Assembly (NCBI RefSeq): GCF_000719265.1
Contig: NZ_JOFL01000018.1
Coordinates: 62,001-126,000 of the forward strand
DNA from: Streptomyces roseoverticillatus
Lineage (GTDB): Bacteria; Actinomycetota; Actinomycetes; Streptomycetales; Streptomycetaceae
Length of the DNA: 64,000 nucleotides
Direction: 5' to 3'
Notes under the pieces: model-generated
What the model was told of the DNA's origin: nothing
Databases searched by the model: none
What the model saw: only the letters and a program-made list of their open reading frames with translations
In this document: in pieces, positions 1-64,000 of the stretch
How positions within the stretch are numbered: position 1 is the first letter of the stretch
How the letters are laid out: each line of letters opens with the position of its first letter
Made by a program: the position numbers and the translations under genes

Positions 1-1
1 C

Positions 2-904
2 GTCTCCTTCGACGTCCGCCAGGGCGAGGTCTTCGTCGTCATGGGCCTGTCCGGCTCCGGCAAGTCCACGCTCGTCCGCTGCCTGACCCGGCTCATCGAG
101 CCGACCTCCGGCACCATCGCCATCGACGGCGAGGACGTGTGCGGCATGGACAAGGGCGCCCTGCGCGACCTGCGCCGCCACCGCGCGGCCATGGTCTTCC
201 AGCACTTCGGGCTGCTCCCGCACCGCTCCGTCCTCGACAACGTCGCCTACGGCCTGGAGATCCAGGGCGTCGGCAAGGCCGAGCGCCGCGCCAAGGCGGC
301 CGAGATGGTGGAGAAGGTCGGCCTCGCCGGCCTGGAGGACCGCCGCCCCGGCCAGCTCTCCGGCGGCCAGCAGCAGCGCGTGGGCCTCGCCCGCGCCCTC
401 GCCGCCGACCCCGAAGTCCTCCTGTTCGACGAGCCGTTCAGCGCCCTCGACCCGCTCATCCGCCGCGACATGCAGGAAGAGGTCGTCCGCCTGCACCGCG
501 ACGAGGGCCGCACCATGGTCTTCATCACCCACGACCTGTCCGAGGCCCTGCGCCTCGGCGACCGGATCGCCCTCATGCGCGGCGGTAGCGTCGTGCAGTG
601 CGGCACCCCCGAGGAGATCGTCGGCTCCCCGGCCGACGACTACGTGCGCGACTTCGTCCGGGACGTCCCGCGCGAACAGGTCCTCACCGTCCGGCGCGCC
701 ATGCGCCCCGCCGCCGCGGACGAATCGGAGACGGGCGAGACCCTCGACCCGACGACGACCGTCGCCGAAGCGATCGAGACGGTGGCCCGCACCGGCACCC
801 TGGCCCGCGTCGTCGAGGGCGGCCGCTGCGTCGGCGTCGTCGACCACCGCAGCCTGCTGGGCGTGGTCGCGGGACTGGACTCCTCGCGGAGGGCAGTGGC
901 ATGA
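2..904 (+). CDS. proV: Glycine betaine/proline ABC transporter ATP-binding subunit (5' end cut off)
   Basis: ATPase that powers uptake of a quaternary-amine osmoprotectant at the inner face of the membrane. The frame is open from base 2, so the true start lies left of the window; the ATG at 41 falls inside the beta strand just before Walker A. Visible motifs are Walker [10 protein letters not shown], the signature LSGGQQQR and Walker [13 protein letters not shown], followed by the H-loop in [10 protein letters not shown]. After the nucleotide-binding domain comes a short CBS-like region ([15 protein letters not shown] to the end), typical of ProV/OpuAA where CBS domains sense ionic strength. 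The stop codon overlaps the next start (ATGA at 901), so the operon is translationally coupled. Betaine versus proline specificity cannot be read from the sequence. Confidence 0.93.
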
Positions 905-996
905 CCGTGCAGCCCCTGACGGCCGTGAACGGCCGTCCGCAACCAGCACCGGACCCGCACCGGATTTCGTACCCGCGCCGGAGGCGGTCCGCATGA
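901..996 (+). CDS. 31-residue ORF bridging the ATPase and permease genes
   Basis: This is an ATG-to-TGA reading frame of 31 codons with no recognised domain. It begins inside an ATGA overlap with the ATPase stop (901-904) and ends inside a second ATGA overlap with the permease start (993-996), so a terminating ribosome could pass through all three frames. The product is basic and proline-rich, ending in YPRRRRSA. It may be a translational relay with no product function, or a vestige of the N-terminus of the permease. No clear ribosome binding site precedes 993, which fits coupling. Confidence 0.45.
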
Positions 997-2984
997 GCAC
1001 AGCCACCACCCCCGCCCGCGCAGCCGCCGCCAGGGCGAAGAAGACCGAGCCGGAAGCCGCAGCCGGCGCGGCCGTGCTGAAGGCCCTGTGGGCCCGGCCC
1101 GCCGCCCGCAAGCTGCTCATCCTCGCCGCGGCCGCGGCCGTCCTCGTGCCCGTGGCCGCAGCCACCCACGGCAGCGGCACCTGGCCCTCCGCGTTCACCG
1201 TCGACCTGACCAAGCCCCTCACCGGGGCCAGCGACTGGATCATCGACAACCGCGACAGCCACTGGGCCTTCCTCTACTTCTTCGGGCACGTCAGCGGCGC
1301 GATCATCGGCGCCGTGCACGCCGTCTACACCGTCCTCCTGGCCCTCGGCTGGGCCGGTGTGACGGCGACGGCCGCGCTGCTCGCGTGGCGGGTCGCGGGC
1401 GCACGGGTCGCCGTCGTCGCCCTCGCCTCGTTCGCCGCCTGCGGGCTCCTCGGCATGTGGGTGCCCACGATGCGCACCCTCGCCCTGATGATCGTCGCGG
1501 TGGCGGTGTCCGTCGCCGTCGGCGCGCTCCTCGGCCTCGCCGCGGGCCTGTCGGACCGTACGTTCCGCGCGCTGCGCCCCGTACTCGACACCATGCAGGC
1601 GCTGCCCGCGTTCGCGTACCTGCTGCCCGTCGTCCTCGTCTTCGGCATCGGCGTGGCGCCCGCCGTCCTCGCGACCGTCGTCTACGCCGCCCCGCCCATG
1701 GCCCGGCTCACCGCGCTCGGCCTGCGCTCCACCGACCAGGGCGTCATGGAGGCTGTGGAGTCCCTCGGCGCGACCGGCCGGCAGCGCCTGCTGACGGCCC
1801 GGCTGCCGCTCGCCCGGCGCGAGCTGCTCCTGGGCGTCAACCAGACCATCATGATGGCCCTGTCCATGGCCGTCATCGCGTCCGTCATCGGCGCGGACGG
1901 CCTCGGAGACCGCGTCTACCAGGCCCTGTCCACGGTCGACGTGGGCAGCGCCCTGGCCGCCGGCATCCCGATCGTCCTGCTCGCGATCGTCCTGGACCGC
2001 ACGACAGCGGGCGCGGCTTCGCCCCGCTCTTCCCGGACGACGGCCCGCACCCGGCGAGCGACCGCATGGGCTGCAGGCGTAGCCGTCGTGGCGGCAGCCG
2101 CCCTCACCGCGGGCGCGAAGCCCTGGCCCGACACCTGGACGGTGGCGATCGCCGCCCCCGTGAACACCGCCAAGGACTGGATGGTCGACCACCTCTACAC
2201 GGGAATCCCCGGCATCGGCGGCACCGCCGACCTCGCCGCCCACTACACCGCCTGGGTCCTCGACCCCCTCCGCGACGGCCTCCAGGCCCTCCCCTGGTGG
2301 GGCGCCCTCCTCCTCGTGGCAGCCCTCGCCTGGCTCATCGGCACGTGGCGCACGGCCCTGACGGCAGTCCTCTCGCTCGCCGCGATCGGCGTGCTGGGCC
2401 GCTGGGAGCTGTCCATGGACACGCTCTCGCAGGTGGTGGCCGCCGTCGCCGTCACGCTCGTCCTCGGCTTCGCGATCGCCGTGCCCGCCGCGCGCAGCCC
2501 GCGCGTGGAGCGGCTGCTGCGCCCGGTCCTGGACGTCTTCCAGACCATGCCGCAGTTCGTGTACCTGATCCCCGTCGTGGCCCTGTTCGGCATCGGCCGG
2601 GCCCCGGCCGCCGCGGCCGCCGTCGTGTACGCGCTGCCCGCCGTCGTCCGCATCGCGAGCGAGGGCCTGCGCCGGGTGAACCCGGGCGCGATGGAGTCGG
2701 CCCGGTCGCTGGGCGCGACCAGCGGCCAGCAGCTGCGCCAGGTGCAGTTCCCGCTGGCGCGCCCGCAGTTGCTGCTCGCGGTCAACCAGGCCGTGGTGCT
2801 GGTGCTGTCCGTCGTCATCATCGGCGGTCTCGTGGGCGGCGGCGCGCTGGGCTACGAGGTCGTGTTCGGCCTCGCGCAGGGCGACCTGGCGACCGGTCTC
2901 ACCGCGGGCGTGGCCATCGCCTGCCTGGGGCTGATGCTCGACCGGGTCACCCAGCCGACGAAGGGAGCGCGTGATGGCGCGTAA
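993..2984 (+). CDS. proW: Glycine betaine/proline ABC transporter permease, two permease domains in one chain
   Basis: Integral membrane channel of the osmoprotectant importer, 663 residues, about twice the length of a single ProW-type permease. Two homologous halves are visible. Each carries a binding-protein-dependent transport core with near-identical landmarks: LRPVLDTMQALPAFAYLLPV and LRPVLDVFQTMPQFVYLIPV, each followed by VFGIG or LFGIG. Each also has an EAA-like loop that docks the ATPase (MEAVESLGATGRQR and MESARSLGATSGQQ). Each half has several hydrophobic segments before its core. The fusion supplies a whole heterodimer-like channel from one gene. The start is the ATG inside the ATGA overlap; the stop lies inside the next gene. 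Confidence 0.93.
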   Translation: MSTATTPARAAAARAKKTEPEAAAGAAVLKALWARPAARKLLILAAAAAVLVPVAAATHGSGTWPSAFTVDLTKPLTGASDWIIDNRDSHWAFLYFFGHVSGAIIGAVHAVYTVLLALGWAGVTATAALLAWRVAGARVAVVALASFAACGLLGMWVPTMRTLALMIVAVAVSVAVGALLGLAAGLSDRTFRALRPVLDTMQALPAFAYLLPVVLVFGIGVAPAVLATVVYAAPPMARLTALGLRSTDQGVMEAVESLGATGRQRLLTARLPLARRELLLGVNQTIMMALSMAVIASVIGADGLGDRVYQALSTVDVGSALAAGIPIVLLAIVLDRTTAGAASPRSSRTTARTRRATAWAAGVAVVAAAALTAGAKPWPDTWTVAIAAPVNTAKDWMVDHLYTGIPGIGGTADLAAHYTAWVLDPLRDGLQALPWWGALLLVAALAWLIGTWRTALTAVLSLAAIGVLGRWELSMDTLSQVVAAVAVTLVLGFAIAVPAARSPRVERLLRPVLDVFQTMPQFVYLIPVVALFGIGRAPAAAAAVVYALPAVVRIASEGLRRVNPGAMESARSLGATSGQQLRQVQFPLARPQLLLAVNQAVVLVLSVVIIGGLVGGGALGYEVVFGLAQGDLATGLTAGVAIACLGLMLDRVTQPTKGARDGA

Positions 2985-3951
2985 GACGATGATGGCGGCA
3001 TCCGCCCTGTGCGTCCTGGCCGCCGCCGCCACGGCCACCGGCTGCGGCGCGGCCGACATGACCAAGCAGGCGTCCCCGTACGCGGACGCGGCGGGCACGA
3101 AGACCGTCACGCTGTCCGTGCAGTCCTGGGTGGGCGCGCGGGCCAACACGGCCGTCGCCAAGTACCTGCTGGAGCACGAGCTGGGCTACCGCGTCGACAC
3201 CGTGCAGGTCGACGAGGTGCCCGCGTGGGACGCGCTCAGCCAGGGCCGCGTCGACGCGATCATGGAGGACTGGGGCCACCCGGAGCAGGAGAAGCGGTAC
3301 GTCGAGGACAAGAAGACCATCGCCCCCGGCGGCGACCTCGGCGTCACCGGCCACATCGGCTGGTGGGTGCCCAAGTACTTCGCGGACGCCCACCCCGACG
3401 TCCTCGACTGGCGGAACCTCAACAAGTACGCCTCGCAGCTGCGCGGCCCGGAGAGCGGCGGCAAGGGCCAGCTCCTGGACGGCTCGCCGTCGTACGTCAC
3501 GAACGACAAGGCGCTCGTCGCGAACCTCGGCCTGGACTACAAGGTCGTGTTCGCGGGCTCCGAGGCGGCGCAGATCACGCAGCTGCAGCAGTCCGCCAAG
3601 GAGAAGAAGCCGTTCCTGACGTACTGGTACGAGCCGCAGTGGCTGTTCAACGAGGTGCCGATGGTGGAGGTGAAGCTGCCCGAGTACACGCAGGAGTGCG
3701 CGGACAAGGGCACGAAGGACCCGTCCACCGTCAACTGCGCCTACCCCACCACGCCGCTGAAGAAGTTCCTCAACGCGGACTTCACGCGGAAGGGCGGCAA
3801 GGCGGCCCGGTTCCTGAAGAACTTCGCGTGGTCGAAGAAGGACCAGAACGCCGTGGCCCAGATGATCGCCGAGGACAAGCTGAGCGCGGACGAGGCGGCG
3901 AAGCGGTGGGTGAAGGAGAACCCGGACGTGTGGAAGAAGTGGCTGCCGTAG
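2974..3951 (+). CDS. proX: Glycine betaine/proline-binding lipoprotein
   Basis: Extracytoplasmic receptor of the importer, an OpuAC/ProX-type solute-binding protein of 325 residues. The N-terminus MARKTMMAASALCVLAAAA leads to a lipobox-like TATGC, so the mature protein should be anchored through the cysteine. Aromatic residues typical of betaine-binding cages are frequent (WVGARANTAV, EDWGHPEQE, GWWVPKYF, YWYEPQWLF). A GTG at 2971 is in the same frame, but the ATG at 2974 has AAGGGAG at proper spacing and is preferred. It overlaps the permease end by 11 bases and is followed by a strong hairpin, so it is the last gene of the operon. Confidence 0.93.
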   Translation: MARKTMMAASALCVLAAAATATGCGAADMTKQASPYADAAGTKTVTLSVQSWVGARANTAVAKYLLEHELGYRVDTVQVDEVPAWDALSQGRVDAIMEDWGHPEQEKRYVEDKKTIAPGGDLGVTGHIGWWVPKYFADAHPDVLDWRNLNKYASQLRGPESGGKGQLLDGSPSYVTNDKALVANLGLDYKVVFAGSEAAQITQLQQSAKEKKPFLTYWYEPQWLFNEVPMVEVKLPEYTQECADKGTKDPSTVNCAYPTTPLKKFLNADFTRKGGKAARFLKNFAWSKKDQNAVAQMIAEDKLSADEAAKRWVKENPDVWKKWLP

Positions 3952-3982
3952 GCCGACCGGAGCCGGAGACGCAGTGAGCGCG

Positions 3983-4014
3983 AGCGGCGCCGTACCCCCG
4001 TGGACGGCGCCGCT
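3983..4014 (+). terminator. Hairpin terminator of the betaine operon
   Basis: An 11-bp perfect inverted repeat AGCGGCGCCGT / ACGGCGCCGCT with a 10-base loop lies 32 bases after the receptor stop codon. There is no long T run, as is usual in Streptomyces terminators. Confidence 0.7.
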
Positions 4015-4058
4015 TCCGCTTGTCCGGCTCGGGCCGCTCCGGCTCGGGCCGCTCGGGC

Positions 4059-4541
4059 TCAGACCGCGTACGCGCCCGGTCCCAGCCCCGTCGTCACGCC
4101 GATCCGGTTCCACGCGTTGATCGTGGTGATCATGGCGATGAGCTGGGCGAGCTCCTGCTGCGGGAAGTGCTTCGCGGCCCGCTCGTACACCTCGTCGGAC
4201 ACGCCGCCGGGCAGCAGGGTGACCGCCTCGGTCAGGGCGAGCGCCGCCTGCTCCTTCTCGGTGTAGAGGCCGGGAGCCTCGTGCCAGGCGTTGAGGAGGT
4301 AGATGCGCTCCTCGGACTCGCCGAGCTTGCGGGCGTCCTTGGTGTGCATGTCCAGGCAGAAGGCGCAGCGGTTGAGCTGCGAGGCGCGGATCTTGACCAG
4401 CTCGATGAGGGAGGTCTCCAGGCCCTTCCGGGCCGCCCGCTCCAGGCTCAGCATGGCCTTCCCGACCTCGGGGGCGACCTCGTGGAGCAGCATGCGGGGG
4501 GCGTGGTGGTGGCCGGTGACCTGTGCGTTCGTGTTCGTCAT
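4059..4541 (-). CDS. Carboxymuconolactone decarboxylase / AhpD-like protein
   Basis: Small all-helical protein (160 residues) of the AhpD/CMD family, which contains peroxidase-linked disulfide reductases. The diagnostic CxxC-plus-His motif is present as LNRCAFCLDMH, followed by the usual ARKLGESEERIYLLNAW segment. The start was placed at ATG 4541 because a TAGTGT hexamer lies seven bases upstream, suggesting a leaderless message; upstream in-frame codons would include promoter DNA. It is divergent from a MocR-type regulator across only 47 bases, so the regulator may control it. The substrate is unknown. Confidence 0.88.
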   Translation of the reverse strand: MTNTNAQVTGHHHAPRMLLHEVAPEVGKAMLSLERAARKGLETSLIELVKIRASQLNRCAFCLDMHTKDARKLGESEERIYLLNAWHEAPGLYTEKEQAALALTEAVTLLPGGVSDEVYERAAKHFPQQELAQLIAMITTINAWNRIGVTTGLGPGAYAV

Positions 4542-4548
4542 GGCTACG

Positions 4549-4554
4549 ACACTA
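4549..4554 (-). promoter_or_regulatory. Candidate -10 (TAGTGT) of the AhpD-like gene
   Basis: TANNNT hexamer read leftward, with seven bases to the ATG at 4541, which is the leaderless layout. Confidence 0.5.
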
Positions 4555-4574
4555 GGACGCGGGCAGCCCACGGG

Positions 4575-4584
4575 TATGGTCCAT
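4575..4584 (+). promoter_or_regulatory. Candidate -10 and overlapping operator of the MocR-type gene
   Basis: TATGGT (4575-4580) lies eight bases before ATG 4589. The palindrome ATGG-T-CCAT (4576-4584) overlaps it and is a plausible site for autoregulation by the MocR-type protein. Confidence 0.45.
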
Positions 4585-4588
4585 TCCC

Positions 4589-6052
4589 ATGGAGAAATCA
4601 TGGGCCACTCCGGAGGCCGTGCGGGAAGCGGACCCGGACGCCGGTGACGGCGCGGGCGCGGACTTCCACCTGGACCTGAGCGGGCCCGGCGGCGTACGGG
4701 CCTCCCTGATCCGCGCCCTGCGCGAGGCCGTCCGCAGCGGGCGGCTCGCGCCCGGCAGCAGGCTGCCGTCCTCCCGCACGCTCGCGGCCGACCTCGGCCT
4801 GGCCCGGAACACCGTCGCCGACGCGTACGGCGAACTCGTCGCCGAGGGCTGGCTGACCGCCCGCCAGGGCTCGGGCACCAGGGTGGCCCGGCGGGCGGCG
4901 GCGCGGGCGCCCGAGCGCCGGACGCCGCCCGTGCGGACGCCGCGGCGGGCCTCCTACGACCTGCGCCCCGGGACCGCCGACGTCTCCGCGTTCCCGCGCG
5001 CCGCGTGGCTCGCCGCGGCCCGCCGGGCGATGGCGGCCGCCCCGCACGAGGCGTTCGGGCGCGTAGACGAACGGGGCCGGCCCGAGCTGCGGACCGCCCT
5101 CGCGGGCTACCTGGCGCGGGCGCGCGGCGTGCACGCGGACCCGGAGCGGATCGTGGTGTGCGCGGGGTTCACGCAGGGCCTGGGGCTGGTGAGCCGGGTG
5201 CTGCGGGAGCGCGGGACGCGGGAGATGGGGGTGGAGGAGTACGGGCTGTGGTTCCACCGGGAGGCGCTGGAGCGGGCGGGGCTGCGGTGCCTGCCGATGC
5301 CGCTGGACCGGGAGGGCGCCGACGTCGGCGTGCTGGAGGGCGGCAAGGCGGGCGCGCGGTCGGTGCTCATCACCCCTGCGCACCAGTTCCCGACCGGCGT
5401 GCCCCTGCACCCCGACCGGCGCGCCGCGGTCGTCGACTGGGCGGCCCGCACCGGCGGGACGATCCTGGAGGACGACTACGACGGCGAGTTCCGCTACGAC
5501 CGGCAGCCCGTGGGCTGCCTGCAGGGCCTCGCCCCGGAGCGCATCGTCTACTTCGGCACGGCGAGCAAGTCGCTGGCGCCGGGGCTGCGGCTCGCGTGGA
5601 CGGTGCTGCCGGAGCACCTCGCCGGCGAGGTGCTGGCCCACAAGCAGGCGGGGGAGTGGAGCTCGGGGGCGCTGGAGCAGCTGACGCTCGCGGAGTTCCT
5701 CACGTCGGGGGCGTACGACCGGCACGTCCGCGCGATGCGGCTGCGGTACCGGCGGCGGCGCGACCGGCTCGTCGAGGTCCTCGCCGAACGCGCCCCGCAC
5801 ATCAAGGTCACCGGCATCGCGGCGGGCCTCCACGTCGTCCTCGAACTCCCGCCGGGCACCGAGTACCCGACTCTGCAGGCCGCGGCCTGGGAGGGCCTGG
5901 CCCTGGAGGGCCTCGCCCGCCTCCGCGCCACCCCGCCCGCGACGTCCGCCCCCACCCCCGACGGCCTCATCGTCGGTTACGGCACCCCGCCGGACCACGC
6001 GTTCCCGGGCGCCCTGGAGGCGCTGCTGAGGGTGCTGCCGCCGGCGGAGTGA
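4589..6052 (+). CDS. MocR/PdxR-type transcriptional regulator with aminotransferase-like domain
   Basis: A 487-residue fusion of an N-terminal GntR winged helix (about 25-105; SGRLAPGSRLPSSRTLAADL, then ARNTVADAYGEL) to a fold-type I PLP-binding domain. The PLP lysine is in GTASKSLAPGLR (Lys327), and DDYDGEFRYDR is the usual cofactor-pocket segment. Such proteins sense PLP or an amino compound and control vitamin B6, GABA or other amine genes. It diverges from the AhpD-like gene and ends 23 bases from the convergent DUF4132 gene. The ligand cannot be deduced. Confidence 0.92.
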   Translation: MEKSWATPEAVREADPDAGDGAGADFHLDLSGPGGVRASLIRALREAVRSGRLAPGSRLPSSRTLAADLGLARNTVADAYGELVAEGWLTARQGSGTRVARRAAARAPERRTPPVRTPRRASYDLRPGTADVSAFPRAAWLAAARRAMAAAPHEAFGRVDERGRPELRTALAGYLARARGVHADPERIVVCAGFTQGLGLVSRVLRERGTREMGVEEYGLWFHREALERAGLRCLPMPLDREGADVGVLEGGKAGARSVLITPAHQFPTGVPLHPDRRAAVVDWAARTGGTILEDDYDGEFRYDRQPVGCLQGLAPERIVYFGTASKSLAPGLRLAWTVLPEHLAGEVLAHKQAGEWSSGALEQLTLAEFLTSGAYDRHVRAMRLRYRRRRDRLVEVLAERAPHIKVTGIAAGLHVVLELPPGTEYPTLQAAAWEGLALEGLARLRATPPATSAPTPDGLIVGYGTPPDHAFPGALEALLRVLPPAE

Positions 6053-6075
6053 GCGGGGCCACGTGCGCCGGCCGT

Positions 6076-8274
6076 TCACAGCTGGCTGGTGATCGTCGGG
6101 TCGGTGATCTCCTTGTCCCCGGCGAGCAGCACGGCCTTGCTGAGGATCACGGACAGCGTCCGGTCGCCCTCGAAGGGAAGGTGACCCGCGTCCGGGCCGC
6201 CGGTGCCCTTGGGGACGATGCACAGGTAGCGGTCGTGCGGGGCGATGAGGATGTTGCCCGAACCGAGGTGGATCTTGTACGGGTGGAGGTCGCCGCGGAC
6301 GTGCAGGAAGCGGCCCTCGACCGTGCAGCGGTCGGCTATCGCGAGCCGCGGCACGAGCCGGGCGAGGAGGTCCCGGCGGGTCTCGGCGCTCTGGGACAGC
6401 TCGCCGAAGCCGTACGCGTTCCAGTAGTCCCGGAAGCGGCCCTCGGGTCCGCCGTCCTGCCACGCCGGGTCGTTGCCCAGGCTGGCCACGCCCACGAACA
6501 GGTCGACGTCGCGCAGGACTTCGCTCAGGACCAGGGCCGGTATCTCCGCGAGCGGTACCGGCTCGGCCGGCCGCCGGCTCCAGCCTAGGCGGTACTCGCC
6601 GGAGCCGGCGTGGGCCGTGTGCTGCGGCGCGTCGATCGGATAGAAGCGCACCTGGTCGGTGCCGAGCCACAGATAGCTGCCGCTGTCGGTGACGTGGGCG
6701 CCCGTCGTGTCCTCGACGCCGTCGACCCAGAACTCCGCGCGCAGCCCCCACTGCGGGAGTTCGCGCACGGCGGGCGGGTATTCGTCGTCCACACAGAGGC
6801 GCAGCTTGTGCCGCCAGCCCCGGGCGGCCGCAAGGGAGTTGAACTGGTGCTGGCGCAGCACGTGGGCGGCGAAGCGGTTGGAGTACACGCGGGTGGCGCG
6901 CTCGGCGTCCGTGAGCAGGTACACCTCGCGGTGGGCCTGCTTGAACGGCTGGGTGACGCCGTGGTGTTCGAGCCACTCGCGCCAGGCGAGGACCTCGGCG
7001 GGCTCCCGGTCCACCGGGTGCCACAGCTCGACCGGGGCGTCCGGGCCCGCCGTCACCCCGGCGCCGGCGAGGGTGCGCAGTCCGCCGTCGGCGAAGCCGC
7101 AGGCCTGCCCGTCGACGGTCCACAGGAGCCGGCGGGCGAGAGTGCCCACGAGGGGGTGGTCGAGGTAGCGCTCGCGCCAGGCGCCGTACGTCCACTGCCG
7201 GCGGGCGAGGAAGAGCCGGTCCAGCCGTTCGCTCTGGGCGCCGAGCATCTTCTCGATGTCCTTGGCCGCCGTCTTGAGCTCCTTGAGCTCGTCGGCGTGG
7301 TCCCGGCGGACGGCGGCGGGCGGACTCTTGACGGCCTTCCCGGTGGCGTTGCGCCAAGTGAGGACCGTCTTCGTGCCCTGGACGGCCAGTTCGGCCGCGC
7401 AGTCGCCGAGGGCGTGGGCGGCGCGGCCGACCCCGGTCAGCCCGTACGAGGGGACCGCCAGCTCCTCGATCTCGTCGCGGCTGAGCCCGAGCGCCTCGGC
7501 GCGGGCCGCGAGGGCGGTGTCGATCTGCTTGAGCGTGCCCTTGTAGGTGACGCGGGCGGCGAGCCGGGCCAGTTCGGCCAGGGACGCGTCGCCGTCGGTG
7601 CGGGAGAGGGCGAGCACGCAGGCGTTGGCCAGCTTGGGGCTGCGGGGGCCGACGCCGGGCACCTTGCGCAGCGCGTGGGTGACGAGGGTGCCCAAGGCGC
7701 GGGCGGTGTCGGGGTGGGGCTCCAGGAGCGACAGCATCCAGGCGAGGCCGCGCAGAGCGTCCACGTTGTACGGGTCGTACAGGGCATCGGCGTCGCCGTA
7801 GTGGCCCGGGACGTACGGGCGGGTGCGTGGCCGGGTGGCGAGCCCGAGCCAGGACAGGAGGCGCTGCCGCACGGCGCCGGGGTCCTCGCCGAGCCCGTCG
7901 AGGAGGGTGCGCGCGGCCCTGTCCCACCTGCCGGTGGGGCGGGCGCCGTGGGCGGTGAGGGCGTGGGCCAGCAGGCGCTCCCAGGGCCCGCCGCCGGGCC
8001 CGGCCACCTCGGTCATGGCCTGGTCGGCCCATGCCTCGCCGGGGTTGAGCAGCGGCTCCTTCATGGCGGCGATGGCCTTCCGGTACGGTCCGCCGACCCA
8101 GTACGGGTGGAGGAGGAGGGTGCGGCGCAGCGTCGCGACGGCGGGCCCGGGGAGGGGGTGCCCGGCGTCCACGGCGGCGGCCGCCGCGTCCCACATGGGG
8201 TTGTCGAAGTCGTAGGTCGTGTGCTGCCGCCCCAGCTCCTCGAACCAGGCGGCGGTTTCCGGCGCCGTCGTCAT
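6076..8274 (-). CDS. DUF4132-containing protein
   Basis: Large soluble protein (732 residues) with no signal or membrane segment. The N-terminal two thirds is helical and repeat-like (many Leu/Ala helices between 100 and 330, suggestive of HEAT-like packing). The C-terminal part from about residue 420 matches the DUF4132 pattern as I know it (EWLEHHGVTQPFKQAHREVY, then YSNRFAAHVLRQHQF). The biochemical role of the family is unknown to me; E. coli MolR-related proteins share the domain. The start overlaps the stop of the small upstream gene by one base (TGATG), so the two are co-translated and probably act together. Confidence 0.85.
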   Translation of the reverse strand: MTTAPETAAWFEELGRQHTTYDFDNPMWDAAAAAVDAGHPLPGPAVATLRRTLLLHPYWVGGPYRKAIAAMKEPLLNPGEAWADQAMTEVAGPGGGPWERLLAHALTAHGARPTGRWDRAARTLLDGLGEDPGAVRQRLLSWLGLATRPRTRPYVPGHYGDADALYDPYNVDALRGLAWMLSLLEPHPDTARALGTLVTHALRKVPGVGPRSPKLANACVLALSRTDGDASLAELARLAARVTYKGTLKQIDTALAARAEALGLSRDEIEELAVPSYGLTGVGRAAHALGDCAAELAVQGTKTVLTWRNATGKAVKSPPAAVRRDHADELKELKTAAKDIEKMLGAQSERLDRLFLARRQWTYGAWRERYLDHPLVGTLARRLLWTVDGQACGFADGGLRTLAGAGVTAGPDAPVELWHPVDREPAEVLAWREWLEHHGVTQPFKQAHREVYLLTDAERATRVYSNRFAAHVLRQHQFNSLAAARGWRHKLRLCVDDEYPPAVRELPQWGLRAEFWVDGVEDTTGAHVTDSGSYLWLGTDQVRFYPIDAPQHTAHAGSGEYRLGWSRRPAEPVPLAEIPALVLSEVLRDVDLFVGVASLGNDPAWQDGGPEGRFRDYWNAYGFGELSQSAETRRDLLARLVPRLAIADRCTVEGRFLHVRGDLHPYKIHLGSGNILIAPHDRYLCIVPKGTGGPDAGHLPFEGDRTLSVILSKAVLLAGDKEITDPTITSQL

Positions 8275-8666
8275 CAGCCACCCACCAGCGGGACGAGCTT
8301 GAGGAACGTGACCTCGGCGGCGGTCGCGAACTCCAGCTCCTCGTCCAGGTCGGTCACCTGCCGGTCACCGACGAGCACCAGGAAGCCGTTGCGCGCGAAC
8401 GCGGCGAGCGCGCGCTCGTAGCACCGCTGGGGCTGCAGCCGCCCCGCCTCGCGCTTCCCCGGATCGTTGAGCAGGCGTTCCGCCGCAGTCGGCTGAACCA
8501 GCGCCGGAGCCGCCTTCGCGCGGCCCGCGTTGAACTCCGCCACCTCCACGAACACCCGACGCCGAATCACTTCACGTAGCGTCAGCCGCTCCTCGGCGAC
8601 GTCGAGCGCCCACGCGTCGCGGCGCTCCCCCGATGTCGTCTCGTCGACGAGCCTCACCTTTGCCAT
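8274..8666 (-). CDS. Small conserved partner of the DUF4132 protein
   Basis: A 130-residue cytoplasmic protein beginning MAKVRLVDETTSGERRDAWALDV-type sequence. No catalytic motif is recognised. An alternating acidic/basic N-terminal half is followed by NGFLVLVGDRQVTDLDEELE. The ATG at 8666 is favoured because TACTCT sits seven bases upstream. Coupled translation with the DUF4132 gene suggests a two-protein module. Function unknown. Confidence 0.8.
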   Translation of the reverse strand: MAKVRLVDETTSGERRDAWALDVAEERLTLREVIRRRVFVEVAEFNAGRAKAAPALVQPTAAERLLNDPGKREAGRLQPQRCYERALAAFARNGFLVLVGDRQVTDLDEELEFATAAEVTFLKLVPLVGG

Positions 8667-8673
8667 GTCGCAG

Positions 8674-8679
8674 AGAGTA
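8674..8679 (-). promoter_or_regulatory. Candidate -10 (TACTCT) of the DUF4132 unit
   Basis: TANNNT hexamer seven bases before ATG 8666, consistent with a leaderless transcript for the two-gene unit. Confidence 0.5.
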
Positions 8680-8725
8680 GGGGCGGCCACTGACAACGGC
8701 CCTCGGCACCGGGCCGAAGCGCAGG

Positions 8726-9121
8726 TCAGGCGGACTTCAGCGCCGCTCCGGCGAGGGCCTCGTCCTCGCGCCGGCGGGCGTCCATCGCCTCGGTCACCCC
8801 GAGCAGCGCCTCCTTGCGGCGCCGGAGCTCGGCCATCTCCTCGTCCACCCGGGCGAGCTCGTCGTCCAGCACCCGGACGGTGTGCGTGCAGGTCTGCAGG
8901 CCGGGGCCGCCCTGGGCGCAGGGCAGCAGGGTGCGGATGGTCTCCGTGGTCATGCCGGCGTCGAGGAACTCGCGGATGCGGCCCACGCGCTCGGCGGCGT
9001 CCGGGTGGTACCTGCGGTAGCCGTTGGTGTCCCGCTCGGAGCGGAGCAGGCCCTGCTCCTCGTAGTAGCGCAGGAGCCGGGGGCTCACTCCGGTGCGGCG
9101 CGACAGCTCTCCGATGCGCAT
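8726..9121 (-). CDS. MerR-family transcriptional regulator
   Basis: 131 residues. The N-terminal MerR helix-turn-helix is clear (MRIGELSRRTGVSPRLLRYY, then EEQGLL and NGYRRY). A dimerisation coiled coil runs from about 80 to 120 (VRVLDDELARVDEEMAELRRR). The ATG at 9121 was chosen because it opens directly on the canonical MRIGEL; longer starts add unrelated residues. It is divergent from an alpha/beta hydrolase with a dyad in the gap, the usual layout for a MerR regulator controlling its neighbour. Cysteines at CAQGGPGLQTC might bind an effector; this is inference. Confidence 0.92.
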   Translation of the reverse strand: MRIGELSRRTGVSPRLLRYYEEQGLLRSERDTNGYRRYHPDAAERVGRIREFLDAGMTTETIRTLLPCAQGGPGLQTCTHTVRVLDDELARVDEEMAELRRRKEALLGVTEAMDARRREDEALAGAALKSA

Positions 9122-9151
9122 GGGCAGTTCTCTCCCGTCAGGACTTGACCT

Positions 9152-9165
9152 TGACACTGATGTCA
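9152..9165. promoter_or_regulatory. Dyad in the MerR/hydrolase gap
   Basis: Perfect arms TGACA-N4-TGTCA lie inside TTGACCTTGACACTGATGTC. MerR proteins typically bind such dyads within an overlong promoter spacer, so this is the likely operator for both genes. Confidence 0.55.
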
Positions 9166-9183
9166 TACGGCAACCTCGTGGCC

Positions 9184-9966
9184 ATGACACAGATTCCCGC
9201 ATTCTCGACCACCGTCCACGGCTCCGGCCCCGGCCTGCTCCTCGCGCACGGCGCGGGCGGCAGCATCGAGGGCAACTACGCGCCGGTCATTCCGGCCCTC
9301 GCCGCGCACCACACCGTGGTCGCGCCCGACTACCCCGGCTCCGGCGCGACCCCGCTCCCGGCCGGCCCGCTGACCCTGGACGGGCTGGTGGACGGCGTCG
9401 TGGCCGCGGCGGACGGGGCGGGCCTCGACACCTTCACGCTCCTCGGCTACTCGCTGGGCACCCTGGTCTCCGTGCGGACGGCGGCCCGCTACCCGGACCG
9501 GGTGCGCGGCCTGGTCCTGACGGCGGGCCTGGCCCGGCCGGACAACCGGACCCGGTCCTCCCTGGCGATCTGGCAGCGGTTGCTCGCGGCGGGCGACACC
9601 AAGGGCTTCGCCCACTTCGTCGCGCTGAGCGGCTTCGGGGAGGAGTTCTTCAACGCCGTGCCCGAGCGGGAGGTGCCGGCGTTCCTGGAGCTGATCGCCG
9701 AGGGCGTCCCGGCCGGCGCCGCCGAGCAGTCCGCGGTGGTCGCGGCGGCCGACAACACGCCCCACCTCGCCGGCATCTCCGTCCCCACCCTGGTGATCGC
9801 CACCCTGCAGGACACCCTCGTCGCGCCCTCCAACTCCCGTTTCCTGGCGGCGCACATCCCCGGTGCGGAGTACGCCGAGCTGGACACCGGGCACGTCCCG
9901 ATGGCCGAGAAGCCGCGCGAGTGGGAGAAGCTGATCCTGGACTTCCTCGCCCGAAAGGAACTCTGA
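9184..9966 (+). CDS. Alpha/beta hydrolase
   Basis: Soluble hydrolase of 260 residues with the canonical fold signals: oxyanion-hole region LLLAHGAGG, nucleophile elbow GYSLG (Ser90), a late Asp-containing strand VIATLQDTLVAP and the catalytic His in TGHVPMAEKP. No signal peptide. ATG 9184 opens on MTQIPAFSTT, immediately after the MerR operator region. The likely regulator is the divergent MerR gene. Substrate unknown; an esterase or carbon-carbon hydrolase role is possible. Confidence 0.9.
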   Translation: MTQIPAFSTTVHGSGPGLLLAHGAGGSIEGNYAPVIPALAAHHTVVAPDYPGSGATPLPAGPLTLDGLVDGVVAAADGAGLDTFTLLGYSLGTLVSVRTAARYPDRVRGLVLTAGLARPDNRTRSSLAIWQRLLAAGDTKGFAHFVALSGFGEEFFNAVPEREVPAFLELIAEGVPAGAAEQSAVVAAADNTPHLAGISVPTLVIATLQDTLVAPSNSRFLAAHIPGAEYAELDTGHVPMAEKPREWEKLILDFLARKEL

Positions 9967-10048
9967 CGATCACTTGGCCGAATCGCCGGACGCGCGTGCG
10001 TTCGGCGTGTTTGAGTGTGGCGCATCACTGGGCGGAGGGGGCACGGCG

Positions 10049-11602
10049 ATGCGCGGGGTGCGGGCGGGGGTGGCCTTAGTGGCCGCCGTGGTGCTGGGCA
10101 GCGGGGCGGCGGGGTGCGAGCTGATGTCCCCGGGGGACGACGACCAGGAGCCGATCAGCATCGGCACCACGGACACCGTCACCACGCTCGACCCCGCCGG
10201 GGCCTACGACGCCGGCTCCTGGGCGCTGTTCAGCAACCTCTACCAGTCGTTACTGACCTACACCCCCGGCACCGGCGTCCCCGTGCCGGACGCGGCCAGC
10301 CGCTGCGGCTTTCGCGGCGGCGACCTGCGGACGTACGAGTGCGAGCTCCGCGAGGGGCTGAAGTTCGGGAACGGCCGTGAAGTGACCGTCAAGGACGTGC
10401 AGTTCTCCTTCGAGCGAATCAAACGGATCAAGTCCCCGCAAGGACCGCTGTCGTTGCTCGACACCCTGCAGTCGGTCACCACCGACGACCGGACGATCAC
10501 CTTCCAATTACGGGTCCCCGACGCCACGTTCCCGTTCAAGATAGCCACCGGCGCCGGCGCCATCGTCGACAGCGCGCGCTACCCCGCGGACCGGCTCCGC
10601 ACCGGCACCGAGGCCGACGGCTCCGGCCCGTACCGCCTGGAGGGCTACCGGCCCAAGGCCGTCGCCGAGCTGCGGCCCAGCAAGAACTACCAGGGAGCCG
10701 TCAAGCACAAGGGCGGCGCCGTCAGCGTCCACTACTACCGCGACGCGGCGGCGATGAGCCGGGCCTGGAAGGAGCGGTCCATCGACGTCGCCGGGCGCCT
10801 GATGCCGCCGGCCGACATCGCCGGGCACTCCCTGTCGGACAGCGGGGTGAAGCTCATGGAGAGCACCGGCTCCGAGACCCGCTCCCTCTTCTTCAACCTG
10901 CGCGGCGGCTCCCCGTTCGAGGAGCAGCCGGTCCGCCAGGCGGTCGCCGCCGTCATCGACCGCGAGGCCCTCGCGCGCGACGTCCACCGCCGCACCGTCG
11001 AGCCCCTGTACTCCCTGATCCCCCAGGGCCTCACGGGCCACTCCACTGCCTTCTTCGACCTCCACCCCCAGCCCGACCCGGAGGCCGCCCGCACCCTCCT
11101 CCGCCGGGCCGGCATCGCCACCCCGGTCCGCTTCACCATCGCCTTCTCGCAGGGCGCCGCCACGCAGGAGGAGGCGGCCCTGCTCAAGAAGCAGCTGGAG
11201 GGCACCGGGCTGTTCGAGGTGGCCACGCAGTACGTGGAGTGGACGGAGTTCCAGAAGGGCTACGCCAAAGGCGCCTACGACGCGTACTGCGTCGGCTGGC
11301 TCGCCGACTTCCCCGACCCGGACAACTTCACCGCCCCGCTCGTCGGCCGGTCCTCCAGCTTCCGCTCCGGCTACGACAACCCCAGGGTCGAGGAGCTCAT
11401 CCGGGCCACGCAGGGCAGCTACCAGCGCAGCCGCGTCACGAAGGACTTCCGGGCCATCCAGGAGATCATCGCCCGGGACGTGCCCGTGGTGCCCCTGTGG
11501 CAGAAGAAGGACTACGTGCTGAGCTCGTCGTCCGTCTCCGGGACGCAGTACCTGTCGGACGGGACCGGGCTGTGGCGGCTCTGGGAGCTCGGCCGCATCT
11601 GA
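10049..11602 (+). CDS. Oligopeptide/nickel-type ABC transporter substrate-binding lipoprotein (orphan)
   Basis: A 517-residue family 5 solute-binding protein. The signal MRGVRAGVALVAAVVLGSG runs into a lipobox AAGC. The mature part shows the family pattern: an early TLDPAGAYDAGSW, then ECELREGLKFGNGREVTVKD, then RQAVAAVIDREAL and WLADFPDPDNF. ATG 10049 is preceded by GGAGGGGG. No permease or ATPase genes adjoin, so it either serves a transporter encoded elsewhere or acts as a peptide sensor. Confidence 0.9.
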   Translation: MRGVRAGVALVAAVVLGSGAAGCELMSPGDDDQEPISIGTTDTVTTLDPAGAYDAGSWALFSNLYQSLLTYTPGTGVPVPDAASRCGFRGGDLRTYECELREGLKFGNGREVTVKDVQFSFERIKRIKSPQGPLSLLDTLQSVTTDDRTITFQLRVPDATFPFKIATGAGAIVDSARYPADRLRTGTEADGSGPYRLEGYRPKAVAELRPSKNYQGAVKHKGGAVSVHYYRDAAAMSRAWKERSIDVAGRLMPPADIAGHSLSDSGVKLMESTGSETRSLFFNLRGGSPFEEQPVRQAVAAVIDREALARDVHRRTVEPLYSLIPQGLTGHSTAFFDLHPQPDPEAARTLLRRAGIATPVRFTIAFSQGAATQEEAALLKKQLEGTGLFEVATQYVEWTEFQKGYAKGAYDAYCVGWLADFPDPDNFTAPLVGRSSSFRSGYDNPRVEELIRATQGSYQRSRVTKDFRAIQEIIARDVPVVPLWQKKDYVLSSSSVSGTQYLSDGTGLWRLWELGRI

Positions 11603-11645
11603 GGCGGCCCGGACGCGCATGCCCGGACGCGCCCCGGGGCCGCCC

Positions 11646-11689
11646 GGACGGGCGCCCTGTGGACGGGCGCCTTATGGCGGGCGCCTTAT
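11646..11689. repeat. Three tandem 14-15 bp units GGACGGGCGCCTTAT
   Basis: Three near-identical units separate the convergent lipoprotein and SCO4848-family genes; the third runs into the latter's stop codon. Each contains GGGCGCC, so several small hairpins can form. Confidence 0.6.
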
Positions 11690-11991
11690 GACGTGCGCCG
11701 CAGCGCCCGCACCCCGCGCAACCCGATCAGCCCCACAGCCGTCCCCAGAAGAAACGAGGTGACCGCGAGCAGCAGATGCACCCAGAAGTACGCGGTCGGG
11801 TCGCCCGCGTCGTCAAAGGCGAGACCGCTGCCGTCCTTCCACAGATTCTTCGCGAAGGTGATCCAGATGACCCAGCTCCACACGCCGAAGGCGAGCAGGA
11901 ACCAGGAGACGGGACGGGAGAGGACGGCGGGGGCGGGCGACGCGGCGGGAGCGGGGGCCGCGGCGGGCGCGTCAGGCGTAGTGCTCGGCAT
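11686..11991 (-). CDS. SCO4848-family membrane protein
   Basis: A 101-residue protein with an Ala/Pro-rich leader and two hydrophobic helices (SWFLLAFGVWSWVIWITFA and VHLLLAVTSFLLGTAVGLIG) joined by a short loop. I recognise it as the small membrane protein found beside the D-Ala-D-Ala carboxypeptidase in Streptomyces. Here it is divergent from that gene across about 110 bases. Function unknown; the constant neighbour suggests a cell-envelope role. Confidence 0.85.
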   Translation of the reverse strand: MPSTTPDAPAAAPAPAASPAPAVLSRPVSWFLLAFGVWSWVIWITFAKNLWKDGSGLAFDDAGDPTAYFWVHLLLAVTSFLLGTAVGLIGLRGVRALRRTS

Positions 11992-12090
11992 GGGTTTCAG
12001 TATGCGTTCGGGTCAGCGCAATAGTCCTATCGGGTCCCCGGCCGTCATCCGAGCCAGTGAGGCGGCGACTGGAACCCCCAGGTGGCGGGG

Positions 12091-12096
12091 TAGTTT
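12091..12096 (+). promoter_or_regulatory. Candidate -10 (TAGTTT) of the carboxypeptidase gene
   Basis: TANNNT hexamer seven bases before GTG 12104; supports that start codon. Confidence 0.5.
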
Positions 12097-12103
12097 CACG
12101 GAC

Positions 12104-13462
12104 GTGCCGACGACGACATCACACCCCACGCGGGCCGCCGCGACGCGCCGCCGCCGCGGGGCCGCCGCGCTCGCGGCCACCGCCTCCCTGCTCGCCCCGC
12201 TGATGACCGCCGCCCCCGCCCTGGCCGACCCCACGGCCTCCCCGAGCCCGAGCCGCCCCAGCGTGAGCCCGAGCCCGTCCGGTGCCAGTGCGAACCCGGC
12301 CGCCCCGGCGAACGGCGGCGTGGCCGGCCGGGAGGACGACGGCAAGGGCATCGGCCGGCGCGCGCCCAAGACGCCGCCCTCCCGGATGTCCACCGTGGGC
12401 GGGGAGATGCTGGGCCGCCCCGGCCCGCAGGTGCAGCTCGGCCCGGGCGCGCCGCAGCTGCCCACCGAGCTCAGCGGACGCTCCTGGCTCGTGGCGGACG
12501 CCGAGTCGGGCGAGATCCTCGCCGCGAACAACGCGCACTGGGAGCTGCCGCCCGCCTCCACGCTGAAGATGCTCTTCGCGGACACCGTGCTGCCGAAGCT
12601 GCCCCGGGCGAAGACCCACAAGGTCGTCCCCGCTGACCTGGAGGGCATGGGCGCGGGCAGCAGCGCTGTGGGGGTCAAGGAAGGGTCGTCGTACAGCGTC
12701 CGCGACCTGTGGCTCGGCGTGTTCCTGCGCTCGGGCAACGACGCGGTGCGCGTGCTGGCGTCCATGAACGGAGGGATCCCGAAGACCGTGAAGGACATGC
12801 AGACGCACGCCGAAGAGCTGCAGGCGCTGGATACCCACGTCGTCACCCCCGACGGCTACGACGCGGACCAGCAGGTCTCCAGCGCGTACGACCTGACGCT
12901 GTTCGCCCGCTCGGGCCTGCAGAAGGCGGACTTCCGCGAGTACTGCTCGACGGTGTCGGCGCAGTTCCCCGGCGAGGAGAAGCCGGGCAAGCCGCGCGAG
13001 AGCTTCGGCATCATCAACACCAACCGGCTGCTGACCGGCGAGGGCATGGAGAACGGCCCCTACAAGGGCATGGCGGGCGTCAAGAACGGCTCCACCACCA
13101 ACGCGGGCAACACCTTCACCGGCGTCGCCCAGCACGACGGCCGCAAGCTGCTGGTGACGGTGATGAACCCGGACATCCAGGAGCCGCACGAGGTCTACAA
13201 GGAGACCGCACGGCTGCTGGACTGGGGCTTCGAGGCCGCCGGGCACGTCAAGCCGGTCGGCATGCTGGTTCCCCCGAAGGGGGGCGCCGGCAACGCCAAG
13301 GGCGGCGGCGGGCAGGCCGGCGGCGACCACGCGCAGGCCTCGGTGGCCGGCTCGGGCTCCGGCGGCATGTGGACGGCCCTGGGGATCGCGGGCGGCGCGC
13401 TCGTGGCGCTGGGCGCGGGAGCGTTCGTCGTCCACCGTCGCTGGCCCCGTCCGAAGGCGTAA
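12104..13462 (+). CDS. D-alanyl-D-alanine carboxypeptidase (penicillin-binding protein 5 family)
   Basis: Secreted, membrane-anchored peptidase that trims the terminal D-Ala of peptidoglycan stem peptides. 452 residues from GTG 12104. The Sec signal (RRRRGAAALAATASLLAPLM to APALA) is followed by a Ser/Pro-rich linker. Catalytic motifs: SxxK as PASTLKM, SxN as SGN (FLRSGNDAV) and KTG-like KNG (GVKNGSTT). A hydrophobic C-terminal helix (MWTALGIAGGALVALGAGAF) with a basic tail gives a second anchor. Other in-frame starts far upstream would run through the divergent gene and are rejected. A hairpin repeat follows the stop. Confidence 0.92.
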   Translation: MPTTTSHPTRAAATRRRRGAAALAATASLLAPLMTAAPALADPTASPSPSRPSVSPSPSGASANPAAPANGGVAGREDDGKGIGRRAPKTPPSRMSTVGGEMLGRPGPQVQLGPGAPQLPTELSGRSWLVADAESGEILAANNAHWELPPASTLKMLFADTVLPKLPRAKTHKVVPADLEGMGAGSSAVGVKEGSSYSVRDLWLGVFLRSGNDAVRVLASMNGGIPKTVKDMQTHAEELQALDTHVVTPDGYDADQQVSSAYDLTLFARSGLQKADFREYCSTVSAQFPGEEKPGKPRESFGIINTNRLLTGEGMENGPYKGMAGVKNGSTTNAGNTFTGVAQHDGRKLLVTVMNPDIQEPHEVYKETARLLDWGFEAAGHVKPVGMLVPPKGGAGNAKGGGGQAGGDHAQASVAGSGSGGMWTALGIAGGALVALGAGAFVVHRRWPRPKA

Positions 13463-13472
13463 GGGGTAGGCG

Positions 13473-13600
13473 GTGCGTACGGGTTCCGGCGGCCGGGTCA
13501 TTCCGCCGGACCCTCGCCGCGGTCTTTTCCCGCCGCCACGGCGCGCGACCACGACGGCGGCGCTGGGGGTACCCCCAGCGGTAGCTGGGGGAGGTGCCGA
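13473..13600 (+). repeat. Mosaic intergenic repeat, copy A, with terminator hairpin
   Basis: Begins GTGCGTACGGGT eleven bases after the stop of the carboxypeptidase gene. GGGTTCCGGCGG (13481-13492) pairs with CCGCCGGACCC (13503-13513), so it can terminate that transcript. It continues with CCTCGCCGCGG, then CCGCCGCCACGGCGCGCGAC and ends with a GGGGGTACCCCC / AGCGGTAGCTGGGGG motif often seen between Streptomyces genes. Related to copies near 28483, 30945 and 63853. Confidence 0.6.
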
Positions 13601-13607
13601 ACCGCCC

Positions 13608-14465
13608 TCAGCCCGTACGGTCGGCCTTCTTCGACGGCGTAGCCGTCCACGCCGCGCAGAACAAGGTCAGCTTCGCCATGAAGTTGATCCACAGGAGGAG
13701 CGCGATCGGCGTGCCGAACGCGCCGTACATGCTCTTCGCCGCCACGCCCCGCAGATAGCCGCCGAGCAGCAGCTTCAGCACCTCCAGGCCGATCGCCCCG
13801 ATGAGCGCCCCGACGACGAGCCGGCGCACCGGCGGCTGCACGTCGGGCAGCCGCGAGAGGACGTAGAGCATCAGCAGGAAGTCGGCGAGGACGGCGATGC
13901 AGAAGCCGGCCGCGGTCAGCAGCCCGCCGACGCCCTGCAACCCGGCCTTGCCGACCGCCCAGTCCACGGCCGCCGACGCGAACACCGAGCAGGCGAGCGA
14001 GAGGAGGAGGACGCCGCCGAGGCCGAGCAGCAGCGCCCCGTCCTTGAGCCTGAGGAGGACGGGGTTGCCGGGGCTCTCCTCCTTCTCCCAGACCGCGCGC
14101 AGGCACTCCCGCAGCGAGCCGATCCAGCTGATGCCCGTGAACAGGAGCAGTGCTCCGGCGACGAGCCCGACCGTGCCCGCGTTGTCGACGAGGCTGCTGA
14201 GGTCGAGCTGGCCGGAGATGCCGGGGACCTGCTCGGCGAGGCGCCGCTCCAGGTCCCGCATGCGCTCCTCGCTGAGGACGGCCGCGCCGACCGCGGCGCC
14301 CACGGTGAGCAGGGGGAAGAGGGCGACGAAGCTGGTGAAGGTGATCGCGGCGGCGAGCCGGGTCCACTTCACCCGGTCGAGGGTCTCGTACGAGTGCCAG
14401 GCGTGGGTCCGCGTCAGGCGGGAGATCAGGGGCCCGATGCCGGGCAGCCGCGTCAGCCATTCCAT
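13608..14465 (-). CDS. YihY/BrkB-family integral membrane protein
   Basis: A 285-residue membrane protein with about six hydrophobic segments (ITFTSFVALFPLLTVGAAVG; LVAGALLLFTGISWIGS; GALLLGLGGVLLLSLACSVF; AGFCIAVLADFLLMLYVLS; VVGALIGAIGLEVLKLLLGG; GTPIALLLWINFMAKLTLFC). The pattern and length match the YihY family, of uncertain function despite the historical RNase BN label. The C-terminus is short and basic. It converges on the carboxypeptidase gene. Confidence 0.9.
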   Translation of the reverse strand: MEWLTRLPGIGPLISRLTRTHAWHSYETLDRVKWTRLAAAITFTSFVALFPLLTVGAAVGAAVLSEERMRDLERRLAEQVPGISGQLDLSSLVDNAGTVGLVAGALLLFTGISWIGSLRECLRAVWEKEESPGNPVLLRLKDGALLLGLGGVLLLSLACSVFASAAVDWAVGKAGLQGVGGLLTAAGFCIAVLADFLLMLYVLSRLPDVQPPVRRLVVGALIGAIGLEVLKLLLGGYLRGVAAKSMYGAFGTPIALLLWINFMAKLTLFCAAWTATPSKKADRTG

Positions 14466-14517
14466 GGCGTACGTCTACCACCCTGACGTGGGCGTACGCC
14501 CACGCCGGGGGGGGGCG

Positions 14518-15105
14518 CTAGTGCGAAGGGGCGGGCGGTCGGACGCCCGTCTGGTGGGGGACGGCCGACGCCGTCCCCTCCCCCTCCCCGAACGGATACT
14601 CGCGCTCCAGCCGCCACACGCCGTCCGGGCCCTGCTCGTAGAGGGCGAAGGCGTCGATCGTCCAGGCGGCCTCGAACCCGGCCAGCTCGGCGTAGGCCCG
14701 GTCCATGGCCTCCTCGGCGATGCCGTGGGCGACGGTGACGTGCGGGTGGTAGGGGAACTGCAGCTCGCGGGCGACGGGCCCGGACGCGTCGCGGACGCGC
14801 TTCTGCAGCCAGGCGCAGGAGGCGGAGCCCTCGACCACGTTCACGTAGACGACGGGCGAGAGGGGCCGGAAGGTGCCGGTCCCGGAGAGGCGCATGGGGA
14901 AGGGGCGGCACTCGGCGGCGACGCGGGCGAGGTGCTCCTCGATCGCGGGCAGCGAGGACGCGTCGGCCTCGGTGGGCGGCAGGAGGGTGACGTGCGTGGG
15001 GATGCCGTGCGCGTGCGGGTCCCCGAAGCCCTCGCGGCGCTTCTGCAGGAAGCTGCCGTACGGCTCCGGGACCGCGATCGACACGCCGAGCGTCACGGTC
15101 CCCAT
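14518..15105 (-). CDS. 2'-5' RNA ligase family (2H phosphoesterase) protein
   Basis: 195 residues with the two HxT motifs that define the 2H superfamily: HVTLLPP near residue 40 and HVTVAHG near residue 125. Members ligate or hydrolyse 2'-5' or cyclic phosphates in RNA or nucleotides. ATG 15105 has AGGAGGGAG at good spacing. It lies downstream of trpS on the same strand, with a 92-base gap and its own RBS. The substrate is not known. Confidence 0.9.
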   Translation of the reverse strand: MGTVTLGVSIAVPEPYGSFLQKRREGFGDPHAHGIPTHVTLLPPTEADASSLPAIEEHLARVAAECRPFPMRLSGTGTFRPLSPVVYVNVVEGSASCAWLQKRVRDASGPVARELQFPYHPHVTVAHGIAEEAMDRAYAELAGFEAAWTIDAFALYEQGPDGVWRLEREYPFGEGEGTASAVPHQTGVRPPAPSH

Positions 15106-15197
15106 TGCGTTCTCCCTCCTGTGCGCCTGTAAGTCCCCGTGGCCAGTGTGACGGCTGTGCCGCACCCCGTGCCAGAGCTCCTGGTCTCTCCGTGCCC

Positions 15198-16223
<1,026 letters not shown>

Positions 16224-16335
16224 TCAGGTGCGGTGCCCGACTCCGTCCGACGGTGGGGCCGCGAGTAGTAGAAAGGTGGAACAGGGGGCACGGCAATGCC
16301 CTTACGCGCATGCCCGTACACGAACGGAGCACACG

Positions 16336-17541
16336 GTGACATCTACGGAACGCAGCATCGCCGCCGCTGAGGCCCACAGCGCGCACAACTACCATCCGTT
16401 GCCGGTCGTCGTCGCGTATGCGGAGGGCGCCTGGATGACGGACGTCGAGGGGCGGCGCTATCTCGACATGCTCGCCGGGTACTCCGCGCTCAATTTCGGC
16501 CACGGCAACCGACGGCTGATCAACGCCGCGAAGGCGCAGCTCGATCGGGTGACGCTGACCTCGCGCGCCTTCCACCACGACCGCTTCGCCGAGTTCTGCA
16601 CCGAGCTGGCCGCGCTGTGCGGCAAGGAGATGGTGCTCCCCATGAACACGGGCGCGGAGGCGGTCGAGACGGCCGTGAAGACCGCCCGCAAGTGGGGTTA
16701 CCGGGTGAAGGGCGTGCCGGACGGCCAGGCGAAGATCGTCGTGGCCGGAAACAACTTCCACGGCCGGACCACCACCATCATCAGCTTCTCCACGGACGAG
16801 GAGGCGCGGGCGGACTTCGGCCCGTACACGCCGGGCTTCGAGATCGTCCCGTACGGCGACCTGGCCGCGATGGAGGAGGCCGTGGACGACAACACGGTCG
16901 CCGTGCTGCTGGAGCCGATCCAGGGCGAGGCGGGGGTGCTCGTGCCGCCGGCCGGCTATCTGCCGGGCGTGCGGCGGCTGACCGCCGAGCGCGGGGTGCT
17001 CTTCATCGCGGACGAGATCCAGTCCGGGCTGGGCCGCACCGGCAGAACGTTCGCGTGCGACCACGAGGACGTCGTGCCCGACGTGTACGTGCTGGGCAAG
17101 GCGCTCGGCGGCGGCGTGGTGCCGGTGTCGGCGGTGGTGGCGAATCGCGACGTCCTCGGCGTGTACCGGCCGGGCGAGCACGGCTCGACGTTCGGCGGGA
17201 ACCCGCTGGCGTGCGCGGTGGCGCTGGAGGTCGTGGCGATGCTGAATTCCGGCGAGTTCCAGCAGCGCGCCACGGAGCTCGGCGAGCACCTCCACCAGGA
17301 GCTGAACCTGCTGGTGGGCGGTGGCGCGGTCGAGGCGGTGCGCGGGCGCGGCCTGTGGGCGGGCGTCGACATCGCACCGTCCCACGGCACGGGGCGGCAG
17401 ATCTCGGAGCGGCTGATGGAGCGGCGCGTCCTGGTCAAGGACACGCACGGCTCGACGATCCGGATCGCCCCGCCGCTGGTGATCAGCAAGGAGGACCTGG
17501 ACTGGGGGCTGGACCAGCTGCGGGCGGTGCTGGGCTCCTGA
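16336..17541 (+). CDS. rocD: Ornithine--oxo-acid transaminase
   Basis: PLP enzyme converting ornithine and 2-oxoglutarate to glutamate semialdehyde and glutamate, linking arginine catabolism to proline and glutamate. 401 residues, the normal size. PLP lysine is in VLGKALGGG (Lys255); the cofactor Asp is in FIADEIQSGLGRTG; the N-terminal HNYHPLPVV is typical of RocD rather than other class III aminotransferases. GTG 16336 has CGGAG seven bases upstream. It is divergent from trpS and followed by a strong terminator. Confidence 0.95.
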   Translation: MTSTERSIAAAEAHSAHNYHPLPVVVAYAEGAWMTDVEGRRYLDMLAGYSALNFGHGNRRLINAAKAQLDRVTLTSRAFHHDRFAEFCTELAALCGKEMVLPMNTGAEAVETAVKTARKWGYRVKGVPDGQAKIVVAGNNFHGRTTTIISFSTDEEARADFGPYTPGFEIVPYGDLAAMEEAVDDNTVAVLLEPIQGEAGVLVPPAGYLPGVRRLTAERGVLFIADEIQSGLGRTGRTFACDHEDVVPDVYVLGKALGGGVVPVSAVVANRDVLGVYRPGEHGSTFGGNPLACAVALEVVAMLNSGEFQQRATELGEHLHQELNLLVGGGAVEAVRGRGLWAGVDIAPSHGTGRQISERLMERRVLVKDTHGSTIRIAPPLVISKEDLDWGLDQLRAVLGS

Positions 17542-17559
17542 CGGAGCGGTTGCGAGGTG

Positions 17560-17593
17560 AAAGAGGGGCCGGCGTGCGCGCCGGCCCCTCTTT
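17560..17593 (+). terminator. Strong hairpin terminator after rocD
   Basis: Perfect 15-bp stem AAAGAGGGGCCGGCG / CGCCGGCCCCTCTTT with a four-base TGCG loop, 19 bases after the rocD stop. The A/T ends of the stem give it potential in both directions. Confidence 0.9.
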
Positions 17594-17614
17594 CGCATCC
17601 AGGAGTGGATCTTC

Positions 17615-17636
17615 TGTACCTACTAGTAGGTACACT
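17615..17636 (+). promoter_or_regulatory. TetR-type operator overlapping a leaderless promoter
   Basis: TGTACCTACTAGTAGGTACA (17615-17634) is a perfect 20-bp palindrome. TACACT (17631-17636), a -10 candidate, overlaps its right end and lies six bases before ATG 17643, so a bound dimer would block the promoter. Confidence 0.8.
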
Positions 17637-17642
17637 CTTTTC

Positions 17643-18212
17643 ATGAGCACCTCGGAACGCCTCATCGAGAGCACGCGTGAACTCCTGTGGGAGCGCGGCT
17701 ACGTCGGCACCAGCCCTAAGGCCATCCAGCAGCGGGCCGGGGCCGGACAGGGCAGCATGTACCACCACTTCAGCGGAAAGCCGGACCTCGCGCTGGCGGC
17801 CATCCGGCGGACCGCCGAGGAGATGCGGGGCAAGGCGGAGGAGCAGTTCGGCGGGCCGGGCACGGCCGTGGAGCGGATCACGGCCTATCTGCGGCGCGAG
17901 CGGGACGTCCTCAAGGGGTGCCCCGTCGGGCGGCTGACCCAGGACCCCGACGTCATGGCCGACCCGGCGCTGCGGGCGCCCGTGGACGAGACGTTCGTGT
18001 GGCTGCGGGGGCGGCTCGGCGAGGTGCTGGCGGAGGGCGTCGCGCGCGGCGAGCTGTCCGCCGCCCTCGATCCGGCGGCCACGGCCGCGACCGTCGTCGC
18101 CGTCCTCCAGGGCGGCTACGTCCTGGCCCGCGCGGCCGGCTCGACGGCCCCGTTCGAGCAGGCCGTCGATGGGGTGCTCGGGCTCCTCGCCGCCCAGTCC
18201 ACCACCCCCTGA
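17643..18212 (+). CDS. TetR-family repressor (LmrA/YxaF-like)
   Basis: 189 residues. The N-terminal helix-turn-helix reads TRELLWERGYVGTSPKAIQQRAG, then GQGSMYHHFSGKPDL; the C-terminal ligand domain has the GCPVGRL segment seen in LmrA/YxaF-type repressors. ATG 17643 follows a leaderless promoter overlapped by a perfect palindrome, so autorepression is very likely. The cupin and DUF4865 genes follow on the same strand and are the obvious targets. The ligand is unknown; electrophile or solvent sensing is a guess. Confidence 0.93.
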   Translation: MSTSERLIESTRELLWERGYVGTSPKAIQQRAGAGQGSMYHHFSGKPDLALAAIRRTAEEMRGKAEEQFGGPGTAVERITAYLRRERDVLKGCPVGRLTQDPDVMADPALRAPVDETFVWLRGRLGEVLAEGVARGELSAALDPAATAATVVAVLQGGYVLARAAGSTAPFEQAVDGVLGLLAAQSTTP

Positions 18213-18224
18213 TCGGAGTCGGCC

Positions 18225-18632
18225 ATGCAGATCACCCGCACCGAGGCGGCCACCACCACTGCCTCGCCCGAGTGGGTCACCGGCACCGTCCACGTCACGT
18301 CGATCGCCGCCGCCGAAGGCCCCGCGCGGCTGCGCGTCGACGACGTCCGCTTCGAGCCCGGCAGCCGCACCCACTGGCACCGCCACCCCGTGGGCCAGTT
18401 CCTCCACATCACCGACGGCACCGGGCTGGTGCAGCGCCGGGGCGGACCGGTCGAGGTCGTGCACGCCGGCGACCGGGTCGTCATCGCGCCCGGCGAGTGG
18501 CACTGGCACGGCGCCGGGCCCACGACGTCCATGACCCACCTGGCCGTCCTGACGGCCGCCGAGGACGGCACCGAGGCCGAGCGCGGCGAACCCGTCACCG
18601 ACGCCTGCTACCCGGCCGAACCCGTCGTCTGA
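18225..18632 (+). CDS. Cupin protein, (R)-mandelonitrile lyase-like
   Basis: A single-domain cupin of 135 residues. The first metal-binding motif reads THWHRHPVGQFLHITDGTG and the second PGEWHWHGAGP, so His ligands for a metal are present. This histidine-rich version resembles cupins annotated as (R)-mandelonitrile lyase, often next to quinone- or aldehyde-related genes. It starts 12 bases after the TetR gene and is probably in the same transcript. True substrate unknown. Confidence 0.88.
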   Translation: MQITRTEAATTTASPEWVTGTVHVTSIAAAEGPARLRVDDVRFEPGSRTHWHRHPVGQFLHITDGTGLVQRRGGPVEVVHAGDRVVIAPGEWHWHGAGPTTSMTHLAVLTAAEDGTEAERGEPVTDACYPAEPVV

Positions 18633-18672
18633 GCACGCCCGCCCTCTGAGCACGCGAAAGGCACAACGCCCC

Positions 18673-19266
18673 ATGTACGCCAAGCAGTACGAGATCACCC
18701 TCCCCGCCGACTACGATATGGGGATCATCCGCGAACGCGTCGCCACCCGTGGCCATGCCCTGGACGACCGTGCCGGCATGGCCCTGAAGGCCTACGTCAT
18801 CCGCGAGCGGGGTGTGGACGGCTCGCCCGTCAACCAGTACGCGCCGTTCTACCTGTGGAACGACACCGCCGCGATGAGCGACTTCCTCGTCGGCGGCGGC
18901 GGGTTCGAGGGCATCGTCCGGGACTTCGGGCGGCCCGTCGTGCGGCACTGGGCGGGGATCGCCGCCGAGGCGGGGCCCGCGCGGGGCACGGTGCCGCGGG
19001 CGGCGTCACGGCGGCTGACGCCGCTGCCCGCCGAGGGGCTGACCGAGGCGGTCGCGGCGGAGGCCGCGGCGCTGCGCGAACTCGCCGCGCAGGACGGCGT
19101 GCACACAGCCGCCCTCGCCGTCGACCCGCACCACTGGCAGCTGCTGCGCTTCGTGCTGTGGGAGGACGCCGTACCGCCCGGCGACGACGCCACCGAGCGG
19201 TACGAGGTGCTGCACCTGTCCACGCCCGAACTGACTGAACTGACCGGATTGACCGAACGGGCCTGA
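18673..19266 (+). CDS. DUF4865 family protein
   Basis: 197 residues. The opening MYAKQYEITLPADYDMGIIR followed by ERVATRGH is the DUF4865 hallmark as I recall it; a dimeric alpha/beta-barrel-like fold of the monooxygenase type is plausible but inferred. No cofactor motif is visible. It is the last gene of the TetR-cupin operon and ends five bases from the convergent ATP-grasp gene. Biochemical role unknown. Confidence 0.85.
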   Translation: MYAKQYEITLPADYDMGIIRERVATRGHALDDRAGMALKAYVIRERGVDGSPVNQYAPFYLWNDTAAMSDFLVGGGGFEGIVRDFGRPVVRHWAGIAAEAGPARGTVPRAASRRLTPLPAEGLTEAVAAEAAALRELAAQDGVHTAALAVDPHHWQLLRFVLWEDAVPPGDDATERYEVLHLSTPELTELTGLTERA

Positions 19267-19270
19267 CGGC

Positions 19271-20458
19271 TCAGCCGTCGATCACGTGCGGGACGAACCG
19301 CGCGTACTCGTCCGTGATCAGGCCCGCCGACTCCCGGATGCCCAGCCCCGCCGGCTCCCCGTCGACGACCCACGCGCCGAGGACCGTGCGGTTGCCGTCG
19401 AAGTCCGGGAGCGGGCACAGCTGCTGGTAGCAGCACGGCTCGTCCCGCAGGGCCGCGGCGGCCCCGGCCTCGTGCAGGGTGATGCCGGCGCCCTCCCGGC
19501 CCAGCAGCGGCTTGGCCGCGTAGCCGCCGGTGCGGGCCAGCTCCTGGGGGCCGTCGGTGTGGGCGGGGAGCAGGTTGGGGTGGCCGGGGTGGAGCTCCCA
19601 CAGGATCGCCAGGAGCGCCTTGTTGGACAGCAGCATCTTCCACGCCGGCTCGATCCACAGCGTGGAGCCCGTGCCGCCGCCGTTGTCGAGTGTGTCCAGG
19701 GCGTGCGGGCCGAAGCGGTCGCCCGTCAGCCACTCCCAGGGGTAGAGCTTGAAGCAGGAGCGGATGAAGGAGTAGCGCTCGTCGACGAAGCGGCCGGAGA
19801 GGTTGTCCCAGCCGATGTTCTCCATCGAGATGGCGCGGGTGTCCAGGCCGGCCTGTTCGGCGGTCTCGCGCAGGTAGGCCACCGTCATCAGGTCCTCGCC
19901 GAGCTCGTCGGCGGCGGAGTGCGCGAAGTGCACCGGCGCGCCGGGCGGCAGCAGCGGGGCCTGGCGCCGCCAGGCGTCGACGAGGCGCTCGTGGAGCGAG
20001 TTCCACTGGTCGAGGCCGGGGAAGCGGTCCTCCATCCAGAACCACTGGGCGCTCGCCGCCTCCACCAGGGAGGTGGGCGTGTCGGCGTTGTACTCCAGCA
20101 GCTTGGCCGGGCCGCCGCCGTCGTAGCACAGGTCGAAGCGGCCGTAGAGGGAGGGAACTTCGTCGCGTCGGCGCCAGGACTCGGCGATCCGGGCGGTCAG
20201 CCGCGGGTCGGTGAGGCCGAGGTCGGCGAAGCGGTCGTGCGCCACGATGTGCGCGGCGGCCTCCAGGCACATCTCGTGCAGCTCGGCGACGGTCTCCTCC
20301 AGTTCCTCGACCTCGGCGAGGGTGAAGGAGTAGTACGCGCTCTCGTCCCAGTACCGGCGCAGGGAGCCGTCGGGGAGGCGGGTCAGGGGGTAGATGACCC
20401 CCTGCTCCTCCACGGTGGCCTGCCAGCCGGGGCGGGGCTCGGTGCGGTGGCGGCGCAT
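19271..20458 (-). CDS. Glutathionylspermidine-synthase-like ATP-grasp ligase
   Basis: A 395-residue protein matching the C-terminal synthetase domain of glutathionylspermidine synthase (ATP-dependent amide-bond formation). It lacks the N-terminal amidase domain of the bifunctional E. coli enzyme. Landmarks: YGRFDLCYDGGGPAKLLEYN near residue 125, ADTPTSLVEAASAQWFW, and the ATP-grasp lysine/glycine loop AKPLLGREGAGI near residue 335. Streptomyces do not make glutathione, so the acceptor must differ; E. coli YgiC/YjfC are similar stand-alone versions. It starts four bases after a small lipoprotein gene and is probably coupled to it. Confidence 0.9.
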   Translation of the reverse strand: MRRHRTEPRPGWQATVEEQGVIYPLTRLPDGSLRRYWDESAYYSFTLAEVEELEETVAELHEMCLEAAAHIVAHDRFADLGLTDPRLTARIAESWRRRDEVPSLYGRFDLCYDGGGPAKLLEYNADTPTSLVEAASAQWFWMEDRFPGLDQWNSLHERLVDAWRRQAPLLPPGAPVHFAHSAADELGEDLMTVAYLRETAEQAGLDTRAISMENIGWDNLSGRFVDERYSFIRSCFKLYPWEWLTGDRFGPHALDTLDNGGGTGSTLWIEPAWKMLLSNKALLAILWELHPGHPNLLPAHTDGPQELARTGGYAAKPLLGREGAGITLHEAGAAAALRDEPCCYQQLCPLPDFDGNRTVLGAWVVDGEPAGLGIRESAGLITDEYARFVPHVIDG

Positions 20459-20462
20459 GCGG

Positions 20463-20837
20463 TCAGCCGCCGGAGGAGCCGGAGTTCGAGCAGCCGAATC
20501 CGCCGCGGTCGGCGGCCTGGCTCTTGCTGAAGGTGCCGCTGTCGGTGTAGCCGCCGGACTTGCCGGAGCCGTAGTACCAGCGGCCGTTGGTGCTCGTACC
20601 GCTGCTGCTTCCGCTGGTCCCGCTGCTTCCGCCGCTCTTGTTCTTGCAGGCCTTGGAGTCGACGACCCGGTAGCCGCCGCGCGCGGCGTCGTAGCTGTAC
20701 GGGTCGACGCAGCGCTTGTCCGGTTCGGAGCCGCAGGAGGTGAGGGCGGCGGCGAGCGCGCCCATCCCGCCGAGGATGACCGTGGACGAGCGCAGCCTGC
20801 GCCGTGTCCTGACCGTCCTGCCCGTCTTTTCCGTCAT
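20463..20837 (-). CDS. Small Gly/Ser-rich lipoprotein, possible YgiB-like partner of the ligase
   Basis: 124 residues from ATG 20837 (GGGGG eight bases upstream). The signal TRRRLRSSTVILGGMGALAA ends in the lipobox LTSC, so the mature protein is lipid-anchored outside the membrane. The mature part contains DKRCVDPYSYDAARGGYRVV, a Ser/Gly/Thr spacer, GRWYYGSGKSGGYTDSGTFS and a C-terminal RGGFGCSNSGSSGG. The RGGFG near the C-terminus recalls E. coli YgiB as I remember it, and YgiB is likewise paired with a glutathionylspermidine-synthase-like protein. The tail may be a ligase substrate; this is inference. Confidence 0.82.
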   Translation of the reverse strand: MTEKTGRTVRTRRRLRSSTVILGGMGALAAALTSCGSEPDKRCVDPYSYDAARGGYRVVDSKACKNKSGGSSGTSGSSSGTSTNGRWYYGSGKSGGYTDSGTFSKSQAADRGGFGCSNSGSSGG

Positions 20838-20970
20838 GCAGATGACCCCCGTCATGTGCTGCTTCTGGCGTTTCGCCTGGTATTGCATCGGTTGTTCCAC
20901 GGCCGCACTCGCGTGCGACGTGGCCACTCACCCTAAGGGGCGTTTCCGCACGGCGGACGGTGGGGCGGCC

Positions 20971-20976
20971 TACAGT
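20971..20976 (+). promoter_or_regulatory. Candidate -10 (TACAGT) of the DMT-like gene
   Basis: TANNNT hexamer six bases before GTG 20983; supports that start. Confidence 0.5.
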
Positions 20977-20982
20977 CGAACG

Positions 20983-21831
20983 GTGCTTCTCGGGATGCTG
21001 TGCGCGCTGGGTTCGGCGGTGTGTTTCGGCACCGCGTCCGTCCTGCAGGCCGTCGCCGCCCGGGCGTCCGCGCCGGGCAGCGGCTCGGGCGTGGACCCCG
21101 TCCTCCTGCTGCGGGTGCTGCGGCAGTGGCGCTATCTGGTGGGGCTCGCCCTGGACGCCGCGGGCTTCCTGCTGGAGCTCGTCGCGCTCCGCTCCCTGCC
21201 GATCTACGCCGTGGGCGCCGCGCTGGCCGCGAGCCTCGCGGTGACGGCCGTCGTGGCGTCGCGGGTGCTGCGGGTGAGGCTCAGCGGCATCGAGTGGGGC
21301 GCGGTGGCCGTGGTGTGCGGGGGCCTGGCGATGCTGGGGCTGGCCTCGGGCGCGGAGGGCAGCGGTACGGGCTCCATGGCCCTGCGTCTCGGCACGCTGG
21401 CCGTGGCAGCCGGCGTCCTGGCCCTCGGCGGCGCGGCCGGGCGGCTGCCGGGCCGGGCCCGGGCGGCCGCGCTCGGCCTGGGCGCGGGCCTCGGCTTCGG
21501 CGTGGTGGAGGTCGCCGTCCGGCTGATCGACGACCTCTCCTTCGGCGCGCTGATCCGCAACCCGGCGGCGTACGCGCTGCTGCTCGGCGGCGGCACGGCG
21601 TTCCTGCTGCTGACGTCGGCCCTGCAGCGCGGCTCGGTGACGGCCGCCACGGCCGGCATGGTCATCGGCGAGACGCTCGGCCCGGCCCTGGTCGGCATCG
21701 TCTGGCTGGGCGACCGCACCCGCCCGGGCCTGCTCCCTCTCGCCGCCACGGGCTTCGCTTTCGCGGTCGTCGGCGCGCTGGCCCTGGCCCGCTTCGGGGA
21801 GGGCGGCGAGGGCGCTACGGTCGAGGCATGA
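20983..21831 (+). CDS. DMT/EamA-like multispanning membrane protein
   Basis: 282 residues with about nine hydrophobic segments from MLCALGSAVCFGTASVLQ to LAATGFAFAVVGALALARFG, in two pseudo-symmetric halves as in drug/metabolite transporters. The N-terminal GSAVCFGTASVLQAVAAR and the internal IYAVGAALAASLAVTAVVAS and ATAGMVIGETLGPALVG match that family. GTG 20983 was chosen from the leaderless promoter layout. Its stop overlaps the next start (ATGA). The transported compound is unknown. Confidence 0.83.
   Translation: MLLGMLCALGSAVCFGTASVLQAVAARASAPGSGSGVDPVLLLRVLRQWRYLVGLALDAAGFLLELVALRSLPIYAVGAALAASLAVTAVVASRVLRVRLSGIEWGAVAVVCGGLAMLGLASGAEGSGTGSMALRLGTLAVAAGVLALGGAAGRLPGRARAAALGLGAGLGFGVVEVAVRLIDDLSFGALIRNPAAYALLLGGGTAFLLLTSALQRGSVTAATAGMVIGETLGPALVGIVWLGDRTRPGLLPLAATGFAFAVVGALALARFGEGGEGATVEA
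21816..21821 (+). promoter_or_regulatory. Candidate internal -10 (TACGGT)
   Basis: TANNNT hexamer inside the end of the DMT-like gene, six bases before ATG 21828. The oxidoreductase might have its own leaderless transcript besides read-through. Confidence 0.35.
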
Positions 21832-22256
21832 GGCTGGGATCCGCCGAGGCTCGAGCGCGCTTCACGGCGGCGCCGGTCGCCCGCCTGGCCACGGCCGGCC
21901 CGACGGGCCTGCCGCACCTCGTGCCGGTCACGTTCGCCGCGGCCGGGGACACCGTTTATTTCGCCGTCGACCACAAACCGAAGCGCACGCGCGAGCTGCG
22001 CCGTCTGCGCAACATCGAACAGAACCCCCGCGTCGCCCTCCTCGCCGACCACTACGCCGACGACTGGACCACCCTGTGGTGGGCCCGCGCGGACGGCCGC
22101 GCGGCCATCCGGACGGACCCGGCACGGTGCCGCGCCCCGCTCGCCCTGCTGGCGGAGAAGTACCCGCCGTACCGGGACCGGCCGCCGGAAGGGCCGGTCG
22201 TGGCGGTCGAGGTGACGGAGTGGAGCGGGTGGGCCTTCACCGATCCGGCGGACTAA
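21828..22256 (+). CDS. PPOX-class F420-dependent oxidoreductase (TIGR03668-like)
   Basis: A 142-residue split-barrel flavin/deazaflavin oxidoreductase. The opening of the pyridoxamine-phosphate-oxidase fold is clear (FTAAPVARLATAGPTGLPHL, then VPVTFAAAGDTVYFAVDHKPKR). NIEQNPRVALLADHY follows, and the C-terminal GPVVAVEVTEWSGWAF is typical of the actinobacterial F420 subgroup. The ATG overlaps the preceding stop (ATGA), so it is coupled to the membrane protein gene. Substrate unknown. Confidence 0.9.
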   Translation: MRLGSAEARARFTAAPVARLATAGPTGLPHLVPVTFAAAGDTVYFAVDHKPKRTRELRRLRNIEQNPRVALLADHYADDWTTLWWARADGRAAIRTDPARCRAPLALLAEKYPPYRDRPPEGPVVAVEVTEWSGWAFTDPAD

Positions 22257-22326
22257 AGGTGCTCGGACTCAAGGTGCTCGAACTCCCCGAGTCAATGGGG
22301 TGCGGAGAGCCGTTGACCACGACGAA

Positions 22327-22358
22327 GGCCCCGCCCTCCCCGGAGGGAGGACGGGGCC
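22327..22358 (-). terminator. Terminator of the sdh operon
   Basis: A 14-bp stem (22327-22340 with 22345-22358; GGCCCCGTCCTCCC in the transcript, one G-U pair) closes a four-base UCCG loop, 25 bases after the sdhB stop. Confidence 0.85.
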
Positions 22359-22383
22359 CACGCCGTGTGAACCGGACCGGAGG

Positions 22384-23142
22384 TCAGAAGCGGCGCGTGA
22401 TCAGCGCCCGCTTCACCTCCTGGATCGCCTTGGTGACCTCGATGCCACGCGGGCAGGCGTCCGTGCAGTTGAACGTCGTGCGGCAGCGCCACACGCCGTC
22501 CTTGTCGTTGAGGATCTCCAGCCGCTGCTCACCGGCCTCGTCGCGCGAGTCGAAGATGAAGCGGTGGGCGTTGACGATCGCCGCCGGGCCGAAGTACTGG
22601 CCGTCGTTCCAGAACACCGGGCACGAGGAGGTGCACGCGGCGCACAGGATGCACTTGGTGGTGTCGTCGAAGCGCTCGCGGTCCTCGGCGGTCTGCAGGC
22701 GCTCGCGCGTCGGCTCGTTGCCCTTGGTGATCAGGAAGGGCATGACGTCGCGGTAGGCCTGGAAGAACGGCTCCATGTCGACCACGAGGTCCTTCAGGAC
22801 CGTGAGGCCCTTGATGGGCTCGACCGTGATCGGCTTGGCGGGGTTGATGTCCTTGATCAGGGTCTTGCACGCGAGGCGGTTCTTGCCGTTGATCCGCATG
22901 GCGTCGGAGCCGCAGATGCCGTGCGCGCAGGAGCGGCGGAACGTCAGCGTGCCGTCGAGTTCCCACTTGATCTTGTGGAGACCGTCGAGGACGCGCTCCT
23001 TCGGGTCGATCTCGACCTCGAAGTCCTGCCACATGGCCTCGTCCGAGACCTCCGGGTTGAACCGGCGGATACGGAAGGTGACCGTGATGTAGGGCGAGGC
23101 CGCGGATTCGGCCTCGACCTTGTCGAGAGTCGCGGTGCTCAT
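22384..23142 (-). CDS. sdhB: Succinate dehydrogenase iron-sulfur subunit
   Basis: Electron-transfer subunit of respiratory complex II, 252 residues. The ferredoxin-like N-terminal domain carries the [2Fe-2S] ligands in RRSCAHGICGSDAMRING and LACKTL. The C-terminal domain binds the [4Fe-4S] and [3Fe-4S] clusters through CILCAACTSSCPVFW and CRTTFNCTDACPRGI. Its start overlaps the sdhA stop by one base (TGATG). It is the last gene of the operon and is followed by a strong terminator. Confidence 0.97.
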   Translation of the reverse strand: MSTATLDKVEAESAASPYITVTFRIRRFNPEVSDEAMWQDFEVEIDPKERVLDGLHKIKWELDGTLTFRRSCAHGICGSDAMRINGKNRLACKTLIKDINPAKPITVEPIKGLTVLKDLVVDMEPFFQAYRDVMPFLITKGNEPTRERLQTAEDRERFDDTTKCILCAACTSSCPVFWNDGQYFGPAAIVNAHRFIFDSRDEAGEQRLEILNDKDGVWRCRTTFNCTDACPRGIEVTKAIQEVKRALITRRF

Positions 23143-24896
23143 CAGTACTTACGCTCCATCGGCTGGTAGCGGGTCTGGACGACCGGCTTGTAGTCGAGGC
23201 GGATCGAGTCCTTGCCGTCCGCGTCGACCTCGCGGTACGCCATGGTGTGGCGCATGAAGTTGACGTCGTCGCGGTTGGGGAAGTCCTCGCGGTAGTGACC
23301 GCCGCGGGACTCCTTGCGCGCCAGCGCGGACACGGCCATCACCTCGGCCAGGTCGAGCAGGTTGCCCAGCTCGATGGCCTCCAGCAGGTCGGTGTTGAAG
23401 CGCTTGCCCTTGTCCTGGACGGACACGTTCTTGTAGCGCTCGCGCAGCTCGGCGATCTTCTCGACGGCCGTCTTGATGGTCTGCTCGGTGCGGAAGACCA
23501 TGACGTTGGCGTCCATGGTCTCCTGCAGCTCCTTGCGGAGCTCGGCGACCCGCTCCTTGCCGGTGGAGTTGCGCAGCCGCTCGACCTGGTCGGCGACGAG
23601 CTGCGCCGGGTTCTCCGGCAGCTCGACGTAGTCGGCCTTCGCGGAGTACTCCGCGGCGGCGATGCCCGCGCGCTTGCCGAAGACGTTGATGTCGAGCAGC
23701 GAGTTGGTGCCGAGGCGGTTGGCGCCGTGCACGGACACGCAGGCGACCTCGCCGGCGGCGTAGAGGCCGGGGACGACGGTGTCGTTGTCGGCCAGCACCT
23801 CGCCCTCGACGTTGGTCGGGATGCCGCCCATGGCGTAGTGCGCGGTGGGCTGGATCGGGATCGGGTCCGTGTAGGGCTCGATGCCGAGGTACGTGCGCGC
23901 GAACTCGGTGATGTCCGGCAGCTTGGCGTCCAGCTGCTCCGGCGGCAGGTGGGTGAGGTCGAGGTAGACGTGGTCGCCCTCGGGACCGCAGCCGCGGCCC
24001 TCGCGGATCTCCGTGTAGATGGAGCGCGAGACGACGTCACGGGACGCGAGGTCCTTCATGACCGGCGCGTACTTCTCCATGAAGCGCTCGCCGTCCTTGT
24101 TGCGGAGGATGCCGCCCTCACCGCGGGCGCCCTCCGTCAGCAGGATGCCCATGCGCCAGATGCCCGTCGGGTGGAACTGGAAGAACTCCATGTCCTCCAG
24201 CGGCAGGCCGCGGCGGTAGCAGGCCGCCTGGCCGTCACCCGTGAGGGTGTGCGCGTTGGAGGTCACCTTGAAGAACTTGCCGGTGCCGCCGGAGGCGTAG
24301 ATGACGGCCTTCGCCTGGAAGATGTGGATCTCGCCGGTGGCCAGCTCGTACGCGACGACGCCGGCGGACTTCTTGACGCCGTCGACCTCGGTGATCAGCT
24401 GGTCCAGGACGTAGAACTCGTTGAAGAACTCCACGCCCTCCTTGACGCAGTTCTGGTACAGCGTCTGGAGGATCATGTGGCCGGTGCGGTCCGCGGCGTA
24501 GCAGGACCGGCGGACCGGGGCCTCGCCGTGGTTGCGGCTGTGACCGCCGAAGCGGCGCTGGTCGATGGTGCCGTCCGGGGTGCGGTTGAACGGCAGGCCC
24601 ATCTTCTCGAGGTCGAGGACCGCGTCGATGGCCTCCTTCGCCAGGATCTCGGCGGCGTCCTGGTCGACCAGGTAGTCACCACCCTTGACCGTGTCGAAGG
24701 TGTGCCACTCCCAGTTGTCCTCCTCGACGTTCGCGAGGGCGGCGGCCATGCCGCCCTGGGCGGCGCCGGTGTGGGAGCGGGTGGGGTAGAGCTTCGTCAG
24801 GACCGCGGTGCGGCTGCGCTTCGTCGACTCGATGGCGGCGCGCATGCCCGCGCCGCCGGCGCCGACGATGACGGTGTCGTACTTGTGGATCTTCAT
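23142..24896 (-). CDS. sdhA: Succinate dehydrogenase flavoprotein subunit
   Basis: Catalytic subunit oxidising succinate to fumarate in the TCA cycle, 584 residues. FAD is bound by VGAGGAGMRAA near residue 15 and attached through the histidine of RSHTGAAQGGMAAA (His42). The substrate/capping region shows QFHPTGI and the active-site arginine region PTAHYAMGGIPTN. C-terminal RGGHYREDFPNRDD is the usual SdhA ending. Encoded between the membrane anchors and sdhB; spacing to sdhD is 20 bases. Confidence 0.98.
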   Translation of the reverse strand: MKIHKYDTVIVGAGGAGMRAAIESTKRSRTAVLTKLYPTRSHTGAAQGGMAAALANVEEDNWEWHTFDTVKGGDYLVDQDAAEILAKEAIDAVLDLEKMGLPFNRTPDGTIDQRRFGGHSRNHGEAPVRRSCYAADRTGHMILQTLYQNCVKEGVEFFNEFYVLDQLITEVDGVKKSAGVVAYELATGEIHIFQAKAVIYASGGTGKFFKVTSNAHTLTGDGQAACYRRGLPLEDMEFFQFHPTGIWRMGILLTEGARGEGGILRNKDGERFMEKYAPVMKDLASRDVVSRSIYTEIREGRGCGPEGDHVYLDLTHLPPEQLDAKLPDITEFARTYLGIEPYTDPIPIQPTAHYAMGGIPTNVEGEVLADNDTVVPGLYAAGEVACVSVHGANRLGTNSLLDINVFGKRAGIAAAEYSAKADYVELPENPAQLVADQVERLRNSTGKERVAELRKELQETMDANVMVFRTEQTIKTAVEKIAELRERYKNVSVQDKGKRFNTDLLEAIELGNLLDLAEVMAVSALARKESRGGHYREDFPNRDDVNFMRHTMAYREVDADGKDSIRLDYKPVVQTRYQPMERKY

Positions 24897-24916
24897 GGTG
24901 TCGTCAGCCCCGGGCT

Positions 24917-25390
24917 CTAGCGGATGTTCGGGTCGAAGGTGAAGATCACCAGCGTGCCCAGCAGGACGGTGAACACCGTGGCCGCGTACAGCAGGTTCTT
25001 CAGCCAGAAGCGGGTCGTCGCGCGCTCCGCGTAGTCGTTGATGACCGTGCGGAGGCCGTTGGCGCCGTGGAGCATCGCGAGCCAGAGCATGACCAGGTCC
25101 CAGGCCTGCCAGAACGGCGAGGCCCAGCGGCCGGCCACGAAGGCGAAGCCGATCTTGCTGACGCCGCCGTCGAGGACGAGCTGGATCAGCAGGTGGCCGA
25201 GGACCAGGACGACCAGGACGATGCCGGACAGCCGCATGAACAGCCAGCCGTACAGCTCGAAGTTGGTGCGGGTCGTCTTCGGGGTCTTCTTGGTGCGCTT
25301 GCGGGGCGCCTCGATGACCGGGGCGGGGTTGTCGACGTCGTAGAGGGAGACGTCGGCCGCGGCGGCGGTGGCGGGGGTGGTTTCAGACAT
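24917..25390 (-). CDS. sdhD: Succinate dehydrogenase membrane anchor subunit
   Basis: 157 residues: a charged N-terminal extension (KRTKKTPKTTRTNFELYGWL) then three hydrophobic helices (FMRLSGIVLVVLVLGHLLIQ, AWDLVMLWLAMLHGANGLR, LLYAATVFTVLLGTLVIFTF). His residues in VLGHLL and MLHGANG are placed like the quinone/haem region of complex II anchors. ATG 25390 lies eight bases after the sdhC stop, so the two are co-translated. Confidence 0.93.
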   Translation of the reverse strand: MSETTPATAAAADVSLYDVDNPAPVIEAPRKRTKKTPKTTRTNFELYGWLFMRLSGIVLVVLVLGHLLIQLVLDGGVSKIGFAFVAGRWASPFWQAWDLVMLWLAMLHGANGLRTVINDYAERATTRFWLKNLLYAATVFTVLLGTLVIFTFDPNIR

Positions 25391-25398
25391 TTCGCGAC

Positions 25399-25779
25399 TC
25401 AGCTCCCGAACAGCGTGCGCAGCGTGTGCTGGAGCACGGGGTAGAAGGCGCCGCCCATCAGCACGACCCAGATACCGACGACCCACCACAGCATCTGCTT
25501 CTGGTGCCGCGGTCCCTTGGACCAGAAGTCCACCGCGATGATGCGGAGGCCGTTGAGCGCGTGGAAGAGGATGGCGGCGACGAGGCCGTACTCCATCACA
25601 TTCACGACGGGCGTCTTGTACGTCGCGACGACGTCGTCGTACGCCTCGGGGGAGACGCGGACGAGCGCGGTGTCCAGGACGTGCACGAACAGGAAGAAGA
25701 AAATGAGGACGCCGGTGACTCGATGAGCCACCCAGGACCACATGCCTTCCCGGCCGCGGTACAGCGTTCCAGCCGGCAC
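25399..25779 (-). CDS. sdhC: Succinate dehydrogenase cytochrome b556 subunit
   Basis: 126-residue integral membrane subunit. Three helices: VAHRVTGVLIFFFLFVHVLD, VMEYGLVAAILFHALNGLR and MLWWVVGIWVVLMGGAFYP. The haem-ligand-like histidines are in AHRVTG, FVHVLD and LFHALNGLR. GTG 25779 is chosen over longer in-frame starts because GGAGGG stands at ideal distance and the protein then starts at the usual PAGTLYRGREGMWSW. First gene of sdhCDAB; its promoter lies somewhere in the 255-base gap upstream. Confidence 0.93.
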   Translation of the reverse strand: MPAGTLYRGREGMWSWVAHRVTGVLIFFFLFVHVLDTALVRVSPEAYDDVVATYKTPVVNVMEYGLVAAILFHALNGLRIIAVDFWSKGPRHQKQMLWWVVGIWVVLMGGAFYPVLQHTLRTLFGS

Positions 25780-25943
25780 GGAAAACCCTCCGGGAGCGGG
25801 GATCAGGGCCTGCCGGCTTCTCTGTCGGTCGGGCCCGGCCGGGTACGGTCCACCGGCCCTGGCCATCGTAGCGACGCCTTGTCGGTTCGGCGTCCCGGGG
25901 TCCGCAGGTGTGATCAAACAGGCATGTACGCGCCGGTCAAGGG

Positions 25944-25979
25944 CCGGAAGGGATGCTTCCGGGGGACCGAGTGTCCCCC
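25944..25979 (-). terminator. Tandem hairpins between the OHCU-like gene and sdhC
   Basis: Two perfect 7-bp hairpins share two bases: CCGGAAG-N5-CTTCCGG (25944-25962) and GGGGGAC-N5-GTCCCCC (25961-25979). They follow the OHCU-like stop by about 55 bases and precede sdhC by 165. Termination is likely; an attenuation role for sdh is possible. Confidence 0.55.
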
Positions 25980-26034
25980 GCTTGACCTGCGATGTTCGGC
26001 TGAATGGGTGTTATGTCCCACCAGGTCGGACCTG

Positions 26035-26628
26035 TTATGTCCGCAAGGGCCGGGCGGTGCGCGGCCGCACGGGCGGGGTGTCCGGCGCGAGCCGGGCGAG
26101 CCGGCCGCGGGCGAGCCGGGAGAGCTCGGCGGCGGTGACGGCGGCCTCCTCCGCCGGGGCGGCGGCCAGGCGGGTGCGCAGGGAAGCCAGGGAGCGGTCC
26201 AGGGCCTCGTCCGGACGGCAGCCGTCCAGACACAGCACGAAAACGTGGCCGAATCTGTGCTCGTAGGCGGTGTGAGCCCGGCGTAACGCGCGGCGGGCCG
26301 CCTCGGTCGCGGGGGAGGGCGGGGCGCCCGGGGAGCCACGGGGGGCCGTGCGGCCGGAGCTCGTGAACAGGTGCTGGGGGACCGTCTCGTCGGCGAGCGC
26401 CTCGGCCAGGTCGGCGGGGGTGAGCTCGCGGGCGGCGTGCTCCGCCGTGCTCAGCAGGGTGCGCAGGTCGGGGTAGGGCCGCAGGTCGGCGAGGCGGCGG
26501 GCCCAGCGGCGGCTCCCGCAGCAGGCGAGGAGCGCGGCTTCGGCGGCGCCCGGTGCGGCGGAGTTGAGCCGGTCGAGGCCGTGGCGTTCGAGGCCGTGAC
26601 GTTCGCCGTGACGTTCGAAGTGGGACAG
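26035..26628 (-). CDS. OHCU-decarboxylase-like protein with no ATG/GTG start
   Basis: The frame encodes about 197 residues resembling 2-oxo-4-hydroxy-4-carboxy-5-ureidoimidazoline decarboxylase (urate breakdown). LLACCGSRRWARRLADLRPY near the start and TAYEHRFGHVFVLCLDGC near the end fit the family. The usual HP motif after the central helix is absent (ALADETVPQHL occupies that place), so catalysis is doubtful. No ATG, GTG or TTG occurs between the upstream in-frame stop and the conserved region. CTG 26628 (LSHFERHGERHG) with GGGGG seven bases upstream is the best start I can find. The N-terminus is a degenerate ERHG repeat. It could be a rare-start gene, a diverged relative, or a decaying one. 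Confidence 0.6.
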   Translation of the reverse strand: MSHFERHGERHGLERHGLDRLNSAAPGAAEAALLACCGSRRWARRLADLRPYPDLRTLLSTAEHAARELTPADLAEALADETVPQHLFTSSGRTAPRGSPGAPPSPATEAARRALRRAHTAYEHRFGHVFVLCLDGCRPDEALDRSLASLRTRLAAAPAEEAAVTAAELSRLARGRLARLAPDTPPVRPRTARPLRT

Positions 26629-26759
26629 CGCGGGCCCCCGATCTCCGTCGAGTCAAACTGGGCCGCCACCGTAGCGACGCTTATCGGACAGCGGCCGAGC
26701 GGTGCAGGAATTTCATTCGGACGGGGGCGGTTTGCGGCGCGCAGTGGACATGGGCAGTC

Positions 26760-26775
26760 CTTTTGCGGACAAAAG
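26760..26775. promoter_or_regulatory. Inverted repeat upstream of the hexosaminidase gene
   Basis: CTTTTG-CGGA-CAAAAG in an unusually A/T-rich stretch between divergent genes; a possible operator. A second small hairpin, AGACC-GAAA-GGTCT (26796-26809), lies just before the RBS AGGAGG. Confidence 0.4.
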
Positions 26776-26829
26776 CCATTAGTTTTGGGGCAAGTAGACC
26801 GAAAGGTCTCATAAGAGGAGGCTTGCTCC

Positions 26830-28473
26830 ATGGGACTGCGCCTCAGGACGACAAGGGCGTCGGCCGTCCGCGGAACCGTCTGCGCCGGCGTCCTCCTCGT
26901 CACCATGACGCTCATGGGCTGCCCGCGCGAGGGCGGCACCAACCGGCCCGGCCAGGACGACTCGCGCTCCCCGCGGGCCTCCTCCGCCTCGCCCTCGGTG
27001 TCCAGCTCGCCCGCCCGGCAGTCCTCCGCGCAGGCCCCCGTCCCCGCCGGCATCCCCCGCGCCATTCCCGCCGTCCGCTCCGCCGAGTCCGCCCCCGGCC
27101 CCGGCTGGCGGCCCGCCGACGGCGCCCGAGTGATCGCCTCCGGCCCGCTCGCCGACGAGGGCCGCCGGCTCGCCGGCGAGCTGCACCTGCAGTACGCGGC
27201 CGCCGGCCCCGCCCGCTCCGGCGACGTCGAGCTCGCCCAGCGCCCCGGCAGCTCCGGCACCGGCCCGCTCGCGGCCGAGGGCTACGAGCTGACCGCCCGC
27301 GACGGCAGGGTGCTGGTCGCCTCGGCCGGCGAGCCCGGCGTGTTCTACGGCACGCGCACCCTCCTGCAGGCCGTGCGCTCCGGCGGCGGACTCCCCGAAG
27401 GCGTCGTCCGCGACGCCCCGGACCGCGCCCAGCGCGGCCTCCACCTCGACATCGCCCGCAAGCACTTCACCGCCCGCTGGATCGAGGACCGCCTGCGCGA
27501 GCTGTCCGCCCTCAAGCTCAACCAGCTCGCCCTGCACTTCTCCGACGACCAGGGATTCCGCATCGAGAGCGACTCCCACCCCGAGATCGTCTCCAAGCAC
27601 CACCTCACCAAGGCCGAGGTCCGCCGCATCGTGGCCCTCGCCGAGTCCCTGCACGTCACCGTCGTCCCCGAGCTCGACTCGCCCGGCCACCTCGGCGCCG
27701 TCATCGCCGCCCACCCCACGCTGCAGCTGCGCGACGCCGCCGGCACCGCCGCCCGCGGCGCGATCGACATCGCCAACGCCGACTCCGCCCGCATCGTCGA
27801 CGACCTGCTGCGCGAGTACGCCCCCCTCTTCCCCGGGCCGTACTTCCACCTCGGCGCCGACGAATACCGCGCCCTGATGGCCAAGAACCCCGAGGCCTCC
27901 TACCCGCGCCTGGCCGCCCGCGCCAAGGAGAAGTACGGGCCGCGCGCCCGCGTCCAGGACCTGGCCACCGGCTGGCTCAACGACCGTGCCGCCGTCGTGC
28001 GCACCCTCGGCAAGAAGGCCAAGGCGTGGAACGACGGCTTCTTCCCCGGCGGCGTCGTCACCGCGAACAAGGACATCGAGGTCGAGTACTGGACGGGCAA
28101 GGAGATCGGCGCCCGCGCCCCGCAGGACTACCTCAACGAGGGGCGCAAGCTCGTCAACCTCAACGACGAATATCTCTATTACGTCCTCGGCGAGCCCAAC
28201 CAGTTCAGATACCCCACCGGACAGCGCATCTACGAACAGTGGTCGCCGGCCGTGCTGCGCGGCACGGCACCGGTGCCCGCGCCCGCCGGGCCGGACCGGG
28301 TGATGGGCGGCCGGCTCGCCGTCTGGTGCGACCGGGCCGGCGCGCAGACGCCGCAGCAGGTCGCGTCCGGCATCCGGCTGCCGCTCGCGGCGACGGCCCA
28401 GCGGCTGTGGGACGCGCGGCGGCCGGCGCTGCCGTGGCGGGACTTCGCGACGCTGGACGCGCGGGTGCGGTAG
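26830..28473 (+). CDS. Secreted beta-N-acetylhexosaminidase lipoprotein (GH20)
   Basis: 547 residues. Signal with lipobox LMGC (Cys31), then a Ser/Pro linker, a GH20 N-terminal alpha/beta domain (about 95-195) and the catalytic TIM barrel. Barrel landmarks: RGLHLDIARKHF, LKLNQLALHFSDDQGFRIES, VVPELDSPGHLGA and the catalytic pair HLGADEYR (Asp344, Glu345; Asp orients the substrate acetamido group, Glu is the acid). It removes terminal GlcNAc or GalNAc from chitin- or wall-derived saccharides outside the cell. AGGAGG precedes ATG 26830. No DasR-type site is visible upstream. Confidence 0.93.
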   Translation: MGLRLRTTRASAVRGTVCAGVLLVTMTLMGCPREGGTNRPGQDDSRSPRASSASPSVSSSPARQSSAQAPVPAGIPRAIPAVRSAESAPGPGWRPADGARVIASGPLADEGRRLAGELHLQYAAAGPARSGDVELAQRPGSSGTGPLAAEGYELTARDGRVLVASAGEPGVFYGTRTLLQAVRSGGGLPEGVVRDAPDRAQRGLHLDIARKHFTARWIEDRLRELSALKLNQLALHFSDDQGFRIESDSHPEIVSKHHLTKAEVRRIVALAESLHVTVVPELDSPGHLGAVIAAHPTLQLRDAAGTAARGAIDIANADSARIVDDLLREYAPLFPGPYFHLGADEYRALMAKNPEASYPRLAARAKEKYGPRARVQDLATGWLNDRAAVVRTLGKKAKAWNDGFFPGGVVTANKDIEVEYWTGKEIGARAPQDYLNEGRKLVNLNDEYLYYVLGEPNQFRYPTGQRIYEQWSPAVLRGTAPVPAPAGPDRVMGGRLAVWCDRAGAQTPQQVASGIRLPLAATAQRLWDARRPALPWRDFATLDARVR

Positions 28474-28482
28474 CGGTAGCGG

Positions 28483-28640
28483 GTGCGTACGGGTCCCGGC
28501 GGCGCGTGATCCCGCCGGACCCTCGCCGCGGGGGCGGATCGCCGTGGCGGGGGATCCAAGGTGCGGGTCGTCGCCCGGGGACGGGCCTCCGCCGCGGCGG
28601 GCACGTCGAGGATGCCCGGCATCCTCGAATCCGCCGCAGC
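28483..28640 (+). repeat. Mosaic intergenic repeat, copy B, with terminator hairpin
   Basis: Starts GTGCGTACGGGT nine bases after the hexosaminidase stop, as copy A does after its gene. GGGTCCCGGCGG (28491-28502) pairs with CCGCCGGACCC (28512-28522); CCTCGCCGCGG follows. The rest of the 293-base gap holds a run of G/C-rich inverted repeats and no gene. Confidence 0.6.
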
Positions 28641-28710
28641 GGCGATCAGCCCCCGCGGCGGCGACCGGCGGTGCCGAGCCCGCCCGGGCTCGTACGGCGC
28701 GTGCGAAGGC

Positions 28711-28738
28711 CCACCCGGAGGGCCTAACCTCCGGGTGG
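28711..28738 (+). promoter_or_regulatory. Perfect 11-bp inverted repeat containing a -10-like hexamer
   Basis: CCACCCGGAGG-GCCTAA-CCTCCGGGTGG, 28 bases before the glycosyltransferase start. TAACCT (28725-28730) spans loop and right arm, so it may be an operator over the promoter rather than a terminator. Confidence 0.5.
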
Positions 28739-28766
28739 AAGGCACGCGCATCTGAACGAGGGCCCG

Positions 28767-30854
28767 ATGAAGATCGAATTCCTGCTGCACAACGCGTACG
28801 GCATCGGCGGCACCATCCGCTCGACCGTCAACCTCGCCGCCGCCCTCGCGGACCGGCACGAGGTGCGGATCATCAGCGTCAACCGGCCCGTGGACGAGCC
28901 CGAGCTGGTCATCGACCCGCGCGTGCGCCTCACGCCCCTGGTCGACCTGCGCGAGGGCACCGACGGCGACGAGTACGAGGCGCCGCTCAACCAGGAGCCC
29001 AGCGCGATCTTCCGGGACGAGCGCATCGACAACGGCCGCATGGCCGCGACGGCCCTCACCGACCAGCGCGTGCGCGACCACCTCGCCGCCACTGACGCCG
29101 ACGTCGTCATCGCCACCCGCCCCAAGCTGATCGGCTACCTCTCCACGTACGGCTCCGATCGCTACCTGCGCCTGGGCCAGGAGCACCTCACGCACGAGGC
29201 CCACGTCCCCGAGCTGCACGCGGTGATGGACCCGGCGATCTCCGCCCTCGACGCCTTCGCCACCGTCTCCGAGGCCGACGCCGGGCACTACCGGGAGGCC
29301 CTCCCCGACGCCCGCGCGCGCATCCTCTCCATCCCCAACGCCGTCCCCGCCCCCGCCGCGGAGCCCTCCGACGGCACCTCCCACCTGATCGTCTCCGCGG
29401 GCCGGCTCGTCGCCGTCAAGCGCTACGACCGGCTCATCGCCGCCTTCGCGAAGGTCGCCGCGCAGCGCCCCGAGTGGCACCTGCGCATCTACGGCCGCGG
29501 CCCCGCGAAGGCCAAGCTGCGCAAGCAGATCGAGGAGTTCGGCCTGTACGAGCGGATCACGCTCATGGGCGCCCGCTCGCCCATCGAGACCGAGTGGTCC
29601 AAGGGCGCCGTCGCCGCCGTCGCCTCCGACGCCGAGTCCTTCGGCATGACGATCGTCGAGGCCATGCACGCGGGCCTGCCGGTCGTCGCGACCGACTGCC
29701 CGTACGGCCCGCGCGAGATCCTCGCCGACGGCACGGACGGCGTGCTCGTGCCCCTCGACGACTCCGATGCCGTCGACGCCTACGCCGACGCCCTGCTGAA
29801 GGTCACCGGGGACGCCGCCCTGCGCGCCCGCCTCGGCGCCGCCGCCCGCGAGACCGCCGGCCGCTACGAGCCCTCCCGCATCGCCGCCCGCTACGAGGAG
29901 CTGTTCGAGGAGCTGCGCCCGGGCTCCACGACCGTCGCGGAGAAGAAGAAGGGCCTGTTCGGCGGCCTGTTCGGCGGCGGCCGCAAGAAGCAGGCGGCCG
30001 TGGCCGTCCCCGCGCCCGGCCAGATCGCCCACCCGGAGGCCCGCTGCGCCGTCGCCGCCGACGGCTCCCTCGTCGTCCGGCTGCGCGCCGACCAGCTCAC
30101 CGCCGCTGACACGCACCTGCTCCTGCGCCACCGCGGCACCAAGGGCAAGGAGGCCGTGCGCGTGCCGCTCCCCGCCCGCCGCGAGCCCGGCACCTGGGTC
30201 GAGGCCCGCCTCGACCGCGCCGCGCACACCCTGGCCGACGGCCGCTGGGACACCTACGCCGAGCGCTCCGGCGACAAGTCGCGCCGCCGCCTGAGCGCCG
30301 CACTCGTCGAGCAGAAGGGCCTGCTCGGCCTGGACCTCGCGCAGACCGCGGCCGGCGTCGCCGCCGTCGTCCCGTACGAGACGAGCGACGGCTTCCTCGC
30401 CGTCCGCACCTGGCTGCGCCCCGAGCACGCCGAGGCCGGCGAGGTCGTCGTCGGCGACGACGGCATCCGCGTCGCCATCCGCGCGTACGGCACCGAACTC
30501 GGCGAGGGCGGCGAGCTGGTCGCGCGGCTGCGCCACGGCGACGGCTCGGCCGGCGACGTCCGCGCACCGCTGGCGGACGGCTCGGGGACCCTGCCCTACG
30601 AGCCGATGCAGCAGCGGCAGAAGCCGGACGAGGAGCAGGACCTGTGGGACCTGTGGGTGCGGCCGAAGGCGGGCGCGGCGCTCGTGCGCGTCGGCCGGCT
30701 CGCCGGCGACTTCGCCGACCGCAAGGGCGTCGACACCTTCCCGGGCGCCGTCCGCGGCGAGGTGCGGCTGCGCCCGTACTTCACGGTGACGAACGACCTG
30801 ACGATCACGGTGAAGGACGTGGCGAAGGACGGGGCGCAGGAGGACGCGTCGTAA
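28767..30854 (+). CDS. Family 4 glycosyltransferase with long C-terminal extension
   Basis: 695 residues. The first 390 form a GT-B glycosyltransferase: the N-terminal acceptor domain starts MKIEFLLHNAYGIGGTIRST. The donor domain has the GT4 landmarks LIVSAGRLVAVKRYDRLIAA, LRIYGRGPAKAKLRKQIEEF and the E-x7-E region ESFGMTIVEAMHAGLPVVA. A Lys/Gly-rich hinge (EKKKGLFGGLFGGGRKKQ) leads to about 280 residues of beta-rich sequence of unknown fold, which is longer than a standard GT4 enzyme. No signal or membrane helix, so it acts at the cytoplasmic face, perhaps on a wall polymer such as a teichoic acid. Product unknown. Confidence 0.85.
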   Translation: MKIEFLLHNAYGIGGTIRSTVNLAAALADRHEVRIISVNRPVDEPELVIDPRVRLTPLVDLREGTDGDEYEAPLNQEPSAIFRDERIDNGRMAATALTDQRVRDHLAATDADVVIATRPKLIGYLSTYGSDRYLRLGQEHLTHEAHVPELHAVMDPAISALDAFATVSEADAGHYREALPDARARILSIPNAVPAPAAEPSDGTSHLIVSAGRLVAVKRYDRLIAAFAKVAAQRPEWHLRIYGRGPAKAKLRKQIEEFGLYERITLMGARSPIETEWSKGAVAAVASDAESFGMTIVEAMHAGLPVVATDCPYGPREILADGTDGVLVPLDDSDAVDAYADALLKVTGDAALRARLGAAARETAGRYEPSRIAARYEELFEELRPGSTTVAEKKKGLFGGLFGGGRKKQAAVAVPAPGQIAHPEARCAVAADGSLVVRLRADQLTAADTHLLLRHRGTKGKEAVRVPLPARREPGTWVEARLDRAAHTLADGRWDTYAERSGDKSRRRLSAALVEQKGLLGLDLAQTAAGVAAVVPYETSDGFLAVRTWLRPEHAEAGEVVVGDDGIRVAIRAYGTELGEGGELVARLRHGDGSAGDVRAPLADGSGTLPYEPMQQRQKPDEEQDLWDLWVRPKAGAALVRVGRLAGDFADRKGVDTFPGAVRGEVRLRPYFTVTNDLTITVKDVAKDGAQEDAS

Positions 30855-30890
30855 CGGGGCGCGGGAGGACGCGTAGCGCTCGCGCGGGCC

Positions 30891-30914
30891 GGCCCGGCGG
30901 AGATCCGCCGGGCC
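30891..30914 (+). terminator. Hairpin after the glycosyltransferase gene
   Basis: GGCCCGGCGG-AGAT-CCGCCGGGCC, a 10-bp stem with a 4-base loop, 37 bases after the stop. Confidence 0.65.
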
Positions 30915-30944
30915 GCGGCACGGTTCGGCCGGAGCGGCCGGCGA

Positions 30945-31005
30945 TCCTGCCGCCGCCGCAACGGCGCGCGACCACGTCGGCGAGGGTCAGGCGGAACGCC
31001 CGGCC
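30945..31005 (-). repeat. Mosaic intergenic repeat, copy C
   Basis: Contains CCTGCCGCCGCCGCAACGGC, then GCGCGACCACGTCGGCGAGG and GTCAGGCGGAACGCC. Its second half is the reverse complement of the first half of copy A. The whole 487-base gap (30855-31341) holds only this, the terminator hairpin and the promoter of the DUF4328 gene; I see no gene in it. Confidence 0.55.
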
Positions 31006-31341
31006 GGGGAACCGGCGCGCGTACGTCATGACCCACCGGGACGGTAGACGGCCGGGGCCGCCACCCCCCACAGGAGAGGCCCCGACCGCCGTCCGGTGTG
31101 GACCCTGGTGGGGCCCACACCTCCTACAGCGCCGCAGGCCATCAATTCGTCACACTGTCACACCGGCCGGTGCGCGGCCCCCGCGCCGGGGTGCCGGAGA
31201 CGCTTTCTGGACGAAGCCGGGTCACTGCCCGTAACGTGCGGGTCCGCGCCGCTGCCGGTGCGCATCTCTCGCTTGTTGGTCCCAGTGGCCGGGGCAAACC
31301 GGACGAACCGGAAGCCGGTCACTCCCAGGGGGTTCTCACCT

Positions 31342-32337
31342 ATGTATCCGTGCGGTAACTGCCGCGCCGCCGCCGTCGGCCCGGACGGCCGCTGTGCCGC
31401 CTGCGGTGCCTACCAGCAGGCCGCCGCCATGGCGCCCGGTCCCGCGCCCGCCTACCCGTACGCCCCCGCGATGCCGGCCGCCCCGATGCCCGTCGGCGGC
31501 GTCGACCTGCGCCGCGGCCTGCGGATCGGGCTGATGGTCGCGCTCGGCGTGAGCGTTGCGGTCACGCTGGCCGTCTTCTGGGCCGGCACGCAGACGCGCA
31601 TGGCGCTGCAGGACATGCTGGACAACGGCGTGTCCGGCACCACGGAGGGGGACCTGCAGGACGCGCAGGCCGCGGCCACGGTGACCACGGTGCTGTCCTT
31701 CCTGTCCACGGCCGCGACGGCCACGCTGTGGGCCGTCTGGTTCCGGCGCGCCCGGATCAACGCCGAGTTCTTCGCGCCCGGCGGCCACCGGTTCGGCACC
31801 GGCTGGGCGGCGGGCGCGTGGTTCACGCCGGTCGTCAACCTCTGGTTCCCCAAGCAGATCGCCAACGACATCTATAAAGCCAGCGCCCTGCCCGGCGCCC
31901 GCGCCCCCAAGGGTCTGCTGAACTCCTGGTGGACGCTGTGGATCGCCGCCATGGTCTGCAAGATCGTCTCGTCCGCGCTGAGCGCCGGCGCCAGCGCGCG
32001 GATCGCCACCAAGGGCTACGACGGCTCGACCTGGCGCGAGGACGTCGAGGCGCTGCAGAACTCGGTGAACGTCGCGAGCTTCGGCACGCTGCTGATGGCC
32101 GTGGCCGGTGTCCTGGCCCTCCTCGTCGTCCGCCAGCTCGGCGGCCTGCAGGAGCAGCGCGCGATGGCGGGCCCGGCCGGCATGCCCGGCATGCCCGGCG
32201 CGCACGGCGGACCCGTGCCTGCCGGTGTGCCGTACGGCGCGCCCGGGTATGTCCCCGGGCAGCAGCCCGGCGGCCCCGCGGCCGGCTGGCCCCACCCGCC
32301 GCAGAATCCTTACGGCAGCGGGCCGGCGGGCTACTGA
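31342..32337 (+). CDS. DUF4328 membrane protein with N-terminal zinc ribbon
   Basis: 331 residues. A CxxC-x10-CxxC ribbon begins the protein (MYPCGNC, then RCAACGA), followed by a Pro/Ala linker. Four hydrophobic helices follow, at about 55-78, 112-135, 193-212 and 240-262, including the DUF4328 signature region WAVWFRRARINAEFFAPGG and GAWFTPVVNLWFPKQIANDI. The tail is Gly/Pro-rich. ATG 31342 has AGGGGG upstream. Function unknown. It lies just before an ECF sigma gene on the same strand but with its own spacing. Confidence 0.88.
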   Translation: MYPCGNCRAAAVGPDGRCAACGAYQQAAAMAPGPAPAYPYAPAMPAAPMPVGGVDLRRGLRIGLMVALGVSVAVTLAVFWAGTQTRMALQDMLDNGVSGTTEGDLQDAQAAATVTTVLSFLSTAATATLWAVWFRRARINAEFFAPGGHRFGTGWAAGAWFTPVVNLWFPKQIANDIYKASALPGARAPKGLLNSWWTLWIAAMVCKIVSSALSAGASARIATKGYDGSTWREDVEALQNSVNVASFGTLLMAVAGVLALLVVRQLGGLQEQRAMAGPAGMPGMPGAHGGPVPAGVPYGAPGYVPGQQPGGPAAGWPHPPQNPYGSGPAGY

Positions 32338-32371
32338 GCCACGGAATCTCCGAGTGGTGCAGGATGAGGGC

Positions 32372-33097
32372 GTGCAGGGGGACGACGCCGAGCTGACGGC
32401 CGCGGTGAACGCGGCCCAGGGTGGGGACGAGACGGCATTCCGTACGGTCTACCGCTCCGTGCAGCCCCGCCTGCTCGGATACGTACGGACACTCGTCGGC
32501 GAGGCCGACGCGGAGGACGTGGCTTCCGAGGCGTGGCTGCAGATAGCCCGCGACCTCGGCCGGTTCAGCGGCGACGCGGACCGCTTCCGGGGCTGGGCCG
32601 CGCGCATCGCGCGCAACCGCGCCCTGGACCACATACGCATGCGCGGCCGGCGCCCGGCCATCGGCGGCGACGAGAGCGAGCTCGCCGGACGCGCGGCCGA
32701 CGCCGACACCGCCGGGGAGGCCCTGGAGGCCCTCGGCACCGGCAACACCCTCGCGCTGATAGCGCAGCTCCCGCAGGACCAGGCCGAGGCCGTCGTGCTG
32801 CGCGTCGTCGTCGGCCTCGACGCGAAGAGCGCGGCCGGGGTGCTCGGCAAACGCCCGGGCGCGGTGCGCACCGCCGCGCACCGCGGGCTGCGCCGGCTGG
32901 CCGAAATGGTCACGGCGGGAACCAACGGGGTCGATGCGGCGACCGGGACCGTGGGGGCGAACGGATCGGTGCCGGCGGGGAAGCGGGTCACCGAAGCCGT
33001 CCCCCAGCAGCGGCGGGCACACCCCGGGGACCACCCCGGAGCGAACGCTTCTGCCGGTGTGACGCAAATGCGTGCTCGGACGCAGAAGGACATGTGA
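32372..33097 (+). CDS. ECF-type RNA polymerase sigma factor
   Basis: 241 residues. Region 2 is clear: ETAFRTVYRSVQPRLLGYVR, the DAEDVASEAWLQIARDLGRF helix and WAARIARNRALDHIRM. Region 4 follows from about 130: LPQDQAEAVVLRVVVGLDAK, then SAAGVLGKRPGAVRTAAHRGLRRL. About 45 residues of unstructured tail follow. GTG 32372 with AGGATGAGG upstream is preferred; GTGs at 32354 and 32357 are alternatives. The stop overlaps the next gene (TGATG), which encodes a membrane protein, as is common for sigma/anti-sigma pairs. Confidence 0.92.
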   Translation: MQGDDAELTAAVNAAQGGDETAFRTVYRSVQPRLLGYVRTLVGEADAEDVASEAWLQIARDLGRFSGDADRFRGWAARIARNRALDHIRMRGRRPAIGGDESELAGRAADADTAGEALEALGTGNTLALIAQLPQDQAEAVVLRVVVGLDAKSAAGVLGKRPGAVRTAAHRGLRRLAEMVTAGTNGVDAATGTVGANGSVPAGKRVTEAVPQQRRAHPGDHPGANASAGVTQMRARTQKDM

Positions 33098-34479
33098 TGG
33101 CGGACGACCACCGGTACGACTGGCTGGAAGACTGGCTGGACGACGACGCCGTGGAGCGCTTGCTGAACGGCTCGCCCGCCGCCGGTCCGGTGCGGGACAG
33201 CGCAGCTGCCGACGAAGACATGACGGCCGAACCGGCCGACGACGCCCCTGCGAACGGGGCTGTGCGCGACGGCTCCGCCGCGGGCACCGGTGCCACCGCT
33301 GGCGGCTCGGCGGCCGGCGCCGGCTCCGCCGTGCGCGACGGCGCTGCGCCGGACAGTACGGACCGGACGGCGGGTGCTGCCTCGGGCGCGCCGGGCGGCC
33401 GCGCCGGCAGCCCCGCGCCGGACGGCGCCCCCGTCCCGGCCGAGGCCGAGCGGCTGGTCGCCGCTCTTCGCGAACTCGTGCCGCCGCCGGCCGTGGACGG
33501 CGTGCCGCTGTCCGGGGAGGAGGCCGCGCTGGCCGCCTTCCGGGAGGCGAGGGCCGCCACGGCGACCTCCGCCACGGCCGCCACGGCCACGGCCGCCACG
33601 GCGACCTCCGTCGCGGCCGCCGCCGCTCCCGTCGCGCCCGAGCCCGCGCCCGAGCCCGAACCCTCCGTGCGGCTCGGCGTCCTCGCCGCCCCGCGCCGTC
33701 GGCTCTTCTCCCGCTGGCAGCCCGTCAAGGCCGCGCTGGCCATGGCCCTCGCGGGCTGTGCGATCGGCGGGGTCGCGGTGGCCGCCGGCGCGGGCGTGCT
33801 GCCCGCGCCCTTCGGCCGGGCGGGCGGGGAGCCCGCGGCCGCGCCCAGCGTGTCCGCCTTCGGCGACGACCCCGCGGGGGGCGTCTCCCCGGACGGCCGC
33901 CGCGTGCCCGGCGCCTCGCCGTCCCGCGGCCGGGACGGCGGCCCGAGCGGCAGCGGCACCCCGGACGGGTCCGGCAGCTCCGCGCCCGGCGCGGGCAGGA
34001 GCCGTACGCCCGGCGAAAGGAACGAGCCCGCGGGCTCCCCGTCCGCCTCGCCGCGCCCCGGCAAGAGCGGCGGCAAGGACGACACCGGCCGCGGTGACAG
34101 CGCGAAGCCCGGCACGGCCTGGGCCGTCCGCATGTGCCGCGACTACCTGGACGCCCAGAAGAACCACGGCAACGCCGTCGACGAGGACGACGTCCGCACG
34201 CTGGAGCGCGCCGCCGGCATCGGCAGCGCCGTCGACCTGCGCGCCTTCTGCGAGCGCCTGGTCAAGGCGGACGACGCCGCCCGTTCCGGCGCGGCCACCG
34301 GAGCCGGCGGTCTCACCGGCGGCCGGACGGGCTCCGTCACCGGTGGCGACGCGGGTGACACCGGCATCCGCGACGGCGGTGTGAACGGAGTATTCCGCCT
34401 TGTGCCGCCCGTCCGGAGCAGTACGGGTTTCGGCGCTCCGGCCCCGGGTGTGACGTTTTCCGACCCCGCGGCGCTGTAG
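33097..34479 (+). CDS. Single-pass membrane protein coupled to the sigma factor (possible anti-sigma factor)
   Basis: 460 residues, Ala/Gly/Pro-rich. The cytoplasmic N-terminus (MADDHRYDWLEDWLDDDAVE) is acidic and followed by long low-complexity stretches. One conserved-looking patch (AERLVAALRELVPPP, then GEEAALAAFREAR) could be the sigma-binding element. One membrane helix lies near 214-236 (AALAMALAGCAIGGVAVAAG). The outside part has a Ser/Pro linker and a compact C-terminal domain (CRDYLDAQKNHGNAVDEDDV, two cysteines). No zinc-binding HxxxCxxC motif is seen, so it is not a classic ZAS protein. Role inferred from translational coupling. Confidence 0.75.
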   Translation: MADDHRYDWLEDWLDDDAVERLLNGSPAAGPVRDSAAADEDMTAEPADDAPANGAVRDGSAAGTGATAGGSAAGAGSAVRDGAAPDSTDRTAGAASGAPGGRAGSPAPDGAPVPAEAERLVAALRELVPPPAVDGVPLSGEEAALAAFREARAATATSATAATATAATATSVAAAAAPVAPEPAPEPEPSVRLGVLAAPRRRLFSRWQPVKAALAMALAGCAIGGVAVAAGAGVLPAPFGRAGGEPAAAPSVSAFGDDPAGGVSPDGRRVPGASPSRGRDGGPSGSGTPDGSGSSAPGAGRSRTPGERNEPAGSPSASPRPGKSGGKDDTGRGDSAKPGTAWAVRMCRDYLDAQKNHGNAVDEDDVRTLERAAGIGSAVDLRAFCERLVKADDAARSGAATGAGGLTGGRTGSVTGGDAGDTGIRDGGVNGVFRLVPPVRSSTGFGAPAPGVTFSDPAAL

Positions 34480-34614
34480 GAAGTGAAGCCGACTGGTCAT
34501 CGGCTGCGCATGAGCCGGAGTTCCCCCCATACCGTCGGCTCAAGCGCATCGGCGCGGGCGGGGCTCTTCCCCCGGCTCTGCCCGCGCCCCCCTCTCTTCT
34601 CCGCGCCCCGCCGC

Positions 34615-34662
34615 TAGAGTCCGGTTGAGGAACGTACGCAAACGTCCGTAAGCGTCCGCAAC
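34615..34662 (+). promoter_or_regulatory. Promoter with three phased 10-bp direct repeats
   Basis: TAGAGT (34615-34620) is a -10 candidate. AACGTACGCA, AACGTCCGTA and AGCGTCCGCA follow end to end at 34631-34660, one helical turn apart, in the likely 5' leader of the mutase gene. Confidence 0.5.
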
Positions 34663-34701
34663 CGAGGCCGCTCCGCAGCGGAGAGCGGGAGGCGTCGCAC
34701 C

Positions 34702-36282
<1,581 letters not shown>

Positions 36283-36313
36283 CCACTGTCTTCTGTAAGA
36301 GACACTGGAAGGT

Positions 36314-36532
36314 ATGTCCGCTCCCCGCCGCGCCTGCCCCGTATGCACTCGCGAGATCGCCGTCGTCGGCGGCCGCTACGCCCGCCACGACCCGCCGGGC
36401 CGCCGCCCCTCCTTCTCGTACGAGCTGATCTCCTGCCCGGGCTCGCGCCGCTCGGCGCCGCTGCTGGCGACGGAACCGCGGCTGTTCGACCCGGAGGAGC
36501 CGCCGATGGACGGCCAGCAGCAGCTGTTCTGA
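36314..36532 (+). CDS. Small conserved protein with N-terminal CxxC
   Basis: 72 residues: MSAPRRACPVCTREIAVVGG has a CPVC pair and a third cysteine follows at ISCPG, suggesting a partial zinc ribbon. The C-terminus ends in DGQQQLF. GGAAGG is only one base before the ATG, so the exact start is uncertain. It lies 31 bases after the mutase gene in an imperfect inverted repeat (CCACTGTCTT / AAGAGACACTGG). Function unknown. Confidence 0.65.
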   Translation: MSAPRRACPVCTREIAVVGGRYARHDPPGRRPSFSYELISCPGSRRSAPLLATEPRLFDPEEPPMDGQQQLF

Positions 36533-36627
36533 ACGGGGAACCGCGGAACAGGGGAGTTTTTCCCGCCGACTTCCGTCAGTGCCACCCCTGAGAATGACGG
36601 GGACGTACGAGAACGGAGCGGGGCGGG

Positions 36628-37935
36628 ATGAAGGAAAAGAGAAGCCGGGGGTTCTCCCCCGGGCGAGGGCCGGTGGCCGGACTCCAGGCACTGCGGCGCT
36701 CCCTGGTGCTCAGCGGACTGTCGGTGGCGGAGAGCCTGGCGGGCCTCCTGTTCGGCCTCGCGGTCACGACGCTCGGCATCGGACTCGGGCCGGCACTGCT
36801 GCCGCGCGCCGCGTGCAACGTACGCCGGCTGGCCGACCGGCAGCGCGAGCTGGCCGGCCGGTGGTCCGGCGTCGACATCCCCGCCCCGTGCGACCCGCCG
36901 CCCGCGGCAGGCGCGGCCGACCGCGCACGGCTCCTCCTCAAGGACGCCCGCACGTGGCGGGAATGGCGCTGGGCGACCGTCGACCCCGTTGTGGGCGGAG
37001 CCCTCGCCTTCGCGCCGATCGCCCTCGTCCTCAGCGGCCTTTGGGGCGTCTTCCTGGGCTTCGAGGGGGAGCGGCTCGCGGGCGAGTGGGGCGGGGTCTG
37101 GTTCGGCTTCGTGCCCGTCGACGGCCCGGTCACGGCCGTGCTCGCCGGGGTGCTGGGCGTGTGCGAGCTGGGGCTCGCGCTCTGGGTCGCGCCGCGGACG
37201 GTACGCGCCCACGCACGGTGGACCCGCAGGATCCTCGCTCCGAGCGAGGCGGAGCGGATGGCCCGGATGACCCACCGCATCGAGCACCTCTCCTCGACGC
37301 GTTCACACGCCGTCGACGCCCGCATGGCCGAGATCCAGCGCATCGAGCGGGACCTGCACGACGGCGCCCAGGCCCGGCTCGTGGCCATGGGCATGACCCT
37401 GGACGCTGCCGAGCACCTGCTGGAGAAGAACCCCGAGGCCGTCCGGGGCCTGCTGGCCGAGGCCCGCAAGTCGTCGGCCAAGGCGCTGGAGGAGCTGCGC
37501 GACCTCGTCCGCGGCATCCACCCGCCGGTCCTCGCCGACCGCGGCCTGCCCGACGCCGTACGGGCCCTGGCCATGGTCAGCCCGCTGACCACCGAGGTGG
37601 TCTTCGAGGTGCCCGGCCGCCCCGAGCCGCCCGTCGAGTCCGCCCTGTACTTCGCGGTCTCCGAGGCCCTGACCAACGCCGCCAAGCACTCCGGCGCCGG
37701 GCGGGCGTGGATCGACGCCCGTTACGAGGACGCGGACGGCATGCTGCGGGTGACCGTCACCGACGACGGGCGCGGCGGCGCCGACGTGACGCGCGGCACC
37801 GGGCTGCGCGGCATCGAGCGGCGCCTCGCGACCTTCGACGGCGTGCTGGCCGTGAGCAGCCCCGCGGGCGGGCCGACGATCGTGACGATGGAGGTGCCGT
37901 GCGCGTTGTCCTCGCCGAGGACCATTTCCTGCTGA
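36628..37935 (+). CDS. NarL-type sensor histidine kinase
   Basis: 435 residues. Hydrophobic segments near 28-55 and 115-185 form a two-part membrane sensor (sensor/PspC-like putative domain). The phosphoacceptor is in IERDLHDGAQARLVAMGM (HisKA_3), the ATPase has ALTNAAKHSGA (N box) and TVTDDGRGGA (G box). It should phosphorylate the response regulator encoded next; the genes overlap by 37 bases. The stimulus is unknown, but the sensor type often responds to the cell envelope. Confidence 0.93.
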   Translation: MKEKRSRGFSPGRGPVAGLQALRRSLVLSGLSVAESLAGLLFGLAVTTLGIGLGPALLPRAACNVRRLADRQRELAGRWSGVDIPAPCDPPPAAGAADRARLLLKDARTWREWRWATVDPVVGGALAFAPIALVLSGLWGVFLGFEGERLAGEWGGVWFGFVPVDGPVTAVLAGVLGVCELGLALWVAPRTVRAHARWTRRILAPSEAERMARMTHRIEHLSSTRSHAVDARMAEIQRIERDLHDGAQARLVAMGMTLDAAEHLLEKNPEAVRGLLAEARKSSAKALEELRDLVRGIHPPVLADRGLPDAVRALAMVSPLTTEVVFEVPGRPEPPVESALYFAVSEALTNAAKHSGAGRAWIDARYEDADGMLRVTVTDDGRGGADVTRGTGLRGIERRLATFDGVLAVSSPAGGPTIVTMEVPCALSSPRTISC

Positions 37936-38543
37936 GGGACGGTCTGATCCGGCTGCTGGAGGCATTCGGGCACGAGGTCGCCGAGGCCGTCGACAGCGGC
38001 CCCGGCCTCCTCGCCGCCCTCACCGCACACCGCCCCGACCTGGCCGTCGTCGACGTCCGCCTCCCCCCGGGCTTCGCCGACGACGGCCTGCGCGCGGCAC
38101 TCGCCGCCCGGCGGGCCGTGCCCGGCCTGCCGGTGCTGCTCCTCTCCCAGTACGTCGAGCCGCTCTACGCCCGTGAGCTCCTCGCCGACGGCGCGGGCGC
38201 GGTGGGCTACGTCCTGAAGGACCGGGTCTCCAACGGCACGGAGTTCATGACGACGCTGGAGTGCGTGGCGGGCGGCGGCACGGTCATGGACCCCGAGGTC
38301 GTCTCCAAGCTCCTCGGGAGCAAGGACCGCGACCGCGGCGTGGCCGCCCTCACGCCGCGCGAACGCGAGGTCCTGTCCTGCCTGGTGCAGGGCCGCTCCA
38401 ACGCCGGCATCGCCGAGGCGCTGTTCGTCACGGAGAAGGCAGTGGCCAAGCACATCGGGAACATCTTCACGAAGCTGGAGCTGCACGCGTGCGACACGGA
38501 CAACCGGCGGGTGCTGGCGGTCCTGGCCTACCTGGAACGCTGA
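37899..38543 (+). CDS. LuxR-family response regulator
   Basis: 214 residues. The receiver opens VRVVLAEDHFLLRDGL, with the phosphoacceptor Asp in LAVVDVRLPP and the conserved lysine in YVLKDRV. The C-terminal LuxR DNA-binding domain reads LTPREREVLSCLVQGRSNAG, then IAEALFVTEKAVAKHI. GTG 37899 has GGAGG upstream and lies inside the end of the kinase gene. The 3' end overlaps the convergent peptidase gene by 16 bases. Confidence 0.94.
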   Translation: MRVVLAEDHFLLRDGLIRLLEAFGHEVAEAVDSGPGLLAALTAHRPDLAVVDVRLPPGFADDGLRAALAARRAVPGLPVLLLSQYVEPLYARELLADGAGAVGYVLKDRVSNGTEFMTTLECVAGGGTVMDPEVVSKLLGSKDRDRGVAALTPREREVLSCLVQGRSNAGIAEALFVTEKAVAKHIGNIFTKLELHACDTDNRRVLAVLAYLER

Positions 38544-40036
38544 GCCGGGCAGAGCGTGTCCCCGGCCGGCCGCTTGCCGGTGACGAGGAATTCGCTGACG
38601 GCACGGTCGCTGCACGCGTTGCCGGTGTCGAGCCACACGCCGTGGCCGCCGGCGTCCACGGTGACGAGGCGGGCACGGTCGCCGAGGGCCTCGCGCATCT
38701 TCAGGCCGCCGCGGTAGGGAGTCGCCGGGTCGCGCAGGTTCTGCACCATGAGGATGTTGGACGGGCCCCGGTCCGTGATGCGGGTGGTCTTCTCCGCGGG
38801 CGCCTCCTTCCAGAACGCGCACGGGGTGATCGACGCCGGCATGCCCCCGGTGAGCGGATGGCGGACGCGGTCCACGGCGACGTCCCGCTGGTACGAGGCG
38901 ACGTCGCGCGGCCAGGCCACGTCGTTGCAGACGATGCCGGCGAACACGGCCGCGTCGCGCTGCGAGAGCGGCTCGGGGAAGGGGTCGGGCGCGGTCACCG
39001 GGCCGTCACCGCCGCCGCGGGCGGCCAGCATCAGACCGGCCACGGCCGGGTAGCCCTCCTTGCCGTACAGGCTCATCTGCAACACCTGCCGCAGCACGTT
39101 GCCGGTGAAGGCGTGGCCGGTGTCCTTGAACGTGCGGGACTTGCGGTCCAGCTCGGCGGCGAGGGCCAGGAACATCGGGCGGACGTCCTCGGCGCGCTCG
39201 GCGAGCCGGTCCTTTCCGCGGGCCGGGTCGGCGGCCCACCGGGCGAAGTCGGGGAAGGCGTCGTCGATGCCCCCCGACATGTTGTTCAGCCAGCCGTGCG
39301 CGACGCGGGCGGGGTCGGGATCGCCACTGCTGTCGAGCACCCAGCGGTCGGTGCGCTCGGGGAACATCTGCGCGTAGACGGCGCCGGGGTACGTCCCGTA
39401 GGACACGCCGACGGCGGACAGCTTCTTCTCGCCGAGGGCCTCGCGGAACCGGTCCATGTCCCGCGCCTGGTTGCGGGAGGTGAGACTGCGCAGGATGTCG
39501 CCGCCGTTACGGGCACAGGCCTCGGCGATGCGGCGGGCGCGGGCGACACCGTCGGAGATGTCGCCGTCCGGGCGCGGCCAGGCCCGGAAGTTGAGCATCT
39601 GCCGGTCGTCCTCGGAGACCCCGCAGTCGGCGGCGGTACTGCCGCCGGCGCCGCGCGGGTCGAGGCTGACGATGTCGTAAGCCCCCTTGGTCGCCTCGCG
39701 CACCTTCTCTCCCCGGCGAGCGAGCTCCTCGACCCCCGACCCGCCGGGCCCGCCCGCTATCAGCAGAAGCGACCCGCGCCGCGCCTGCGGCCGGTCGGAG
39801 CGGAGCCGGGAGACGGCGATGTCGACGGTGGGCCCGGAGGGCTTGCGGTAGTCGAGGGGGACGGGGAGGGTCGCGCACTCGGATCCGGGGGCGCTGCCGT
39901 CGGCGGTGCAGGGGTGCCACTTGAGGGCGGTGGTAGGGGAGTTGGAGGTGGTGGCTTGGGCGGGGATGCTCAGTGCACCGGCGCAGGCGGCGGCGGACAG
40001 GGTGACGATCACGGCTGTACGGGTACGGGATCTCAT
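38528..40036 (-). CDS. Secreted alpha/beta hydrolase, tripeptidyl aminopeptidase (TAP/Slp) family
   Basis: 502 residues. Sec signal MRSRTRTAVIVTLSAAACAG followed by ALSIPAQA. The fold signatures are LLLIAGGPGGSG (oxyanion region), the nucleophile elbow GVSYGTYPG, and a C-terminal TAP-like domain ending with LVTVDAGGHGVWLDTGNACS, whose histidine completes the triad. Three or more cysteine pairs are consistent with extracellular folding. Streptomyces homologues release tripeptides from secreted proteins. It overlaps the response-regulator gene tail to tail. Confidence 0.92.
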   Translation of the reverse strand: MRSRTRTAVIVTLSAAACAGALSIPAQATTSNSPTTALKWHPCTADGSAPGSECATLPVPLDYRKPSGPTVDIAVSRLRSDRPQARRGSLLLIAGGPGGSGVEELARRGEKVREATKGAYDIVSLDPRGAGGSTAADCGVSEDDRQMLNFRAWPRPDGDISDGVARARRIAEACARNGGDILRSLTSRNQARDMDRFREALGEKKLSAVGVSYGTYPGAVYAQMFPERTDRWVLDSSGDPDPARVAHGWLNNMSGGIDDAFPDFARWAADPARGKDRLAERAEDVRPMFLALAAELDRKSRTFKDTGHAFTGNVLRQVLQMSLYGKEGYPAVAGLMLAARGGGDGPVTAPDPFPEPLSQRDAAVFAGIVCNDVAWPRDVASYQRDVAVDRVRHPLTGGMPASITPCAFWKEAPAEKTTRITDRGPSNILMVQNLRDPATPYRGGLKMREALGDRARLVTVDAGGHGVWLDTGNACSDRAVSEFLVTGKRPAGDTLCPAQRSR

Positions 40037-40147
40037 GCGGACAAGGCTGTCTGACGGTGCATCGGGTTGCCCATGAGGCCAACTCCCTTGCGGGTGGTGG
40101 GGATAGCCTCACCCGTAGGGGATCTCAGGGGCGTGGGGCGCTGGGTG

Positions 40148-41443
40148 CTATTTCCAGGGGATGTTGAGCCAAGGGCTGGCGGGGTCGGTGGTGAGGATGC
40201 GGTGCGCGTCGAGCATGTCGCCGTACCAGGACCCGAACTCCTCCTCATCGAAGTGGAGACAGCGCCCAAGGATGTACGCCGCGGAGAAGTCATCCCACGA
40301 ACGGTAGGCGGACCGTGCGGCACGGCCGGCGCGGAGCACCGCCTGCTCGGCCTCCTCCAGGGTGCAGAAACGCGCTCCGAGCCCCCAGCGGGCCATGCCG
40401 GAGGCCCGCCCGTAGTCCCAGGCCTCCGTGGTCCGGATGAAGGAGCCCTCCGTCAGCAGTCCGTCCGCGCGGAAGCGGGCCTCGTAGCGGGCGATGCGCC
40501 CGATCATCCGCCGCACGCCCGCGACCTGGGACTCCGCCTCGGCCTCCGACACGCTCCGCCCCTGGGTGACCCCCTCGGCCGTGATCCGGGCCTCCCCGGC
40601 CGCCTCGATGCTGCGCCGCAGCACGCGCTCGGCGCCCTCGCGCCAGTGCTCAAGGGCGACCGGGCCGGCGAATTCCCGGGCGAGCGCGTGCCGGACGCCC
40701 AGGACGAACTGCCACACGTCACCGACCATGTCCGCGTTCAGCAGCCGTTCCTGGGCGCGGAACCAGTCTTCCCGGCTGGTGACGCCCCAGTACTCCTTGA
40801 GCCGGTACCGCTCGTGGTGATAGCCCGTGCCGTGATAGGCCATGGAATTCCACAACTCGCCGTTCTTCACGAACAGCAGCGCCGCGCAGGCCAGCCCGTG
40901 AGCGACCGGCCCGTGCAGGGGCCCGCCCACGTGGAGAGCGCGCAGCCGGCCGCAGTGCGCGTGAGAGTGGCCGCAGGCCCCGAGGGCACTGCGGGCGCGG
41001 TCGTGGTGCTGCTGCCAGACGGCCCGGTGCGCGGGCGTCGTCGGCAGCAACGCCTCACAAGGACTGCCGGGATTGACGGCCAGGAACGGCGGATCGGCGT
41101 CCTCCCAGGCGCGGGCGTACCAGCCCAGGGAATGCGCCACGAAGACCGGGTCGGGGACCGGCGCCGGCAGCATTCCCTCCGTGAACACCGCGAGGCACTG
41201 CGTCCTCGTCTGCGGATTCCAGTACGGGGCGAAGAACACGGAGTCGGGCGCCGCGTCGGCCCGCTGCCGCGAGACCGCCAGGAACAGATCGGTGCCGGCC
41301 AGCACGTCGAAGTAAGCGGGCCAGTCGCCGCGCATCTTCGCTTCGTAGAGGCGGTGCTCGACGTCACTCGGCGCGTTCCATGACGGAACCACGGCCGACG
41401 GCGGCGTGCCGACGGGCCCCTCCCCGGTGTTCACCATGCTCAT
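40148..41443 (-). CDS. DUF1266-containing protein
   Basis: 431 residues, soluble. An N-terminal SseB-like part (about 1-150; LYEAKMRGDWPAYFDVLAGT) is followed by the DUF1266 domain (SREDWFRAQERLLNADMVGD to RSWDDFSAAYILGRCLHFDE, then FGSWYGDMLDAHRIL). ATG 41443 is chosen because TAGAGT stands eight bases upstream. DUF1266 proteins commonly accompany toxin-immunity and effector loci, and this one ends the block beside the RHS region. Function unknown. Confidence 0.87.
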   Translation of the reverse strand: MSMVNTGEGPVGTPPSAVVPSWNAPSDVEHRLYEAKMRGDWPAYFDVLAGTDLFLAVSRQRADAAPDSVFFAPYWNPQTRTQCLAVFTEGMLPAPVPDPVFVAHSLGWYARAWEDADPPFLAVNPGSPCEALLPTTPAHRAVWQQHHDRARSALGACGHSHAHCGRLRALHVGGPLHGPVAHGLACAALLFVKNGELWNSMAYHGTGYHHERYRLKEYWGVTSREDWFRAQERLLNADMVGDVWQFVLGVRHALAREFAGPVALEHWREGAERVLRRSIEAAGEARITAEGVTQGRSVSEAEAESQVAGVRRMIGRIARYEARFRADGLLTEGSFIRTTEAWDYGRASGMARWGLGARFCTLEEAEQAVLRAGRAARSAYRSWDDFSAAYILGRCLHFDEEEFGSWYGDMLDAHRILTTDPASPWLNIPWK

Positions 41444-41970
41444 GGTCGAAAACTCTATCGACTGTGTGATGCGGGGCTGAGGGTTGCCTCCACATGGCCA
41501 TCGGAATACCCGGGCGTGCGGCCTCATCGCTGTCCTCCTCGTGACGCTCGATCGCCCTTAGGGCAGGGCGAGGGACGGGAGATGCGACATGCTGGGGGCC
41601 TTTCACGTGCTGCGGAGAAGCGGTGGTTTGCACCGAGCTCAGCGGAGCAGCGGGACGGTCCGTTAACGCTTCGCCCGAGACACCGTCTTCCAGTCGGGGT
41701 GCGCGAGGAAGAAATCCTGGACTTCCTCCTGGCCTTCGGAAGGGAGTAGAAGCCCCGCACAGCGATATCCAGCTGGTACGGCCCACCGAGCCCTGATTCC
41801 AGTATGCCCGGCCCTGCGTCTCTCGTTGGCAACGCGAAAACGAAGCACATCGGAAATCAGCTTGGGCAGCTCGACGCTAAGCGCTTCGGCGGGCAGCCAT
41901 ACGCCCAGGATTATCCGGCGAAGCGCGAAGCGACGATCTTGCTGCAGAATTTCCTGCTACAGTCGTACGA
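41444..41970. other. Degenerate spacer between the DUF1266 and immunity genes
   Basis: 527 bases with no convincing complete gene. Base composition is lower in GC than elsewhere. A rightward open stretch from about 41828 to the TAG at 41972-41974 encodes KHIGNQLGQLDAKRFGGQ, then YAQDYPAKREATILLQNFLL, and looks like the C-terminal end of a protein with no beginning. Leftward fragments (EGQEEVQDFFLAHPDWK) also look protein-like but have no start or family. Confidence 0.4.
41452..41457 (-). promoter_or_regulatory. Candidate -10 (TAGAGT) of the DUF1266 gene
   Basis: TANNNT hexamer eight bases before ATG 41443. Confidence 0.5.
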
Positions 41971-41974
41971 CTAG
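41828..41974 (+). pseudogene. Orphan C-terminal protein fragment (possible toxin-tip debris)
   Basis: About 48 codons read KHIGNQLGQLDAKRFGGQ...LLQNFLLQSYD and end at a TAG that overlaps the immunity gene stop on the other strand. No start codon, RBS or upstream domain is in frame. The location beside a polymorphic toxin cassette and the low GC suggest a displaced or decayed toxin tip, but the family is not recognised. Confidence 0.35.
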
Positions 41975-42273
41975 GTGCGAAATTTCGCCGTCTCACCCTC
42001 GACGTGAATCATTATCGGCTCGATCTCTTCTCCAGCAGGAACTTCCGGCAGCAGTCGTAGCTCCATGGAGCGGACCTTTCTCATCGACACGGCGATCATT
42101 TCCGGGTCGCCTGACTTCATGGCGCAGGACTGCTCTTCGAAGAACTCACAGACCGACTCCCAGTGCTCGGCAGGGGAGAATCGGCAGATGAACCACGGCT
42201 GATCAACCTCGAGCAGGAGCAGCCTCCCCACGACGGTGCCGTCCTGCATCAATTTCCACGACTTGTTGCCCAT
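41971..42273 (-). CDS. Putative immunity protein of the RHS toxin
   Basis: 100 residues, cytoplasmic, acidic: MGNKSWKLMQDGTVVGRLLL, then EVDQPWFICRFSPAEHWESV. No known domain is recognised. It follows the RHS gene by 42 bases on the same strand, is small, has noticeably lower GC than core genes, and sits exactly where polymorphic toxin loci place the cognate antidote. GAGG precedes ATG 42273. Immunity function is inferred from context only. Confidence 0.65.
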   Translation of the reverse strand: MGNKSWKLMQDGTVVGRLLLLEVDQPWFICRFSPAEHWESVCEFFEEQSCAMKSGDPEMIAVSMRKVRSMELRLLPEVPAGEEIEPIMIHVEGETAKFRT

Positions 42274-42315
42274 TTAGCGTTTACCTCGTTCCGTGAAGCG
42301 AGACCCGGTGCCTGG

Positions 42316-45300
42316 CTAACGCCAGCCGTTTGCCTCAATATCTCTGACTATTGTCTCCCAGCTGGTCCCGGCAGGCCAGCTCTTGAGGATGGCTTCGGGG
42401 GGAACGGAATGTTTGGCAAGTATTTCGCGATCCCTCAGTGAAGCATCCTTAGCAAAATCAAACATCTCGTGAGGTGTCGGGAGATGTTCGGCCGCGTTGA
42501 TGGTTTCAGAGTTAATCCTGTTGACATCCACCGCGATGATTGGGCGCTCGCCTTTGTTTCCGTATTTGGTAAAGGCGATATCTGGATCCGATGTTAGGGA
42601 TATCCATGGTGAATTATTGTGGCCAACTACATGCTCCCATGGTTGGACGTTTGTATCTGCGCCGGGGCGATGAAGCCCCTCGGCAGGGTCCTCTCCTTCT
42701 TTGAGTGCGCGATACCCCACCCTTGGCGAGTATGGGGTAAGCCCCAGTGGATCCATCCACGTGTAGGGGTTGTGGACGTACATCGCCGGGTTGGGGGCCG
42801 GGGCCAGGCCCAGCGGATCCGGAGAGGTGTAGCGGGCCAATTCCGGGTCGTAGTGGCGGTGGTAGTTGTAGTGGAGGCCCGTTTCGGGGTCGAAGTACTG
42901 GCCCGGGAAGCGGAGTGGGGTGTACGTCGTGCTGTTCTTCGGCCACGTCGTCGTGCCCCAGAGGGTGGAGCGGGTGCGCCACGCCGTGCGGCCTGTCTCG
43001 TCGATCAACTCCGTCGGCGTGCCGACCAGGTCCGTCACGATGGCGAAGAAGCGGCGGTCCACCTCGCGTTGGGGCGCCTCCGCTGCCGAGATGCGTTCCG
43101 TTTGGGCTATCGGGTGGAGGCCCTGGTAGTCCCAGGTCAGGGTGATGGGGTTGGGCAACCCCACGGCCGTGCTGGTTTGTTCAGCAAGCGCCGCGCCGTC
43201 CCACGTGAAGTCCACGCGTTCCGCCACCTCGCCCGTCGCCGACAGGCGTTCCTTGGCTATGCGGCGGCCCAGGGGGTCGTACGCGTAGCGCCAGCGCGTG
43301 CCGTCCGGAGTCACCACCGACCTCAGGCGGTCCTCCGCGTCCCACTCGTAGCGCCACGTGTCCGGCTTCCGCGAGAGGCGGGTCTTCTGCCGTACGACCA
43401 CCCGGCCCTGCGCGTCGTGCTCGTAGCGGATCGAGCCCGCGCGGGATATTCGTGTGCCCGTGTACGTACGCGACCCCTGCGCCTCCGCGCCCGGGTGGCC
43501 CGCCGGCCACGTCGCCTCCGTCTGGTTACCCGCCTCGTCGTAGACGTACCGTTCCTGCCAGTTCGACGCGTTGACCGCCGTCACCCGGCCCGCCGCGTCC
43601 AGGTCGAACGCGCGGGAGCCGTTCGTGACGTCCGTGATGCCGGTGAGGTGGCCGTCGCGCCGGTAGGTGTAGGCGCGGTGCTGGAGGAGTTCCTCCCCGG
43701 CCCCCTCCAGGCCCTGGGACACCAGGCGGCCCACCGCGTCCCACGCCGACGACAGGGTCAGGCCCTGCCCGAATCGGCGCGCCACTTCCCGGCCCGCCGC
43801 GTCGTGTTCGACCTCGAAGACCTGCCCGGAAGCGGTCAGCGACGCGCGCCGTCCCGCCGCGTCGTACGTCCACGTGCTCACCGCCCCGCCCGGCGTCACC
43901 CGGCGCGTGCGCCGCCCGAGCGCGTCGTAGGCGAAGGTCGTCGTCCGATCGTTCACCGTCTCGGCCTTGATGCGACCGGAGCGGTCCCGGCTGTAGACAA
44001 CGGTCGCGTCGGGACCGCACGCCTCCACCAGGCGTCCTGCCGCGTCGTGCACGTACGTCGTCTCCGCGCCCGCCGCGTCCTTCCGCACCACACGCCCCAG
44101 CACGTCGTGCTCGTACGTGATCGTCTCGCCCAGCCCGTTCGTACGGGAGACGAGTCGTCCCGCCGCGTCGTGCGCGTATGTCAGCGTCCGGCCGTCGAAG
44201 TCGGTCTCGGCGGCCGGACGCCCGGCCGGGTCGTAGACGTAGTCCCAGGTCAGGCCCTGCGGGTTGGTGACGCGGGTGAGCTGCAGGCGGGTGTTGTGCG
44301 TGAACTCGTGGCACACGCCGTCCGGGCCGATCCGCGCCGTCAGGACGTCGAAGGGCCCGTACTCGTAGCGCGTGACGCCGCCGAGGGCATCCGCGTGCGC
44401 CGTGCAGTTGCCCTCGCCGTCGTACGTCCACCGTTCCTCGGCGCCGTCCGCGGCGATGCGCCGCGCGAGCTGCCCTTCCACCGTCCACGTCAGGCGGGTC
44501 GTGGAGCCGAGCGGGTCGATGACGGTCGTCACGCGGCCGAAGGAATCCCGGCGGTAGCAGGTGACGGAACCGAGCGGGTCAGTGATCGCGACCGGGAGGC
44601 CCGCCCTATTGCAGGTGATGCGGGTGGTGTTACCCAGGGCGTCCGTCACCGAAGTGAGGTTGCCGAGGGCGTCGTACGCGTAACGCGTCTCCGCGCCCGA
44701 AGGGCCGGTCGTCGATGTGCGGTTGCCGGCTGCGTCGTACGCGTGCCGCCACACCGTTCCGTCCGCACCGGTCGTCGTCTCGGGCAGGCCGAGGGCGTCG
44801 TACGTGGCCGCGATCCGCTTCCCGTCCGGACGGAACACCTCGGCCAGGCGCCCCTCCTCGTCGTAGCGGAACTCCGTCCTGTGACCCAGGGGGTCCGTGT
44901 GCGAAAGAAGACGGTTGTGGCGATCCCAGGTGGACTGCGTAGTGGCACCCGAGGGATCAGTGACGGCCACGATCTGCGAGCGCCGGTTGATCGTGTAGGT
45001 AGTCGTGTGGCCCAGCGCGTCGGTCACCTTGGTGACGCGCAGGCCGCCGTCGTCAGGGGTGCCGTACGCGAGGGTGCACCGCATGTGCCCCTCTGTCCCC
45101 GACTCGAAGACGCAGCGGTCCTTGTCGTCGTAGGCGTATGTGTAGTGCGTGCCGTTCCGGTCCGTCCACGATGTCATCCGGCCGCGCTCGTCGTAGCCGA
45201 AACGCAGCGGCTGCCCGGAGGAGTTGAAGACCTTCGTGAGGCTGCCGGCCTCGTCGTAGCCGTAGCGGATCAGTTCCGTGTCGTCAGCCAGGTGCAGGGC

Positions 45301-47073
45301 GGTGATGCGGCCCGCCTCCGCGTCCGTGGTGATGCGGAGGCGGTAGCCGCCGGAATGGGCGAGCGCGGTGGGCGTGCCGTCGGCGTCGTACTCGTACGTG
45401 ATCCAGTGGCCGTTGCGGTCGGTCAGCTGGCGCAGGAGCGCCTCATGACCGGCCGCCCCGTGCGGAACGAAGTGCCGTGTCCGGCCCGTCTCCGGTTCGG
45501 TGACGGCGTACGCGCCGTCCGCCTCGATCGCCAGCGGCCATCGGGGGCCCTTCGCCGGCAGTGTCGGCACACCCGCGACCGGATGCGGGTACTCCAGCAG
45601 CCGCCCGTGCTCGTCGACGAAGATCACGCCCTCGTCGTCGATCTCCAGGCGCTGGTCGACGGTGCTCGCCCACGAGGGGCCGAACCAGCGGCCACAGTCG
45701 TAGCCGGACTTCACATGCCGGGAGAAGACCAGGGGAAGGCTGCCGGGCAGGGCGACGTCCGTCTGCGGAAGGAACATGCGGCCCGTTGCGATATCCACCG
45801 GGTCCGTAGGGCCGGTTTCCGCCGTCTGGGGGGCGTGGTTCGGCTCCTCCCGGTTCTCCCTGGCCGCGCGCCGCGCCGCCCCCTCCTCACCTGCTCGCGC
45901 CCCTGCCCGAGCCCCCGCCCGCGCACCGATCTCCGCGCCCTCCCTCGCCGCCCCCGCCCCGAAGCGCGTACCAGCGCCCGCGGCCCCACCGCTGGGCAGG
46001 GACAGGAGGAAGTTGCCGAGGAGGCGTCCCCCGGCCTCGGACGGGTCTGACCCCCAGCCGGGGCCGAGGAGCGCCCCCGGAATGCGCTCCGGGTGGGACG
46101 CGAGGGAGATGAGGCCGGCAGCGGTGTTGCTGACACCGTTGAGGTACTCCGCGGGGTGGGTGACGTTGTACGGGTCCAGCGGGTTCATGCTGCGGCCGAA
46201 CTTCACCAGGTCCGTACCGGCCCGGAAGACGCCGCCGCCGAAGTGGAGCAGCTCGACCTGCCCGCCCTGGGCGAAGTCCTGGGCGTCGTTCTTCATGCGG
46301 GTGTGGAAGGCCGGCTCCTTCGGTGCCGCCTCCACCGCCTTGTCGATCTTCGCTTTGGCCTCGCCCGCCGCCGTGTTGCGCTGCTTGCGCGCCTCGTCCA
46401 GGATGCGATGGGCTTCCTTGATGTCGGCCGCACCGGGGTCGTGGAACTCTCCCGGCCGCTCGCCCGGGTCCTTGCCGTCCTTCAGCTTCGCGTTGTACGC
46501 GTCGACCTTGTCGTTGTGGGCGTCGGCGGCCTCCTTCGTGGCCTTCTTGCCCTGCTTGTAGAGGCGGATCGCCTCCAGCGCCTGCTTTTGCGCCCAGCGG
46601 ACGGTGTGCGCGTACGAGGTGAGAGCGTTCGCGGCGTGCTCGCAGGCGTCGGCGGCCTGCGCCCACTTCTTCGCCTCCGGGGCGATATGGGTGTCGAACG
46701 ACTTCGCGCCCTCGCCCTTCCACTCCCCGGAGTGGACCCGCTGAAGCCCGGAGTGGGCGGTGTTGAAGGCCTTGTGGAAGGCGTGCAGGTGCTTGGCGGC
46801 GGCCTCGATGCCCCAGGGCTCGCCGTGGACCAGGGCCAGCGGGTTCTCGGTCTGGCCGAGCTGCTGTTCCTTGATCTCGGCGCCGAGTTCCGAGGCCGTG
46901 CGATCGCCCAGGTACCGGACGGCGAGCGCCTCGTCGTGCGCGCCGATCTTGTCGAGGGCCTTGGCGGCCTTGCCCGCGCCCCACTCGACGGCTTCGCCGG
47001 CTTTCTTCTCGACCTTGTGCACGCCCTTTTCGGCCAGCTCGCCGATGGCGTCGATCGGGTCCCAGAGGCCCAT
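42316..47073 (-). CDS. RHS-repeat polymorphic toxin with ADP-ribosyltransferase-like tip
   Basis: 1585 residues. The N-terminal ~300 is helical with a WxG-like GEWKGEGAKSFDTHIA, suggesting type VII-type export. DUF6531 starts near 420 (DPVDIATGRMFLPQTDVALP). YD/RHS repeats run from about 510 to 1390 and close with the core motif RYTSPDPLGLAP. The last 140 residues (after MDPLGL; bases 42319-42738) are a variable tip. It has a possible R-S-E triad: GYRALKEGE, WISLTSDPDIAF and LRDREILAKHSVPPEA, which fits an ADP-ribosyltransferase fold. GC falls across the tip. ATG 47073 overlaps the stop of the WXG-like gene by one base, so the two proteins are made together. Confidence 0.88.
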   Translation of the reverse strand: MGLWDPIDAIGELAEKGVHKVEKKAGEAVEWGAGKAAKALDKIGAHDEALAVRYLGDRTASELGAEIKEQQLGQTENPLALVHGEPWGIEAAAKHLHAFHKAFNTAHSGLQRVHSGEWKGEGAKSFDTHIAPEAKKWAQAADACEHAANALTSYAHTVRWAQKQALEAIRLYKQGKKATKEAADAHNDKVDAYNAKLKDGKDPGERPGEFHDPGAADIKEAHRILDEARKQRNTAAGEAKAKIDKAVEAAPKEPAFHTRMKNDAQDFAQGGQVELLHFGGGVFRAGTDLVKFGRSMNPLDPYNVTHPAEYLNGVSNTAAGLISLASHPERIPGALLGPGWGSDPSEAGGRLLGNFLLSLPSGGAAGAGTRFGAGAAREGAEIGARAGARAGARAGEEGAARRAARENREEPNHAPQTAETGPTDPVDIATGRMFLPQTDVALPGSLPLVFSRHVKSGYDCGRWFGPSWASTVDQRLEIDDEGVIFVDEHGRLLEYPHPVAGVPTLPAKGPRWPLAIEADGAYAVTEPETGRTRHFVPHGAAGHEALLRQLTDRNGHWITYEYDADGTPTALAHSGGYRLRITTDAEAGRITALHLADDTELIRYGYDEAGSLTKVFNSSGQPLRFGYDERGRMTSWTDRNGTHYTYAYDDKDRCVFESGTEGHMRCTLAYGTPDDGGLRVTKVTDALGHTTTYTINRRSQIVAVTDPSGATTQSTWDRHNRLLSHTDPLGHRTEFRYDEEGRLAEVFRPDGKRIAATYDALGLPETTTGADGTVWRHAYDAAGNRTSTTGPSGAETRYAYDALGNLTSVTDALGNTTRITCNRAGLPVAITDPLGSVTCYRRDSFGRVTTVIDPLGSTTRLTWTVEGQLARRIAADGAEERWTYDGEGNCTAHADALGGVTRYEYGPFDVLTARIGPDGVCHEFTHNTRLQLTRVTNPQGLTWDYVYDPAGRPAAETDFDGRTLTYAHDAAGRLVSRTNGLGETITYEHDVLGRVVRKDAAGAETTYVHDAAGRLVEACGPDATVVYSRDRSGRIKAETVNDRTTTFAYDALGRRTRRVTPGGAVSTWTYDAAGRRASLTASGQVFEVEHDAAGREVARRFGQGLTLSSAWDAVGRLVSQGLEGAGEELLQHRAYTYRRDGHLTGITDVTNGSRAFDLDAAGRVTAVNASNWQERYVYDEAGNQTEATWPAGHPGAEAQGSRTYTGTRISRAGSIRYEHDAQGRVVVRQKTRLSRKPDTWRYEWDAEDRLRSVVTPDGTRWRYAYDPLGRRIAKERLSATGEVAERVDFTWDGAALAEQTSTAVGLPNPITLTWDYQGLHPIAQTERISAAEAPQREVDRRFFAIVTDLVGTPTELIDETGRTAWRTRSTLWGTTTWPKNSTTYTPLRFPGQYFDPETGLHYNYHRHYDPELARYTSPDPLGLAPAPNPAMYVHNPYTWMDPLGLTPYSPRVGYRALKEGEDPAEGLHRPGADTNVQPWEHVVGHNNSPWISLTSDPDIAFTKYGNKGERPIIAVDVNRINSETINAAEHLPTPHEMFDFAKDASLRDREILAKHSVPPEAILKSWPAGTSWETIVRDIEANGWR

Positions 47074-47687
47074 CAGCCGCGCTCCTCCGGCATGCCGCCG
47101 TCCAGCTTGTCGGCGAGCTTGTTCGCCGTGTCCGTGCCCTGACGGCCGAGCGGGCCCTTGCCGAAGCCGTTGGCCGCGCCGGTGGAGGCGTCGCGGAGGG
47201 TGTTCGCCCAGACCTGGCGGCTGTTCTCCCCGGCCTTGCGGAAGGACTCGGCGCTGTAGTCCGGGTTGCGGAAGTCGTTGACGGGGTTGTCGGCGAGGAT
47301 CTCGCTCATGGACTTCTTCTCGACGTCCTCTTCCAGTAGGTGCGGGTTGCCCATTGCGGCGTTCACGCCGACCTTGAATGAGTCCCGGATGTACACGTCC
47401 TGCTCGTGGTAGTAGCCCGCGGCGAGGCCGACCCGCTCGGCGAACTGGCTGCCGTCGTGGACCAGGGCACGGATGCCCCAGTCCCACCGGTTGCAGAAGG
47501 TTTTGAAGGCGGCGGCCAGCCCCTCGTGGCCCAGTTCCACGCCGCTGAGGGCGAGTTCGTCGAAGCCCCGGCCCACGGCCGCCTCACCGGGGGTACCGAG
47601 GGATTTGAGCTCGCCTATGGCCTCGTTGATGCCCTTGGCGACGTTGTCGAGCGCGGCCGAGTCGGCGGCGAGGTTGGGGTCGTTCAC
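47073..47687 (-). CDS. WXG-like helical partner of the RHS toxin
   Basis: 204 residues, almost all helical: LAADSAALDNVAKGINEAIG, then FKTFCNRWDWGIRALVHDGS. The first 100 residues resemble WXG100-type helical hairpins used by type VII secretion, but no strict WXG is present. It starts on a GTG inside the preceding stop (GTGA) and ends inside the toxin start (TGATG), so three genes are coupled. Probable export partner or chaperone of the toxin; inferred. Confidence 0.75.
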   Translation of the reverse strand: MNDPNLAADSAALDNVAKGINEAIGELKSLGTPGEAAVGRGFDELALSGVELGHEGLAAAFKTFCNRWDWGIRALVHDGSQFAERVGLAAGYYHEQDVYIRDSFKVGVNAAMGNPHLLEEDVEKKSMSEILADNPVNDFRNPDYSAESFRKAGENSRQVWANTLRDASTGAANGFGKGPLGRQGTDTANKLADKLDGGMPEERG

Positions 47688-48097
47688 GCCGCACCCTCAG
47701 CGTCCGTGTCCGCATCAACGGCGTACGCGTCCGGCACGATCCCGACCACCGGCGGGAACAGCACGGGCTGCGGGCCGCCGACATCGAGCACGACGCCCGC
47801 CGGTACGCCGACCGCCGGCACGACCACGTCCAGCAGCCGCGCGCCCAGCACCGTCCGGTACGCACAGTCCGCCGTCCCGTCAGCCCCCTGCGCGAGCGCG
47901 AACCGCCCGAGGGCCGCCTCGTCCGTGAACGCGTAGATCCACCGGATCCCGCCGTACTCGGCCGCCGGCAGGTCACCCTGACCGTCCGTCGGTACCAGCA
48001 CCGCCGTCCGCCGGAACCAGCCCACCAACGCGGCCGGCCGCCCCTCCTCCGCGTACAGTGCGCGGATTTCGTCCCTCAATGCCGTCGATGACGTCAA
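47684..48097 (-). CDS. SseB-like protein at the head of the toxin operon
   Basis: 137 residues from TTG 48097 with GGGGAGG six bases upstream. Pattern RPAALVGWFRRTAVLVPTDG, then GIRWIYAFTDEAALGRFALA and a final LDVGGPQPVLFPPV matches the SseB N-terminal domain common in Streptomyces next to secreted effectors. A TTG further upstream (48130) lacks an RBS. It is probably an adaptor or regulator of the secretion unit; role unproven. Confidence 0.78.
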   Translation of the reverse strand: MTSSTALRDEIRALYAEEGRPAALVGWFRRTAVLVPTDGQGDLPAAEYGGIRWIYAFTDEAALGRFALAQGADGTADCAYRTVLGARLLDVVVPAVGVPAGVVLDVGGPQPVLFPPVVGIVPDAYAVDADTDAEGAA

Positions 48098-48157
48098 CTC
48101 TCGCCTCCCCAACCCAGAGGAAGGGTACAAAATGAGGCCAGAGGTGCACTCACGGTA

Positions 48158-48178
48158 TTCGGAGCGAAGAGCTCCGAA
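48158..48178. promoter_or_regulatory. Perfect inverted repeat between toxin operon and amidase
   Basis: TTCGGAGC-GAAGA-GCTCCGAA, 18 bases before the amidase start codon and 60 bases from the toxin-operon start. It is a candidate operator or 5' leader hairpin for the amidase gene. Confidence 0.55.
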
Positions 48179-48196
48179 CCACGGGGGAGGGACCGG

Positions 48197-49750
48197 ATGG
48201 CAGACACCACGGGCTTAACGGACCTGACGGACAGTGGGCTGGCCGCGCAGGCACGGGCACTGGCCGCGGGCGACGTCTCCTCGCGCGAGCTCGTCGAGCG
48301 CGCGCTGGCCCGTATCGCGGAGACACAGCCCTTGCTCAACGCGTTCCGCCGCGTACGGGCCGGGGCCGCGCTCGCCGAGGCGGACGCGGCGGACCGGCGG
48401 CTGGCGGACGGCGGGCGAGCCCCGTTGCTGGGCGTCCCCGTCGCCGTAAAGGACGACGTCGACGTCGCAGGGGAGCCCACCGCCTTCGGCTGCGCAGGCG
48501 ATTTCCCGCCGAAATCCGCCGACAGCGAGGCCGTACGACGGCTCCGCGCCGCGGGCGCGGTCATCGTCGGCAAGACGAACACGCCGGAGCTCGGGCAGTG
48601 GCCCGTCACGGAAGGCCCGGCGTTCGGCGCGACCCGCAATCCGTGGAGTACGGAGCACACGCCCGGCGGCTCCTCGGGCGGCGCCGCGGCAGCCGTCGCC
48701 GCAGGCCTCGTACCGGCCGCCCTCGGCTCGGACGGCGCCGGCTCGCTCCGGATCCCCGCCGCCTGGACGCACCTGGTCGGCATCAAACCGCAGCGCGGAC
48801 GCGTCTCCACCTGGCCCGAGCCGGAGTCCTTCCGCGGCATCACCTGCTACGGACCCCTCGCCCGTACGGTCGCCGACGCCGCCCTCCTGCTCCACGCGGC
48901 GAGCGGCAGCCACGCCGGGGACCTCCACCGGCCGCGCCCTGTGGACGTCCTCAGCGCCGCCGACCGCGACCCCGGCCGGCTGCGGATCGCGCTCTCCCTG
49001 CGCCCCGCCTTCGCCGCCGCCCGCCAGCGGCTCGACCCCGAGGCCCGGGCCGCGACCCTCCGCATCGCCGAACGGCTGGCGGCCCTCGGCCACGAGGTGG
49101 TCGAGGAAGAGCCGCGCTACGGGCTGATCGGGCTCACCTTCGTGCCGCGCTCGATGTCCGGCGTACGGGAATGGGCCGGGCGCGTCCCCGATCCCGCCCT
49201 GCTCGACGCCCGCACGAAGGTCAACGCCCGCGGCGGGCTGCTGCTGGGCGGCGGGATCCTGCGCGTGGCCCGCGCCGCGGAGGAGCCGCTGCGGCGGCGC
49301 GTGGGAGAGATCTTCGACCGCTTCGACGTCGTCCTGACCCCGACCACGGCGGTCCCGCCCCTGCGCATCGGAGACCTGTCCGGCCTGTCCAGCAGCCGTA
49401 CGGACGCGACGATGATCGCGGCCTGCCCGTACTCCTGGCCGTGGAACGTCCTCGGCTGGCCGGGCATGAGCGTCCCGGCCGGCTTCACGACCACCGGCCT
49501 CCCCTTGGGCGCCCAGCTCCTCGGCCCGGCCGACAGCGAGCCGCGGCTCATCTCACTCGCGGCCCAACTGGAGGCGGAGGAGCGCTGGTTCGAGCGCCGC
49601 CCGAGGCCTGTCTACGGGATGGCTGCACGGGTGATCGAACACCAGACGGCCTTGGAGGAACCGCACGTGAATCCGTGGGCCTCGGAGAAATGCCCCCAGT
49701 GGTCGGCGAGTGAACGGAGGAGGGCCAGTCCGCGACCGCCGACGTCGTAG
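48197..49750 (+). CDS. Amidase (amidase signature family) with an extra C-terminal tail
   Basis: 517 residues. The Ser-cisSer-Lys triad region is present: Lys in VAVKDDVDV, Ser in TPGGSSGGAAAA and Ser in GSDGAGSLRIPAAW. The normal family end is near LISLAAQLEAEERWFERRPR (about residue 470). The remaining ~45 residues (VYGMAARVIEHQTALEEPHV to the end) are read through the last 139 bases of the convergent ATPase gene, so the tail is probably an accident of an insertion that removed the original stop. GGGGGAGGG precedes ATG 48197. Substrate unknown. Confidence 0.88.
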   Translation: MADTTGLTDLTDSGLAAQARALAAGDVSSRELVERALARIAETQPLLNAFRRVRAGAALAEADAADRRLADGGRAPLLGVPVAVKDDVDVAGEPTAFGCAGDFPPKSADSEAVRRLRAAGAVIVGKTNTPELGQWPVTEGPAFGATRNPWSTEHTPGGSSGGAAAAVAAGLVPAALGSDGAGSLRIPAAWTHLVGIKPQRGRVSTWPEPESFRGITCYGPLARTVADAALLLHAASGSHAGDLHRPRPVDVLSAADRDPGRLRIALSLRPAFAAARQRLDPEARAATLRIAERLAALGHEVVEEEPRYGLIGLTFVPRSMSGVREWAGRVPDPALLDARTKVNARGGLLLGGGILRVARAAEEPLRRRVGEIFDRFDVVLTPTTAVPPLRIGDLSGLSSSRTDATMIAACPYSWPWNVLGWPGMSVPAGFTTTGLPLGAQLLGPADSEPRLISLAAQLEAEERWFERRPRPVYGMAARVIEHQTALEEPHVNPWASEKCPQWSASERRRASPRPPTS

Positions 49751-50061
49751 GGGTGGGGAACCGCGCGCGGCGCCGGCGGGAGGTCATCGGTGTCCCACGC
49801 AGTCAGCGTGAGTACGTCCCACTGCGACCAGGAGATGCGGAGTTCGGCGTCGTCGACGGTGTGCACGATCGCGTTGGTGATCAGCTCACTCGCCAACAGC
49901 TCGGCGCGGGAGACCAGATCAGCCAGCTCGTGGGCGGTGAGCACGGCACGGACGGTGCCGCGCGCGATGGGAAGGGCGCGGGCATCGTTCGGCACGCGCA
50001 GCCGGTATTCGAACGGCTCGATCTCAGGAGCAACGGCGGGCTTTGGAGCAGGCAGGAGCAT
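49612..50061 (-). CDS. Anti-sigma-factor-type ATP-binding protein (HATPase)
   Basis: 149 residues of the serine-kinase/anti-sigma RsbW-like class typical of Streptomyces. N box ELITNAIVHT, a G1-like LTAWDTDDLPPAP and GGRGLALLRSLADHWG are visible. ATG 50061 has GGAGG upstream. It diverges from an XRE regulator and belongs to the regulator/DUF397/ATPase cassettes of the whiJ type. Its last 139 bases overlap the amidase end. Confidence 0.9.
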   Translation of the reverse strand: MLLPAPKPAVAPEIEPFEYRLRVPNDARALPIARGTVRAVLTAHELADLVSRAELLASELITNAIVHTVDDAELRISWSQWDVLTLTAWDTDDLPPAPRAVPHPYDVGGRGLALLRSLADHWGHFSEAHGFTCGSSKAVWCSITRAAIP

Positions 50062-50204
50062 GTCGCCTCCGGCGGGGTGGGGTGAAGTGGTGCCGCCCCC
50101 GGTGTCATTGCCGCGGTGCCACTGCGTGGGGGCAGGGCGGGGCGGTGCGCTTCCGGGTGGGCGGTGAGCTCGCGGTGTGAGCTGCGCGACACTCAACGTA
50201 GGTG

Positions 50205-50239
50205 CCAAATTTGGAACTGCGCAACCGATCCTGTGAAGT
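50205..50239 (+). promoter_or_regulatory. Palindrome and promoter of the XRE gene
   Basis: CCAAATTTGG (50205-50214) is a perfect 10-bp palindrome in an A/T-rich patch. TTGGAA (50211-50216) and TGAAGT (50234-50239) are spaced by 17 bases as -35 and -10, so a bound regulator would cover the -35. Confidence 0.5.
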
Positions 50240-50300
50240 TCGCCCCATCGGGGCTCGCTGTGACACATTGGCGCCGCAAGCGCGCGAGAAAGAGGACGAC

Positions 50301-51158
50301 ATGGCGAGGCGGACCATCGTCACGGCCCGGCAGGAGCGGCTGGGCGCCGAGCTGCGGAAGCTGCGCGAGCGGGCGGGCGTTTCGGCGCGGGACGCTGCCA
50401 CGGCTGTCGGGCGCGACCAGGCGTGGCTGTCCCACATCGAGGCGGGCAACGCGGCGGTGGGCGCCGAGCGGACGCGTCTCCTTGCGGCGCGCTATGGCGT
50501 GGAGGATGCCGCCTTGGTCGATGCTCTCGCGGAGCGGGCGGCGGAGCGATCGCGGGGGTGGTGGGAAAAGTACCGGGGACGCATGAGGAGTCAGGCTCTG
50601 GACCTGGCGGAGCTGGAATGGCACGCGAGTGCCCTACAGAGCGTGCAGATCGTCAACGTGCCGGGACTACTGCAGACTGAGGACTACGTGAGGTCCCTGT
50701 TTGCCTACGTGGCTGATGAACTTGAGTCGGATGACGTCGATGTCGATACGGTCACTGCATTTCGCTTGCAGCGCCGAGCGGTACTCGAACGCGACAATCC
50801 TCCGGCCATCTCCACAATCATGCATGAGGCTGCGCTGCGCATGAGGGTGAGCGATCGTAAAGTCGCCCGCGATCAACTCCACTTTCTGCTGGCTGCATCT
50901 GACCGGTCGGAGGTCACAATCCGGGTTGTGCCGTTCGAGGCTGAGGGCTTCGCGGGTATGGGGTACTCGATGCTCTATGCGGCCGACCGCGTGGCCACCC
51001 TCGATACGGTCCAGGTAGACCATCTCCACGGCGGCGTTTTCTTTCACGCTGAGGAGCAACTCACCAAATATCGCAACCGTTGGAACAAGGTGGAGCGTGC
51101 AGCGCTCGGCCCGCGGGAGACGCGCGACCTCATCCATCGGATCGCACGCGAGCTGTGA
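50301..51158 (+). CDS. XRE-family regulator with DUF5753 domain
   Basis: 285 residues. The helix-turn-helix reads LGAELRKLRERAGVSARDAA, then VGRDQAWLSHIEAG. The C-terminal DUF5753 domain follows: ASALQSVQIVNVPGLLQTED, then RQLHFLLAA-like and VTIRVVPFEAEGFAGMGYSM. This is the WhiJ-like regulator class, normally paired with small DUF397 proteins. ATG 50301 has AGAGGAC upstream. Two DUF397 genes follow directly and an ATPase gene diverges. Confidence 0.93.
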   Translation: MARRTIVTARQERLGAELRKLRERAGVSARDAATAVGRDQAWLSHIEAGNAAVGAERTRLLAARYGVEDAALVDALAERAAERSRGWWEKYRGRMRSQALDLAELEWHASALQSVQIVNVPGLLQTEDYVRSLFAYVADELESDDVDVDTVTAFRLQRRAVLERDNPPAISTIMHEAALRMRVSDRKVARDQLHFLLAASDRSEVTIRVVPFEAEGFAGMGYSMLYAADRVATLDTVQVDHLHGGVFFHAEEQLTKYRNRWNKVERAALGPRETRDLIHRIAREL

Positions 51159-51168
51159 GGGGCTGACG

Positions 51169-51360
51169 ATGCATACGGTTGCCTGGCAGAAGTCCACGTT
51201 CTCAGGGAACGAGCAGACCAACGACTGTGTGGAAGTCGCCGCGATAGGGGAGGTGATGGCCCTCCGCGAGAGCGACACCCCCGTCACCATTGTGCGGACC
51301 ACCCCGTCAGCCCTCGGCGCACTGATACGTACCCTCAAAGGGGGAGCGGGCCATGGATGA
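51169..51360 (+). CDS. DUF397 protein, first copy
   Basis: 63 residues with the full family pattern: WQKSTFSGNEQTNDCVEVA, then MALRESDTP and ALGALIRTLKGG. Starts 10 bases after the XRE gene with GAGGGG upstream. DUF397 proteins modulate their partner XRE regulator; the mechanism is not established here. Confidence 0.93.
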   Translation: MHTVAWQKSTFSGNEQTNDCVEVAAIGEVMALRESDTPVTIVRTTPSALGALIRTLKGGAGHG

Positions 51361-51541
51361 CGCTTGGCAGAAGTCCACCTACTCCGGAAACGGAGAAAAC
51401 AACGACTGCGTGGAGGTCGCCGCGGCTGGCGCCGCGATCGCCCTCCGCGAGAGCGACCCCCCCCGCACCGTCGTGCGGACCACCCCACCCGCCCTCGGCG
51501 CACTGATACGCACCCTCAAGGCGGGGACCGGCCGCGGCTGA
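51353..51541 (+). CDS. DUF397 protein, second copy
   Basis: 62 residues, overlapping the first copy by eight bases and nearly the same along its length (WQKSTYSGNGENNDCVEVAA, then ALRESDPPRTVVRTT and ALGALIRTLKAG). A recent tandem duplication is the simplest explanation. Both copies are intact. Confidence 0.92.
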   Translation: MDDAWQKSTYSGNGENNDCVEVAAAGAAIALRESDPPRTVVRTTPPALGALIRTLKAGTGRG

Positions 51542-51983
51542 GATCCGTGCTGTGACTGCGGGTCAGGACAGGCTGGCAGCGGGGGAGGGGGGCTTGGGCC
51601 CGTCTCGTGGGCGCATTCGCTCAGCTCGCCACCGTCGTGGCTGAACGGCCGACTGCGGATAGTGGGGGCTGGTGCCCTCCCGGCGCGGAAATCCGCCGAC
51701 CCGGCGGTCATGCGCGGCGTACAAGTGCGCCTGGGGCGCAGGCCGCATGCCTCAGCGGCACCACCCCGCAGCCCGCGCCTCACAGGCCCCGCCGTCCGGC
51801 CGCGGGTGGCGGGTGGTGTCAGTCTCGGGCCGGAAGTCACCCTGCTCGGGGCGTGCACGGCGTACAAGTGGCCGGAGAAGGGCGGCCCCTCGCCTCACCA
51901 GAGCACCTGTGTCTCACCGGCCACCCCCGCCGCGGCGCCGGGGACGGAGCCGTGGGCGGGCGCCACCAAGGGCCGCATCCGCC
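51542..51983. other. 442-base gap without a gene
   Basis: No coding region is supported on either strand. One internal echo is visible: GGCGTACAAGTG occurs near 51718 and again near 51860, each after a CGGAAAT or CGGAAGT, suggesting an old local duplication. The right end overlaps nothing but the stop of the small membrane protein gene. Confidence 0.4.
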
Positions 51984-52175
51984 CTACCGCCCCGTCCCGC
52001 GGGTCATCAGCAGCAGCGCCCCGATGGCCACGATCGGGACGATCATGATGAGGGCGAGGCCCACCGGGTTGCGGTGGTTGTAGACCCAGCGGGTGCCGTA
52101 GCGCTGGCGGATGAAGACGGGCTGGTCTTCGCCGTCGTGGGCGCGATCCCGGGCGTGGTCGTTCTCGTGGCGCAT
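51984..52175 (-). CDS. Small single-helix membrane protein
   Basis: 63 residues: a charged N-terminus (MRHENDHARDRAHDGEDQPV), the segment QRYGTRWVYNHRNPVG and one membrane helix (LALIMIVPIVAIGALLLMTR). ATG 52175 is supported by TAGCCT six bases upstream. Function unknown. Confidence 0.75.
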   Translation of the reverse strand: MRHENDHARDRAHDGEDQPVFIRQRYGTRWVYNHRNPVGLALIMIVPIVAIGALLLMTRGTGR

Positions 52176-52181
52176 GGGGTC

Positions 52182-52187
52182 AGGCTA
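52182..52187 (-). promoter_or_regulatory. Candidate -10 (TAGCCT) of the small membrane protein gene
   Basis: TANNNT hexamer six bases before ATG 52175. Confidence 0.45.
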
Positions 52188-52292
52188 CGGACGGTCGTTC
52201 GAGATGGCGATCATTTTGTCGCACCTCTGTTGTTTTGTGGCGCGGCCGGGACACTCCCGCTACGACGCTGCTACGGCCCTGCCACGACCCCG

Positions 52293-52994
52293 TTACGGCG
52301 CGAGGATGTCCAGTTCCGCCATCGCGCCGGCCGTGATCTCGCGCGTCAGCGCCTCCGCGCGGGCGGCGTCGCGTTCCCGTACGGCTTCGGCGACGCGGAC
52401 GTGGAGGGTGACGGCGGCGGGGTCCGGGTCGGTGAACATGACCTGGTGTTCGGTGCGGCCGGTGAGGACCTCGGCGACGACGTCGCCCAGGCGGGCGAAC
52501 ATCTCGTTGCCGGAGGCGCGCAGGATCACCCGGTGGAAGGCCACGTCGTGGACCAGGTAGGCGCCGAGCTGCTGGCCGCGTGAGGTGGAGACCATGCCGA
52601 GGGCGTGCCGGGTGAGCTCCTCGCACTGCTCGGGCGTGGCGAGGCGGGCGGCGAGGCCGGCGGCCACCGGCTCGACGGCCGAGCGGAGCACGGTGAGGGA
52701 GCGCAGCTGGCGCGGCCGGTCGGCGCCGGCGAGGCGCCAGCGGATGACCTGGGGGTCGTAGACGTTCCACTCCTCGGTGGGGCGGACGGTCACGCCGACG
52801 CGGCGCCGGGAGACGACCAGGTGCATGGACTCCAGGACGCGTATCGCCTCCCGGATGACCGTGCGGGAGACGTCGAAGCGCTCTTCGAGCTCGTCGGTGC
52901 GCAGGACGCTGCCCGGCGGGTACGTGCCCGAGGTGATCGCGGGCCCGAGGGACTCCAGCACGCGTGCGTGCAGCCCCTGCCCCTGGTTTTCCAT
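52293..52994 (-). CDS. gntR: GntR/FadR-family regulator of the gluconate genes
   Basis: 233 residues. The N-terminal winged helix reads SGTYPPGSVLRTDELEERFD, then VSRTVIREAIRVLESMHLV; the C-terminal FCD domain has the metal-site residues spread over DVAFHRVILRASGN and LHVRVAEAVRERD. ATG 52994 is backed by TAGGCT six bases upstream. It diverges from gluconokinase and the gluconate permease across 128 bases, so it most likely represses them until gluconate or its phosphate binds. Confidence 0.92.
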   Translation of the reverse strand: MENQGQGLHARVLESLGPAITSGTYPPGSVLRTDELEERFDVSRTVIREAIRVLESMHLVVSRRRVGVTVRPTEEWNVYDPQVIRWRLAGADRPRQLRSLTVLRSAVEPVAAGLAARLATPEQCEELTRHALGMVSTSRGQQLGAYLVHDVAFHRVILRASGNEMFARLGDVVAEVLTGRTEHQVMFTDPDPAAVTLHVRVAEAVRERDAARAEALTREITAGAMAELDILAP

Positions 52995-53000
52995 GGGGCA

Positions 53001-53006
53001 AGCCTA
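53001..53006 (-). promoter_or_regulatory. Candidate -10 (TAGGCT) of gntR
   Basis: TANNNT hexamer six bases before ATG 52994. Confidence 0.5.
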
Positions 53007-53067
53007 CGATCCCCGCGCACGGCCAATTAAGTATGACGTTTGAGTCACAAGGGCTTGAATATGTCGT

Positions 53068-53078
53068 ACGTAATACGT
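53068..53078. promoter_or_regulatory. Candidate GntR operator
   Basis: ACGTA-A-TACGT is a perfect palindrome around one A in the A/T-rich centre of the gntR-gntK gap. TATGACGTTTGAG and TAATACGTTTCAG flank it as imperfect direct repeats. Confidence 0.5.
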
Positions 53079-53122
53079 TTCAGTGTGGCCACACCCCCGT
53101 CAATGAAGACAGTGAGGCCCCG

Positions 53123-53638
53123 ATGAGCAGCCGTCCGGCACACCCCCACGTCGTCGTCGTGATGGGCGTCGCCGGCACCGGCAAGACCACCGTCGGACCG
53201 CTCGTCGCCGAGGCCCTCGGGGTCCCTTACGCCGAGGGCGACGACTTCCACCCGGCCGCCAACATCGCCAAGATGTCCGCCGGGACCCCGCTCGACGACG
53301 CCGACCGGGCCCCCTGGCTCGACGCCATCGGCGCGTGGGCCGCGGGCCGTGCGGGCCGCGGCGGGGTCGTCAGCTGCTCCGCGCTCAAGCGGGCCTACCG
53401 GGACCGGCTGCGCGCCGCCGCGCCCGGGCTCGTCTTCCTCCACCTCACCGGCGACCACGACCTGATCGCCGGGCGGATGGCGGCCCGCAAGGGCCACTTC
53501 ATGACCACCAGGCTGCTGGACTCCCAGTTCGCGACCCTCGAACCGCTGGGCGCGGACGAGGCGGGCGTCGGCGTCGACGTCACGCCCGGGCCGGAGGTCA
53601 TCGCCGAGCGGGCCGCCCGGGCCCTGAGGCAGCTCTAG
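53123..53638 (+). CDS. gntK: Gluconokinase
   Basis: ATP-dependent kinase making 6-phosphogluconate for the pentose phosphate pathway; 171 residues, normal for the family. P-loop VMGVAGTGKTT, substrate region EGDDFHPAANIAKMSAGTPL and DDADRAPWL, the CSALKRAYRDRLR segment and the lid ARKGHFMTTRLLDSQFATLE are all intact. GTGAGG precedes ATG 53123. It is followed after 39 bases by the gluconate permease. Confidence 0.95.
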   Translation: MSSRPAHPHVVVVMGVAGTGKTTVGPLVAEALGVPYAEGDDFHPAANIAKMSAGTPLDDADRAPWLDAIGAWAAGRAGRGGVVSCSALKRAYRDRLRAAAPGLVFLHLTGDHDLIAGRMAARKGHFMTTRLLDSQFATLEPLGADEAGVGVDVTPGPEVIAERAARALRQL

Positions 53639-53677
53639 CCCCTCCCTCCCCCTCCACCTCCTCCTCCAAGGAAGCCC

Positions 53678-55075
53678 GTGAGCACTCTCAGCGTCGAGAT
53701 GCTGGCCGCGGCCCCCGCCGGACCGATCACGTCGGCGGGTCACGCACAGCTGGGGATCGCCGTCCTCGTCGGCATCGCCGTCATCGTCCTCCTCATCACC
53801 CGCCTCAAGCTGCACGCTTTCCTCTCCCTGACCATCGGCTCGCTGGTGCTCGGGGCCGCGGCGGGCGCGCCGATGGACAAGGCCATCGCGAGCTTCACCG
53901 CCGGACTCGGGTCGACGGTCTCGGGCGTCGGCGTCCTGATCGCGCTCGGCGCGATCCTGGGCAAGCTCCTCGCCGACTCCGGCGGCGCCGACCAGATCGT
54001 CGACACGATCCTGGCGAAGGCCGGGCCGCGCTCGATGCCGTGGGCGATCGTGCTGATCGCGGCCGTCATCGGCCTGCCGCTGTTCTTCGAGGTCGGGATC
54101 GTGCTGCTGATCCCCGTGGTGCTCCTCGTGGCCAAGCGGGGCAACCACTCCCTGATGCGGATCGGCATCCCCGCGCTCGCCGGGCTGTCCGTCATGCACG
54201 GCCTCGTGCCCCCGCACCCCGGCCCGCTGGCCGCCATCGACGCCATCGGCGCGAACCTCGGCGTGACCCTCGCCCTCGGCGTGCTGATCGCCGTGCCGAC
54301 CGCCGTGGTCGCCGGGCCGCTGTTCTCGCGGGTGGCCGCCCGCTGGGTGGACATCGCCCCGCCCGAAAAGCTGATACCCCAGCGGCCCTCGGCCGAACTG
54401 GAGCGCCGCCCGGGCTTCGGCGCCACCGTCGCCACGGTCATGCTGCCGGTCGTCCTCATGCTGGCCAAGGCGCTCGTCGACATCGTCGTGGACGACCCGA
54501 AGAACCACGTCCAGCGCGTCACCGACGTCGTCGGCTCGCCGCTGATCGCCCTTCTCGCCGCCGTCCTCGTCGGACTGTTCACGCTGGGCCGGGCCGCCGG
54601 CTTCGGCCGCGACCGGCTCGCCGGGACCGTCGAGAAGTCCCTCGCCCCCATCGCCGGCATCCTGCTGATCGTCGGCGCGGGCGGCGGCTTCAAGCAGACG
54701 CTGATCGACGTGGGCGTCGGCCGGATGATCCTCGACTTCTCCAAGGACTGGTCGGTCTCGGCCCTGCTGCTCGCCTGGCTGATCGCCGTCGGCATCCGGC
54801 TCGCCACGGGCTCCGCGACCGTCGCCACCATCTCGGCCGCCGGGCTCGTCGCCCCGCTCGCCGAGGGCATGAGTACGACCCACACCGCGCTGCTCGTCCT
54901 CGCCGTCGGCGCCGGCTCGCTGTTCTTCAGCCACGTCAACGACGCCGGCTTCTGGATGGTGAAGGAATACTTCGGCATGGACGTCGGCCAGACGATCAAG
55001 ACCTGGTCGCTGATGGAGACCGTGATCTCCGTCGTCTCCCTCGTCCTCGTCCTGCTGCTGTCCCTGGTCCTCTGA
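53678..55075 (+). CDS. gntP: Gluconate:H+ symporter (GntP family)
   Basis: 465 residues with about twelve hydrophobic segments. Family marks: VGVLIALGAILGKLLADSGG, VIGLPLFFEVGIVLLIPVVL and MHGLVPPHPGPLAAIDAIGA, plus the C-terminal HVNDAGFWMVKEYF. GTG 53678 has AAGGAAG upstream. Encoded after gntK and controlled presumably by the divergent GntR. The final codons and stop (GTCCTCTGA) form the first unit of a 22-bp tandem repeat. Confidence 0.95.
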   Translation: MSTLSVEMLAAAPAGPITSAGHAQLGIAVLVGIAVIVLLITRLKLHAFLSLTIGSLVLGAAAGAPMDKAIASFTAGLGSTVSGVGVLIALGAILGKLLADSGGADQIVDTILAKAGPRSMPWAIVLIAAVIGLPLFFEVGIVLLIPVVLLVAKRGNHSLMRIGIPALAGLSVMHGLVPPHPGPLAAIDAIGANLGVTLALGVLIAVPTAVVAGPLFSRVAARWVDIAPPEKLIPQRPSAELERRPGFGATVATVMLPVVLMLAKALVDIVVDDPKNHVQRVTDVVGSPLIALLAAVLVGLFTLGRAAGFGRDRLAGTVEKSLAPIAGILLIVGAGGGFKQTLIDVGVGRMILDFSKDWSVSALLLAWLIAVGIRLATGSATVATISAAGLVAPLAEGMSTTHTALLVLAVGAGSLFFSHVNDAGFWMVKEYFGMDVGQTIKTWSLMETVISVVSLVLVLLLSLVL

Positions 55076-55350
55076 CCCGCGCCCACCGGCCCTCTGGCGC
55101 CCGGTCGCTGGTCCTCTGACCTGCGCCCACCGGCCTCCTGACCCGCGGCCACTGGTCCTCTGACCCGCGCCACCCGCCCTCTGACCCGCGCTCACCGGCC
55201 CTCTGACCCCCGGTCACTGGTCCTCTGAGCCGCACCGGCCGGCCCTCTGACCCCCGGTCACTGATCCTCCGCCCCGCACCGGCCGGCGGCCACCGGTTCT
55301 CCGAGCCGCCGGCCGCCGGCCCGTCCGTTCTCCGGGCCGCCGGCCCGCCG
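55066..55350 (+). repeat. 22-bp minisatellite starting on the gntP stop codon
   Basis: Ten consecutive units (55066-55284) of GGYCCTCTGACCCGCGCCCACC type, nine of 22 bp and one of 21, followed by two or three degenerate units. Units 7 and 9 are identical and 8 and 10 similar, giving a 44-bp higher order. 22 is not a multiple of three, so it does not encode a repeat protein. The rest of the 368-base gap holds only the next promoter. Confidence 0.9.
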
Positions 55351-55431
55351 GTCCTCCCTGCGTCCCCTCCGTTGCTCCTCTCGGCCCTGGCCGTTCTGCG
55401 TTGCTCCCGCCCCAATGGACATATCGGACCT

Positions 55432-55437
55432 TAGGGT
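55432..55437 (+). promoter_or_regulatory. Candidate -10 (TAGGGT) of the lipoprotein gene
   Basis: TANNNT hexamer six bases before ATG 55444. Confidence 0.5.
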
Positions 55438-55443
55438 TCGCCT

Positions 55444-56133
55444 ATGCGTATTGGAAGACCTGTCGCCCCCGCAGCGCTGCTGCTCGGCGCCGCCCTGCTG
55501 GCCGCCGGCTGCGCGGGCACGCCCTCCCCGAAACACGCGGACGCGAAGAGCACCCCGAACGGCGGAGCCACCGCCACCGCGACCCCCGACGCGGCGGCGG
55601 GCCCGCTCAGCCCCTCCGACCTGCAGGGACGCTGGTGGACCTGGGCGTCCTCCAGCCCCAGCGGCTCGAACCCCGTCGAAGACCGCGACGGCAGCATGTG
55701 CGCCCAGGGCCAGAAGGACGGCGGCGTCTGGTTCCTGGCCGGCACCTTCGGGGAGCGCGCCAAGCGCACCTGCGCCGTCCCCGCGAACCGGCGCCTGGCC
55801 TTCCCGCTCGTGAACCTGATGAGCGACCAGGCCGGCTGCTCCGAGTTCATGGCCCCCGCCAAGGGCACCGCCACCCTCGACGGCAAGCCCCTGCGGACCG
55901 AGCGCTACGACGCCACGCCCGTACGGGTCACCGCCGAGGAGGGCAACCCGCTCACCGACGGCGGCGGCACCTTCCGCACCCACGCCTGCGGGCTGTGGGT
56001 GCAGACGGAACCGCTGCGCCCCGGCAACCACACCCTGGAGATCCGCGGCTCCTCCGGCCGGTTCACCGTCTCCGTCGACTACACCCTCAAGGTCCCGGCG
56101 GCGGGGGCGGCGACGAACCATGACGCGGTCTGA
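55444..56133 (+). CDS. Secreted lipoprotein of unknown function
   Basis: 229 residues. Signal MRIGRPVAPAALLLGAALLA with lipobox AAGC. After a Thr/Ala/Pro linker comes a beta-rich domain of about 180 residues beginning LSPSDLQGRWWTWASSSPSG, with five cysteines and a final RGSSGRFTVSVDYTLKV that looks like an immunoglobulin-like strand. No enzyme motif. Leaderless start as described for its promoter. It stands alone between a minisatellite and the convergent monooxygenase gene. Confidence 0.85.
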   Translation: MRIGRPVAPAALLLGAALLAAGCAGTPSPKHADAKSTPNGGATATATPDAAAGPLSPSDLQGRWWTWASSSPSGSNPVEDRDGSMCAQGQKDGGVWFLAGTFGERAKRTCAVPANRRLAFPLVNLMSDQAGCSEFMAPAKGTATLDGKPLRTERYDATPVRVTAEEGNPLTDGGGTFRTHACGLWVQTEPLRPGNHTLEIRGSSGRFTVSVDYTLKVPAAGAATNHDAV

Positions 56134-56168
56134 CGCCGTCCACAACCGCCGGGCCCGCCCGCCGCGGC

Positions 56169-57923
56169 TCAGTCCCGTATCGCCGGCGCCTGTGCCGGAG
56201 CCGGCACCGGCGCCGGAGCCGACACCTGCGCCAGGTAGGCCCGTACGTCCGCCGCTTCATCCGTGGCCAGCCCCACATAGCCGTCCGGCCGGACCAGGAA
56301 CAGCCCCGAGCCGTACGCCGCCTTGGCGTGCCCGCCGGCGTCGACCAGATCGGGCGCGGGCCCGCCCACCCGGTACACACGCACCCACTCCACATCCGCC
56401 ACCGCCGCCGCGGCAGGCCCGCCCACGGCCTCCGACCCGGTGAGGTCCAGCAGGGTGAAGTGCGGGCCCCGGAAGGCGTCGAAGAGGCTGAAGGGCGCGC
56501 CCGAGGCGTCGGTGCAGGGTGCGTCGGGCGCCCGGTCACCCGCCCGCAGCCCGTCCTCCGGCAGATCCCGGCGCAGCTCGCGGGCCAGCGGGCCCGTGCG
56601 GTAGTTGAGGGTGAGCTGGTGGGTTTCCTTGCCCCGCCGTGACATGCCCCGCTCGAAGCCGACGCTGCGGTCCTGCCCGTGGATGCGGGTGCTCAGCCCC
56701 AGCACCTCGGCGGCCACCTGCGTGCGCTCGGCGTCGTACGTGTCGAGCAGGGCGTCCGGCGCGCCGTGCCGCAGGACGGCGCCGAGCTTCCAGCCGAGGT
56801 TGTAGGCGTCCTGCAGGCTGGTGTTGAGCCCTTGCCCGCCGGCGGGGGAGTGGATGTGCGCCGCGTCCCCGGCGAGGAGGACCCGGGCGGTGCGGAAACG
56901 CGCGGCCATGCCGGCCTTCGGCTGGAAGGCCGACGCCCAGATGACCTCCTCCGGCACGAGGCCCGTGAGCCCCGTGCGCTCGGTGATGAGCCGGGCCAGG
57001 GCCTCGGGCGTGGCGTCGCGCTCCGGGTCCGGCCTGTATGAGGTGTCCGCCCAGAAGGCCATGACCTGGATGGTGTCCGTCGTGAGCTCCAGCGGGCGCA
57101 GGCCGAGGATCCCGCCGGGGGCGCTGGTCCACATGTGCCAGTGGCCGCGGTCGACCCCCGCGCGCTCGAAGCCGGTCATCCGCACGTCGGCGACCATCAC
57201 GTGGCGCTCGTCGACGATGTCGACCTCGAAGGGCACGCCGAGCGCCTTCCGCACGGCGCTGCGCCCGCCGTCCGACGCGACGAGATAGCCGGCCCGGACC
57301 GTCTCCGCCGTGCCGTCGGCGTGCCGCAGCTCGGCCGTGACGCCGTGCTCGTCCTGCGTGAAGCCCGTGAGGCCGGTGTTGAAGTCCACCCGGCCGCCCA
57401 GCTCTTCGAGGCGCTCGTACAGCACCTCCACCGTGCGCCACTGGGGGCACATCAGTGCGTTCGGGTAGGGCACGTGGGGCGAGGGGTCGCCGGGCTCGAC
57501 GAGCGGCCATTCGCGCCCGCGCTCGGTGCCCTCCCACGACTGCACGGGCGGGATGGGGCCGGCCGAGGCGAGCAGGGCCGCTATGGCCCCGAGGTCGTCC
57601 ATCACTTCCAGGCTGCGCGGCTGGAGGCCCGTGCCGCGCGAGCCGGGGAAGCCGCGCGCCTCCTGCTCGACGAGCCGGTGGCGGATGCCGCGCCGGGTCA
57701 GGTCGATGGCGAGGACGAGGCCGGTGGGCCCGGCGCCGGCGATGAGCACCTCGACGTCCGTCGGCGCGGCGTCCGGCGCGGCGCCGACCGGCACCGCGGA
57801 CGGCGCCGGAGCGGGCGGAGCCGTGGTGTCCCGTGGCGTGGTGTCCAGTGGCGTGGTGTCCAGCGCGGCAGTGGCCGGAGCGGTAGTCGTCGATGCGGCA
57901 GTGGTCGGTGCTGCAGCGTTCAC
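56169..57923 (-). CDS. FAD-dependent aromatic monooxygenase (PheA/TfdB type)
   Basis: 584 residues. After about 50 residues of Thr/Pro/Ala low complexity comes the hydroxylase: VLIAGAGPTGLVLAIDLTRR binds FAD, VASDGGRSAVRKALG is the DG motif, LLAGDAAHIHSPAGGQGLN the GD motif. A thioredoxin-like C-terminal domain (HFTLLDLTGSEA to RPDGYVGLATDE) matches polyketide and phenol hydroxylases. GTG 57923 has AAGGGGG upstream. It diverges from a TetR gene with a shared operator, which suggests inducible detoxification rather than a biosynthetic cluster; no polyketide genes are near. Confidence 0.92.
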   Translation of the reverse strand: MNAAAPTTAASTTTAPATAALDTTPLDTTPRDTTAPPAPAPSAVPVGAAPDAAPTDVEVLIAGAGPTGLVLAIDLTRRGIRHRLVEQEARGFPGSRGTGLQPRSLEVMDDLGAIAALLASAGPIPPVQSWEGTERGREWPLVEPGDPSPHVPYPNALMCPQWRTVEVLYERLEELGGRVDFNTGLTGFTQDEHGVTAELRHADGTAETVRAGYLVASDGGRSAVRKALGVPFEVDIVDERHVMVADVRMTGFERAGVDRGHWHMWTSAPGGILGLRPLELTTDTIQVMAFWADTSYRPDPERDATPEALARLITERTGLTGLVPEEVIWASAFQPKAGMAARFRTARVLLAGDAAHIHSPAGGQGLNTSLQDAYNLGWKLGAVLRHGAPDALLDTYDAERTQVAAEVLGLSTRIHGQDRSVGFERGMSRRGKETHQLTLNYRTGPLARELRRDLPEDGLRAGDRAPDAPCTDASGAPFSLFDAFRGPHFTLLDLTGSEAVGGPAAAAVADVEWVRVYRVGGPAPDLVDAGGHAKAAYGSGLFLVRPDGYVGLATDEAADVRAYLAQVSAPAPVPAPAQAPAIRD

Positions 57924-57932
57924 GAAATCCCC

Positions 57933-57947
57933 CTTAACGTTGTTAAG
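57933..57947. promoter_or_regulatory. Operator between monooxygenase and TetR genes
   Basis: CTTAAC-GTT-GTTAAG, a 15-bp dyad, lies right at the monooxygenase RBS. A second GTTAAGCTGTCAA half-site (57979-57991) overlaps the TetR promoter. Confidence 0.65.
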
Positions 57948-57980
57948 TTCGCGCTGTCCCCAGAGTGAACTGAACACCGT

Positions 57981-57986
57981 TAAGCT
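57981..57986 (+). promoter_or_regulatory. Candidate -10 (TAAGCT) of the TetR gene
   Basis: TANNNT hexamer six bases before GTG 57993, inside the second operator-like half-site. Confidence 0.5.
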
Positions 57987-57992
57987 GTCAAG

Positions 57993-58652
57993 GTGGCAAC
58001 TCGCATCGACCGCGCCCAGGTGGCCGAAACCGCACTCGACCTGCTCAACGAGGTGGGCCTCGAAGGCCTGACTCTGCGCAGGATCGCCAAGGAACTGGGC
58101 GTCCAGGCCCCGGCGCTCTACTGGCACTTCAAGAACAAGCAGGAGCTGCTCGACGAGGTGGCCACGGAGATGTTCCGGCGCATGGCCGAGCCGATGTCGG
58201 CCGTCGACAGCAGCACCTGGCAGTCGTGCCTGGCCGGATCGGCCCGCGTGATGCGCCGCTTCCTCCTCGGCTACCGCGACGGCGCCAAGGTCTTCGGCGG
58301 CACGCGACTGACCGGCCGCAGCTACGCCGGGCCGGTCGAGGAGATGATGGAGAAGATCGTGGCGGCGGGCTTCACGCCGAGCACCGCCGCCCGCGCCTGG
58401 TTCACCGTCAACACGTACACGATGGGGTACGTGATGGAGGAGCAGTCCGTGCACCCGGTGCCGGGCGGCGAGCGCGATCCCGCCTACGACCTGGAGGACC
58501 GCGCCGACCGCCTGGAGGGATACCCCCTCGTCATAGCGGCCGGCGCGGAGTTCTTCGGCGACCTCGAAGCCGGCTTCGAGGACGGCCTGCACGCCGTCGT
58601 CGCCGGCATCGAGGCCACGCTGCTACCGCCGGGCCGTCCCGGGGTCGAGTGA
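57993..58652 (+). CDS. TetR-family repressor, tetracycline-repressor C-terminal type
   Basis: 219 residues. DNA-binding helices: AETALDLLNEVGLEGLTLRR, then IAKELGVQAPALYWHFKNKQ. The C-terminal domain has LLGYRDGAKVFGGTRLTGRS and the TetR_C pattern of antibiotic-sensing repressors. GTG 57993 is leaderless. It most likely represses both itself and the divergent FAD monooxygenase, as TetR and flavin-dependent resistance enzymes often pair. The 3' end overlaps the convergent acyltransferase gene by 30 bases. Confidence 0.93.
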   Translation: MATRIDRAQVAETALDLLNEVGLEGLTLRRIAKELGVQAPALYWHFKNKQELLDEVATEMFRRMAEPMSAVDSSTWQSCLAGSARVMRRFLLGYRDGAKVFGGTRLTGRSYAGPVEEMMEKIVAAGFTPSTAARAWFTVNTYTMGYVMEEQSVHPVPGGERDPAYDLEDRADRLEGYPLVIAAGAEFFGDLEAGFEDGLHAVVAGIEATLLPPGRPGVE

Positions 58653-59762
58653 CCTGCGCAGGAGAGGCGTCAGCCGCCTCTCCACGCAGCGGTGCAGGAG
58701 CCAGGCCAGGCCCAGCATCAGGGCGAGGGTCAGGCCGAGCGTCGCGTAGGAGGGGATGCCGAGGCCGCGGTGCAGGCCGCCGATCACGACCCACCCCAGA
58801 TGCTCGTGCACCAGGTAGAACGGGTACGTCAGCGCGCCCGCGAGGGTCAGCCAACGCCAGTTCATCCGGCCGGCCTTGCCCAGCGCGACGGCCGCCACCG
58901 CCGCGTACCCGAGCGCCACGACGGCCACGATCACGTACGGGGAGCGGTACGAGAAGTAGTGCGGGTTCGGCGCGTGCCACAGGCCCGCCACCGCGTAGTG
59001 CTGCCCCACGAGGAAGCTCACGGCCACGACGCCCCAGTGCAGGAGGTCGTTGCCGAAGCGGTGGACCAGGTACAGGCCGATGCCGCCGATGAAGTACGAC
59101 GAGTACTCCGGCATCACGACGACCCGCAGGAACTCCACGTGCGAGGCGGTCGTCACCACCGTCGCCAGCGTCCACACCGCGCAGAACATCAGCACGCGGC
59201 GCCGGGTCGCCCCCGGCAGGACGACGAACAGCGCGAAGAGGGCGTAGAAGCGCAGCTCGGCCCAGAGCGTCCAGCACACGCCGAGCACGCGCTCGGCGCC
59301 CGCCGGCTGCTGCAGCATCGTCAGGTTCACGAGCGTGTCGCTGAACGACACCGTCCTGTACCCCGCCCACGGCAGCGCGAACGCCACGGTGACCAGCGCG
59401 ATCGCCGCCCAGTAGGCGGGGTAGAGGCGGGCCGCGCGCGAGGCGAAGAACGAGCGCAGGGGGCGGCCCCAGCCGCTCATGCAGATCACGAAGCCGCTGA
59501 TGACGAAGAAGATCTCGACGCCGAGGCAGCCGTAGGCGAACGCGCCCGACAGGGTGGGGAATTCGTGCCGCGGCGACGTGCCCCACGCGCGGCTCACATC
59601 GCCGTCGCGCCCGCCGTAGTGGTAGAGCGCCACCATCAGGGCGGCGATCAGGCGCAGGGCGTCCAGAGCGCGGAGGCGGCTGCCGCCGTGGGGGCTCTGT
59701 ATGGCCTCGGGCTGAGCTGTGGCCGCTTTACGGAGGGGCCGGGGCAGGGTCGGGGCCGTCAT
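58623..59762 (-). CDS. Acyltransferase-3 family membrane protein
   Basis: 379 residues, about ten hydrophobic segments. The family opening is clear (LRALDALRLIAALMVALYHY) and is followed by GCLGVEIFFVISGFVICMSG and SRAARLYPAYW. Such proteins O-acylate surface sugars. It is the last gene of a leftward three-gene operon; its ATG overlaps the preceding stop (ATGA), so it is coupled to the polysialyltransferase-like gene. Substrate is presumably the polymer made by that operon. Confidence 0.93.
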   Translation of the reverse strand: MTAPTLPRPLRKAATAQPEAIQSPHGGSRLRALDALRLIAALMVALYHYGGRDGDVSRAWGTSPRHEFPTLSGAFAYGCLGVEIFFVISGFVICMSGWGRPLRSFFASRAARLYPAYWAAIALVTVAFALPWAGYRTVSFSDTLVNLTMLQQPAGAERVLGVCWTLWAELRFYALFALFVVLPGATRRRVLMFCAVWTLATVVTTASHVEFLRVVVMPEYSSYFIGGIGLYLVHRFGNDLLHWGVVAVSFLVGQHYAVAGLWHAPNPHYFSYRSPYVIVAVVALGYAAVAAVALGKAGRMNWRWLTLAGALTYPFYLVHEHLGWVVIGGLHRGLGIPSYATLGLTLALMLGLAWLLHRCVERRLTPLLRRSLDPGTARR

Positions 59763-61141
59763 GTCGTCACCGTCGTCTTCGCTGCCTTCGTCTTCGGCTT
59801 GGCCAGGCGCCGCTGGAGGGCGCGTGCCCTCCGGGCGACCCTTCGTACGGTCGGGTTGCGCGGGAGGAACGACAGCTGGGCCGGGAGTGCGCCGGGGAGG
59901 GCGAGGGCAGTGAGGCGGCGGCGTTTGAAGTAGCGGCGGGTGCGGGGGGTGAGGTGGGTGCGGAGGTAGTCTTCTGCGGCTTCGCGCAGGTGCGGGTAGA
60001 TCTGGGGCTGCATGGCGAAGCCCACGGTTGCCAGCAGGCCGTTGAGATCGGCTTCGGCCTCAGGTTCCTGAGCGCTTGCGCTCAGCTCCGGCAGCAGCGC
60101 GTCCACCAACGTCACCGGCACCCTGTTGCTGTTCTGGTACGGGCTCAGGCGCTCCAGAAGAAGGTCCGTGCCCGTGCACGCCGCCCGCAGGCCGTAGAAC
60201 GTCCTCGCCGTGACCAGCGCCGTCGAGAAGCAGCCGGCCACCAGCGCAGGGCGCAGCCGCTGGTAGACCACCTCCGCCAGGACCGGCGTGCCGAGGACCG
60301 TCAGGGTGACGCCGAGCCGGCCGGCCTCTTCCTCCAGCATCCGCGACCAGCGGGCCGGGGCGGCCGGGTGCGGCTTGAAGACGAGTTCGCGGTGGCCGCG
60401 CCCGGCCGCCCCGCGCAGCATCCGTACGTGCAACTGCTCTTCCTCCTCGGGGGTGAGGATGTCGAGCGCCGACAAGTACTGGCCGAGGAGGAGCGCGGCG
60501 CCCTGGGGCGCGTCCAGGGCGGGCGCGTCCAGGGCGAGTTCGGCCAGCACCTTGGTGAAGACCTCCGTGGGGACGATCTCGGGTGCGACGCCGAACTCCG
60601 TGAGCAGCAGCGGCCGCAGCCCGGGTACGAGGTCCAGGTGGAGCAGCCGGCCGGCGCGCGTGCCGATCAGCGGGTCGAGCTTGTTGCGGGTGGGGCCGTA
60701 GCTCATGAGGCCGTCGGCGTAGACGTCGAGCGGGGCGTCGGGGAAGCACTGGGCGATCGCGCCCGCCGGGCTGACCTGGATGGACTCGACGACGAGTGAC
60801 ACGTCGTCGTCGCCAAGGCCCCAGAGCAGCCTCAGGTGCCGCTCCCACAGGGGCGCGTCGTCGGGCCGGGGCGACCAGCCGGACGGGTGGAAGGGGCGGA
60901 TCGCGTCGTTCCAGGACAGGACGCCGTCGAAGCGGGTGCGCAGCCGTCCGAAGCCGGGCGCCTCGTCGAGGGCCGGGGTGGTCTCCGGGACGGCGGCGGT
61001 GTTGGCGACGAGCAGCAGCCGGCGGTCGGCGGGGGTGAAGCAGCCGGCGTCCAGGGCGGCGGCGAGCGTGGCGGCGCCGTACAACGTGGACGCGAGGAAG
61101 ATCTGCGTGCGGCGGCGGGCGGGAGGCGGCGGGACGGACAT
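59759..61141 (-). CDS. Polysialyltransferase-family glycosyltransferase
   Basis: 460 residues, no signal peptide. Motifs like those of bacterial polysialyltransferases are present: DVYADGLMSYGPTRNK (acidic D-x-G), ELVFKPHPAAPARW (the HP motif) and VAGCFSTALVTARTFYG (Ser-Thr). A Lys/Arg-rich tail could hold it at the membrane. It is expected to polymerise a nonulosonic acid such as Kdn or sialic acid, known in Streptomyces walls as teichulosonic acid. The donor is inferred from family only. Confidence 0.85.
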   Translation of the reverse strand: MSVPPPPARRRTQIFLASTLYGAATLAAALDAGCFTPADRRLLLVANTAAVPETTPALDEAPGFGRLRTRFDGVLSWNDAIRPFHPSGWSPRPDDAPLWERHLRLLWGLGDDDVSLVVESIQVSPAGAIAQCFPDAPLDVYADGLMSYGPTRNKLDPLIGTRAGRLLHLDLVPGLRPLLLTEFGVAPEIVPTEVFTKVLAELALDAPALDAPQGAALLLGQYLSALDILTPEEEEQLHVRMLRGAAGRGHRELVFKPHPAAPARWSRMLEEEAGRLGVTLTVLGTPVLAEVVYQRLRPALVAGCFSTALVTARTFYGLRAACTGTDLLLERLSPYQNSNRVPVTLVDALLPELSASAQEPEAEADLNGLLATVGFAMQPQIYPHLREAAEDYLRTHLTPRTRRYFKRRRLTALALPGALPAQLSFLPRNPTVRRVARRARALQRRLAKPKTKAAKTTVTT

Positions 61142-62130
61142 CAGGCGGCCACCCCGGCAGCGCCCGAGGCCCCGGCCGGCCGCCGCCTCAGCCTGCGCAG
61201 GAGGACCGCGCGGTCGTAGTCCATGGAATTCACGGCGTCCTTGACGAGTTCCGGTGGCAGTCGGCGCAGTGCGCCCGCGCTCTTCGTACGCAATGCGCGG
61301 GCTACCTGCGGCTCAAAGCGTTCGATATTCGTGAGGTGGTGGGCAATGATTGCGCAATATGTTCGAACGGCTTTCGGGAGGAATTCCTTCGCGTTCTCAT
61401 CGAGGGCCGTCTCCTCGATGATCCGATCGAATGCGCGCAGGAAATCGAGCTGCCGTACGTCCCCGATCTGGGTGAGTGAAGTCGCCACCCCGCGCCGGTA
61501 GAAGACGCCCAGCAGCCCGGCCACCGCGAAGGTGCGCGCCTCGCGGTGCAGCCGCCAGATCCACGGCCGGTCCTCCGCCGTCCGCAGACCGTCCCGGAAG
61601 TGCAGCAGGCCCTCGTCCAGCAGCCGCCGGTGGTAGATCCCCGCCCACGCGTACGGGTAGTCGACGGACGTCGAGCGGTCCGCCGGCAGGATCGCGCCGC
61701 GCGGGTCCAGGACCACCCCGCGGCGGCCGTGCGGCACGCGCTGCACGGTGCGGGTGCGGCCCGTGCACTGCACATGGTCCGTGCGGACGAAGTCCACGGC
61801 CAGCTCCTCGATGTACGCGACGAGCCGGTCGTAGTAGCCGGGCGCCAGCCAGTCGTCGCCGTCGAGGAAGGTCAGGTACTCGCCGCGCGCCGCGTCGAGC
61901 CCGGTGTTGCGGGCGGTGGCGAGGCCGCCGTTGTGCTCGTGGCGCAGGACCACGGCCCCCGGCAGCTCGCGCCCGGCGCGCTCCAGCAGCGCCGGCGTGC
62001 CGTCGGTCGAACAGTCGTCCACGAGAATGAATTCGAAATCCTCGCGGGCGTTCGCCCGCAGACTTCTCAGTACGTCGGGCGCAAAGGTCTGAACATTGAA
62101 GAACGGGACGATGACGGAGAGCTTGACCAC
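61141..62130 (-). CDS. Family 2 glycosyltransferase
   Basis: 329 residues. The GT-A domain opens VKLSVIVPFFNVQTFAPDVL, with FEFILVDDCSTDGTPALLER and the metal-binding DxD region YLTFLDGDDWLAPGYYDRLV. The second half is helical with QLDFLRAFDRIIEETALDEN. GTG 62130 is chosen because TAATGT lies seven bases upstream (leaderless). First gene of the surface-polymer operon; the stop overlaps the next start by one base. The sugar is unknown. Confidence 0.93.
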   Translation of the reverse strand: MVKLSVIVPFFNVQTFAPDVLRSLRANAREDFEFILVDDCSTDGTPALLERAGRELPGAVVLRHEHNGGLATARNTGLDAARGEYLTFLDGDDWLAPGYYDRLVAYIEELAVDFVRTDHVQCTGRTRTVQRVPHGRRGVVLDPRGAILPADRSTSVDYPYAWAGIYHRRLLDEGLLHFRDGLRTAEDRPWIWRLHREARTFAVAGLLGVFYRRGVATSLTQIGDVRQLDFLRAFDRIIEETALDENAKEFLPKAVRTYCAIIAHHLTNIERFEPQVARALRTKSAGALRRLPPELVKDAVNSMDYDRAVLLRRLRRRPAGASGAAGVAA

Positions 62131-62137
62131 CTCGGCG

Positions 62138-62143
62138 ACATTA
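62138..62143 (-). promoter_or_regulatory. Candidate -10 (TAATGT) of the surface-polymer operon
   Basis: TANNNT hexamer seven bases before GTG 62130. Confidence 0.5.
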
Positions 62144-62304
62144 GGCGGCCCCCCGGCATTCGTCTTGTCCGCGGGCGGGCGCGGAGGTGAACGAAGCGCG
62201 GCGGAATGATGAACCCGCCGCTCCGCCGGGCCGGGTCGCCGATCGTCGGTGTGCTGTTTACCGGCTGTTGCCCTCGCGTTGGGCAACGAAACGGAATGGA
62301 TTTC

Positions 62305-62310
62305 TATCGT
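62305..62310 (+). promoter_or_regulatory. Candidate -10 (TATCGT) of the DUF6716 gene
   Basis: TANNNT hexamer seven bases before GTG 62318. The surrounding 100 bases are A/T-richer than the genes. Confidence 0.5.
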
Positions 62311-62317
62311 CGGCGAC

Positions 62318-63658
62318 GTGTCATCACGTACGCCATCACGTACCGAACCCCCGCTGCGGATCGCCGTCCTCGCCGACTCCGACACCCGGTGGAAATGGGG
62401 CGCGCTCACCGCGCACCGGCTCGCACCGGGTGCCCGGCTCGACGGCCGCCTCCTGCGGGGCCGCGCGACCCCCACCGCCCGCCAGCTCGGCGAGGTGGGC
62501 GTGCGCGCGGCGGAGATCGGCGAGGTCACCGGGACGGAGTTCGTCCGCACGGCCGGCCGCGACCGGTACGACGTCGTGGTCCTCGCCTGCGTCGGCGGCG
62601 CCGTCCAGGCCATGCTGCACGGGCTCGCCGCCGCGTGGGAGGGCGCGCCCTCCAGGCCCGTCGTGGTGACCGGCTACGTGGGCGTCGTCTACGAGAAGCT
62701 CGCCGACGGACTGCTGCTGCGCCACGGAGCGGACGTCGTCCTCGCCAACTCCCCGGACGACGCCGTCCGTTTCCGCGCCGTCTACGAGGGCGTGGGCGCC
62801 GGCGCGGACTGCGTGACCGAGTGGGCGCTGCCGTTCCTCGGTGACCGCCGCACCGGCCCGCCGGACGGTCAAGTCCGCCCGTACACGGTCGTGTTCGCCG
62901 CGCAGCCCTCCGTGCCCGGGAGCCGCGCCGACCGCGGCTACCTGCTCCGCCGCGCCGTCGCGCACGCCCGGGCGCACCCGGAGCGCGAAGTGCTCATCAA
63001 ACTGCGCAGCAAGCCCGGAGAACACACCACACACATCGAAGAACTCCCGTACCAGAAGCTGGCCGCGCGCCTGCCCGGCGGACTGCCGCCCAACTGCCGC
63101 CTCGTCTACGGGCACATGGGCGAGGTCCTCGACCGCACGGACCTCCTCGTCACCGTCAGTTCCACCGCGGCCCTGGAGTCCCTCCACCGCGCCATCCCCA
63201 CGGCCGTGCTGACCGACCTCGGCATCCGCGAGGCCCTCGGCAACCACCACTTCCTCGGCTCGGGCTGCCTCGCCTCCTGGGACCAGCTCGACGCCGGCCA
63301 CGTGCCCCGGGCCGACCCGGAGTGGGCCGTCCGCCACGGCGTGCCCGCCGACGGCTCCGGCGAGGCCGTCTTCGCCGCGGCGCGGCAGCGCGTCGCAGGC
63401 CTCGCCGCCCGGCCCTGCCTCCCCCCGCTCGCCCCCTACTACACCCCGGCCACCGCACCCGGCTACCTTCCCGCCGTCCTCGCCCGCCACGGCCTCGACC
63501 ACCGGGGCCGTCCCCTTCCCGGCCGGTCGGGGGCTCCCCGCGAGGAGAGCGCCCTGCGGCGCGCGGGCCGCGCCGCCCTGCGCGACGCGGCCCGCGGCGC
63601 CTACCGCCACGGCGTCCAGCGGGTCGCTCCGCTGATCCGCCGCGTGGGGGAGCTGTGA
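62318..63658 (+). CDS. DUF6716 putative glycosyltransferase
   Basis: 446 residues. The opening PPLRIAVLADSDTRWKWGAL, the central VVVTGYVGVVYEKLADGLLL, and the GT-B-like second half (YTVVFAAQPSVPGSRADRGY, then EVLIKLRSKPGEHTTHIEE and LLVTVSSTAALESLHRAIPT) fit DUF6716, which sits beside polysialyltransferase-like genes in Streptomyces. GTG 62318 is leaderless. Divergent from the GT2 operon; most likely acts in the same wall-polymer pathway. Activity not demonstrated here. Confidence 0.85.
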   Translation: MSSRTPSRTEPPLRIAVLADSDTRWKWGALTAHRLAPGARLDGRLLRGRATPTARQLGEVGVRAAEIGEVTGTEFVRTAGRDRYDVVVLACVGGAVQAMLHGLAAAWEGAPSRPVVVTGYVGVVYEKLADGLLLRHGADVVLANSPDDAVRFRAVYEGVGAGADCVTEWALPFLGDRRTGPPDGQVRPYTVVFAAQPSVPGSRADRGYLLRRAVAHARAHPEREVLIKLRSKPGEHTTHIEELPYQKLAARLPGGLPPNCRLVYGHMGEVLDRTDLLVTVSSTAALESLHRAIPTAVLTDLGIREALGNHHFLGSGCLASWDQLDAGHVPRADPEWAVRHGVPADGSGEAVFAAARQRVAGLAARPCLPPLAPYYTPATAPGYLPAVLARHGLDHRGRPLPGRSGAPREESALRRAGRAALRDAARGAYRHGVQRVAPLIRRVGEL

Positions 63659-64000
63659 CCGTCCCTACGGCGTCCGGTCCCCGGAAGAGCGCCGCCGGAG
63701 CCCGGCGGGCCCTCCCCGCGGGCCCGCGGCGGTACGGCACCACCGGGACGGCCCGCGGTACGGCACCGCCGCGCTCCGCCGCGCCGGTTGTTCGCCGTTG
63801 CGGCGGAGGGAAGTGCTCGGCGCCGCCGGGGCGTGGTTGCTGCCGCGGCACGTTCCTGCCGCCGCAACGGCGGAGCGCCACCGCGGTGAGGGACCGGCGG
63901 AATACGCAACAGCCGTCACAGGCACAGGTGCCGACACGGGCACAGGGGTCAGCGCAAGTCGCCCGCACACGCGCCGGCGCCGTCAGCCGCCCCGTCGTCG
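63659..64000. other. 342-base gap at the right edge
   Basis: No gene is supported. GCGGTACGGCACC occurs twice near 63728-63765. A large imperfect inverted repeat links GCGCTCCGCCG (about 63770) and CGCCGTTGCGGCGG (about 63793) to CCGCCGCAACGGCGGAGCGC (about 63860). The right part is copy D of the mosaic repeat. Confidence 0.5.
63853..63903 (-). repeat. Mosaic intergenic repeat, copy D
   Basis: CCTGCCGCCGCAACGGCGGA, then GCGCCACCGCGGTGAGGGAC and CGGCGGAA; closely parallels copy C and, reversed, the left half of copies A and B. Confidence 0.55.

What the first reader, a model, noticed from the sequence alone, without database searches (positions are those of the whole stretch)
42316..42738. 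RHS toxin tip that looks like an ADP-ribosyltransferase
The last 140 residues after the MDPLGL boundary contain an Arg in GYRALKEGE, a Ser-Thr-Ser in WISLTSDPDIAF and a Glu in LRDREILAKH, in the right order for an R-S-E ADP-ribosyltransferase. The R-S-E reading is mine; I do not recognise this tip as a described toxin family.
Basis: partly seen in the sequence, partly recalled or inferred. Interest (0 to 1): 0.75.

Follow-up and report, generated by a model that had tools for sequence, protein, structure and literature searches.

The report
ADP-ribosylating toxin tip with immunity gene
A Streptomyces carries a large secreted RHS toxin whose detachable tip is predicted to be an ADP-ribosyltransferase, a relative of a toxin solved in 2026, encoded next to a likely protective gene.

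The parts
42316..47073 (-). RHS polymorphic toxin gene, 1585 residues (the listed ORF runs back to a GTG at 47487; homologue P0002 starts at the equivalent of 47073)
   Evidence: domains
46312..47031 (-). N-terminal T7SS secretion signal domain (PF21725)
   Evidence: E 5.1e-85
45589..45804 (-). DUF6531 (PF20148), before the RHS repeats
42739..45588 (-). RHS repeats and RHS-associated core
   Evidence: TIGR03696 ends at 42739
42739..42768 (-). PYTWMDPLGL, autocleavage-type motif PxxxxDPxGL before the tip
   Evidence: motif named in PMC13324451 passages
42319..42738 (-). toxin tip, ART fold, 140 residues, with C-terminal helix 127-137
42709..42711 (-). Arg10 of the tip (aligned with RhsF-CT R1403)
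42631..42633 (-). His36 of the tip, kept in 25 of 26 tips
42598..42600 (-). Ser47 of the tip (aligned with S1445)
42562..42564 (-). Tyr59 of the tip (aligned with Y1456)
42424..42426 (-). Glu105 of the tip, presumed catalytic Glu (aligned with E1497)
41971..42273 (-). candidate immunity gene, 100 residues, predicted alpha/beta, no Pfam or NCBIfam match
47073..47687 (-). 204-residue protein without Pfam match, with stop/start overlap (TGATG) onto the toxin gene; possible secretion partner (inference from position)
47684..48130 (-). SseB-like protein (PF07179, 23.6 bits, cut-off 21), next gene upstream

Best explanation
This is an interbacterial polymorphic toxin. The N-terminal domain targets the protein to a type VII secretion system, and the RHS shell encloses and cleaves off the 140-residue tip. 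In a competitor's cytoplasm the tip binds NAD+ with R10, S47 and Y59, uses E105 for catalysis, and transfers ADP-ribose to an acceptor. The producer is protected by the 100-residue protein encoded 42 bases downstream, which probably plugs the NAD pocket. Fold, residue correspondence, cassette composition and group-matched neighbour genes are shown by computation. Secretion, cleavage, enzyme activity, acceptor and immunity are inferred.
Against: No activity was measured. The tip is acidic, unlike RhsF-CT, so RNA cannot be assumed as acceptor. Position E-2 is D here and varies across the family, so the recalled E-x-E / Q-x-E rule gives no acceptor. Y59 is not general: Q in 4 and P in 3 of 26 rows. 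The neighbour's family is not tied to toxins: 114 of 392 Streptomyces genomes have a member; of 25 of its loci scanned, 4 (window, G827, G352, G942) hold an ART tip and 21 hold none within the DNA fetched (up to 1.5 kb each side). Pfam's DUF7587 match covers profile positions 59-142 only, not the Arg strand.
Confidence: 0.82

Rival explanations
1. ART fold working as an NAD(P) glycohydrolase: the tip simply hydrolyses NAD+ and starves the target, as Tne5 does.
For: An ART-fold Rhs tip of this kind exists (PMC13285283, abstract and passages). The acidic surface and the lack of a fixed residue at E-2 fit the absence of a defined macromolecular acceptor.
Against: In Tne5 a Lys (K1392) matters in part and E1482A had little or no effect; here Arg and Glu are nearly invariant. 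The nearest solved relative transfers ADP-ribose to RNA. No NADase title is among the 50 VIA rows shown, which is no proof.
Confidence: 0.15
2. An RNA-modifying ART like RhsF-CT and RhsP2 (one version of the best explanation, with RNA as the acceptor).
For: RhsF-CT is the only PDB sequence hit and modifies RNA in vitro; RhsP2 also uses R-Y-E and modifies RNA (passages).
Against: RhsF-CT stretch net charge +7, window core -6; all 7 rows of the window's clade are net negative. RhsP2 needs a basic surface including K1574 at E-2, which is D103 here; but RhsF-CT also has D there.
Confidence: 0.3
3. A degenerate or inactive ART-fold tip.
For: Patchy distribution; base composition unlike its surroundings.
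Against: Open frame, all key residues kept, a 90% identical tip in another strain, neighbour gene kept.
Confidence: 0.04

Closest known systems
RhsF-CT / RhsFi, Chromobacterium violaceum (PDB 9zdm; PMC13324451)
   Same: Rhs tip after PxxxxDPxGL; sequence relation by profile (E 5.4e-12); R-S-Y-E correspondence; small downstream gene.
   Different: T6SS with FIX domain rather than a T7SS signal; basic rather than acidic in sequence; ends 16 residues after E1497, too short for the window's C-terminal helix (inference from the lengths); RhsFi is all-helical while the window's neighbour is predicted alpha/beta.
TreX and TreTu Rhs tips, Xenorhabdus bovienii (PDB 8s2m, 9gco, 8s2n)
   Different: Not found by sequence profile, 18% identity in the structural alignment; thioredoxin partner and target not tested for the window tip (papers not held).
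RhsP2, Pseudomonas aeruginosa (PMC12340436, passages)
   Same: R-Y-E active site reported; Rhs ART tip.
   Different: RNA target with basic surface around E-2; its solved structure was not among the PDB sequences that the profile matched.
Tne5, Pluralibacter gergoviae (PMC13285283, abstract and passages)
   Same: ART-fold Rhs tip with downstream immunity.
   Different: K/E pocket and NAD(P) hydrolysis.
Pfam PF24494 DUF7587
   Same: Tip scores 31.4 bits, cut-off 27; 11 of 11 tips in A1 match at E<=1.
   Different: No function in Pfam; no paper with the name in the held library.
Tox-ART-RSE class of Zhang et al. 2012 (PMC3482391, passages)
   Same: General class of R-S-E ART tips in RHS and T7SS toxins, Actinobacteria included.
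   Different: Table motif RxDxR, S, [DN]xN, E; whether this family was in their set could not be checked.

Membership tests
ADP-ribosyltransferase superfamily, R-S-E side | ART fold | tested here: met
   predicted model
ADP-ribosyltransferase superfamily, R-S-E side | Arg on strand 1, Ser on strand 2, Glu at start of the later strand | tested here: met
   R10 in E7-11, S47 in E45-49, E105 starts E105-109; conservation; distances not measured
ADP-ribosyltransferase superfamily, R-S-E side | NAD-dependent ADP-ribose transfer | not testable with these tools
   needs an assay
RhsF-CT-like ART tips | significant profile relation to RhsF-CT | tested here: met
   E 5.4e-12, profile 3-109
RhsF-CT-like ART tips | R, Y and E equivalent to R1403, Y1456, E1497 | tested here: met
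   alignment; numbering offset 1387 worked out from it; mutants
RhsF-CT-like ART tips | electropositive pocket and RNA as acceptor | tested here: inconclusive
   window core net -6, RhsF-CT stretch +7, sequence charge only
Pfam PF24494 DUF7587 | score over the curated cut-off | tested here: met
   tip alone 31.4 bits against 27; inside the full protein 26.1, just under
TreX/TreTu | close structural match | tested here: met
TreX/TreTu | same target or thioredoxin dependence | not tested
Tne5 NADase | Lys/Glu pocket, NAD(P) hydrolysis | tested here: inconclusive
   window has Arg, not Lys; activity not testable
RHS polymorphic toxin of T7SS | T7SS signal domain, RHS shell, cleavage motif, variable tip | tested here: met
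   tips differ between carriers
RHS polymorphic toxin of T7SS | cognate immunity protein downstream | tested here: inconclusive
   group-matched neighbour genes, but the family also occurs away from tips; function untested

The most novel reading that the evidence does not exclude
DUF7587 is a broad ART toxin family shared by Actinomycetota and Pseudomonadota in which the cassette (tip plus immunity) moves between carriers, the partner gene has been exchanged for another family at least three times, and the window's acidic clade with its C-terminal extension has switched from RNA to a new acceptor, probably a protein.
Probability: 0.35. Interest if true: 0.62.

Novelty: new member of a known kind. 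Interest (0 to 1): 0.45.

Why it matters
It gives a likely function to an unnamed Pfam family (DUF7587). It puts RhsF-CT, whose authors report no BLAST relatives, into a family with dozens of other tips and fragments. It also offers a natural contrast, basic and acidic groups on one active site, for asking what decides whether an ART toxin modifies RNA or something else.

Full report
What is there. The minus-strand frame ending at 42316 is an intact RHS toxin gene. Pfam gives a T7SS secretion signal (E 5.1e-85), DUF6531, 20 RHS repeat stretches and the RHS motif; NCBIfam gives the RHS-associated core ending at 42739. With the start at 47073, as in homologue P0002 (87.6% identical over the whole length), the protein has 1585 residues. 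One copy of PxxxxDPxGL ends at residue 1445, and the tip is 1446-1585.

Nearest characterised relative. The single tip found nothing useful in PDB sequences, but the profile A1 found one chain, 9zdm_B, at E 5.4e-12. The paper that holds this code (abstract, 12 passages and one section read) describes it as RhsF-CT with RhsFi. RhsF-CT is an antibacterial T6SS tip that ADP-ribosylates RNA in vitro. Alanine at R1403, Y1456 or E1497 abolishes toxicity; S1445A reduces it, with lower protein levels. RhsFi plugs the pocket. The authors found no BLAST or motif match for RhsF-CT. In the alignment the four residues fall on window R10, Y59, E105 and S47 (numbering offset worked out by me). For the Tyr a caution: in RhsP2, Y1524A lowers activity but keeps killing E. 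coli (passages).

Family. Pfam PF24494 (DUF7587) matches the tip at 31.4 bits, cut-off 27, aligned from profile position 59, so without the Arg strand. 11 of 11 tips of A1 match it at E<=1. RhsF-CT's printed stretch does not match it. No paper containing the name DUF7587 was found in the held library. The last protein search, with A1, gave 60 proteins of 71-258 residues, a length range set by the search. Named sources include Streptomyces, Actinopolyspora, Nocardia, Paludibacterium and Paenibacillus (the last a fragment that does not reach the Glu); none of the names shown mentions ADP-ribosylation. A plasmid of Aliiroseovarius has a tip at 37.6% identity over 78% of the query. Over 26 aligned tips: R 25, H36 25, S 26, E 26, Y or W at 59 19 (Q 4, P 3). 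Over the 60: R 37 of 37 with a letter (23 do not reach it), H 52 of 53, S 58 of 59, E 56 of 57, Y/F/W at 59 56 of 60. Two of the 60 are at least 90% identical to one of the 26. Position E-2 is D, A, S, Q and others, so the usual acceptor rule (recalled) does not apply.

Distribution. PF24494 was found in 11 of 394 Streptomycetaceae genomes at E<=0.001: the window, 8 C-terminal tips, one internal domain (L010) and one sub-cut-off hit with a stop (L019). A1 found 21 of 392 Streptomyces genomes, weak matches included (the draws overlap), and 1 of 396 across the phylum. The genome-contig scan with A2 gave two loci, S. exfoliatus and Pseudonocardia eucalypti. It is a rare, patchy module.

Neighbour genes. 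Downstream proteins of 27 tip loci fall into four families by phmmer at E<=1e-3 that match the tip groups. A: 4 of 4 (window, S. exfoliatus, two others), about 100 residues. B: 9 of 9, 99-106 residues. C: 7 of 8 (L035 has none), mostly about 100 residues. D: 5 of 5, about 260 residues. L038 has none. In all 25 of 27. Five of these loci (L034, L035, L039, L041, L042) were put into their group by eye, not on the tree. On a maximum-likelihood tree of the tips, which held 21 labelled rows, the four labels need 3 changes, the least possible; shuffled mean 11.4, 0 of 200 as low. A and D are each one side of a branch (100/99), C less firmly (89/80); B alone is not (2 changes; one side of a branch in 16% of bootstrap trees), as A branches from beside it. 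Long branches (L038, L022, RhsF-CT and others) make deep joins unsure, and near-copies help any label to cluster. Families B and C may be distant kin: the gene behind the Aliiroseovarius tip matches B (E 3e-5) and, more weakly, C (0.01) in a very small database. The window's own neighbour (41971-42273) has a 78% homologue, P0005, on a contig of the same length as that of P0002; their adjacency was not seen.

Against a simple reading of the neighbour. Its family is common: 114 of 392 Streptomyces genomes have a member. Of 25 loci of this family scanned in six frames, 4 hold an ART tip (window, G827, G352, G942, all group A) and 21 hold none in the DNA fetched, up to 1.5 kb on each side. The closest members (E<1e-33: window, G827, G352, G856) are three beside group-A tips and one (L053) behind a gene whose stretch before the tip resembles that of L012's RHS protein, with a 119-residue protein between: perhaps an immunity array (by eye). 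So the immunity protein was probably drawn from a wider family of unknown function. Its model (pLDDT 86) has no convincing PDB match. RhsFi is all-helical; this one is predicted alpha/beta.

Cassette. Tip GC is 53.4%, GC3 54.3%; the neighbour with its gap has 58.0% GC (GC3 of its frame 77.0%); the RHS body 70.8% and 91.1%; none of 131 body windows of the same length is below 65.7%. The tip starts at the DPLGL boundary. The same tip family occurs behind RHS carriers, with pretoxin-HINT domains (PF07591) and inside a giant Pseudonocardia frame. I read this as a horizontally acquired tip-plus-immunity module.

Delivery. The T7SS signal, a 204-residue protein whose stop overlaps the toxin's start, an SseB-like gene before it and two EccC ATPases over cut-off on other contigs of the genome suggest type VII export. 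That is inference.

Acceptor. The RhsF-CT stretch has net charge +7 and pI 9.3. All seven rows of the window's clade are net negative in the core (-1 to -10, pI 4.4-6.4), while 16 of 17 B, C and D rows are net positive. The clade also has a C-terminal extension that forms a helix in the window's model (residues 127-137) and that the B, C and D rows lack. RhsP2 needs K1574 at E-2 for RNA binding (PMC12340436, passages); the window has D103, but so has RhsF-CT. Sequence charge is a rough guide, but RNA should not be assumed. I put ADP-ribosyl transfer to some macromolecule first, RNA at about 0.3, and NAD hydrolysis as in Tne5 (PMC13285283, abstract and passages) at about 0.15.

Verdict. The fold call is right and close to certain (about 0.97, my estimate). 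The catalytic reading is well supported by a mutated relative. The kind is known: ART tips in polymorphic toxins were catalogued in 2012 (PMC3482391, passages), and a relative was solved in 2026. What is new here, as far as the listings show, is the link between DUF7587, RhsF-CT and the actinobacterial tips, and the four group-matched neighbour families. Most listed papers were seen as titles and abstract starts only.

Noticed in passing
L053-L070 (places): A family of about 100-residue Streptomyces proteins of unknown function, to which the window's candidate immunity protein belongs; 114 of 392 genomes have one, and 21 of 25 loci scanned hold no ART tip nearby.
   Followed up: partly
L053:1-1794: A gene that by eye looks like the end of an RHS protein with an unrelated tip is followed by a 119-residue protein and then a close relative of the window's candidate immunity protein: perhaps an immunity array.
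   Followed up: no
L022:1-12414: Pseudonocardia eucalypti frame of over 4100 residues, open at both ends of the locus, with an ART-tip-like domain in its interior rather than at the C-terminus.
   Followed up: partly
L076:1907-5169: Aliiroseovarius crassostreae plasmid: short RHS-core gene with a tip of this family, just downstream of a 10-kb gene annotated SpvB/TcaC N-terminal domain, followed by five small genes; the first weakly resembles the group-B neighbour family.
   Followed up: partly
41528-41970: Stretch of 62.5% GC between the candidate immunity gene and a DUF1266 gene (40148-41527), without a convincing gene; possibly a remnant.
   Followed up: no
L021:6793-7667: Frames that look by eye like a transposase right behind the tip and candidate immunity gene in S. 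exfoliatus, fitting a mobile cassette; no family search was run on them.
   Followed up: no
L036, L037, L040-L042: A fourth tip group is followed by about 260-residue proteins, larger than the other neighbour families.
   Followed up: no
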